A stretch of DNA of 33,774 nucleotides from a virus. Below are positions 1 through 33,774 of the stretch, in pieces. The stretch covers positions 1 through 33,774 of IMG/VR virus record IMGVR_UViG_3300027969_000263; one strand, written 5' to 3'. The notes below the pieces were generated by a model. That model ran no database searches. It saw only the letters and a list, made by a program, of their open reading frames with translations, and was not told where the DNA came from. Position 1 is the first letter of the stretch. Each line of letters starts with the position of its first letter. Position numbers and translations under genes: made by a program.

Positions 1-2
1 AT

Positions 3-605
3 GCGATGTTTAAGAACCCTACGATGGTAGATGGCAACTTCTATGACGCCGTTATTCCTGGTTACTTAGAACCAGAGATGTTCCCATTGCAGGAAAAGAA
101 AGAAGATTACTACCTCTACGTTGGACGTATGGTAGATCGAAAAGGTTTAGTTGTAGCCCAGCACGTATGCAAGGAACTAGGACTCAAGTTGATTATGGCA
201 GGTCCTGGTAAGGATCCTAAGATTGAATACGGTGAATGGGTAGGACCAGTAGGAGCAGAAGAACGAGCAAAGTTAATGGGTGGAGCTATTGCCCTATTTG
301 CACCAACGCTCTACATAGAACCTTTTGGTAACGTAGTTATCGAAGCACAAGCCTGTGGGACTCCAACGATTACCACAGACTGGGGCGCATTTACAGAGAC
401 TAATCCACAAGGTGTTACTGGATACCGTTGCAGAAATGCAATGGAGTTTGCAGTAGCTACAGAGTGGGTGAAGGATCTAGACCCAGTAGCAATACATAAG
501 CGAGCAGTATCTCTCTATTCGTTAGATGCCATCGCACCACAATACGAGCAATACTTTGCACGACTGCTAACTCTATGGGGAGATGGCTGGTATGAGAGGA
601 AATAA
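3..605 (+). CDS. GT4-family glycosyltransferase, C-terminal part (cut by window edge)
   Basis: The reading frame is open to the left edge, so this is the 3' part of a longer gene. About 200 residues are visible and they correspond to the C-terminal Rossmann domain of a GT-B fold glycosyltransferase. A YLYVGRMVDRKG segment is the usual start of the nucleotide-sugar binding domain. The EPFGNVVIEA segment carries the family E-x7-E motif that contacts the donor, followed by the conserved ACGTP and TGYRC turns. The N-terminal acceptor domain (typically about 170 residues) must lie outside the window. The stop overlaps the next start (TAATG), so it is translationally coupled to the head-tail adaptor. 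Inferred role: glycosylation of a virion protein, phage DNA or host surface polymer. The substrate cannot be read from sequence. Confidence 0.85.
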   Translation, partial: AMFKNPTMVDGNFYDAVIPGYLEPEMFPLQEKKEDYYLYVGRMVDRKGLVVAQHVCKELGLKLIMAGPGKDPKIEYGEWVGPVGAEERAKLMGGAIALFAPTLYIEPFGNVVIEAQACGTPTITTDWGAFTETNPQGVTGYRCRNAMEFAVATEWVKDLDPVAIHKRAVSLYSLDAIAPQYEQYFARLLTLWGDGWYERK

Positions 606-1507
606 TGCCAACACTAAACGAACTGGTAGACGAAGTAAAGGCCAACCTACAAGGTTACGCACTTCGACAAGACCGTATCACCTATGTTGCTAACCCTGCT
701 GGGTTGACTACAACATCTACTGAGATCCTTGTAGGTAGCCAGAACAACCTTGCTAAAGGTGTCATTGAAATTGATGACGAACTTATCTGGATTGATTCCT
801 TCGATAAGGCAAACAATACTCTTAACGTTATCCCAGGATTTGGTCGTGGCTACCAAGCCACTACTGCTACACCTCACGCACAGTATGCTCAAGTTACTCT
901 GTCTCCAACCTTCCCACGCAACAACATCAAGAAGGCAATCAACGATACGATCAACAGCTTCTATCCTAAACTATGGATTGCTTCTTCTTACACATTTACT
1001 TTTAACGCATCTCAAACAACATACCCATTGCCTGATGACTGCGAAGATATCTTGTTTATCTCTTGGCAGACAACAGGTTCTAGCCAGGAATGGCTACCAG
1101 TTAATCGCTGGCGCTTAGACAGTATGGCAAATGCTGCTACCTTTAATACACAGAATACGATAAACATTTATGAGAACGTACAACCTGGTCGTACAATTCA
1201 GGTTTGGTATACCTCCACGCCAAACACTCTTGACTCCAACACAGATGATTTTGCTGACGTTACTGGCCTACCAGATTCTTGTAAGGATGTTGTCACACTC
1301 GGGGCAGCATACAAACTATTGTCTTATATTGATGCTGGACGAATCAATCTCTCTAGCGCTGAAGCCGATCTAAACGACTCTAAGATTCCATCATCTGCTG
1401 GTGTTGCAGCATCTCGTTATATCTTTGCTCTATACCAACAGCGCCTTAATGAAGAGGCTTTGAAGTTAGCAGACAAGTATCCAATTCGTATCCACTACAC
1501 TCGATAA
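605..1507 (+). CDS. Head-tail adaptor protein (T7 gp11/SU10 adaptor-like)
   Basis: This 300-residue protein resembles podovirus head-tail adaptors: an N-terminal helical stretch (NELVDEVKANL), a middle beta region with YPLPDDCEDILFI near residues 138-150, and a C-terminal helical part rich in Ala, Leu and Ser. Adaptors of this class form a ring below the portal and join it to the tail nozzle. The start ATG overlaps the stop of the glycosyltransferase and is preceded by an AGAGGAAA ribosome site. The gene sits first in a run of tail genes, which fits. The assignment rests on layout and recognisable sequence style rather than a strict motif, so a generic structural protein remains possible. Confidence 0.6.
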   Translation: MPTLNELVDEVKANLQGYALRQDRITYVANPAGLTTTSTEILVGSQNNLAKGVIEIDDELIWIDSFDKANNTLNVIPGFGRGYQATTATPHAQYAQVTLSPTFPRNNIKKAINDTINSFYPKLWIASSYTFTFNASQTTYPLPDDCEDILFISWQTTGSSQEWLPVNRWRLDSMANAATFNTQNTINIYENVQPGRTIQVWYTSTPNTLDSNTDDFADVTGLPDSCKDVVTLGAAYKLLSYIDAGRINLSSAEADLNDSKIPSSAGVAASRYIFALYQQRLNEEALKLADKYPIRIHYTR

Positions 1508-1516
1508 GGCAGACAA

Positions 1517-2161
1517 ATGACACGTAAGTTCTCTAGCATAAGCGTACAAACAACGCTTGCTTCAGGTATATCTAATACAGCAACAACTATGACAGTGGCT
1601 ACTGGTACTGGATCTGCTCTTATGGGTGGAGTAACTCTTGCAACTGGCAACATTGACCAGTTCACAGTAGCCCTTGATCCTGATACACAGAACGAAGAAA
1701 TTGTATTTGTTACTGCAGTATCTAGTGACACACTTACAATCGTTCGTGGTCAGGCTGGTTCAAGTGCTATCTCGCACTCAGGCGGTGCAACAGTCAAGCA
1801 CGTACTGACATCTAGCGACCTTACTGCTTTTGAATCAGGACTCAATGAGACTATCCCACTTAACACACAGACAGGTACTGCATACACTCTAGTAGCAGGC
1901 GATGCTGGTGACTTGGTTACTCTTACTAACTCATCTCCAATCACGCTGACTGTTCCAACCAATGCCTCAGTTCCATTTGCAACAGGCTCACAAATTACAA
2001 TTATCCAATCTGGTGCAGGCAACGTAACAGTCGCTGGCGCAGTTGGAGTAACTGTCAGTTCAGCAGACGGAGATTTGAAACTAAGAACTCAATGGTCTGC
2101 AGCTACTCTTATCAAAACAGGAACTAATAACTGGGTTCTCATTGGGGATATCAAAGCCTAA
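1517..2161 (+). CDS. Structural protein, probable tail fibre or surface protein
   Basis: The 214-residue product is almost entirely beta-prone and rich in Thr, Ser, Ala, Gly and Val. Residues about 50-80 (DPDTQNEEIVFVTAVSSDTL) match the pattern seen in phage fibre or virion surface proteins that describe a repeated beta unit followed by a RGQAG turn. The C-terminal hundred residues form another glycine-rich beta domain ending in a W-V-L-I-G segment, common at the ends of phage fibre modules. It has no signal peptide or membrane segment. It overlaps the next gene by one base and lies in the tail gene run. Role inferred: component of the tail or receptor-binding apparatus. Confidence 0.6.
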   Translation: MTRKFSSISVQTTLASGISNTATTMTVATGTGSALMGGVTLATGNIDQFTVALDPDTQNEEIVFVTAVSSDTLTIVRGQAGSSAISHSGGATVKHVLTSSDLTAFESGLNETIPLNTQTGTAYTLVAGDAGDLVTLTNSSPITLTVPTNASVPFATGSQITIIQSGAGNVTVAGAVGVTVSSADGDLKLRTQWSAATLIKTGTNNWVLIGDIKA

Positions 2162-3330
2162 TGAAACTACCTGGTTCAATAGCATCTTCTAAGAGAGATA
2201 AACCTAATGCGCCAACCTCTGTTTCAGCAACTAACGTTGGAACAGGTCGTGCGTACAATGACGGTAGAGTAGATGTAACCTTCACTCCACCAGTATACGA
2301 TGGTGGCGAGGCAATCACTGGCTACATCGTTACTTCAACTCCTAGTTCAATTACAGCAACTGGAACAGCATCTCCTATTTCAGTAACTGGTTTAGCATCT
2401 GGAGTTTCATATACATTTACAGTATCTGCTATTAACAGCGTTGGAACTGGTACTCCATCTAGTGCAACAAGTGCTGTTACTGCAACTACTATCCCACAAG
2501 CTCCAACTATTGGAACTGCAACTGGTGCTAACACAACAGCATCAGTTACCTTTACTGCAGGAGCAACAGGTGGTGCTGCTGTAAGTACCTTCACTGCTAC
2601 ATCTACACCAAGTAGCATTACTGGTTCTGCTGCATCATCTCCAATTTCAGTAACTGGTCTAACCAATGGTACTGGCTACACCTTTACAGTCACAGCAACT
2701 AATGCCAATGGAACTTCTATAGCGTCTGCTGCTTCTAACTCTACAATTCCAGCAACAGTTCCTGTTGCACCTACTATCGGGACTTTATCACCTACAGCAA
2801 ATGTTGCTTATGGATCTACTCCAACAATGAGTATTACATTTACTGCAAATGGTGATGGTGGAGCAACGATTACTTCATACAAGTATTCAACCAATGGTGG
2901 TACAACTTATGCAACTGCATCTGGAACTACTAGCCCATTGACATTGACAACACAGAGTACTGGCTCAGCCTTTGTTGCTGGAACTTCATACTCCGTTCTT
3001 CTCAAGGCTGTTAACGTTAAGGGTGACTCATCTGCAAGTAGTGCATCTAATTCAACTAATGCCTGCACAGTTCCTCAAGCACCTCAGTCTGCATCGGTAT
3101 CGTGGACACCTGGCGGAACTACAGCAACAGCAACATTTACTGCTGGTAACTCTGGTGGTAGTGCTATAACTATTTATACCTTTACTGGTTTCCCTTTCCC
3201 TTCTTTCTCAGTAACAGGAACATCATCACCATTAACGTTCAACAGTAGTCCGTCACAACCTTTTCCAAGTAATGAAACATTTGGTCTTTATGCAACAAAT
3301 GCTTGCGGAACATCAACGAGTGGAGTGTAG
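2161..3330 (+). CDS. Surface protein with four fibronectin type III-like repeats
   Basis: The 389-residue protein consists of about four tandem fibronectin type III-like domains, near residues 14-108, 112-196, 199-304 and 307-388. Each starts with a Pro-rich PxAPT/S segment and contains a G-G-A-x-I-x-x-Y/F strand and a G-x-x-Y-x-F/V-x-V-x-A-x-N strand, the typical FN3 core. Phages often carry such Ig-like folds on virion surfaces, where they bind weakly to cell-surface carbohydrate. The TAATG overlap couples it to the upstream fibre gene. Low-complexity Thr/Ser/Ala composition makes exact domain borders uncertain. Confidence 0.8.
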   Translation: MKLPGSIASSKRDKPNAPTSVSATNVGTGRAYNDGRVDVTFTPPVYDGGEAITGYIVTSTPSSITATGTASPISVTGLASGVSYTFTVSAINSVGTGTPSSATSAVTATTIPQAPTIGTATGANTTASVTFTAGATGGAAVSTFTATSTPSSITGSAASSPISVTGLTNGTGYTFTVTATNANGTSIASAASNSTIPATVPVAPTIGTLSPTANVAYGSTPTMSITFTANGDGGATITSYKYSTNGGTTYATASGTTSPLTLTTQSTGSAFVAGTSYSVLLKAVNVKGDSSASSASNSTNACTVPQAPQSASVSWTPGGTTATATFTAGNSGGSAITIYTFTGFPFPSFSVTGTSSPLTFNSSPSQPFPSNETFGLYATNACGTSTSGV

Positions 3331-3333
3331 TCA

Positions 3334-5244
3334 ATGGCTTATGGCGATGATATTACCGAGGGAATACCCTATGTACTTTCCAATCCAGTAGGTGCTACTA
3401 ACTACGCAGCAACTGGAGAAGCCTACGATATTGCTATCGCTGGTTTACCGTTCTTCCTTGCAGCATCTGATGATAACCCTTACCGTCGTGTAACAGCGCA
3501 GTATCGTAAGCAACAGATTGACCAGACAAGAGAAGCAGGCGAGCAGTCTATTACTGGCTGGTGGCTACGTTCACAGTCTTCATTTCATTACGGCGCTGGC
3601 ATTAAGTTCTTTGAACCTATCCAAGAAGAGTCACTTCGCTTCCAGTACACAGAGTCTAAAGGTGTAGATGTTTGGACACGAGGACAAGCAACCCTTCTCA
3701 ATGACACCAGCTTGTTCTATACAGGTGCCAATGGAGGACAGCTCATTGGTGTCAATGACGGAACCAATGACTGCATCTATGTAACCAATGGTAGTGCATT
3801 AAGAAAGATAACTACTGGTGGTACAGGAACTACGATCACTCAGGCAGGTACGCCTTCTACTATCTATAGCCTAACCACCGATGGATCGAACTATTACTTT
3901 ATCAATGGAACCAAAGTCCACAAAGGATCACTGGGTGCAACTCCAGCAGATAGTGAAATCTATAACACCCCATCAGTAACTAGAGCAACTATCCGCTATG
4001 TCAAGCAACGTCTTATCGTTGCAATTGGCAATGCAATCTATGAACTTAACGCTAACGCTACTGCCTCTGCTGCACTACCTACAGCGTTATACACACATCC
4101 TAACTCTAGTTGGGTATGGTCATCTATTGCAGAAGGACCACAGGCTATCTATGTATCAGGATATGCTCCTAACGGAACATCATCATCTGTCTTTAAGATT
4201 ACATTAGATGCTGCTGTTCCTAACTCATTAGGATTCCCAACGCTCAATACACCAACAGTAATTATTGACCTGCCACAAGGTGAGCAGATCAATGACTTTG
4301 ATGTATACCTGGGTGCTTATGCGATCCTTGCAACTAGCAAGGGATTCCGTGCTGGTATCTCAGATACTAATGGAGACATCCAGTATGGACCATTACTCTT
4401 TAGTGGAGCAGCCTGTAATGCTATTGCCTTTAAGGATAGTTTTGCTTGGCTTGCTACCACCGTTGATGGTGAAGCAGGGCTAGTTCGATGCGACCTATCA
4501 ACAACAGTCCTAGCAAACAGCCTGTTCTTTCCTTGGGCTTGGGACTTGGTGGCTACTGGAACTACAGTTGCAGCAAGCCAGGTTGCTTTCTTTGGTAACT
4601 CAGATCGCCTAGCATTTGTAACAAGTGATACAACCTATGCTGAATCAACTACAAATGTAGTTGCAGAAGGATACCTGCGTACAGGCTTTATCAGATATAA
4701 TACACTTGAGGCTAAGATATACAAACTATTACAAGCACGAGTAGATACCACTAATGGTGGTCTTATCGTTGACTCTATTGATAGTAAAGATGTTGAGTAC
4801 ACAATTGCTCAGTTCTCACAAGGTGAACTAACACCTGAAGTTAACATCAACTATCCACAACAAGCTCAAGAATACTTAGCATTTAAGTTTACTCTTCAGC
4901 GCTCATCTACAGATGTAAGCAAGGGACCACTCTTTACTGGCTATCAGCTCAAAGCACTGCCAGCAATCCCACGTCAGCGTCTTATTCAGTACCCATTGTT
5001 CTGCTACGACCACGAGAGCGATCACTTCGGCGTTGAGGTTGGATACGAAGGCGCTGCCTATGCTCGTATGTCACAGTTAGAAACCGTCGAAAACAACGGA
5101 GACAGTATCCGTGTTGAAGACTTTAGAACTGGTGAGTCTTTTATTGGACTCATCGAAGAGATGGATTTCTCTAACCGTACCCCATCCGATAAGCGATTCT
5201 CTGGTTTTGGTGGATTGCTCTTAGTGACAATTAGGACAATCTAG
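3334..5244 (+). CDS. Large beta-rich tail protein (beta-propeller/nozzle-like)
   Basis: The 636-residue protein begins three bases after the FN3 gene, with GGAG upstream. Residues about 130-430 show repeated short strands with aromatic and Gly-rich turns (LTTDGSNYYFINGTKVHKG, SSWVWSSIAEGPQAIYVSG, ATSKGFRAGISDTNGDIQYGP), the look of a beta-propeller. The C-terminal 150 residues (YPLFCYDHESDHFGVEVGY onward) form a separate compact domain. In short-tailed phages the large protein downstream of the adaptor is usually the tail nozzle. A baseplate or receptor-contact protein of a long-tailed phage is the alternative. Its stop overlaps the GTG start of the next gene. Confidence 0.6.
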   Translation: MAYGDDITEGIPYVLSNPVGATNYAATGEAYDIAIAGLPFFLAASDDNPYRRVTAQYRKQQIDQTREAGEQSITGWWLRSQSSFHYGAGIKFFEPIQEESLRFQYTESKGVDVWTRGQATLLNDTSLFYTGANGGQLIGVNDGTNDCIYVTNGSALRKITTGGTGTTITQAGTPSTIYSLTTDGSNYYFINGTKVHKGSLGATPADSEIYNTPSVTRATIRYVKQRLIVAIGNAIYELNANATASAALPTALYTHPNSSWVWSSIAEGPQAIYVSGYAPNGTSSSVFKITLDAAVPNSLGFPTLNTPTVIIDLPQGEQINDFDVYLGAYAILATSKGFRAGISDTNGDIQYGPLLFSGAACNAIAFKDSFAWLATTVDGEAGLVRCDLSTTVLANSLFFPWAWDLVATGTTVAASQVAFFGNSDRLAFVTSDTTYAESTTNVVAEGYLRTGFIRYNTLEAKIYKLLQARVDTTNGGLIVDSIDSKDVEYTIAQFSQGELTPEVNINYPQQAQEYLAFKFTLQRSSTDVSKGPLFTGYQLKALPAIPRQRLIQYPLFCYDHESDHFGVEVGYEGAAYARMSQLETVENNGDSIRVEDFRTGESFIGLIEEMDFSNRTPSDKRFSGFGGLLLVTIRTI

Positions 5245-5450
5245 TGCAGGCACAAGACTACGCAACAGTAGCTGTTGCAGTAATGACAATCGTAGGTGGC
5301 TTTGTTGGCGCAGTTCGCTGGCTAGTAAAGCATTATCTCAACGAACTTAAACCCAATGGTGGCTCAAGTGTCAAGGACTCCATTACTAGATTAGAAACTA
5401 AGGTAGAGATTCTCTATCAGATGATGCTACAAAAGGGGAACAATGAATGA
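5244..5450 (+). CDS. Small one-helix membrane protein, holin candidate
   Basis: A 68-residue protein started by GTG overlapping the previous stop (TAGTG). It has one hydrophobic segment (residues about 8-24, VAVAVMTIVGGFVGAVRW), then a basic stretch and a C-terminal amphipathic helix with heptad-like spacing (ITRLETKVEILYQMML). It lies immediately before an endolysin gene, with an ATGA overlap, so a holin or holin-regulating role is the natural inference. Many actinophages place one or two such membrane proteins around the endolysin. Confidence 0.65.
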   Translation: MQAQDYATVAVAVMTIVGGFVGAVRWLVKHYLNELKPNGGSSVKDSITRLETKVEILYQMMLQKGNNE

Positions 5451-5899
5451 AGAAACTTGTAAAGAAAGCCACACCTGCCGCTATTGCTGTACTTCGACAG
5501 GCCACAGCGATATGTCCATTGCGTATGAAAGCATCCGATGGACTTCTCCCATCAGCAGCGCATATCAATCAGAATCCCAACAGTGACCACAACACAGGAT
5601 ACGCAGTAGATCTAACGCACGACAAACTAGGTGGCATTGATTGCTTCCTGCTATTTCAGAAGTTACAAGAAGATCCACGTGTGAACTATTTGATTTTCCA
5701 CGGAAAGATTTGGTCTAAAGACAAAGGTGTACACGAGTACACAGGACCAAACAAGCACAACAAGCATCTCCATATCTCAATCAAAGAAGGATGTGGAGAT
5801 GACACTTCCCCTTGGTTCCCTTGGCTGGGCAAACCAAAGGTTGTCAACAAAGTCAAGGCAGCAGTTAGGCCTTTACCCAAAAAGAAGGAGAACCAATGA
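5447..5899 (+). CDS. Endolysin, M15-type D,D- or L,D-peptidase
   Basis: The 150-residue enzyme has the zinc-binding signature of M15 peptidases: SDHNTGYAVDL (His48 and Asp55) and HLHISIK (His107, His109), which bind Zn and activate water. This family cuts peptide cross-links or stem peptides in peptidoglycan. There is no signal peptide, so release depends on a holin, and holin-like genes flank it on both sides. The C-terminal tail (about residues 128-150) is Lys- and Pro-rich and could help bind the cell wall. Start and stop overlap the neighbours by ATGA, forming a compact lysis cassette. Confidence 0.85.
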   Translation: MKKLVKKATPAAIAVLRQATAICPLRMKASDGLLPSAAHINQNPNSDHNTGYAVDLTHDKLGGIDCFLLFQKLQEDPRVNYLIFHGKIWSKDKGVHEYTGPNKHNKHLHISIKEGCGDDTSPWFPWLGKPKVVNKVKAAVRPLPKKKENQ

Positions 5900-6087
5900 A
5901 CAAAGATAAGTTAATTGCTATGGCATCTACGTACCTACGTGCTGGCATTGCATCAGTAATTGCTCTATACCTTGCAGGCGTAACAGATCCAAAGGCTTTA
6001 GCATCAGCAGCAGTAGCTGCAGTTGCAGGTCCATTGCTTAAGGCAATTGATCCAAATTGTAAAGAGTTTGGTCGTGGGTCTAAGTAA
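5896..6087 (+). CDS. Holin-like membrane protein
   Basis: A 63-residue protein with two hydrophobic stretches (residues about 16-28, AGIASVIALYLAG, and 33-48, ALASAAVAAVAGPLLK) separated by a short turn with TDPK, and a charged C terminus. This is the shape of a class II holin or a small actinophage membrane protein often annotated as holin. It follows the endolysin with an ATGA overlap and an AAGGAG ribosome site, and a strong terminator stands 24 bases after its stop. Which of the two flanking membrane proteins is the pore former cannot be settled from sequence. Confidence 0.65.
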   Translation: MNKDKLIAMASTYLRAGIASVIALYLAGVTDPKALASAAVAAVAGPLLKAIDPNCKEFGRGSK

Positions 6088-6110
6088 CCCATAGCGCGAG
6101 GCAAACAGGA

Positions 6111-6144
6111 GGTCGGTCCCTACGGGGACCGGCCTTCTTTTTTT
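6111..6144 (+). terminator. Rho-independent terminator after the lysis cassette
   Basis: A GC-rich stem (GGTCGGTCCC pairing with GGGGACCGGCC around a TAC loop) is followed by TTCTTTTTTT. It ends the rightward tail-lysis transcript and separates it from the convergent leftward gene. Confidence 0.9.
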
Positions 6145-6445
6145 ATGCCATTTTGTCCACAGGGCAAGGCACAACTACTAGATTGCCACAGTTAACACAG
6201 GTTGCATCAAGGAAGTACCAGACCAGCTCGTAGTCTTCAAAGCAGGCCATAACGTTAAAGACTTGGGAGCCACACGGACACACGTGAAGTGGTCCTAAAC
6301 CCCGCAGATCGGTCCCAAAAGGCTCAGGAAGGGCATTCCTGCGCCATCTAAACGATGGCAGGGTTGGTAGACGGAACCGCACAGTTACTGTACGGTTGGT
6401 ACCACTGCGCCCTTTGAGGGCGCCCGTCTGTTTAATTCGCCTCAC
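6143..6445 (-). CDS. Small Cys-rich (zinc-ribbon-like) protein of unknown function
   Basis: The C-terminal 47 residues hold a CPCG knuckle and, after an acidic aromatic stretch (FEDYELVWYF), a CVNCG knuckle plus a further Cys. This is a zinc-ribbon-like arrangement with no recognised activity. The start is uncertain. The longest reading begins at a GTG at 6445, seven bases after a TACAAT box, which would suit a leaderless message. An internal GTG at 6382 (reading VRFRLPTLP) would leave the palindromes at 6376-6423 outside the gene and gives an about 79-residue protein. The gene is alone on the minus strand, convergent with the lysis operon and divergent from the proteasome-like gene. Confidence 0.65.
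   Translation of the reverse strand: MRRIKQTGALKGRSGTNRTVTVRFRLPTLPSFRWRRNALPEPFGTDLRGLGPLHVCPCGSQVFNVMACFEDYELVWYFLDATCVNCGNLVVVPCPVDKMA
6376..6396. promoter_or_regulatory. 21-bp inverted repeat, operator candidate
   Basis: Arms ACCGCACAGT and ACTGTACGGT are separated by one T and match at nine of ten positions. It lies either inside the first codons of the leftward Cys-rich gene or, if that gene starts at 6382, across its start. The symmetry is that of a dimeric repressor site, but no protein can be assigned. Confidence 0.4.
6407..6423. repeat. Perfect 7-bp hairpin
   Basis: GCGCCCT and AGGGCGC pair around a TTG loop. There is no T-tract on either strand, so a terminator is not indicated. 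It sits between the inverted repeat at 6376 and the divergent start region and supports the idea that this stretch is regulatory, not coding. Confidence 0.5.
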
Positions 6446-6452
6446 GGCTCAT

Positions 6453-6458
6453 ATTGTA
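6453..6458 (-). promoter_or_regulatory. Candidate -10 box for a leaderless leftward message
   Basis: Read on the minus strand this is TACAAT, which fits the TANNNT actinobacterial -10 pattern. It ends seven bases before the GTG at 6445, the spacing expected if transcription starts at the start codon. No convincing -35 is visible and no ribosome site precedes the GTG. Confidence 0.4.
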
Positions 6459-6469
6459 GTGACTAGTAG

Positions 6470-6489
6470 GTGTCGCTACGCGACGACAC
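6470..6489. promoter_or_regulatory. Inverted repeat between divergent genes
   Basis: The segment has outer arms GTGTCG and CGACAC and an inner perfect GTCGC-TAC-GCGAC hairpin. It is centred between the two candidate -10 boxes of the divergent pair, a usual place for a shared operator. Confidence 0.4.
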
Positions 6490-6502
6490 GCCGTAGTGGT
6501 GA

Positions 6503-6508
6503 TAGGCT
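6503..6508 (+). promoter_or_regulatory. Candidate -10 box for a leaderless rightward message
   Basis: TAGGCT (TANNNT) ends six bases before the ATG of the proteasome-like gene. No Shine-Dalgarno sequence precedes that ATG. The spacing suits a leaderless transcript. No -35 is evident. Confidence 0.4.
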
Positions 6509-6514
6509 TCTAGT

Positions 6515-7072
6515 ATGACAACAATCGCGGCACTTGAAGGTATTGATTACGCTGTTCTAGTAGCCGACTCACAGATCACTGAGGACAACCTAGTAACGTT
6601 AGCAACGAGTACGCCAAAGATTATTGAAGTGGGTAAGTATCTCATTGGTATATCAGGCGATACTAGACCTGGTGACATCCTTGCCTATAACTGGAAACCA
6701 CCGCTCTACCGTGGTGAAGACCCAGCACAATTTATGGGTCGCAAGATTATCCCAAGTATTCTCACAGCATTTAACGACAACAACTACGACTACAACAAGG
6801 TGGACAAAGATGGTGGCTTCGATTATCTCATTGCTTTTAACGGCAATATCTTTCGTATTGCTTGTGATCTCTCTTTTTTCCAAGCAAATCACGGAGCGTA
6901 TGGCATTGGTAGTGGGGGGCAGCTTGCTCTTGGCTACCTGTATTCAATTTGCAAACCTGATATGGACCTAGCCTACGCAAAGAGACACGCCCGTAAAGCT
7001 GTTGAGATCGCGTCGGTCCTTGATGCCAACACCGGTAAGCCTCTACAATTGGTGGTACAGGAGAGGATGTAG
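6515..7072 (+). CDS. Proteasome beta/HslV-like Ntn hydrolase
   Basis: The 185-residue protein begins Met-Thr-Thr-Ile-Ala, so Met removal would expose the N-terminal Thr nucleophile used by proteasome beta subunits and HslV. Numbering from that Thr, Asp17 (in VADSQ), Lys34 (STPK, next to canonical Lys33), Gly47 (ISGD), Ser132 (IGSGGQ, canonical Ser129) and Asp169-x-x-Thr172 (canonical Asp166 and Ser169) fall where the active site needs them. Length equals a mature beta/HslV subunit, with no propeptide. The fold in known relatives is a barrel-forming threonine protease; autoprocessing amidases share it. No alpha subunit, ATPase partner or ClpY-like protein is in the window. It may act alone, as a homomeric barrel, or with host ATPases. 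No Shine-Dalgarno is seen and the transcript may be leaderless. Confidence 0.85.
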   Translation: MTTIAALEGIDYAVLVADSQITEDNLVTLATSTPKIIEVGKYLIGISGDTRPGDILAYNWKPPLYRGEDPAQFMGRKIIPSILTAFNDNNYDYNKVDKDGGFDYLIAFNGNIFRIACDLSFFQANHGAYGIGSGGQLALGYLYSICKPDMDLAYAKRHARKAVEIASVLDANTGKPLQLVVQERM

Positions 7073-7074
7073 CT

Positions 7075-7194
7075 ATGGATATTAAAACAATAGCAATGAC
7101 AGATGAATATGCTGCTCATTACTTTTACGAGATGGGTTGGAAGGCTTGTAGATTAGCCTATAAGTTGCACGAAGAAGCAGAGGAAAATAAATGA
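7075..7194 (+). CDS. Micro-protein, 39 residues, unknown
   Basis: A short frame starting two bases after the Ntn hydrolase stop, with GGAG upstream, encodes an amphipathic protein (MDIKTIAMTDEYAAHYFYEM start) with a Tyr-rich middle and an acidic helical end (LHEEAEENK). Its stop overlaps the next start (ATGA). Consistent coupling supports translation. No function is recognised. Confidence 0.55.
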   Translation: MDIKTIAMTDEYAAHYFYEMGWKACRLAYKLHEEAEENK

Positions 7195-7277
7195 CTGCAT
7201 TTCTTTTAGGACTTATGATTGGTATTGTCATTGGTAGAGCATTTGAAATATGGGTAGATTGGAAGTACAAGAAGTGA
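7191..7277 (+). CDS. Micro-protein with a single membrane helix, 28 residues
   Basis: The frame encodes MTAFLLGLMIGIVIGRAFEI followed by WVDWKYKK: one hydrophobic helix with a GxxxG-like pattern and a basic tail. It overlaps the upstream gene by ATGA and its stop overlaps a GTG start of the nuclease gene (GTGA). Role unknown. Confidence 0.5.
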   Translation: MTAFLLGLMIGIVIGRAFEIWVDWKYKK

Positions 7278-8215
7278 CAGACCCAAAAGAACTATTACTT
7301 ACTGCATTACTTGCAGGAGATGCTAAGCGTTCACGATCTACACAAGTACAGATTGGTCCATCAGAGGTAGGTGGCTGTCGCCGTAAGGTGTGGTACAGAC
7401 TTAACGATCAACCTGAAACTAATGACAACGAATTAAAGCTCGCTGCGATTATGGGTACTGCTATTCACGCAGAGATTGAAAGAGCACTAGCAGATAATCC
7501 AGATGTGTTGATTGAAACTGAAGTTGAATACAACGGAATGAAAGCACACATTGACTGTTTCGTACCTGGTACTGGTGATGTGATTGACTGGAAGACAAGC
7601 AAGGTCCGGAACCTTTCTTACTTTCCAAGCAATCAGCAACGGTGGCAGGTGCAGCTATACGGCTACCTCCTAGCTAAGAACGGCTATGCGGTCAACCGAG
7701 TGTCACTGGTAGCAATTGCCAGGGACGGGGACGAAAGAGATGTCAAGGTTCACACCGAAGACTACGATGAGTCCATTGCACTAGAAGCACTCGGTTGGCT
7801 AGCGGCTGTTAAGGAAGCTGCAGAGGCACCAGCACCAGAAAAGGACGCAAGTTACTGTCAGTTCTACTGCAAGTACTATGACGCAAGTGGGCAGATGGGA
7901 TGCGTTGGTCTAAAAAAAGAACGTACACCAGTCAATGAAGTAATCATTGCTGATGAAGATATTGACAAGAACGCACTGTTGTACTTACAGTTAGCAGCGC
8001 AGATTAAAGAGTTAGAAAAAGAGCAAGATTCTTTGAAGGCATCCTTTGAAGGAGTAATGGGTACTACTAATTCAGGTATAGAACTCAGTTGGACAACTGT
8101 TAAAGGGCGCGAGTCAGTTGACAGTGACGAGGTAGAAAAACTATTAGGGTTCGTCCCTAAGAAGGTAGGAGCTGAGAGTCAGCGACTAACCGTAAAGCAA
8201 AGTGGAGGCAAGTAA
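7274..8215 (+). CDS. Cas4/RecB-like PD-(D/E)XK exonuclease with Fe-S cysteines
   Basis: The 313-residue protein shows the RecB/Cas4 nuclease pattern: GTAIH (motif I His, about residue 65), HIDCF (Asp about 94), VIDWKTSK (Asp105 and Lys107) and QVQLYGYL (motif with Gln and Tyr). One Cys near residue 35 (GGCRRK) and three near 195-210 (YCQFYC, GC) match the four ligands of the Cas4/AddB-type iron-sulphur cluster. Such proteins resect DNA ends. A GTG at 7274, overlapping the previous stop and eight bases after GGAAG, is preferred to an ATG at 7250, which would add eight residues. Its position heading the replication genes suggests recombination or DNA-end processing. Confidence 0.85.
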   Translation: MTDPKELLLTALLAGDAKRSRSTQVQIGPSEVGGCRRKVWYRLNDQPETNDNELKLAAIMGTAIHAEIERALADNPDVLIETEVEYNGMKAHIDCFVPGTGDVIDWKTSKVRNLSYFPSNQQRWQVQLYGYLLAKNGYAVNRVSLVAIARDGDERDVKVHTEDYDESIALEALGWLAAVKEAAEAPAPEKDASYCQFYCKYYDASGQMGCVGLKKERTPVNEVIIADEDIDKNALLYLQLAAQIKELEKEQDSLKASFEGVMGTTNSGIELSWTTVKGRESVDSDEVEKLLGFVPKKVGAESQRLTVKQSGGK

Positions 8216-8593
8216 ATGGCTACAGAAGGAACTAAGTATCAGATCAACTACAAGTTGAACGACGGAACACTCATCAATCTTTACGCAGCAGATGTTAAAG
8301 AACTAGAGACAGGTCTAACAGATCTGTCTATGGTTGCAACACTTATTAAGTCAACGGGAAAAGAACTTGGCGGCGTTCCAGTACAACCGGCCCCAAGCGT
8401 AGACGCAATCGCTCAGTCTTTTAATGCAACACCAGTTGCACAGGCACCAGCACCAGCAGGTGGCGGTAATGTATGTAAGCACGGTGCAATGGCACTGCGT
8501 TCAGGTGTAGGACAAAAGGGTCCGTGGTCAGGTTATATGTGTGCAGCACCTAAGGGTGCGCCAGATAAGTGCGACACTATCTGGGTTCGATAG
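8216..8593 (+). CDS. Protein with C-terminal zinc ribbon, replication operon
   Basis: The 125-residue product has an N-terminal mixed alpha/beta region (KYQINYKLNDGTLINLYA), an Ala/Pro-rich linker (about residues 55-83) and a C-terminal 40-residue module CKHG...GPWSGYMC...CDTIWV, which looks like a zinc ribbon with ligands Cys, His and two Cys. A GGAGG site precedes the ATG, which follows the nuclease stop directly. It could be a single-stranded DNA-binding or partner protein for the nuclease. That is inference from position only. Confidence 0.65.
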   Translation: MATEGTKYQINYKLNDGTLINLYAADVKELETGLTDLSMVATLIKSTGKELGGVPVQPAPSVDAIAQSFNATPVAQAPAPAGGGNVCKHGAMALRSGVGQKGPWSGYMCAAPKGAPDKCDTIWVR

Positions 8594-8596
8594 CAA

Positions 8597-8872
8597 GTGC
8601 GGGAGCCAAGTCAATACGAAGCTCCTAGTTGTGCAACAATCGGTGGTGACTTCTGGTTCCCCGATAATGAATCTGGTATTCCTGGCGCATCTACAGTTGA
8701 TGCTAACTTTGCAAAGAACATCTGCAAGAGATGTCCTCACCGTAGAGAGTGCGCTGAATGGGGTATTAAGAACGAGGCTCACGGCATCTGGGGTGGTCTG
8801 GCGATTAGAGATCGTCAACGCATCAGACGTGAGCGAGGAATCAAAATCTATCAGGAGGACGACGTTGCTTAA
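8597..8872 (+). CDS. WhiB-family transcription regulator
   Basis: The 91-residue protein has Cys12, Cys43-x-x-Cys46 and Cys52, which bind the [4Fe-4S] cluster, then GIWGG (residues 63-67) and a basic C-terminal stretch (RDRQRIRRER) for DNA contact. WhiB proteins are restricted to actinobacteria and their phages, and known members bind region 4 of the housekeeping sigma factor. A phage copy may redirect host transcription or block superinfection, as described for mycobacteriophage WhiB proteins. Start is GTG three bases after the previous stop. An AGGAGG near its 3' end serves the next gene. Confidence 0.93.
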   Translation: MREPSQYEAPSCATIGGDFWFPDNESGIPGASTVDANFAKNICKRCPHRRECAEWGIKNEAHGIWGGLAIRDRQRIRRERGIKIYQEDDVA

Positions 8873-9713
8873 TCTTTCCCGTGCTTGGAGTGGAGTGCTT
8901 ACCAAAGCAACACCACTACCTGATGTGTGGGAAGGGTTAAAGGCAGAAGGTATTAAGTTTCGTAGAGGCCAAGTATGTATGGTAGCTGCAGCACCTAATG
9001 CTGGTAAGTCTATGTTCGCTCTGATCTATGCAATCAAAGCCAAGGTTCCTACACTTTTCTTCTCCGCAGATACTGATACCGCTACTGTAATGATGAGGTC
9101 TGTATCGCATCTATCTGGTCACTCACAAGTGACAGTAGAGGCAAACCTGTCTAACGATAGTAAGTATTACAATGCACAGTTAGTTAAAGTTTCCCACATC
9201 AAGTGGGTCTTTGATTCATCTCCAAACATTGACGACTTGGAGTTAGAGATCAGGGCCTACGTTGAACTCTATGGACAACCGCCTGAGTTGATAGTCATTG
9301 ATAACTTAATGAACATCACTGCTGAGACAGACAACGAATGGGCAGGACTGAGAGCAATTATGATGGAGCTACACGATATGGCACGCAAGACTGAGGCCTG
9401 TGTATTAGTACTCCACCACGTATCAGAACAGTCAGAGTATGGGTCACCTAGTAACCCACCTCATCGCAGAGCAATTCACGGAAAGGTCAGTCAGTTACCT
9501 GCGCTGATACTTACATTGGGCTATGACCCAGGACAAGGAATACTTAAGGTTGCACCAGTAAAGAATCGCTTTGGTAAACATACTGCAGACGGCAGTGAAT
9601 ACGCACAGCTACTGGTAAACTACGCAGCAGTACAGATATCAGACCAGAACGAGTTTGGTTGGATGCTAAGGAAAGATACGATTGCAGGATACCAAGGAGG
9701 GTATAATGTCTGA
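8865..9713 (+). CDS. RecA-fold helicase-like ATPase (DnaB C-terminal domain type)
   Basis: The start is TTG at 8865, six bases after a perfect AGGAGG and inside the end of the WhiB gene. The product is 282 residues. A Walker A-like loop (APNAGKS, about residues 43-49), Walker B (ELIVIDNLM, 141-149) and a HH-containing strand (LVLHHVSEQ, with conserved His) are those of DnaB/KaiC-type RecA folds. There is no N-terminal DnaB helical domain, so it is shorter than a full replicative helicase (about 450 residues). Next to nuclease and primase genes, it is the likely replicative helicase or a helicase loader. Confidence 0.8.
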   Translation: MLNLSRAWSGVLTKATPLPDVWEGLKAEGIKFRRGQVCMVAAAPNAGKSMFALIYAIKAKVPTLFFSADTDTATVMMRSVSHLSGHSQVTVEANLSNDSKYYNAQLVKVSHIKWVFDSSPNIDDLELEIRAYVELYGQPPELIVIDNLMNITAETDNEWAGLRAIMMELHDMARKTEACVLVLHHVSEQSEYGSPSNPPHRRAIHGKVSQLPALILTLGYDPGQGILKVAPVKNRFGKHTADGSEYAQLLVNYAAVQISDQNEFGWMLRKDTIAGYQGGYNV

Positions 9714-9918
9714 GCCAGAATTAACAAACAAGTACAGAGATAATCTAAAGATAGATGCACTACGTGCAGATGTAGATGCAATCAAGGTAGACCTAACCAA
9801 CTTCGTTGGTGCATTACTGCAATCTGGTGTTGTCGAATTAGTTAAAGATGAAGAAGGCAATATCATCTATAAGATCAACAAGGTTGTACTGGTAGATGAG
9901 TCAGTACAACAAGACTAA
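9706..9918 (+). CDS. Small acidic protein of unknown function
   Basis: A strong AAGGAGG precedes the ATG at 9706 by five bases, giving a 70-residue protein, and that start overlaps the ATPase stop by eight bases. The sequence is mostly helical (RDNLKIDALRADVDAIKVDL) with a short beta C terminus (NIIYKINKVVLV). No domain recognised. Coupling to the helicase gene suggests a shared process. Confidence 0.65.
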   Translation: MSEPELTNKYRDNLKIDALRADVDAIKVDLTNFVGALLQSGVVELVKDEEGNIIYKINKVVLVDESVQQD

Positions 9919-10246
9919 AGGTTCTCAGTTTGAGACAGATGTAATGAAGTGGCTCCGCAAGTGCGGTGTCATTGCAGAGCGTCTGACTAAAGCTGGGGCA
10001 AAGGATGAGGGCGACATCGTTACTGTTATCGCGGGAGAAACCTATATCCTTGAACTCAAGAACAGGGCAACACTATCCTTGCCTGAGTTCTGGAGAGAAG
10101 CACAAGTTGAGGCGCTTAACTATGCTAAGGCTCGCGGTATCGGGGAAGTACCACTGTCTTATGTAATAGTTAAGCGTCGCAACGCTTCAATAGATCAGGC
10201 TTGGGTAATCCAAGACCTAGCACAGTGGTTAAAGGAGAAGCAGTAA
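9896..10246 (+). CDS. Holliday-junction resolvase-like nuclease
   Basis: The 116-residue protein carries a PD-(D/E)XK core of the archaeal Hjc/phage resolvase type: GSQFETDVMKWL (Glu13), KDEGDIV (Asp40) and ILELKNR (Glu53, Lys55). The length suits a minimal resolvase. It begins inside the previous gene and its stop overlaps the next start (TAATG). In a phage replication operon it would resolve branched DNA before packaging. A related short nuclease of other specificity is the alternative. Confidence 0.75.
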   Translation: MSQYNKTKGSQFETDVMKWLRKCGVIAERLTKAGAKDEGDIVTVIAGETYILELKNRATLSLPEFWREAQVEALNYAKARGIGEVPLSYVIVKRRNASIDQAWVIQDLAQWLKEKQ

Positions 10247-10410
10247 TGGCACACGTAGCACAATGGTATGCAAATGAACGCCCAAGTTTTTCTTTTTATT
10301 GTCCTTGTGGTTTAGCTATCACAGGACAAAGTGAAAAAGGTTTGCGTACTCTAGTAGAAAGACATAAGGAAAGAGCAATCTTTCATCAAGAAATCAAAGG
10401 AGAAGAATAA
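10246..10410 (+). CDS. Small protein with CPCG motif, unknown
   Basis: The ATG at 10246 overlaps the previous stop and follows AAAGGAG at a good distance. The 54-residue product has a Tyr/Phe-rich N-terminal half with FYCPCG and a basic helical end. The two Cys are too few for a full zinc site unless it pairs. The stop overlaps the next start. Confidence 0.6.
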   Translation: MAHVAQWYANERPSFSFYCPCGLAITGQSEKGLRTLVERHKERAIFHQEIKGEE

Positions 10411-10496
10411 TGCCAGTACCAGGTGGAGAAATAACAACAACAGAGATACTCGTACCAGAAGTTGTACCAGTTGAAGAGGTAGAAGATGACGACTAA
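10410..10496 (+). CDS. Acidic micro-protein, 28 residues
   Basis: A TAATG junction after the previous stop and an AAAGGAGAAG site upstream support translation of a very short, Pro/Val-rich protein ending in EEVEDDD. It has no recognisable domain. An acidic tail like this often serves as a partner-binding tag, but that is only a suggestion. Confidence 0.45.
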   Translation: MPVPGGEITTTEILVPEVVPVEEVEDDD

Positions 10497-10671
10497 GATT
10501 GGGTTACCTGAAAATCGTAAACGATTAAAGGGTGCAGGTATAGAACACGCTAGGAGCGCATCATTTGATGCAGGATACAACGCTGGCTTTGATGCAGGTG
10601 TTGAATACACAAAAAACCAAATAGCTTTTGAAGCAGCAAAGGAAAAAAATGATCTGTCAGAACTGTCATAA
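10486..10671 (+). CDS. Small protein, 61 residues, unknown
   Basis: It starts at an ATG overlapping the end of the acidic micro-protein (11 bases) with GAGG upstream. The sequence has a basic start (NRKRLKG) and repeated Gly-Phe/Tyr-Asp-Ala-Gly units (DAGYNAGFDAGVEY), then a charged helical tail. No known family was recognised. Confidence 0.6.
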   Translation: MTTKIGLPENRKRLKGAGIEHARSASFDAGYNAGFDAGVEYTKNQIAFEAAKEKNDLSELS

Positions 10672-10828
10672 GGCAGGAGAAGAGAACACTCTTACTCACT
10701 ATAAGCGTTCAGCTCAGTGGCACGATAAGTGTGATGACAAGGGGTGTGTATGCCAGCACAAGACTGGTCCAGGGTACGTAAAGCGGGCAGATACAAAGGT
10801 GCCATTGATGCAAACACAATCCCCATAG
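10649..10828 (+). CDS. Small zinc-binding protein
   Basis: The ATG at 10649 follows AAAGGAAAA and gives a 59-residue protein starting MICQNCHKAGEEN. Cys3-x-x-Cys6-His plus His28, Cys31, Cys36 and Cys38 offer a zinc-ribbon-like set of ligands. It overlaps the primase zinc module by about 80 bases in another frame. Function unknown; a nucleic-acid-binding role fits its position. Confidence 0.6.
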   Translation: MICQNCHKAGEENTLTHYKRSAQWHDKCDDKGCVCQHKTGPGYVKRADTKVPLMQTQSP

Positions 10829-11127
10829 GTCCCATTGTCCAGCACTTCGGTGGTGAAGTAAGAGAGGGTAAGAGCGCATCGGTGAGATGCTGCCTACATA
10901 GCGACAGTCGCAGGTCTGCTGTTATGAATACCTACGACAACCTGTACTTCTGTCACACCTGTGGTAAAGGTGGCAATGCAGCTAACTTAGTGTGCATACT
11001 AGAGAACTTGGAGTTTAATGATGGCCTCAAACGTGCAGTCGAAATTGCTACTGGAAGCGGCGCAACAATACGCTCAAGCAATAAGTCCCGAAGCACTGGT
11101 CGTACTAAACGCACGTGGGATCTCTGA
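10750..11127 (+). CDS. Primase zinc-binding (CHC2) module
   Basis: The 125-residue protein contains CCLH (Cys47/48-x-x-His50) and FCHTCGKGG (Cys68-x-x-Cys71), the four-ligand zinc ribbon of DnaG/T7-type primases that reads the priming site. AAGGGG lies five bases before the ATG at 10750 (a GTG at 10744 is the alternative). The rest of a primase is missing from this frame and appears in the next gene, in a different frame overlapping by about 107 bases. The terminal 50 residues after ...GLKRAVEIATG look basic and disordered. Confidence 0.8.
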   Translation: MPAQDWSRVRKAGRYKGAIDANTIPIGPIVQHFGGEVREGKSASVRCCLHSDSRRSAVMNTYDNLYFCHTCGKGGNAANLVCILENLEFNDGLKRAVEIATGSGATIRSSNKSRSTGRTKRTWDL

Positions 11128-11671
11128 AGAGACAGCAGGACTGTTCCAGTTAGGAACTATTACAAACCCAATCAACGGTCACGAGATGTATGAAGGGTGG
11201 CTATCTATCCCCTACCTTACTGCCTCCGGTGGTTGTGTTGGCTTTAAGTTTAGACGATTAGATGATGCCAAGCCTAAGTATGGATCTCCTACTGGGCAGA
11301 AGGCACATCTATATAATGTTTGTGACATCACTCTTGACTCACCACACATCGTTGTATGTGAAGGTGAACTAGATGCGATAGTCACTAGCGGAGAGCTTGG
11401 GATACCAGCAGTGGGAGTACCAGGTGTTGCAGCCTGGAAGCCACACTTTCCTAAGCTCTTTGCAGGGTATGAAACTATCTTTGTTGTCGGCGATAATGAT
11501 ATTAAAGAGGATGGGTCTAACCCTGGAGCTGAGTTTGCTAAGCGCGTGGCGAACGAGGTAATGAACTCACAGATTGTTACACTACCACCAGGTATGGACA
11601 TCAATGATTACTACTTGGCTAATGGGATTGATGCTACAAGGAAGTTACTGATAGGGGAGTCAAATGTATGA
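11021..11671 (+). CDS. Primase TOPRIM module
   Basis: The 216-residue protein carries the TOPRIM fold: VVCEGELDA (Glu114) and VVGDND (Asp158, Asp160) coordinate metal for RNA primer synthesis. The N-terminal part (ALVVLNARGISEETAGLFQLG) is the linker/RNA-polymerase subdomain start seen directly after the zinc ribbon in single-chain primases. TTGGAG lies seven bases before the ATG at 11021 (an ATG at 11018 is also possible). The zinc module is encoded upstream in another frame, so the primase here is probably two-chain. Confidence 0.85.
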   Translation: MASNVQSKLLLEAAQQYAQAISPEALVVLNARGISEETAGLFQLGTITNPINGHEMYEGWLSIPYLTASGGCVGFKFRRLDDAKPKYGSPTGQKAHLYNVCDITLDSPHIVVCEGELDAIVTSGELGIPAVGVPGVAAWKPHFPKLFAGYETIFVVGDNDIKEDGSNPGAEFAKRVANEVMNSQIVTLPPGMDINDYYLANGIDATRKLLIGESNV

Positions 11672-12089
11672 CAATGACAAGGCAAGAGTGGGACACGATG
11701 CTACAGACTTTGCAGCATATGGGCTTCCAAATCCTAGAGATCAATATGGAAACCGAGACATTGTTAATCCGTCCAATCCCAGTGCGGTAAATGCAGCTTT
11801 CGTTGCAGATGTATGGCGTATTATGGATCAAGCAGGTAATCTACTGGTGCGTAAGCATCACGACTACGGCCCAAAGAACATTGCTCACTCACCAGGTGGA
11901 CCACTTAATGGTTTGCGTGTACGTATGTGGGACAAGATAGCACGCATCAACAACTTACTTGACTCAGGTGTTAAGCCTAGCAATGAGTCATTGCGTGATA
12001 GTTTCTTAGACTTACTTAACTACTCAGCTATTGCAATGATGGTACTAGATGGCGTATGGCCTGAAGTACAGGAACCAGACTGTGACTAA
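11664..12089 (+). CDS. Nucleotide-modification-associated domain 1 (DUF1599)-like protein
   Basis: The 141-residue protein has KHHDYGPKNIAHSPGG, GLRVRMWDKIARINNLL and SNESLRDSFLDLLNYSAIAMMVLDG, the conserved helices of the Nmad1/DUF1599 family found in phages with modified nucleotides. Charged His/Asp/Lys and Glu/Asp clusters there resemble MazG/dUTPase-like all-alpha NTP-processing folds. It precedes a methyltransferase-like gene. A role in altering nucleotide pools is inferred. Confidence 0.75.
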   Translation: MYDNDKARVGHDATDFAAYGLPNPRDQYGNRDIVNPSNPSAVNAAFVADVWRIMDQAGNLLVRKHHDYGPKNIAHSPGGPLNGLRVRMWDKIARINNLLDSGVKPSNESLRDSFLDLLNYSAIAMMVLDGVWPEVQEPDCD

Positions 12090-12597
12090 TCAAAAGATTA
12101 TCAACAACATTACTAATAATAATTACAGTGATGAATGGTATACGGACCAGCCTACTGTTGATAAATGTCTTGAGTTGCTTGCGCCTACATTTGGTTCAAT
12201 AGTTATGTGTCCATTTGATTCAGAAGATAGTTTGTTTGTTAAGACTTTGCTAAGGAAAGGCCATCAAGTCATACATAGCATTACTGATTATCTAACAAAT
12301 GATTACGAGTATGATTACTTAGTAACTAATCCTCCTTTCAGTATTAAAGATTCTGTTATTGAAAGGGTATTCCAATCAGGCAAACGTGCTGTTTTAATTT
12401 TGCCATTAGATTCTCTTGGCGGAGTTAAGCGTCATTCACTTTATCAACAGTATGAGTATCCTCATATTTACATACCAACTAGACGAGTAAGTTATTACGA
12501 TCAGACTTGGAAAAAAAGAGAAGGTTCTAATTTTCATAGTGTTGTTATGACTTTTAATCATAAAGAAGAACCTAAAGTTATGTGGGAAAATCAGTGA
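12082..12597 (+). CDS. N6-adenine DNA methyltransferase-like protein
   Basis: The preferred start is a GTG at 12082, overlapping the previous stop, with AGGA upstream; the product is 171 residues. DEWYTD near the start and NPPF (about residue 82) are the first region and motif IV of adenine methylases that clamp the flipped base. FGSIVMCPFDSEDS occupies the place of the SAM-binding motif but lacks the usual FxGxG loop. The protein is short and lacks a target-recognition domain, so activity is uncertain. This stretch is visibly richer in A and T and in TTA, AAT and TAT codons than its neighbours, hinting at separate origin. Confidence 0.65.
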   Translation: MTNQKIINNITNNNYSDEWYTDQPTVDKCLELLAPTFGSIVMCPFDSEDSLFVKTLLRKGHQVIHSITDYLTNDYEYDYLVTNPPFSIKDSVIERVFQSGKRAVLILPLDSLGGVKRHSLYQQYEYPHIYIPTRRVSYYDQTWKKREGSNFHSVVMTFNHKEEPKVMWENQ

Positions 12598-13226
12598 CTG
12601 AACTACACCCAATAATCTATGACCTAGTACCTAGCGTTGCTAATACCATTCATCGTAGGTATAACAAGCACGTTGAGAAGGATGACATCAAGCAAGAACT
12701 GATGGCGTGGGCTATGACTAGGGTAGAAGATCACACCATTGACCTAATGGAACCTATCGAAGAGCGACGCAGACACAACGAACAGCGCATTGCGTGGCAG
12801 ATGAAGCGTGCAGGAGAACGCTATGCACGCAAGGAGAAGGCTGCTAAGTCTGGCTATCAGACTAATGATGAGGTTTACTACCAGTCAGCTACCCTTGGTC
12901 AGTTGCTACCCTTTGTTATTGCATCAGTCATAGATGGCACAGTATTAGAGCAAGCACAAGAGATGATTAGAGATGGACAACCTAAAGGTTCATCATCACC
13001 GGCAGAAGGTGGTAACCTACTTGCTAACCTCATTGACATCAAGAATGGTTTTCTTAAACTACACCAAGAAGATCAAGCTCTCTTGCGTATGCGCCATCAC
13101 GAATCCTTTACTCTGCAACAGATAGCACAGGTACTAGAGTGCGCTATCTCTACTGCAGATCGTAGGTGCGAGCAGGCTTTGCGTAGGTTGCAGGATAACC
13201 TTGGTGGTGTTAGCCCTTGGCAATGA
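12594..13226 (+). CDS. Sigma-70-like factor
   Basis: The 210-residue protein (GTG at 12594 overlapping the previous stop; a GTG at 12582 adds four residues) has NKHVEKDDIKQELMAWA at residues 24-40, resembling the sigma region 2 helix pair, and LRMRHHESFTLQQIAQVLE followed by a second helix near residues 165-205, a region 4 helix-turn-helix. A basic helical region lies between. Such phage factors can redirect RNA polymerase to late promoters. The sequence is divergent, so a non-sigma helix-turn-helix protein remains possible. Confidence 0.65.
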   Translation: MTELHPIIYDLVPSVANTIHRRYNKHVEKDDIKQELMAWAMTRVEDHTIDLMEPIEERRRHNEQRIAWQMKRAGERYARKEKAAKSGYQTNDEVYYQSATLGQLLPFVIASVIDGTVLEQAQEMIRDGQPKGSSSPAEGGNLLANLIDIKNGFLKLHQEDQALLRMRHHESFTLQQIAQVLECAISTADRRCEQALRRLQDNLGGVSPWQ

Positions 13227-13606
13227 AAGAACTAGAACTATTTAATTTTCTCAAAGAGAGTTTGTATCCAGACCTTACTAAGTCTGAGGGTATCTATGAC
13301 TCCTTTGATTGCATCAGCGTTAAGGCTGGTCACTACATAGAGTTGAAGTGTCGCTATACTCATTACCCCACACTGTTAATTGAGGAGATGAAGTATCGCA
13401 AGCTGATAACCCAAGCTGCAGAGCGAGATCTCATCCCCTTCTACATCAACTCGACACCGTTAGGTGTCTTTTCTTTTGACCTGATGGACGTACCAGAACC
13501 TGAATGGGTTACCCACTGGATGCCAGCAACCACAGAGTTTGCACGTTCTAATAAGGTCAGTAAGTTAGTAGGTTATCTACCAATCGAAGAGGCGGTGCAG
13601 CTCTAA
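13223..13606 (+). CDS. PD-(D/E)XK nuclease-like protein, unknown
   Basis: The ATG at 13223 overlaps the previous stop (ATGA; a TTG at 13217 is the alternative) and the product has 127 residues. SFDCISVKAGHYIELKCR contains an Asp and then Glu40-x-Lys42, the minimal catalytic pattern of a PD-(D/E)XK nuclease, and VFSFDL later fits a core strand. The fold is small and lacks other clear motifs, so it may be a structural relative without activity. Confidence 0.55.
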   Translation: MKELELFNFLKESLYPDLTKSEGIYDSFDCISVKAGHYIELKCRYTHYPTLLIEEMKYRKLITQAAERDLIPFYINSTPLGVFSFDLMDVPEPEWVTHWMPATTEFARSNKVSKLVGYLPIEEAVQL

Positions 13607-13779
13607 TGCAGTATGACTATCGTTGCCCTGATTGCAATAGTGAATTAACTATAGAGCGTTCTATCCACGAGGAACCTCGTGAGCCAAGTTGCTTTGACTG
13701 CCACATACCAATGGTGCGTAAGTGGGACTCTCCCGCAATTACCTTCAAGGGTAAAGGCTTTTACTCCAACGGAGGGTAA
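13606..13779 (+). CDS. FmdB-type zinc-ribbon protein
   Basis: This 57-residue gene starts at a TAATG junction. The protein begins MQYDYRCPDCNSELTIERS, has a second knuckle CFDCH, then SPAITFKGKGFYSNGG, which is the signature end of the FmdB/CxxC-CxxC zinc-ribbon family. Members are small putative regulators or metal-binding proteins of unclear function. It is the last gene of the rightward operon, directly before a terminator. Confidence 0.8.
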   Translation: MQYDYRCPDCNSELTIERSIHEEPREPSCFDCHIPMVRKWDSPAITFKGKGFYSNGG

Positions 13780-13786
13780 AGCAAAA

Positions 13787-13820
13787 CCCCACCAGCGAAC
13801 GGACTGATGGGGCTTTGTTG
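13787..13820. terminator. Bidirectional terminator between convergent operons
   Basis: CCCCACCAG pairs with CTGATGGGG (one G-T pair). The plus strand continues CTTTGTTG and the minus strand continues TTTTGC, so the hairpin can stop both the rightward replication operon and the leftward operon ending at 13836. Confidence 0.7.
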
Positions 13821-13835
13821 TGCTAAGGAAAAGGG

Positions 13836-14210
13836 TTAGTAAACCTTAGCCACATCTACTATGTTCTGCACGATCCATTCTACTACAGGTACAGCTACTG
13901 CATTACCCATCTGCTTATACCTGGTTGAGTCTGACTGTCCAGCAGTCCAGTCATCAGGGAAACCCTGCAGTCTTTCGCACTCTATTGGAGTTAAACGGCG
14001 TACGTTAGTTCCCATAATTAACTTACCTTCCTCAACGTATTGGTTACCTACTCCTTTGTAATCTCTTGCTTGTAAAGTACCCATCACCATCACAGTTGTT
14101 CGCACATCACCATTATCAAATGCGTTCATAGTGGGCATCACTCCTCCTTCAATCCAAGTCTCGTAATCATCCACGTTCTGTGCTCTTCTGCTCTTAGTAA
14201 ACCACAACAT
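13836..14210 (-). CDS. Cytosine-5 DNA methyltransferase, C-terminal part (split gene)
   Basis: The 124-residue frame has a target-recognition-like section (SRRAQNVDDYETWIEGG, PTMNAFDNGDVRTT) and then RRLTPIECERLQGFPDDWT and YKQMGNAVAVPVVEWI, which are motifs IX and X of C5 methylases. Motifs I-VIII are in the upstream gene, in another frame, overlapping by 17 bases. The frame change needed to join them is +1, at the sequence GTTGTGGTTTACTAA. It is either a frameshifted gene, an assembly or sequencing error, or a genuine two-subunit enzyme like M.AquI. Confidence 0.8.
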   Translation of the reverse strand: MLWFTKSRRAQNVDDYETWIEGGVMPTMNAFDNGDVRTTVMVMGTLQARDYKGVGNQYVEEGKLIMGTNVRRLTPIECERLQGFPDDWTAGQSDSTRYKQMGNAVAVPVVEWIVQNIVDVAKVY

Positions 14211-14907
14211 TATCTTCCGGTCTTTTGTATGTAGTAGCAGTAAGTGTTGTTACTCCTGGTGTGTACTTAGCAAAACCTGTTTGACCAAAGCTGCTTGCAG
14301 TTTCTCTGGCAAGGTCTTGCCTCTCTTGTTTGCCCTGCGTAAGATCCCTTCGCAAGCCCTCTGACTTAAAGAGTATTTCGGCAACGCCTCCGCTAGTAGC
14401 ACGTCTGCCAACGATGAAGACTCTACGCCTGCGCTGGGGTACTCCGAAGTGTTGAGCATCAAGCACACGCCATCCGAGAGAATACCCGAGGTCGGCCATC
14501 GTCCCGATGACGACTCCAAAATCTGCTCCGTTGTTACTGGATAGCAAACCAGGTACGTTTTCGATGATGAAGTATTCTGTTTGCGTTTCTTCCACAAGTC
14601 TTGCAATCTCCCAGAATAACCCGCTTCGTTCGCCAGCAAGACCAGCTCTTTTGCCAGCAACGCTGAGGTCTTGGCAGGGAAATCCTCCAGTAATAATTCC
14701 TCTGCTTGGTGTAAATCCTGCATTTATTAGATCCTCTCCCTTAACTGTGGTCACATCTGTAAATTGTTTAGCGTCAGGAAAATGCTGCGCCAATACTTGG
14801 TTGCAGTTCTTATCTATCTCAACCGAGGCTACTACCTTTACTCCTTGTCGTTGCATAGCTAAGTCAAAGCCACCAACGCCTGCAAACAAACTAACACCGG
14901 TCAGCAT
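14194..14907 (-). CDS. Cytosine-5 DNA methyltransferase, N-terminal catalytic part
   Basis: The 237-residue product has motif I (SLFAGVGGFDLA, SAM binding), motif IV (GGFPCQDLS, nucleophile Cys78), motif VI (ENVPG, residues 116-120) and motif VIII (QRRRRVFIVG). The start ATG at 14907 overlaps the preceding stop (TGATG); an in-frame GTG lies three codons earlier. It stops in the target-recognition region and motifs IX-X are supplied by the following overlapping frame. The enzyme would methylate cytosine in a specific site, for example to escape host restriction. No cognate restriction gene is in the window. Confidence 0.9.
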   Translation of the reverse strand: MLTGVSLFAGVGGFDLAMQRQGVKVVASVEIDKNCNQVLAQHFPDAKQFTDVTTVKGEDLINAGFTPSRGIITGGFPCQDLSVAGKRAGLAGERSGLFWEIARLVEETQTEYFIIENVPGLLSSNNGADFGVVIGTMADLGYSLGWRVLDAQHFGVPQRRRRVFIVGRRATSGGVAEILFKSEGLRRDLTQGKQERQDLARETASSFGQTGFAKYTPGVTTLTATTYKRPEDNVVVY

Positions 14908-15326
14908 CAGTACCACCCTCTTCTGTCGCTATGTTGGAGAGCGCGACACGCACTCCCTCCATAGCGGTGACTAAGGTATCGTAAGCCGTGAAGGACTTGA
15001 AGTTCAGGTTGTCCACTACGCTCTCCAAGGAGTTGAGCAATTCCAAAAGCCGAGCTTCGTTTGTTATCTGCGAGGTGGTCAAACCTGCTCTCACGGGTCC
15101 ATAAGGTGACGAGACATCTGACTTGGTTTTGATTGTAACCGAGTGCTCGTGCGTAACTGACTGTAAGTGCCTTGTTCTCACGCTTCTCCTCCATCGTAGC
15201 TTTCGTCCGCGCTTTCATAATCGGTACGTCCTGCGACATCTGGGACAGAGTTGGCTCGTGTGTGTACGCCCACGCTAAGAACAGTAGTGCCGTCAATACT
15301 AATCCAATTTTTCCCTTGCTTTTCAT
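14907..15326 (-). CDS. Lytic transglycosylase/lysozyme-like protein with N-terminal membrane anchor
   Basis: The 139-residue protein starts with MKSKGKIGLVLTALLFLAWA, a basic start and hydrophobic helix that could be a signal anchor. LWTRESRFDHLA (Glu79 candidate catalytic) and SSAFGIAQLLGERSG are the SLT-type active-site and following motif, and the end (GLRYLSHRYGGSACRALQHSDRRGWY) is the lysozyme-like fold with a typical actinophage tail. It would cut glycan strands. It overlaps the upstream 100-residue gene by 149 bases in another frame. If it started at an ATG at 15191 the overlap would be small but the hydrophobic helix would be lost. Confidence 0.75.
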   Translation of the reverse strand: MKSKGKIGLVLTALLFLAWAYTHEPTLSQMSQDVPIMKARTKATMEEKRENKALTVSYARALGYNQNQVRCLVTLWTRESRFDHLADNKRSSAFGIAQLLGERSGQPELQVLHGLRYLSHRYGGSACRALQHSDRRGWY

Positions 15327-15480
15327 CTTCTATCTTCTCCATTTCGAGCAACTGCTTATAGGTATCAGGGTATAGATGAGCAAGGCGAACCAACGCCCTG
15401 TCTCTCGCACGTCTGTAGTTACGATCTCTTACATTCTTTCGCTTGGCAGTTGCCACCCTCTTCTCGACCTCATCAGTCAT
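15178..15480 (-). CDS. Basic then acidic protein of 100 residues, unknown
   Basis: The start ATG is preceded by GGGAGG. The product has a very basic helical N-terminal half (KRVATAKRKNVRDRNYRRARDR shortened here) with LAHLYPDTYKQLLEMEKIEDE, then an acidic, Tyr-containing tail. This pattern is common in small actinophage proteins that may bind nucleic acid. The last 149 bases also encode the start of the transglycosylase-like gene in another frame. Confidence 0.65.
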   Translation of the reverse strand: MTDEVEKRVATAKRKNVRDRNYRRARDRALVRLAHLYPDTYKQLLEMEKIEDEKQGKNWISIDGTTVLSVGVHTRANSVPDVAGRTDYESADESYDGGEA

Positions 15481-15553
15481 TAAGTTTGTCCTCCCACACT
15501 ATAAGGACATAGACTATCACCATTACTACTGCTATCCCTAGTACCAGGCTCAT
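15473..15553 (-). CDS. Single-helix membrane micro-protein, 26 residues
   Basis: The frame encodes MSLVLGIAVVMVIVYVLIVW then EDKLND: one complete hydrophobic helix with an acidic end. It overlaps its upstream neighbour by ATGA and the downstream start by eight bases, matching the coupling pattern of the whole operon. A holin-like or other membrane role is possible, since it stands just upstream of a lysis-type enzyme. Confidence 0.55.
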   Translation of the reverse strand: MSLVLGIAVVMVIVYVLIVWEDKLND

Positions 15554-15792
15554 AAGCTTGCTGCCTTTACTATCTCGGTGATGTCTAGCGTCTGCCCTAC
15601 TAGATGAGCGTCCTCCTCATCACTATCCCACGCAGATACCAGTATGCGTGAGCCTACCGGTGCGTGAGTGAGCCATTGAATGGCTTGTCCTGCATCAGCT
15701 CCGCCCCACGTGTTCTCTCCCCCAGCCTCGACCACTTCATAGAATAGGATCAGGTCTGACTTGGGTGGGTGTATGGTGTAGATGTTACTCAT
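15550..15792 (-). CDS. Protein of 80 residues, unknown
   Basis: The product mixes short strands and a helix (LILFYEVVEAGG, AIQWLTHAPVGSRILVSAWD) with an acidic DSDEEDAH loop and could be a compact alpha/beta fold. No family recognised. Its start overlaps the previous stop by eight bases (ATGAGTAA). Confidence 0.7.
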   Translation of the reverse strand: MSNIYTIHPPKSDLILFYEVVEAGGENTWGGADAGQAIQWLTHAPVGSRILVSAWDSDEEDAHLVGQTLDITEIVKAASL

Positions 15793-15910
15793 TGCCTTCC
15801 TCCAATTCTTTTATGTATCTCTCAATCGCTTCAGCCTTATGATACTCAGCGTCATAGTCGAAGTTATCTTTAGCTATCCATAACGCTTCAATAAGTAAGT
15901 CATTAGTCAT
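15785..15910 (-). CDS. Small helical protein, 41 residues
   Basis: The frame encodes a single charged amphipathic helix (start MTNDLLIEALWIAKDNF, end IKELEEGNE) with ATGAGTAA and ATGACTAA overlaps on both sides and GGAGG upstream. No function recognised. Confidence 0.55.
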   Translation of the reverse strand: MTNDLLIEALWIAKDNFDYDAEYHKAEAIERYIKELEEGNE

Positions 15911-16064
15911 TCTCTGCCTCCTCCTCTAGCCCGAACAAGCGCGATAGCGCACTATTGGCACGCTCTAGGTTCTTGATAGCTCGCGCTATCTCCTCCTGTT
16001 GTAAGTCCTTCTCTGCCTGGCTGATACATAGGTCGAACTTAGCCTTTAGGTATTCTTCATTCAT
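15903..16064 (-). CDS. Small helical/coiled-coil protein, 53 residues
   Basis: The sequence is nearly all helical with regular charges (start MNEEYLKAKFDLCISQAEKD, then IARAIKNLERANSALSRLF) and an acidic end, suggesting a helical hairpin or coiled coil. It overlaps both neighbours by eight bases. GGGAGAGA precedes the ATG. Confidence 0.55.
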   Translation of the reverse strand: MNEEYLKAKFDLCISQAEKDLQQEEIARAIKNLERANSALSRLFGLEEEAEND

Positions 16065-16164
16065 TGCTCTCTCCCTTTAGGTGGCAAGGACACGAGCAAG
16101 CGTAGGTATCTTGCACACTATCCTCACATAATTGGTGTCTATCTTGTACGCAAGTGCTATTCAT
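16057..16164 (-). CDS. Cys-rich micro-protein, 35 residues
   Basis: The product (start MNSTCVQDRHQLC, then YACSCPCHL) contains five Cys and two His, including a C-x-C-x-C-H cluster, so metal binding or disulphide bonding is likely. Start and stop overlap the neighbours (ATGAATAG, ATGAATGA). No family recognised. Confidence 0.5.
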   Translation of the reverse strand: MNSTCVQDRHQLCEDSVQDTYACSCPCHLKGESNE

Positions 16165-16318
16165 TACTCTCTCCCTCTGTTGGTAGTACGCGACCCTTGA
16201 AGTCGCTGCTAATTATCTTAATGTCGTCCTCTCCTACAAAGATCACGTCCCAATCCCAAGTCTTAGGGTCGCCGTCATAGGTTTCTATCTCTAGTGTTAC
16301 CAGGTATTTATCTTTCAT
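16157..16318 (-). CDS. Small acidic beta-rich protein, 53 residues
   Basis: The sequence (MKDKYLVTLEIETYDGDPKT start, WDWDVIFVGEDDIKIISSDF middle) alternates strands with acidic turns, like a small beta-sandwich or antirestriction-type mimic. No function is assigned. ATGA overlap with its upstream gene. Confidence 0.55.
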   Translation of the reverse strand: MKDKYLVTLEIETYDGDPKTWDWDVIFVGEDDIKIISSDFKGRVLPTEGESNE

Positions 16319-16590
16319 AGCGCAATCTCCATTTCTCTAGGGATAGCAGGGCAGTATTCCCAGAAGCCACCAGCTTCATCTATGTCGTAAGCTAGTGAGC
16401 GTTGCCCATTGTCATACTTATCTGCCCATTCTGGCAGGTCAATTAGTTTTCCATTGTCGTCACGAAACTCTAACTCGTAGCCAGTTTCGCTATGATAAAA
16501 GAGCGTGGCATTGTAGGTCTTTCCCTCGTGCTCAATCTCTAAGTCTTTAGAGTAGCCCGTGATCTCTTTGTTGATGCACTTTACTTTCAT
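16315..16590 (-). CDS. Protein of 91 residues, unknown
   Basis: The start ATG at 16590 follows a GGGGGATGAA site and overlaps the previous stop; a longer start eight residues earlier is possible but lacks a ribosome site. The protein alternates basic and acidic strands (KVKCINKEITGYSKDLEIEH, YNATLFYHSETGYELEFRDD) and ends in a Trp/Tyr-rich region. No family was recognised. Confidence 0.7.
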   Translation of the reverse strand: MKVKCINKEITGYSKDLEIEHEGKTYNATLFYHSETGYELEFRDDNGKLIDLPEWADKYDNGQRSLAYDIDEAGGFWEYCPAIPREMEIAL

Positions 16591-16715
16591 TTCATCCCCC
16601 AGTTTTCGCATACCTCTTGCACAGCTTCATTCAGAGCTTCAACTAATAGGCTGATTTCCTGGTCGCTGAGACTGCTCACCATCTCCTCTGTTACTTCGCT
16701 TTTCCATACTGCCAT
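16587..16715 (-). CDS. Small helical protein, 42 residues, first of the inner leftward run
   Basis: The product is an acidic amphipathic helix pair (start MAVWKSEVTEEMVSSLSDQE, then LLVEALNEAVQEVCENW). An AAGGGAGAAAG ribosome site precedes the ATG. It begins an unbroken chain of overlapping genes down to 13836. Confidence 0.55.
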   Translation of the reverse strand: MAVWKSEVTEEMVSSLSDQEISLLVEALNEAVQEVCENWGMK

Positions 16716-16996
16716 TTAACTTTCTCCCTTTTTTGTAGGTAGATCGCTCTCACTCTCTCCCTCTGTCGCTAATTTAGCGGCAGACCACCAGGCACCAGCC
16801 CGAACCGGTGCCTGATAGTTCGCCTCTACAGTTGGACACACTCCGACATTAGCCCCCAACACCAACCGAAAAACTCAGCTTCTGCGGAACTGAAACCAAC
16901 CCACCAAAGAGAAGAAGACACCAGCACCAGCAACCAAAGCGCGAGAGTCGCCAAGACTCCCAACACGAACCAACCGCGAGGGGTAATGTGCTTCAA
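16716..16996. promoter_or_regulatory. 281-base intergenic stretch, CCAAC-rich on the plus strand
   Basis: No frame of note crosses this gap between leftward genes. The plus strand is strongly A+C biased and holds at least five CCAAC words between 16855 and 16977. A hairpin GGCACC/GGTGCC with a ten-base loop lies at 16791-16812. A TGCGGAACTGAAACC element at 16883-16897 resembles one at 18518-18532. It may be the leader or promoter of the gene run that starts at 16715, or a non-coding RNA; none can be proven from sequence. Confidence 0.5.
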
Positions 16997-17398
16997 CTAT
17001 GCCACCTCGCGCATTCTCTCGATGAGTTCAGGGTTGCTGATTAGGTGGGCGAAGCGTTTGTTTTGGCTTTTGAGTTGCTTGTATTGCTTCTCATAGGTGC
17101 GGAAATCTGCCACGCTTTTGATCTCTAAGCCCATCTGAGCGATGAAATCATCCAAAGAGTCATAGTCACTCATAGAGTCACAGACAAGGCACTCAACAAC
17201 ATCAGAAGGGCGTGGGTCGCGTGTGATGCCTAAGCCCTGATAAAACCAAATGCTCATAGTGCGCTTTTGATAGCGAACCTTTACACGATAGTGGCGTGCC
17301 TTGCTATGCGCCCAGTCTGGGGCGTTGTCGTTCCAATCTTCGGAAATTGAGGCTGTGATCCCTGCCCCATTCATTAAGCCTTCAAGCGTTGTTGTCAT
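16997..17398 (-). CDS. Protein of 133 residues, unknown
   Basis: The product begins MTTTLEGLMNGAGITASISE, with a beta-rich middle (HYRVKVRYQKRTMSIWFYQG) and a helical C-terminal half. Layout resembles small actinophage genes but no family is recognised. AAAGGGTTAGAA precedes the ATG, the same leader type as at 18340. A gap with a UUCG-capped hairpin separates it from the upstream gene. Confidence 0.7.
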   Translation of the reverse strand: MTTTLEGLMNGAGITASISEDWNDNAPDWAHSKARHYRVKVRYQKRTMSIWFYQGLGITRDPRPSDVVECLVCDSMSDYDSLDDFIAQMGLEIKSVADFRTYEKQYKQLKSQNKRFAHLISNPELIERMREVA

Positions 17399-17448
17399 TT
17401 CTAACCCTTTCAGTATCTGATCTCATCAGGTGACGAATTACGCCACGA

Positions 17449-17460
17449 CCCCCGAAGGGG
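17449..17460 (-). repeat. UUCG-capped hairpin between leftward genes
   Basis: On the minus strand CCCC-TTCG-GGGG forms a very stable 4-bp hairpin seven bases past the stop of the 17468 gene. No T-tract follows, so it may stabilise the upstream message end rather than terminate. Confidence 0.45.
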
Positions 17461-17467
17461 TTTCGAT

Positions 17468-17584
17468 CTAGTTGTATTGGATTTCGTTTATTGGTGAGCC
17501 GTTGCAGTCGTCTGCATAGTGCAATTCCCCGAATTCTTCGGGGTTGTAGATGTCTCCACACTTTGAGCAGGTCGCCTCTTTCAT
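17468..17584 (-). CDS. Small zinc-ribbon-like protein, 38 residues
   Basis: MKEATCSKCGDIYNPEEFGE begins with a CSKCG knuckle and one more Cys (ADDCNG) and His follow, a partial zinc ribbon. It overlaps the upstream gene by ATGA. Function unknown. Confidence 0.6.
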   Translation of the reverse strand: MKEATCSKCGDIYNPEEFGELHYADDCNGSPINEIQYN

Positions 17585-17778
17585 CGGTGCTTTTTCTCGC
17601 TTTCTAAATAGTCCCCGTTAAGGGTCACTCGTACATCGTAGGGACTTTCCCATTTCCAGAATTCTCCTTCACACTTTGGGCATTGGCTAGAGAATACGAG
17701 TCCGTCATTTATCATTTCGATCTGGTTTGCATCTTTTGTCGTCCAGTTACAGAGAACGCAGGTCAATTCGTCAAACAT
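17581..17778 (-). CDS. Zinc-ribbon protein, 65 residues
   Basis: The ATG at 17778 has a GGAGG site and overlaps the previous stop (TAATG). Two knuckles, CVLC near residue 8 and CPKC near residue 33, and an acidic/aromatic middle fit a classic zinc ribbon. It ends with a basic SEKKHR tail. A nucleic-acid- or protein-binding adaptor is the likely kind of role. Confidence 0.65.
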   Translation of the reverse strand: MFDELTCVLCNWTTKDANQIEMINDGLVFSSQCPKCEGEFWKWESPYDVRVTLNGDYLESEKKHR

Positions 17779-18089
17779 TAGTTCGCCTCCTTTATCCATT
17801 GTGCAACGCCTCGCGCTACATCTTTTGTTCTTGCTAAGTCGTCCCCTTCGCTTTCGTTCAGGTAGATGTCTTTGATGAAATCTTCTCCATAAAGTCCAGC
17901 ACCATAGGAGTTTGCATAGATGTAACGATCACCCTTCAAGACAATGTAAGCGCACATTGTGAAGCCACCAGTTTGTGCTTCTTCTGCTTCTATTCCTAGT
18001 GCTTTCAGTTCTGAAACTAGCGTGGTGATGCCTTGATCTTCTGATGCGCTCTTGCATCGTTCTTGGTAATAAGTTCCGAAGTCGTTCAT
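17778..18089 (-). CDS. Protein of 103 residues, unknown
   Basis: The sequence has an amphipathic helix (ITTLVSELKALGIEAEEAQ), then paired strands (FTMCAYIVLKGDRYIYANSYG) and a C-terminal helix (VARGVAQWIKEAN): a compact alpha/beta fold. No domain recognised. ATGA overlap with the upstream gene. Confidence 0.7.
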   Translation of the reverse strand: MNDFGTYYQERCKSASEDQGITTLVSELKALGIEAEEAQTGGFTMCAYIVLKGDRYIYANSYGAGLYGEDFIKDIYLNESEGDDLARTKDVARGVAQWIKEAN

Positions 18090-18340
18090 TCTGAAATCTC
18101 CAAAGAAACTAGAACCTCACGAGTTGAAAACTCAACATCGTTTCCTTCTTCATCTGCTGGTTCTTCCATCTGAACCTGAATTGCAAAAACAATTTGATCT
18201 AGTTGTTCAGGTGTCAGTTCTTGATCTGACTTAAAAGAGATTGTTCCTTTGTATTCATAGACTTTGCAGAGGCAATCGCGTGCAGGTTGAAAACATTCTT
18301 GGCACTCGATTGGGAAATCTTTTTCAGTTGCTATTCTCAT
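18086..18340 (-). CDS. First gene of the leftward operon, Cys-containing protein of 84 residues
   Basis: The ATG at 18340 follows AAAGGGTTACAA, the same leader form as at 17398. The N terminus holds CQECFQPARDCLC, four Cys in a zinc-knuckle-like arrangement; the rest is acidic with ISFKSDQELTPEQLDQIVFA. A longer frame reaching 18412 lacks a ribosome site. It is closest to the control region and so is likely expressed early. Confidence 0.65.
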   Translation of the reverse strand: MRIATEKDFPIECQECFQPARDCLCKVYEYKGTISFKSDQELTPEQLDQIVFAIQVQMEEPADEEGNDVEFSTREVLVSLEISE

Positions 18341-18392
18341 TTGTAACCCTTTCGCAGATTGTTCGGGATCTGCTAGGGCTAACGATAGCAGA

Positions 18393-18418
18393 AAAAGATG
18401 GGGGAGCCTCACCCATAC
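18393..18418 (-). terminator. Candidate leftward attenuator
   Basis: On the minus strand ATGGG pairs with CCCAT over a nine-base loop and is followed by CTTTTTC. It lies 53 bases before the first leftward gene, where a short stem plus T-tract could attenuate transcription. The stem is short, so the call is tentative. Confidence 0.35.
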
Positions 18419-18440
18419 GGCAGACCAAAAGCAGAAGCTT

Positions 18441-18499
18441 TGGTAACGATTTGATAACGGAATTGCTGTAAGTTACCAGGATGCAGTCACCGGTAACTT
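18441..18499. repeat. Three copies of GGTAAC, including a perfect 8-bp inverted repeat
   Basis: AAGTTACC at 18470-18477 is the exact complement of GGTAACTT at 18492-18499, and TGGTAAC occurs at 18441-18447. This looks like a multi-copy binding site in the divergent control region upstream of the leftward operon. Confidence 0.5.
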
Positions 18500-18543
18500 G
18501 GGAGAATGCTGAGCATTTGCGGAGCTGAAAGCAAAGGGCAAAG

Positions 18544-18625
18544 GGTTGGCGGTTGGTCGGTTGTTGGTCGGTTGGTCAGGTGATCGGGTCGGATTGGCTG
18601 GCTGGTTGGGTTGTTAATTGTTGGG
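18544..18625 (+). repeat. GGTTGG-rich tract
   Basis: Units such as GGTTGGTC recur (18544, 18551, 18570) with variants GGTTGTTGGTC and GGATTGGC over about 80 bases, giving extreme G+T bias on the plus strand. GG runs spaced by one to three bases could form G-quadruplex structures. It stands just before the DnaA boxes. Confidence 0.65.
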
Positions 18626-18683
18626 ACACTATGGGGTATAGCCTGCCCGAAACACAGTCTGCCCCTGCTTTCTTTCTAGAAAG

Positions 18684-18728
18684 TTATCCACAGGCTGTAT
18701 CCACAGGGCAGGGCTGGGCTGTGGATAA
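18684..18728. other. Candidate replication origin with three DnaA boxes
   Basis: TTATCCACA at 18684-18692 is a perfect DnaA box; GTATCCACA at 18697-18705 differs in one base; TGTGGATAA at 18720-18728 is a perfect box on the other strand. AT-rich TTATATATA boxes follow at 18844 and 18905. Repeats, boxes and AT-rich DNA in an unbroken non-coding region are the usual parts of a DnaA-dependent origin. Function is inferred. Confidence 0.6.
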
Positions 18729-18854
18729 CCGCACAGGGCGGAAACGGACACCCCAGCATCTTAAATTCAGCCGCGCCTGTCCCGTTACTCCCCAACAAAA
18801 AATATTTGCTAAAGTCAAAGCTGCAATATGCCTCTGACCTGCGGTTATATATAC

Positions 18855-18870
18855 TGTGATGAAGGTCACA
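18855..18870. promoter_or_regulatory. Perfect CRP/GlxR-type site
   Basis: TGTGA-N6-TCACA is present exactly, matching the consensus of CRP and of GlxR, the cAMP-responsive regulator of corynebacteria and relatives. It directly follows TTATATATAC, a candidate -10 region. A host CRP-family protein could couple phage transcription or replication to host carbon state. Confidence 0.55.
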
Positions 18871-18902
18871 TCGTAAAAACGGGAAATGCGTTAAATTTCC
18901 TG

Positions 18903-18919
18903 CCTTATATATAGTAAGG
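18903..18919. repeat. AT-rich palindrome
   Basis: CCTTA and TAAGG flank TATATAG. It may be part of a promoter or an unwinding element in the control region. Nothing on the sequence alone decides. Confidence 0.4.
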
Positions 18920-18955
18920 GGTTTTAATAGGAAAAGCCCTGAGCTGCTACGGTAT

Positions 18956-19153
18956 GGCCTCTAGCGAGGCCCCTAGGCCGAGTACTAACTTACCCCTCAG
19001 TTCGCTGTGGCTCCTTCGGGCGTCAAGCCCGATCTGCCCAGTACTTTTAGTGGGGATTAGTGTATCTAAAAGATACACGTCCAAACAAAGATTCAGAATA
19101 CTAGGAACCTAGTAGTTCTAAACTTTGTTGGTAGGTCTATCTACTGGTAGATA
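18956..19153 (+). other. Array of perfect hairpins upstream of terminase
   Basis: Within 200 bases there are five perfect stem-loops: GGCCTC-TAGC-GAGGCC (18956-18971), TCGGGC-GTCAA-GCCCGA (19016-19032), GTGTATCT-AAA-AGATACAC (19060-19078), ACTAGG-AA-CCTAGT (19100-19113, enclosed by CCAAACAAAG/CTTTGTTGG arms at 19081 and 19123) and TATCTAC-TG-GTAGATA (19138-19153). None has a downstream T-tract. Candidates are a packaging initiation site, a structured leader RNA or a non-coding RNA. Confidence 0.55.
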
Positions 19154-19221
19154 AAACCCTCCTCGCCTAGTAACAAAACGAACCGATTCCGGCCGGTCCC
19201 CAATAAATTTTAGGAGATCAC

Positions 19222-21081
19222 GTGGCTGACAATAGTGCCGACATCGCCAAGAGAATCATCCTTGGTTGTGTAGCTGAAGGTATGACCATTGAGGCAGCTT
19301 GTGCCTCCGCCGGCAAATCCATTAAGACTTACGAGTACTACCGCAGAACCGATAAGGTCTTTACAGACAAGGTTGACCGAACACGCCTAGGGCTGAAGGA
19401 CAAGAGCTTTGCAGCATCCGATGTTCACGATCTGACCTTTGCCGAGTTCCGCCAGAAGTACCTACACTCCCGCACCTTTCCACACCAGCAGAACCTGATA
19501 GATGTAATCGAAGGCCGCGAACCTGGGTGGTTGCATCCTTCTATGAAGTATGAAAAGGGTCTGGCTAATAACCGTATCCTTTTGAACATCCCGCCAAACC
19601 ACGCCAAGTCTATGACTGTGACCATTGATTACGTCACTTGGCAGGTGTGTCAGAACCCCAACTTTAGAGTACTCATCGTATCTCAGACGCAACAGTTAGC
19701 TGCAGACTTTCTCTACGCCATCAAGCAACGCCTGACTCATCCAAATTATGAAGCACTCCAACAGGCTTACGCTGCTGGCGTAGGGTTTAACTCTAAGTCA
19801 GCCTCGTGGCAGGCTACCCGTGTCACCTTTGGTGATGAGCTTCGTGAGTCTAGCGAAAAAGACCCAAACATCGAAGCCGTTGGTATCGGTGGTCAGATCT
19901 ACGGTAAACGTGCCGATATGATTATTGTAGACGACGCCGTGACATTAAAGAACGCTAACGAGTTTGAGAAACAAATTAGATGGTTAACCCAGGATGTGCG
20001 CTCCCGTCTTAACCCTACTGGTAAGTTGATTATCGTAGGTACCCGCGTCACCGCAGTAGACTTATACAAGGAACTACGTTCCGAAGACCGCTACCCTGGT
20101 GGCTTGGTCCCTTGGACCTACCTTGCAATGCCAGCTTTACTGACAACAGATGAGAACCCTGACAAGTGGGAGACTCTCTGGCCTGCTAGCGATGCCCCCT
20201 TTGATGGGCAGACAGAATCAGATTTAGATGAAGACGGCCTCTATCCTAGATGGAATGGTCGTAACCTCTACAACGAACGCCAAGCTATGGATGCAAGCAC
20301 TTGGGCTTTAGTTTACCAACAGCAAGACATCTCAGATGATGCCATCTTTGATCCAGTATGTGTGCGAGGTTCTATAGATGGTATGCGCAAAGCAGGTCGC
20401 TTGGTTCCTGGTCACCCAGGTCATCCACGTGATGTCAACGGCTTTAGTTTTATTTGTGGTCTTGATCCCGCTATGGTTGGTGATACAGCCGCCATTTGTT
20501 ACGCTGTTGATCGCACTACACATAAACGCTACATTGTTGATGCTATTAAAATTACTAGGCCAACACCTGCTGCGATCCGTCAGTTAATCTTTGATTGGAC
20601 TTCCCTGTACTCACCGAGTGAGTGGATAGTAGAAAAGAATGCTTTTCAATCATTCCTTACGCAAGATGAGGGCATCCGCGCAAACCTTGCCTCCAGGGGT
20701 GTGTTACTGCGAGAACACCATACAGGTAACAACAAGTGGGACTCCGGTTTCGGTGTTGCTTCTATGTCTACCTTGTTCGGCACAAAACAGTTTGACGGCA
20801 AACACCACCGCGACAACCTTATTCACTTACCTAGTGACCAGACTGAAAACATCAAGGCGCTCATTGAGCAATTGATTACGTGGTCACCTAGTACTAAAGG
20901 CAAGACCGATATGGTAATGGCTCTGTGGTTCTGTGAAATTAGAGCACGCGAAATGCTCAACCAAGGACTACACAAGACGCACCATATGAAAAATCCTTTT
21001 CTATCTCGTTACGAGGTAGGAAAACGAACAGTTATCAACATAGATGAACTGCTCGCAGAAAAAGATCGTACATTCATCTAA
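19222..21081 (+). CDS. terL: Terminase, large subunit with N-terminal small-subunit-like domain
   Basis: The 619-residue protein starts at GTG 19222 after AGGAGA. Residues 1-60 (ILGCVAEGMTIEAACASAGK, KTYEYYRRTD) form a helix-turn-helix like those of small terminase subunits. From about residue 85 comes the large-subunit ATPase: the Walker A variant PPNHAKS (124-130), Walker B ADMIIVDD (231-238) and a coupling motif GTR (273-275). The nuclease domain begins at CGLDPAMVGDTA (Asp415) and continues with VEKN and DMVMAL. No separate small-subunit gene is visible nearby, so recognition and packaging may be in one chain. It heads the head operon. Confidence 0.92.
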   Translation: MADNSADIAKRIILGCVAEGMTIEAACASAGKSIKTYEYYRRTDKVFTDKVDRTRLGLKDKSFAASDVHDLTFAEFRQKYLHSRTFPHQQNLIDVIEGREPGWLHPSMKYEKGLANNRILLNIPPNHAKSMTVTIDYVTWQVCQNPNFRVLIVSQTQQLAADFLYAIKQRLTHPNYEALQQAYAAGVGFNSKSASWQATRVTFGDELRESSEKDPNIEAVGIGGQIYGKRADMIIVDDAVTLKNANEFEKQIRWLTQDVRSRLNPTGKLIIVGTRVTAVDLYKELRSEDRYPGGLVPWTYLAMPALLTTDENPDKWETLWPASDAPFDGQTESDLDEDGLYPRWNGRNLYNERQAMDASTWALVYQQQDISDDAIFDPVCVRGSIDGMRKAGRLVPGHPGHPRDVNGFSFICGLDPAMVGDTAAICYAVDRTTHKRYIVDAIKITRPTPAAIRQLIFDWTSLYSPSEWIVEKNAFQSFLTQDEGIRANLASRGVLLREHHTGNNKWDSGFGVASMSTLFGTKQFDGKHHRDNLIHLPSDQTENIKALIEQLITWSPSTKGKTDMVMALWFCEIRAREMLNQGLHKTHHMKNPFLSRYEVGKRTVINIDELLAEKDRTFI

Positions 21082-21091
21082 GGAGATAACA

Positions 21092-21229
21092 ATGGCACAA
21101 ATGAAGAAGCCTGTAGTAAAGCCTAAAGTAACACCAAAGGCTCCAGCAAAGACACCAACAAAGATGACTCCACAAGATGCAGCGATGAAGAAACTTCTGG
21201 AAAAGAAGTACGGCAAGATCTACGGATAA
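21092..21229 (+). CDS. Small Lys/Pro-rich protein, 45 residues
   Basis: An AAGGAGATAAC site precedes the ATG at 21092, in frame with an upstream start inside the terminase gene that has no ribosome site. The protein is basic, Pro/Lys/Thr-rich (KPVVKPKVTPKAPAKTPTK) and ends in a helix with KKLLEKKYG. A DNA-binding or minor head role between terminase and portal is possible. Confidence 0.6.
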   Translation: MAQMKKPVVKPKVTPKAPAKTPTKMTPQDAAMKKLLEKKYGKIYG

Positions 21230-21238
21230 GGAATTCCA

Positions 21239-22996
21239 TTGTTATCAGTTAAAGAAGTAGACGCTAAGCTAGCACGCTTACGTACTCGCTCATCAGCGCG
21301 AGATCAACGTATGCGTGATGTGCTCTCGGTGCGTCAGGGAGATATCTCTAAGGTATACCCTGCAATGTTTTCAGAGGAATACCCAAAGCCTCTGGTTGCA
21401 AACTTCATTGACGTCGCAGCACGTGACCTTGCAGAAGCAATGGCACCACTGCCATCCTTTAACTGCTCAGCAACTAATATGGTTTCAGATGCAGCACGCA
21501 AAGCTGCAGATACTCGTACTCGTATTGCAAACTTTTATGTAACAAACTCTGACCTACAACTGCAGATGTACACAGCAGCAGACTGGTATAACACCTACGG
21601 TCTTGGTATCGGTATGGTTGAGATGGATTTTGAGGACAACAACCCTCGTATCCGTATGCTCAACCCATTCGGTACATACCCAGAGTTAGATCGTTATGGT
21701 CGTGTTTTGTCTGTTACTCAGGTCATTGTTACCGATGCAGAGACACTAGCTGGACAGTATCCAGAGTATTACGATTTGATTCTAGGCCGTAACCAGTACG
21801 CTCTTTCTTCTCCTTATATCTCAATGGTTAAGTACCACGACAAAGATCAGGACCTGCTTTATATACCAGAGCGTAAGAACCTAGTTCTATCACGCACACC
21901 TAACATCTTGAACAAGCCTATGGCATCTGTCATTATGCGTTCTTCTCTTGATGGAGAAGCACGTGGACAGTTTGATGATGTTCTATCAGTACAACTTGCT
22001 CGTGCTCGCTTTGCAGTATTGCAGATCCAAGCAGCAGAAAAGTCTATCCAAGCACCTATTGCTATCCCACAAGATGTGCAAGAGTTGGCACTTGGTCCAG
22101 ATTCAATTATGCGTTCTGCTAACCCACAAGGTATTCGTCGTGTTCCACTAGAACTACCACCTGGAGTCTTTACAGAGTCTGGTGTATTAGAGCGTGAACT
22201 ACGTCTTGGTGCTCGTTACCCTGAATCTCGTTCAGGTAACATTGACGCATCAGTTGTAACAGGCCGTGGTGTGCAAGCACTACAGGCTGGCTTTGATACA
22301 CAGATCAAGGCAGCTCAAGCACAGTTTGCTCGTATGTTCCAAGAACTTATCTCAGTATGCTTTGAAGCAGATGAGAAAGTATTTGGTGGTATTCCAAAGA
22401 CCATCAAGGGAACAGATGATGGAACACCTTACGTTCTTAAGTACACACCATCTCGTGATATCAAGGGTGAATACGGCGTAGATGTACGTTACGGAATTAT
22501 GTCTGGTATGGATCCAAACCGTGCCATCATTGCTTTACTACAAATGCGTTCAGACAAGCTCGTATCTCGTGACTATGTACGTCGTGAGATTCCAATGGAC
22601 TTGAATGTAACTCAGGAGGAACAACGTGTTGATATTGAAGAGATGCGCGATTCTTTGCGTGTTGCTGTTGCACAGTATGCTCAGGCAATTCCAGCCCTCG
22701 CAGCGCAAGGTCAAGACCCTAGTGAGATTATCTCACGTATCGCAAGTGTTATCCAAGGTCGCCAAAAGGGGCAATCACTAGAGTCAGTAATCGAAAAAGC
22801 ATTTACACCAGAACCACCTCCAACCCAGCAGATGCCACCAATGGCACCAGGTATGGAGCAACAACTTCCAGCAGCAGGTGTGGCCCCCGCTCCTGCCTCG
22901 CAGCAACCTCCACAAGAACAAGCTGGTCAGGCCCCTGCTGCTGGTCAAAAACCCGATATAGCCCAACTACTAGCTGGTATTACCGGCGCAGCATAA
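21239..22996 (+). CDS. Portal protein
   Basis: The start is TTG at 21239 with AAGGA upstream. The 585-residue protein has an N-terminal helical clip-like region, a YGLGIGMVEMDFEDNNPRIR strand pair, a GTYPELDRYGRVL turn, and a long helical core with regular Asp/Arg, consistent with phage portals of the size directly downstream of terminase. The C-terminal 60 residues are Pro/Gln/Ala-rich. Portals form the dodecamer at the packaging vertex. The assignment rests on position, length and overall pattern. Confidence 0.8.
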   Translation: MLSVKEVDAKLARLRTRSSARDQRMRDVLSVRQGDISKVYPAMFSEEYPKPLVANFIDVAARDLAEAMAPLPSFNCSATNMVSDAARKAADTRTRIANFYVTNSDLQLQMYTAADWYNTYGLGIGMVEMDFEDNNPRIRMLNPFGTYPELDRYGRVLSVTQVIVTDAETLAGQYPEYYDLILGRNQYALSSPYISMVKYHDKDQDLLYIPERKNLVLSRTPNILNKPMASVIMRSSLDGEARGQFDDVLSVQLARARFAVLQIQAAEKSIQAPIAIPQDVQELALGPDSIMRSANPQGIRRVPLELPPGVFTESGVLERELRLGARYPESRSGNIDASVVTGRGVQALQAGFDTQIKAAQAQFARMFQELISVCFEADEKVFGGIPKTIKGTDDGTPYVLKYTPSRDIKGEYGVDVRYGIMSGMDPNRAIIALLQMRSDKLVSRDYVRREIPMDLNVTQEEQRVDIEEMRDSLRVAVAQYAQAIPALAAQGQDPSEIISRIASVIQGRQKGQSLESVIEKAFTPEPPPTQQMPPMAPGMEQQLPAAGVAPAPASQQPPQEQAGQAPAAGQKPDIAQLLAGITGAA

Positions 22997-23012
22997 TCAG
23001 AGGAGGTGTAAA

Positions 23013-23156
23013 ATGAACAAAGGATCACGTGCAGCAGCACCTATGTCAAAGCCAACTGAAGGTAAGAAGGATACTTCTAAGCCAGCAGGACCAGGCAAGG
23101 TAGTACCATCAATGATGCCAGCAGGACGACGCGGCAACGCAGTAAAAAAAGGATAA
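23013..23156 (+). CDS. Small basic protein, 47 residues
   Basis: A very strong AGAGGAGGTG site precedes the ATG. The product is basic and Gly/Pro-rich (MNKGSRAAAPMSKPTEGKKD start) and ends in a basic GRRGNAVKKG tail, so it is probably disordered. Its high-quality ribosome site suggests abundant synthesis. Role unknown. Confidence 0.6.
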   Translation: MNKGSRAAAPMSKPTEGKKDTSKPAGPGKVVPSMMPAGRRGNAVKKG

Positions 23157-23184
23157 TAACTTTTAATGGAAGGTGTACTGGGCG

Positions 23185-23400
23185 ATGAAAGATGACAACT
23201 ATGTTCCTCGCCCAGTGCGCTTTCTTGATTTTGTAGTTGTAGGAATAGGTTTTCTACACAACATTGCTTCATCTGTTGAAACATTAACAGGTGAACTAAT
23301 GGAGCTATCTATTTACCATTCAAATCATATTACCCAAACCAATAGGGCTTGGGAAGATATGGCAAACGATTTAGAAAAATTAGAGGAGGACCAACAGTGA
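23185..23400 (+). CDS. Small protein with hydrophobic segment, 71 residues
   Basis: The preferred ATG at 23185 follows GGAAGG by 11 bases; a GTG at 23173 is also possible. The product has a basic start (VPRPVRFLDF), a hydrophobic segment (VVVGIGFLHNI) and a charged helical end (WEDMANDLEKLEEDQQ). Its stop overlaps the next GTG. It may be membrane-associated or a capsid-inner component. Confidence 0.6.
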   Translation: MKDDNYVPRPVRFLDFVVVGIGFLHNIASSVETLTGELMELSIYHSNHITQTNRAWEDMANDLEKLEEDQQ

Positions 23401-23801
23401 GTATGTTAAATCCACTGGCAGGACCAGCAGGTCCAGGTAAATTCTCTACACGTACCGATAATTTACAAATGGGTTCTACAGCATATGGTGAAGGCGTTGA
23501 GACGCAGGCTATTAAGTCAGGTGCTCCGCTAGCCAAGACTGCTGATGTACGTCCTGCTCGCGCAGGAGATGTACGCGAAGCAGCTACACAGGCACCAATA
23601 ACAGAATTATATGCACCAACACAACGCCCAAATGAACCAGTTACTTCAGGTATAGATATAGGTCCAGGACCAGGTTCTAATGCGTTAATGATGCAGGGAG
23701 CTACTACAAAGACTTCTGACATATTAGCCAAAATGTTGCCGTATGACACAGATGGATCAATTGCCATTTTGTATCAACAGGCATTAGCGCGAGGTGAATA
23801 A
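23397..23801 (+). CDS. Gly/Pro-rich protein, probable minor virion protein
   Basis: The start is a GTG overlapping the previous stop, with GAGGAGG upstream. The 134-residue product is low in secondary structure (LNPLAGPAGPGKFSTRTDNL) and ends with a short helix (ILAKMLPYDTDGSIAILYQQ). Placement between portal and the giant virion protein suggests a minor head component. Confidence 0.65.
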   Translation: MSMLNPLAGPAGPGKFSTRTDNLQMGSTAYGEGVETQAIKSGAPLAKTADVRPARAGDVREAATQAPITELYAPTQRPNEPVTSGIDIGPGPGSNALMMQGATTKTSDILAKMLPYDTDGSIAILYQQALARGE

Positions 23802-26800
23802 TTGGCCGATCTTAACGCCGCTGCCTCTGCTGCAGGTTTAACTGCTGCAGAAAAGAAAGCGATGCAAGATCTATCTAAAACTCTTGCTACACATCGTGAA
23901 CTTTCTAATTTGCCAGCCAACATTGCACAGCAGGCTTATGCCTCTAAGACTCCTGCACAACAGGCAGCTCTTCTTAAAGTTGCAGGCAATGAAGATCCAG
24001 CAAAGAAAGCCAACCGTGGTTGGCTAGGAACTGCTTGGCACTACACACTTGGTGGTGCATTTGCCTTGGCACAAGAAGCATCAGACCTTGCTACTCGCGT
24101 AGCACGTACTGGTCTTATTGCAATAGATCAAGGCGTATCACCATTTGGTGCAGGTAATGCTTGGGATATAGCAAGTGATAAAGGTGACAATGTATTTAGT
24201 CCCAACCGCATTGATACTGCAAAGCGTCAATACGGTGCAGATCGTATCTCTGTTGCTATGCGTGTTTCTAAGGGAGACAAACTTAGCGACATCCTTGCTA
24301 CCGGTACCGATGCTGAAAAGGCAATCGCTGCTGCAGTTCAGCAGAACAAAGATACTCTTTGGAATGATGCACTAGATACAGTCAGTGCTGCTAAGTATTC
24401 TCCAGGACGTGCTGTTGCTAATGCTATTGATGCACTTACACCTGGTGATTTAGTTAAAAATGGTTTTATGTACAAGACCATCTCTGGTGCAGTAGATGCT
24501 GCTTATAGAGTTTATGCAGATCCATTACTTGGTCTTGGTAAGGCTAAGAAGATGGTTGATATTTCACGCTACTCATTAGATGTCGTAGTAGGTGGAAATA
24601 AAGTAGAAGAAGTCTTTGCACGTCCACAGGTTGCAGCATTTTGGGATACTTACGGAGCGCAACTTACTAAGTATCGTGAAGCAACTACAACTGCTGAAAG
24701 AGTTGCAGCTAAAAAGCAACTAGCAATTACAGCACCAGAGTTTGGTGATGCTGTTATTAAATCTTTTGTTAACATTGAGACACCTATTAAAGATGCCAAC
24801 ACTGCTAAGGCTTTCTTTATGAACGCAGATCAAGTTAAAGAAATGATGTTAGGTCAAATTGGTCGCAAGCGTGTGATGATTCCGCGCCTAGATCCACTAC
24901 GTCAAGCTCGTATCAAAACACTTACTACCGCTAACAAAACATTTAACATTGACTTTATGGGTTCTAAGTTTGTAGACAACCTATTCTTTGGTGGCGCAGC
25001 AACAGATGATGGCATCCGAGAGACTGTAACAAATAACCGCGAGGCTATTGTTGGCAAGATCAAGCCTAATTATGAGGCTAAAGGTATGGCTCGTTTTTCA
25101 ACAGAGCAGATTCAATACCGTATTGATCGCTTCAAGGCCAAGTTTGAACTTGTACCAATCTTTGATAACAACCAACTAGATGTTACTGCAGCCGATGCTG
25201 CTAAAAAAGTTTATCAGTATGCACGTTTAGTACTTCCACGTAATGATGCAAAGTTAATGGCACAAGCATTTGATGATGCTGAAGTAGGACTCAAGAAGGA
25301 AATCTTCTACGGACTACAATCAACCATTGCAGACATCCGTGGTCTTAATGTAACTAAAGAAGGTCAACCAATTGCTCGTGCATTGCAGGGTAAGGCAGAA
25401 CCTCAGTTTGCATTAACTGAAATTAGAAATGGTGTTGAATACAACCCAGCTATGTTGCCAGGAACAAATGAGCAAGTTGCTCTTATTCTTTCAGACACAT
25501 CTGATTTCGTAACTACCCTGAGTGTTCGTGATATTGACCGTGCATCTGCACGATCTGGTTTAATTCAGAACCTACTAGGCGTGGCACATTCTGGTTGGGT
25601 AGATAAGATGACTAGCGCTTGGTCATTTGCTACTCTTGCCGGTCCACGTTATGCAATCCGTAACGCATCTGAAGATTTAATGGTCCACCTTGCTATTGGT
25701 GAGTCACCATTTGGTTTAGTTAAAGGTCGTATGCTTTCAACACGCTTGCGTACAGCGCAACAAATGGAAAAAGGATTAACTAAGTTTGAACAAAAGGCAG
25801 CAAACCCACTAGGTGGAGCATTGCGCTTTATCAATAAAAAAGAATCAAAGGCCTATGGTGCTGCTATTCAAGCAGCAGATGGTGACATTGCCCAGATACG
25901 TGAGATTATGGCTAATGCACTCAATGAAGGCAAGATGTCTCGGTTCTATGAAAAGACTGGACTAGGTAAATTTACTAAAGCAGACCGTGAAGCACTTGCA
26001 ATGCAGATTAAGCACGGCGATTTAGATAATGCATTGATGGATGTTGTTGAAGGTGGCAAGAACTCCTTTACAGGTATTGACGCCTTTACTCGTACGTTAA
26101 ATTACCAACGCAGAAGTAAAGTACGCACAGAAGAACTTGGATATAACCTTCCAAAGAATATGAGTCGTGCTAAGGGTTCACGTGGTATGACTCGTATGTC
26201 TCCACTTGCTAGTACAGAATCTGAAGTAGCTTGGGCTATGCGTATTGGATATTACTCCAATGACAGATTGGGCGGCATTGCAGTTGCCAATCTTGATAAT
26301 GAAGAAATCGCAGTTGGCAAACTGTTTGATTGGCTAATGGACCCAGACAACAAAAAATTAGTTAAGTCTTTTCGTTTAGAAGAACGTGGCGTAAGCGAGC
26401 AAGAGCACGCACAGCGCATCTATGATGCAGCAAAACAACTCTTTGTTAAGAACGATGGAACAACTATCAATCTTAATTTACTAGATAAGGTTCGCAAGTA
26501 CGATCCAGAGACTGGTTCATACAAGATATCAGGTCAAATTTCATTAGATGACTTGCCAACATCTGTAGAAGACGCACCTCAATATATTCTTGGACCACAG
26601 TTAGTAGCTGTATCTGATACAGGTAACTACACAACATCTTTGATGGAGTGGGGTTGGGACTGGTTAGGTAATGCTAATGCTCGTTTCTCACGTGAGCCTA
26701 TGGTTCTACAAGAGATGATTAAGATTCGTAAAGAGTTTGAGAAGACTGGCTTTACAGATGCTTTCATTGCCGCTCACAAGCGTGGCATTACAGATGAAAA

Positions 26801-28475
26801 GGCACTTATCAAAGCAGAGGCAAGTGCTCAAAAGGAACTAGCAACTCTTATCGAAGAGCGTGCAGCATTACAAACTCTTGCATATGTTGATAATCCTTTG
26901 GTACAAAGCCAACTTGCATTCTCTGGTCGCAACTTTGCGCGTTTCTATCGTGCTACTGAAGACTTCTATCGCCGTGTTTACCGTGTTGTACGCTACAACC
27001 CAGAGTCAATTGCTCGTGCTTCTCTTACTTATGAGGGAATTACACATTCAGGTTGGATTCAACACGACGATCAGGGTGAACCATACTTCATTTACCCAGG
27101 AACAAAGTATGTTTACAAGGCAGTACAGACTGCAATGACAGCGTTAGGCGTACCTGCAGAGTTTAAGGTACCAATGCCAGTACAGTTTGGTGCTAATATC
27201 AAGATGCTTACACCATCTTTGAACCCAGACTCTGCAATTCCTACACTTGCTGGTCCACTTTCAGGTGTATCTATCAAGGTACTATCTAATCTTGTAGATA
27301 TCTTTAACCCAGGTGCTGCAGATAAGATCACAACTACATTTTTAGGTAAGTATGCAGAAGACCAACCAATGGTTTCAGCGTTCTTACCAGCACACGTTAA
27401 CCGTATCTATGCAGCAATGAACAGAGATGAACGTGATGGTCAATATGCCAGCGCATCTCGCAAGGCTATGACCTATCTTGAAGCATCTGGTCACGGATTA
27501 AAACAAAAGTTTGCAGAAGATGGAACTCCAATTCCATTTACCTCTAAAGAGCTTGAAGATTACCGTATTAAGTTAAAGAACACCACACTAGGTATCCTAG
27601 GTATGCGTGTTATCTACGGTTTCGTAGCACCTGCATCACCTGCAGTACAACTCAAGTCTGATATGGCTGACTGGGTACGCGGTAATGGTGAAGCAAACTT
27701 CAAACAAGTCTGGTATGGACTGCTTGATAAGACTGGTGACTACGACACAGCAATGGCTGAGTGGGTTAAGTACTTCCCAGACCAAATGCCGTTTACTGTT
27801 TCAGAATCAGATCGTTCAACTGTTGCATACTTCCGTTATGCACAAGAATCCGGTGACTTTGTAGAGAACAACCAAGCATTGTTTAAGGAGTTCAAGCAAG
27901 GTGCAACCTTCTTGATTCCTCACAAAGCTGGTTACTCTTGGGATGCTTACAAGACTATGACCGATATGGGTCTTCGTAAGAATAAGACAGTTACTGACTT
28001 CCTTCGTGAAGTTCAGACCGCTGCAGATATGCAAACTTATTATGAAAAGAAGAACCAATACGAAAAGAACCTTGAGTCTGTTGGTACAGACTTTGAGCGT
28101 TCATCACTTCGTAAAGAGTTTACAAATTGGGCCACAATCTATAAGGCTGGTCGCCCATTAGTACAAGAAGAACTATCGCAGGGTAGCCAAAAGGCTATTG
28201 AGCGTATGAACGCTTACAATGATTTGACAGCAATGGTTAAATCACCAGTTGCTGAAAAGGCAAATCCTGGAACTGTTCAGGCTTTGCGTAAGATGGTTGA
28301 TCTTTATGAGGCATATAAGACTTCAAGAAAAGAAATAGATCAATTTGGTGGTAGCCAATTCCTTTCTCAAATGAATAAGGATGAAACTATTATCAAGATG
28401 CGAGAACTTTCACAATACAACGAGAACACCGTGAGTGCTTACAACGTACTCTTTGGTAGATTGCTAGGAGACTAA
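23802..28475 (+). CDS. Giant virion protein, 1557 residues (internal or ejection protein candidate)
   Basis: A TTG start at 23802 (GAGGTG upstream) leads a 4.67-kb gene. The protein is mostly alpha-helical and has no enzymatic motif that I can see. Segments such as VYADPLLGLGKAKK (about 235-250), LAGPRYAIRNASEDLMVHLA (about 610-630) and many Tyr/Arg-rich helices are typical of large actinophage structural proteins. It lies between portal and capsid genes, where short-tailed phages often encode internal proteins that enter the cell first and form a channel. A tape-measure protein would normally follow the capsid gene. Confidence 0.7.
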   Translation: MADLNAAASAAGLTAAEKKAMQDLSKTLATHRELSNLPANIAQQAYASKTPAQQAALLKVAGNEDPAKKANRGWLGTAWHYTLGGAFALAQEASDLATRVARTGLIAIDQGVSPFGAGNAWDIASDKGDNVFSPNRIDTAKRQYGADRISVAMRVSKGDKLSDILATGTDAEKAIAAAVQQNKDTLWNDALDTVSAAKYSPGRAVANAIDALTPGDLVKNGFMYKTISGAVDAAYRVYADPLLGLGKAKKMVDISRYSLDVVVGGNKVEEVFARPQVAAFWDTYGAQLTKYREATTTAERVAAKKQLAITAPEFGDAVIKSFVNIETPIKDANTAKAFFMNADQVKEMMLGQIGRKRVMIPRLDPLRQARIKTLTTANKTFNIDFMGSKFVDNLFFGGAATDDGIRETVTNNREAIVGKIKPNYEAKGMARFSTEQIQYRIDRFKAKFELVPIFDNNQLDVTAADAAKKVYQYARLVLPRNDAKLMAQAFDDAEVGLKKEIFYGLQSTIADIRGLNVTKEGQPIARALQGKAEPQFALTEIRNGVEYNPAMLPGTNEQVALILSDTSDFVTTLSVRDIDRASARSGLIQNLLGVAHSGWVDKMTSAWSFATLAGPRYAIRNASEDLMVHLAIGESPFGLVKGRMLSTRLRTAQQMEKGLTKFEQKAANPLGGALRFINKKESKAYGAAIQAADGDIAQIREIMANALNEGKMSRFYEKTGLGKFTKADREALAMQIKHGDLDNALMDVVEGGKNSFTGIDAFTRTLNYQRRSKVRTEELGYNLPKNMSRAKGSRGMTRMSPLASTESEVAWAMRIGYYSNDRLGGIAVANLDNEEIAVGKLFDWLMDPDNKKLVKSFRLEERGVSEQEHAQRIYDAAKQLFVKNDGTTINLNLLDKVRKYDPETGSYKISGQISLDDLPTSVEDAPQYILGPQLVAVSDTGNYTTSLMEWGWDWLGNANARFSREPMVLQEMIKIRKEFEKTGFTDAFIAAHKRGITDEKALIKAEASAQKELATLIEERAALQTLAYVDNPLVQSQLAFSGRNFARFYRATEDFYRRVYRVVRYNPESIARASLTYEGITHSGWIQHDDQGEPYFIYPGTKYVYKAVQTAMTALGVPAEFKVPMPVQFGANIKMLTPSLNPDSAIPTLAGPLSGVSIKVLSNLVDIFNPGAADKITTTFLGKYAEDQPMVSAFLPAHVNRIYAAMNRDERDGQYASASRKAMTYLEASGHGLKQKFAEDGTPIPFTSKELEDYRIKLKNTTLGILGMRVIYGFVAPASPAVQLKSDMADWVRGNGEANFKQVWYGLLDKTGDYDTAMAEWVKYFPDQMPFTVSESDRSTVAYFRYAQESGDFVENNQALFKEFKQGATFLIPHKAGYSWDAYKTMTDMGLRKNKTVTDFLREVQTAADMQTYYEKKNQYEKNLESVGTDFERSSLRKEFTNWATIYKAGRPLVQEELSQGSQKAIERMNAYNDLTAMVKSPVAEKANPGTVQALRKMVDLYEAYKTSRKEIDQFGGSQFLSQMNKDETIIKMRELSQYNENTVSAYNVLFGRLLGD

Positions 28476-28476
28476 A

Positions 28477-29154
28477 GTGGCAGTAAGCTCACCAGATCAA
28501 GCTCGTGCTACGGCGCAAGCAAAGGAATCAGCACGCACTGCCATAGCCAGCACTGATGGAAGAACTGGGCAAACAACAACAGGAGACTTTACAGACTTCT
28601 TAAAAATTGTAGCAAAAAGCCCTACCCTTATTACTGCTTATTCAAAGATGCTTAAAGCAGGTAATTACTATAAAGGTAAGGTTACCGATAAGTACACTCC
28701 TGCTTTAGTAAAAGCCTTCAACAAAGCTGAAGAAGATAGAGCACTTGTTTCATTAACTAGCCCTATAAGTCGTGATGATTTCTTTCAGCAGATTAGCCTT
28801 ATGGGTGAAGCTACAGGAACAGGTGCTGGTGGTCCATCAACAGTTACTAGTGTTACTAAGTACAAGCCAGAGGCTGCACAGCAAATAGTTAATTCAATTA
28901 TCCTAGACACTTTAGGACGCAAGGCTACTGCTGCTGAGATTAAAAAGTATACAGAAATGCTTAAGTCAATTGAAGGCAAAGCATCAACAGTAACTAACTA
29001 TTCAGGTTCAGGTTCTAACCAGAAGCAGACAGTCACAACTGGCTTAAGCGAAGAACAGTACCTAATAGACAAGATTTCAGGAACAGATGAAGGCAAGGCC
29101 AATAAGGTCCTTGGTTTCTATGAGACATTTATGAATGCGTTGGGTGGTCGCTAA
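28477..29154 (+). CDS. Virion protein candidate, 225 residues
   Basis: It starts with GTG two bases after the giant gene, with TAGGAG upstream. The protein has helical segments and Ser/Thr/Gly linkers (GTGAGGPSTVTSVTKY, TVTNYSGSGSNQKQTVTTG), and LDTLGRKATAAEIKKYTEML resembles helix pairs in internal virion proteins. TAATG overlap with the next gene. No enzyme motif. Confidence 0.6.
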   Translation: MAVSSPDQARATAQAKESARTAIASTDGRTGQTTTGDFTDFLKIVAKSPTLITAYSKMLKAGNYYKGKVTDKYTPALVKAFNKAEEDRALVSLTSPISRDDFFQQISLMGEATGTGAGGPSTVTSVTKYKPEAAQQIVNSIILDTLGRKATAAEIKKYTEMLKSIEGKASTVTNYSGSGSNQKQTVTTGLSEEQYLIDKISGTDEGKANKVLGFYETFMNALGGR

Positions 29155-30737
29155 TGGCAGTTGATGTAAAAAAGTTAATTGCAGATGCAAAGGCTGCTCA
29201 AGAAGCAGCTCGTATCGCTGCAGAAAAAGCCCAAGGAAAAGCAGCAAAAGAGAACTTAGATTCTGAAACACGTGCACGTTCTAAGAATCAATTAGATTAT
29301 GCCAATACTCTAAAACCTAGACTAATAGATTATGAATCACAACTTAAGTTCTGGGCTACCAAAATTGCTCGTGGAGATAAACTATCTGCAGTAGAGCAAA
29401 AAGAATTTGATAGATTAGTCAAGGACTACAACTCTCTTAATAAGACAGTTGATGCTGCAATTAAAAAGTCTAATGACATTCTTGTAGAAGCACGTAAAAA
29501 ACTTGGAGCAAAACCATTCGTTCTAACTAAAACTCAAACAAGTACTGGGGCTCCTACCGGAACTCCTGCTGTTGCACCTTCTGCTCAACCAAAGCCTAAT
29601 GAAAAACCAGAGACACCAACTACAGGCGGAGATACCGGTGGAGGGACAGATGGAGGTCCAACCGGAACGATAGTTCCGTCTGGATTTAATGTAGGAACAT
29701 TCCGTAAAGCAGATGAAGCATCTATGGCTAAGCCTGGTGGTCCTACAGGACCTACTGGCATAACTGTTGCAGCAACACCTCTTGAGACTCTTCTTGCTAA
29801 GACAGATTTCTGGTACGACCTACCTGACTATATCTTTAAGTTAGAACCTAAACTTGGTGAACTGCTTGTACAAGCGGTAAAAGAGGGTTGGGATAATGAC
29901 AAGTTTTTATCCAAAGCTAAGTTAACTCCTTGGTGGCAAAAGAATGCATCAACTGTACGCACTCGTATTGTTGATCGTGCAAAGTATGAAGAACTCAAAG
30001 CAGCAGGCGAAGATGTAACCAAGTCTGATTATGGTCTATATCTTGCAAAGCAAATGCGTTCTGTCAAGGCAAAGGCCAAAGAGATTGCTGGCGTTACTCT
30101 TACTGATGAGCAGGCACAATCTGTTGCACAGAAGATTTATGATGGTTTCCTAGACGATGACCCACTAGCAATCAATGCTTTGATTACACCATTCATTGGT
30201 AGAGTAACAAGCATCGTTGGAACAGGAACTGCTGGAAAGCAGACAGGCTTTAGTGGTCAGGCCCTTCAAAATTACCAAACACTCCAAGGCATTGCTAAGG
30301 CAAATGGATTTAGTCTAAAAGACATCTTGCCAAATATCTCTGCAGTTACTGCAGGCGGAGATCTTGAGACAGCGGTATTACGCGGTCTTGCTAATGGTGA
30401 TATTGATATTAACCGTGTATCACAAGATGCTCGTATGCTTGCAGCACAAGGTCAACCACAGTATGTGCGTGACTTGCTTGGTCAAGGCTATGACCTACAG
30501 GCTATCTATTCACCATACCGCCAAACAATGGCATCAGTGCTTGAATTAAACCCAGATGAAATTGATCTTAATGATTCAACACTTCGTATGGCTATTACCG
30601 ACAAGGGTGATATGAACTTGTATGACTTTAAGAAAGCGCTACGCAAAGACAACCGTTGGCAATATACAGAAAATGCTCGTGATGAGGTTGCTTCATCAAC
30701 ATTACAAGTCCTCCGTGACTTCGGATTTCAGGGGTAA
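29154..30737 (+). CDS. Virion protein candidate, 527 residues
   Basis: The N-terminal 120 residues form a long charged coiled coil (KLIADAKAAQEAARIAAEKA), followed by a Thr/Pro/Gly-rich linker (about 125-185 with GDTGGGTDGG) and a mostly helical C-terminal half. Coiled coil plus linker plus globular part suggests an elongated scaffold-contacting or ejected protein. Stop is followed by AGGGG and the next ATG. Confidence 0.65.
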   Translation: MAVDVKKLIADAKAAQEAARIAAEKAQGKAAKENLDSETRARSKNQLDYANTLKPRLIDYESQLKFWATKIARGDKLSAVEQKEFDRLVKDYNSLNKTVDAAIKKSNDILVEARKKLGAKPFVLTKTQTSTGAPTGTPAVAPSAQPKPNEKPETPTTGGDTGGGTDGGPTGTIVPSGFNVGTFRKADEASMAKPGGPTGPTGITVAATPLETLLAKTDFWYDLPDYIFKLEPKLGELLVQAVKEGWDNDKFLSKAKLTPWWQKNASTVRTRIVDRAKYEELKAAGEDVTKSDYGLYLAKQMRSVKAKAKEIAGVTLTDEQAQSVAQKIYDGFLDDDPLAINALITPFIGRVTSIVGTGTAGKQTGFSGQALQNYQTLQGIAKANGFSLKDILPNISAVTAGGDLETAVLRGLANGDIDINRVSQDARMLAAQGQPQYVRDLLGQGYDLQAIYSPYRQTMASVLELNPDEIDLNDSTLRMAITDKGDMNLYDFKKALRKDNRWQYTENARDEVASSTLQVLRDFGFQG

Positions 30738-30739
30738 CA

Positions 30740-31906
30740 ATGGCATATACACGCAATGAATGGGCAAAACTTCAAGCCAGCTTTCCACAAGAAGACAGAA
30801 CAACTTACGAAGATTATCTTGCCTCAATAGGCGAAGGTCCTGCTACAGTTAATCCCACTGTAGATGATCCTGCTGCAGACGAACCTGTTGTAGATGAACC
30901 TACTGTCGTTGTTAAAAAGAAGCCTGTATCAACATATATTGACGATGAAACTGGCGACACTATCCGTGTGTATGATGATGACACAGAAGAAATTATTAAA
31001 AAAGGAACAAAGATAGCAGATGCTGCTAAAGCAACGGCTGCTACTGCAGCAGGAAAGAAAGCGCAAGGACAGTCTGCCTTTGATTTATTAAGATCAGAGT
31101 TTGGTGCTTATGGTATGGGTGGTTTAGTAGAACCACTACAACAATTTATTGAAGAGGGCATTTCTAGAGATGAGTTTGTACTGCGTCTTCGTGGCACAGA
31201 TGCCTACAAGAAGCGCTTTGCAGCTAATGCTCAGCGTGTAGCAAAAGGACTTCGTGCTTTATCTGAGGCTGAGTACATCCAAAATGAAGACGCATACCAA
31301 GATGTAATGCGTCGCTATGGACTTCCAGAGTCTTACTACACACGTGGAGAAATGGGTCGTCAAGAAGGATTTGAAAAGTTTATTGCTGGAGATGTATCTT
31401 CAGTAGAACTTGAAGATCGTATTCAAACCGCACAAAAGCGTGTGCTTAATGCTAACCCAGAAGTAACACAAGCACTTAAAGAATTTTATCCTGAGATTAC
31501 TAATGCAGACATTTTGGCCTATACCCTTGATCCAACTAATGCTATTGAGAACATCAAGCGTAAGGTAACTACTGCTGAAATTGGTGGCGCTGCAATTCAA
31601 ACAGGACTACAAACCAGTGCAACCAGAGCAGAAGAATTACGAGCTGCTGGTATCACTAAAGAATCTGCACAGCAAGGATATGGAACAATTGCAGGTGGGC
31701 TACAGCGTGGTTCACAACTTGCATCCATCTATGGAGAAAACCCATATACTCAGACAACTGCAGAACAAGAAATCTTTAACATTGCCGGTGCTCAAGAAGC
31801 ACGTAAGCAACGTCAGAAGATTACTGGACTAGAGAAGGCTTCCTTTGGTGGTCAATCTGGTCTATCATCTAGCGCATTAGCACGAGATCGTGCTGGCGCT
31901 TACTAA
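30740..31906 (+). CDS. Virion protein candidate, 388 residues
   Basis: The protein starts MAYTRNEWAKLQASFPQEDR, has an acidic Pro/Val repeat region (VDDPAADEPVVDEPTVV), an Ala/Lys helical region, then a longer helical domain with Arg/Tyr-rich helices (RYGLPESYYTRGEMGRQEGF). It shares style with the two preceding genes and is the last of this run before the scaffold. No enzymatic motif seen. Confidence 0.65.
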   Translation: MAYTRNEWAKLQASFPQEDRTTYEDYLASIGEGPATVNPTVDDPAADEPVVDEPTVVVKKKPVSTYIDDETGDTIRVYDDDTEEIIKKGTKIADAAKATAATAAGKKAQGQSAFDLLRSEFGAYGMGGLVEPLQQFIEEGISRDEFVLRLRGTDAYKKRFAANAQRVAKGLRALSEAEYIQNEDAYQDVMRRYGLPESYYTRGEMGRQEGFEKFIAGDVSSVELEDRIQTAQKRVLNANPEVTQALKEFYPEITNADILAYTLDPTNAIENIKRKVTTAEIGGAAIQTGLQTSATRAEELRAAGITKESAQQGYGTIAGGLQRGSQLASIYGENPYTQTTAEQEIFNIAGAQEARKQRQKITGLEKASFGGQSGLSSSALARDRAGAY

Positions 31907-31917
31907 ATAAAAGCCTG

Positions 31918-31941
31918 CCACTAGAACGACTGGCCTAGTGG
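31918..31941 (+). repeat. Hairpin in the leader of the scaffold-capsid genes
   Basis: CCACTAG pairs with CTAGTGG around a ten-base loop in a 124-base gap. It lacks a T-tract and could be part of a promoter region or an RNA-processing site setting high capsid expression. Confidence 0.45.
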
Positions 31942-32030
31942 AGCGACATCAATACCAGTAGCTAGAGCCACACCAGTTCCCCAACTGAATGTGAGGCTAG
32001 CGCCAACAACTAATAGGGAGAAGGACCACT

Positions 32031-32501
32031 ATGTCCAATTACGACTACGAGGATGATGACGACTTCACAATGGATGACTCATCGAATGACCTAGTAAAGC
32101 AACTACGCAAAGCGTCTAAACAGAAAGACAAAGAACTAAATGAGCTTAAGGCTCAGTTTGAGTCTCTGAATAAATCGCAGCGCGAACGAGCAATAAAGGA
32201 TGCCCTCGCAAGTCGCGGGGTAAACAGCAAAATTGCTTCATTTATCCCACAGGATATAGACCCAACTGAAGAGTCTGTATCTAAATGGCTTGAAGACTAT
32301 GCCGATGTATTCGGTATTGAAACAAGTCAAACCCAGGCAACACCTAACGTAAATCCAAACGATGCTGCAGCATATAAGCGTATGACAAACTCCGCAGACT
32401 CTGGTGTATCACCAGAACATAATGGAGATATTATGCAAAGACTGCTCAATGCAAACAGCAAAGAAGAACTGGATGAAGTTATTAGGTTGTCTGGACTCTA
32501 A
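32031..32501 (+). CDS. Scaffold-like protein
   Basis: The 156-residue protein starts MSNYDYEDDDDFTMDD, followed by a Lys-rich coiled coil (about 20-55, LRKASKQKDKELNELKAQ) and a helical C terminus. Acidic-start, coiled-coil proteins directly before the capsid gene are usual for scaffolds or scaffold-proteases. No protease motif is seen. GGAGAAGG precedes the ATG. Confidence 0.7.
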   Translation: MSNYDYEDDDDFTMDDSSNDLVKQLRKASKQKDKELNELKAQFESLNKSQRERAIKDALASRGVNSKIASFIPQDIDPTEESVSKWLEDYADVFGIETSQTQATPNVNPNDAAAYKRMTNSADSGVSPEHNGDIMQRLLNANSKEELDEVIRLSGL

Positions 32502-32531
32502 TCCGATCCTAAAACAGAAAGGCTAGACCTA

Positions 32532-33713
32532 ATGGCAATTCCAACAGGTACCCCCACAACCACGTCTAGCATCAGCAACCTCGTACAAGCAGCATACGAC
32601 CAGTATGTAAGAATGGCACTACGTTCCATTCCTGTTATGCGCTCACTTGCAGATGTTAAGCCGGTTCAACAGGCTATGCCAGGATCATCAGTTGTTTTCT
32701 CAATCTATTCAGATTTGGCTCAGGCTACATCTACATTGACAGAAACTTCAGATGTTTCAAGCATCGCACTAGGTAACCCATCACAGGTTACAGTAACACT
32801 GAACGAATACGGTTCAGCAGTTACAACAACAAAGAAGCTAAACCTAACTTCTTTCAACGATGTTGATTCAGCACTTGCTGACATCATCGCATACAACGCA
32901 GCAGATTCTATTGACAACGTTGTAGGTCAGGTCCTCTCAGCAGGAACTAACGTGATCTACTCAAATGGTCCATCAGGAACTGCTCCAACAACTTCAGCAA
33001 CAGTTCTACCAGTAGACACAATGACAGTTGCGGACATCCGTAACGCTGTTGTATCACTACGCACAAACAAGGCATTGCCTCGTATGGGTGAACTATATGC
33101 TGCATACCTACATCCACGTCAGTCAGCCGATCTTCGCGCTGAAACTGGTACAGGTGGATTCCAAGAACTAACAAAGTACGTTGAGCGTACACCGTTCGTT
33201 GCTGGCGCAGTAGGAGTTATCGAAGGCGCTTTCATCGTTGAGACACCTCGTGTTCTTAACGGTCTAAAGTTGGCTACTGGTATTGCTACAAGCACTACTA
33301 TCACCAACGTTGCTTTGACATCTAACGTAGTAACAATTACTACAGCAGTTGCTCACGGTCTTGGTACAGGTCAGGTTGTAACAGTTGCTGCTACAACTAA
33401 CACAGGTGTTAACGGTACATACACAATCGCCTCAACACCATCAACAACAACATTTACATACTCATTGACAGCATCTAATATCACATCAGTTGCTGACACA
33501 GGTACTGTAACATTTACTAACAACTACCGCGCAATCGTCGCTGGTCGTGAAGCATTGGCTGAAGCACAGGCTGCAGACATCTCAACCGTTATCGGTCCAG
33601 AGATTGACGCGCTACGTCGTTTCCGCACAATCGGTTGGTACTACTTCGGAGGCTTTGCACGCCTTCGTGAAGCTGCTCTCTATCGCATTGAGTCAGCAGC
33701 AACAAACGGATAA
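32532..33713 (+). CDS. Major capsid protein (HK97-like fold) with inserted beta domain
   Basis: The 393-residue protein has the layout of N4-gp56/P22-type capsid proteins: an N-terminal arm, a central region with VDTMTVADIRNAVVSLRTNK, a conserved YLHPRQSADLR segment and the C-terminal AGREALAEAQAADISTVIGP, WYYFGGFARLREAALYRIES. Between about residues 252 and 328 a Thr/Val-rich segment (TNVALTSNVVTITTAVAHGL, VNGTYTIASTPSTTTFTYSL) is a separate beta domain of a type often found on phage surfaces. It probably projects from the capsid. The gene follows the scaffold by 30 bases. Confidence 0.85.
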   Translation: MAIPTGTPTTTSSISNLVQAAYDQYVRMALRSIPVMRSLADVKPVQQAMPGSSVVFSIYSDLAQATSTLTETSDVSSIALGNPSQVTVTLNEYGSAVTTTKKLNLTSFNDVDSALADIIAYNAADSIDNVVGQVLSAGTNVIYSNGPSGTAPTTSATVLPVDTMTVADIRNAVVSLRTNKALPRMGELYAAYLHPRQSADLRAETGTGGFQELTKYVERTPFVAGAVGVIEGAFIVETPRVLNGLKLATGIATSTTITNVALTSNVVTITTAVAHGLGTGQVVTVAATTNTGVNGTYTIASTPSTTTFTYSLTASNITSVADTGTVTFTNNYRAIVAGREALAEAQAADISTVIGPEIDALRRFRTIGWYYFGGFARLREAALYRIESAATNG

Positions 33714-33730
33714 TTCCCGTTATTGCTCGG

Positions 33731-33756
33731 CAGGGGGTGGGGAAACCCACCCTCTG
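33731..33756 (+). terminator. Hairpin after the capsid gene, possible partial terminator
   Basis: CAGGGGGTGGG pairs with CCCACCCTCTG around GAAA. The stem is strong but is followed by TCACTTAGG, not a T-tract. It may pause or partly stop transcription or protect the capsid message. TTAGGAAAGG at the edge looks like the ribosome site of a next gene outside the window. Confidence 0.5.
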
Positions 33757-33774
33757 TCACTTAGGAAAGGTTGG

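Follow-up and report, generated by a model that had tools for sequence, protein, structure and literature searches.

A proteasome-like N-terminal-threonine hydrolase gene at two positions in phages related to the cultured 'Ca. Planktophila' phages

The locus and its phage lineage

The stretch of DNA analysed here, referred to as the window, is a viral contig of 33,774 bases (IMG/VR record IMGVR_UViG_3300027969_000263, positions 1 to 33,774) with a G+C content of 44.8%. Within it, a gene for a proteasome-like Ntn hydrolase (the Ntn gene) follows a lysin gene, a holin gene and a strong terminator, precedes an exonuclease gene and is separated from the head genes by 12.7 kb. A Cys-rich ORF diverges from it (Table 1), as had been noted in a preliminary description made from the nucleotide sequence.

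Table 1. Features of the window discussed in the text
Feature	Position	Strand	Remarks
Lysin-like gene	5447..5899	+	E7 counterpart 68% identical; resembles M15-type peptidases; PHROG match of unknown function
Small holin-like membrane protein gene	5896..6087	+	Predicted from sequence
Intrinsic terminator after holin-like gene	6107..6138	+	14-pair stem, then T tract; separates lysis genes from Ntn gene
Cys-rich (zinc-ribbon-like) ORF, divergent	6143..6445	-	GTG start; TACAAT at 6453-6458, 7 nt away
Inverted repeat GTGTCG(8)CGACAC	6470..6489		Inner arms GTCGC/GCGAC; at the expected -35/operator place
Putative leaderless promoter, -10-like TAGGCT	6503..6508	+	6 nt before ATG; no Shine-Dalgarno-like motif
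Proteasome-like (group I) N-terminal-threonine hydrolase gene	6515..7072	+	ATG start, 185 aa; assigned by profiles, conservation and predicted fold
Portal protein gene	21239..22996	+	Directly followed by the Ntn gene in E7-type sister phages

Among annotated genomes, those nearest to the window are OX376640 and OX376641 (42% for the major capsid protein, 46% for the terminase), which belong to LanE43-AprE7 (E7) and LanE43-AprF5 (F5). These were the first phages to be brought into culture on 'Ca. Planktophila' (PMC10202952). The window belongs to the family of these two phages. It encodes WhiB, and this gene together with the sister relation to E7 and F5 makes an actinobacterium its likely host, in line with the phage context and actinobacterial host proposed in the preliminary description. 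The genomes of E7 and the window are collinear: terL and the genes for portal, a protein of 150 aa, a giant protein, scaffold, capsid protein, tail, lysin, helicase, primase and sigma factor follow the same order in both, and the Ntn gene alone departs from it. Both E7 and F5 encode a homologue of the Ntn enzyme that is 29-30% identical to the window protein, and the main text of the paper describing them (PMC10202952) makes no mention of it. Elsewhere in the window, a DNA cytosine methyltransferase is encoded on the minus strand (13836-14916) in two overlapping frames (14194-14916 and 13836-14210), possibly owing to a frameshift or a sequencing error.

Family, fold and active site

The ATG at position 6515 is the earliest possible start codon in its frame, so a propeptide cannot be encoded, as had been proposed. 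Also as described earlier, removal of Met1 leaves a Thr-Thr-Ile N-terminus, and Asp17, Lys34, Gly47, Ser132, Asp169 and Thr172 are all present. The profile link to the proteasome family on which that description had staked its assignment was found in the match to PF00227 (E=6.6e-11, 42.7 bits against a Pfam cut-off of 22.4 bits) and in the match to PHROG 1040, "peptidase HslV family" (E=6.8e-27). The AlphaFold2 monomer model, computed with 39 relatives in the input (pLDDT 92.4, pTM 0.88), displays the anticipated alpha-beta-beta-alpha Ntn sandwich. Foldseek returned more than 1,200 PDB matches at E<=0.001, the best-ranked of which were all proteasome-like, with BPH, 20S beta and HslV subunits as the best folds and the BPH structure 5OVS as the top match (E 2.2e-12, TM-score 0.77, rmsd 3.8). 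The window ORF encodes an Ntn hydrolase of the proteasome-like family, only about 18-23% identical to 20S, HslV and BPH subunits.

The name "proteasome-beta/HslV-like" given to the protein earlier is borne out for family, fold and active-site set and has to be given up for membership in HslV or 20S beta themselves. The protein scored 17.6 bits against the 157.75-bit equivalog cut-off for HslV and 28.1 bits against 224 for the archaeal 20S beta equivalog (NCBIfam), and the bacterial 20S beta model was not among the NCBIfam matches listed for it. HslV (ClpQ) has a similar fold and the N-terminal Thr, whereas the window has a longer acidic loop and no hslU. This loop, which connects H2 to the following strand, is very short in HslU-gated HslV and long and acidic in BPH (PMC8665760); here it has a median of 16 residues and a net charge of -3. 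By both sequence and fold the best solved relative is BPH (5OVS, 5OVT and 5OVU), in which Thr1, Asp17, Lys and Gly47 are intact as in the window protein and for which no unfoldase is known, although it is only 23% identical to the window protein and the sampled BPH proteins lack the W-x-P-P loop described below.

All four helices flanking the proteasome beta fold (H1-H4) are present in the AlphaFold2 model, the helix at residues 70-88 being H2, and strands 3 and 4 are joined without a two-helix insertion. A short H1 leads into an invariant [W/F]-x-P-P loop, which, like Arg50, marks the window branch. The span from H3 to H4 comprises 37 residues in window-type proteins, whose gene is placed as in the window, versus 26 in those of the E7 type; in the predicted models H4 itself has 18 versus 11 residues.

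Fuchs, Alva and Lupas (2021) described 22 new proteasome-like groups, including PPH (in phages and hosts) and AAH; both occur in phages, with neither a known function nor co-occurring AAA+ partners, some members of a further group, CPH, are found in phages as well, and no Actinobacteria-specific phage with AAH was found (PMC8665760). PPH proteins lack helix H2 and are about 140 residues long (PMC8665760), whereas the window protein has 185 residues and retains H2. In profile-profile comparison the window branch matched AAH/PPH-like proteins best (5.1e-33), followed by BPH (4.6e-19) and E. coli HslV (6.5e-11). In a tree of 48 proteins, whose AAH/PPH labels were set by taxonomy and similarity and not from the sequences of Fuchs et al., the AAH/PPH-like clade (100/96) and the BPH clade (100/98) both exclude the window protein, which groups with other actinophage proteins on a weakly supported branch (56/71). 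The AAH/PPH-like entries comprise proteins of Rhizobium, Sinorhizobium, Streptomyces and Paraburkholderia plasmids, myxococcal proteins and proteins of Moorella, Psychrobacter and Geobacillus phages. They share Arg50 and mostly the [W/F]-x-P-P loop with the window branch; unlike it, all ten carry Ser at the place of Gly47 and Val at that of Ser169, which makes the window branch catalytically the more canonical. On these comparisons the window protein appears to fall in a separate, mostly actinophage branch, outside HslV, 20S beta and the AAH/PPH-like clade. PHROG 1040, with members from VpV262, T5-like Salmonella and Escherichia phages and Aeromonas phage 2L372X, has the same fold and N-terminal Thr, but many of its annotated members belong to another branch with an MTCI start and Ser at the place of Gly47.

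Thr1, Asp17, Lys34 (the family's Lys33, shifted by one residue) and the oxyanion residue Gly47 were invariant in 238 of 238 viral relatives, although the conservation of MTTI and Thr1 is partly built in, as MTTI served as a pattern in two of the three homologue searches; the conservation of Asp17 is unaffected by this pattern and the 80 close relatives are free of the bias. Among the same 238 proteins, position 132 is Ser or Thr, position 169 is Asp in 197, Asn in 39 and Ser in 2, and position 172 is Thr or Ser. Comparison of the window gene with the 80 close relatives gave a median dN/dS of 0.064 and a maximum of 0.11, and by this measure of omega the Ntn gene is under purifying selection. 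Position 45, in the S1 pocket, holds a small or aliphatic residue, from which a hydrophobic P1 preference of the predicted enzyme is a reasonable guess.

Gene positions and expression signals

Sixteen long contigs were picked by their terminase, independently of the Ntn gene, and in all 16 (4/4 of the window type and 12/12 of the E7 type) the gene was present once and intact, which indicates that it belongs to the core genome and is fixed at either of two sites. In E7 the portal gene stands directly before it and genes for small proteins come directly after it; the portal gene immediately precedes it in 49 of 60 E7-type loci, and its distance to terL agrees with that in E7 in 12/12 long E7-type contigs. 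In DSL-LC01-like phages the Ntn gene adjoins lysis-type genes and stands two genes before a portal gene, and in VpV262 and other phages it is found at other sites. In 41 of 81 window-type relatives, though not in the window, an HNH-endonuclease-like ORF (for example at 3340-3687 on the minus strand of relative L027) is found immediately upstream of the Cys-rich ORF. This ORF might be the sign of an insertion hotspot and might account for the move of the Ntn gene.

The two positions go with different start signals. A TANNNT box 5-8 nt before the ATG was present in 69 of 75 window-type relatives, of which only 9 had a Shine-Dalgarno-like motif (66 were without). Among the E7-type relatives, such a motif was found in 54 of 58 and the TANNNT box in only 8. 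The Ntn genes of E7 and F5 themselves differ from that of the window in their Shine-Dalgarno-like start, in their slot after the portal gene and in the shorter H3-H4 span of the product. Conservation across relatives thus suggests that the window-type gene probably has its own leaderless promoter, which a generic sigma-70 scan of the window did not flag, while the signals of the E7 type fit an operon gene. An inverted repeat is kept within the 60 nt before the ATG in most of the 81 window-type loci, in some of them with matched changes in both arms (GTTGC/GCAAC).

The Cys-rich ORF (CxCG...CxxCG) is present in 64 of the 81 window-type loci, with an omega of about 0.16 for its Cys-rich end, and had zero Pfam or PHROG matches. 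It is a neighbour of the Ntn gene, and any role as its partner is putative. The interval between the two genes (6446-6514) forms a divergent promoter region, with TACAAT on the minus strand, TAGGCT on the plus strand and the conserved inverted repeat between them, and both genes look leaderless.

Possible functions and wider distribution

A partner gene was not visible to the preliminary description, and likewise no HslU/Clp-type AAA+ gene (AAA_2) was found in 14 phage records, which include the window, E7, F5 and DSL-LC01 and may be incomplete. Matches to PF00004 in E7 and F5 were rejected as AAA+ partners because they represent a DnaB-like helicase, and one match in DSL-LC01, judged by eye, was set aside as a MoxR/CobS-like ATPase. 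The accompanying premise that this family needs an ATPase partner is untrue for BPH, Anbu and connectase (PMC8665760).

Because the catalytic set is intact, the four helices are retained, the acidic loop has 16 residues and no unfoldase was found, we propose, with a probability of about 0.5, that the Ntn gene encodes a BPH-like threonine peptidase that is active without ATP, probably forms a ring and acts late in infection; we infer its activity, oligomeric state, timing and substrate. Host methionine aminopeptidase would remove Met1 and expose Thr1, which would allow maturation without a propeptide. The most probable assembly of the subunits would be a homo-oligomeric, BPH-like ring, which may cleave unfolded or short polypeptides without an ATP-driven unfoldase of its own, the fairly long acidic loop restricting substrate entry. 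Late expression is probable, from the head operon in the E7 type versus the gene's own promoter beside the lysis genes in the window type. Against a BPH-like ring stands the TM-score to BPH of only 0.77. The oligomer may differ from known ones, since the combination of a short H1 with a [W/F]-x-P-P loop is absent from the sampled BPH and HslV proteins, and it may also differ between the two phage branches, as the H3-H4 span that is about 11 residues shorter in the E7 type could weaken ring-ring contacts.

The slot directly after the portal gene is the usual position of a prohead protease, and the E7-type Ntn gene occupies it. The enzyme could on this ground be a virion-morphogenesis protease that trims scaffold, portal or internal virion proteins, performing the prohead-protease job with an unrelated fold, a reading that we regard as unlikely. 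It would accord with the position two genes before a portal gene in DSL-LC01-like phages and with the finding of no S78, S49 or ClpP-type protease in window- or E7-type records, which may be incomplete. However, DSL-LC01 already encodes an S78 protease, and Manuel, a Streptomyces phage with a related capsid of the same type, matches neither the Ntn enzyme nor S78 or S49 profiles, so such a head may need no protease; these two phages together weaken a general role in head maturation. The window major capsid protein lacks a long pro-region and begins at the conserved core, a separate gene encodes the scaffold, and the remoteness of the window-type gene from the head genes, like its location in VpV262 and other phages, also speaks against this role. 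That the hydrolase is an essential morphogenesis protease of freshwater Nanopelagicales phages, taking over the slot and the job of the prohead proteases and relocated under a leaderless promoter in the window lineage, seems to us rather improbable. No earlier report of a proteasome-type phage morphogenesis protease was found in the open-access literature.

The proteasome-like family also includes connectase, a monomeric ligase, and Anbu, an open ring (PMC8665760), and the phage enzyme might by analogy be a hydrolase or peptide ligase of high specificity for a single host or phage target, perhaps working as a monomer or a small oligomer. The short H1 with its [W/F]-x-P-P loop and the short H4 of the E7 type could mean that ring contacts are lost. 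Yet connectase lacks H1 and H2, whereas the window protein retains all four flanking helices, shows no insertion of two helices between strands 3 and 4 and follows the BPH-like loop pattern, and we consider such a specialised enzyme rather doubtful. Very unlikely, finally, is that the protein plugs into a host AAA+ machine (HslU, Clp or Mpa/ARC) or a mixed 20S ring and redirects host protein degradation, which would suit the likely actinobacterial host (the WhiB gene, and sister phages on 'Ca. Planktophila', PMC10202952) and the finding of no phage HslU/Clp-type unfoldase, but the wider family is spread over phages of many bacterial groups and the low identity to 20S, HslV and BPH subunits makes mixed rings unlikely. 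No paper on the proteasome, Pup or ATPase content of Nanopelagicales was found in the open-access literature.

Phage homologues of the proteasome are already known (PHROG 1040; PPH and AAH in PMC8665760), by sequence since at least 2021, and none with a function was found in the open-access literature, which likewise yielded no description of the actinophage branch or of its behaviour in these viruses. The present analysis adds this apparently separate, catalytically complete branch, the core status and the two alternative positions of its gene, and the cultured phage-host pair. In the very abundant actinophages of fresh water, an AAH-related and catalytically complete branch would be part of the core genome, and since E7 and F5 are in culture with their host, the role of a phage proteasome-like enzyme is directly testable.

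The other branch occurs in about 130 records of Salmonella and Escherichia phages and in some jumbo phages, where its members are mostly annotated as hypothetical, and most of the Salmonella and Escherichia records among the matches listed have a T5-like genome size. A close bacterial homologue that could serve as gene source or host marker was sought, and none was present among the genome contigs searched; the profile search returned mostly BPH-like and AAH/PPH-like proteins, together with one contig (L095) filed under a gammaproteobacterial MAG. The latter carries phage genes for a lysin, a metallophosphoesterase and an Ntn hydrolase, arranged as in DSL-LC01-like actinophages, and is probably mis-binned. 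On a plasmid of Sinorhizobium fredii (L112:2001-2546), an AAH/PPH-like gene lies between nifQ and iron-sulphur/nifS genes, and similar genes are found on other rhizobial and Streptomyces plasmids.
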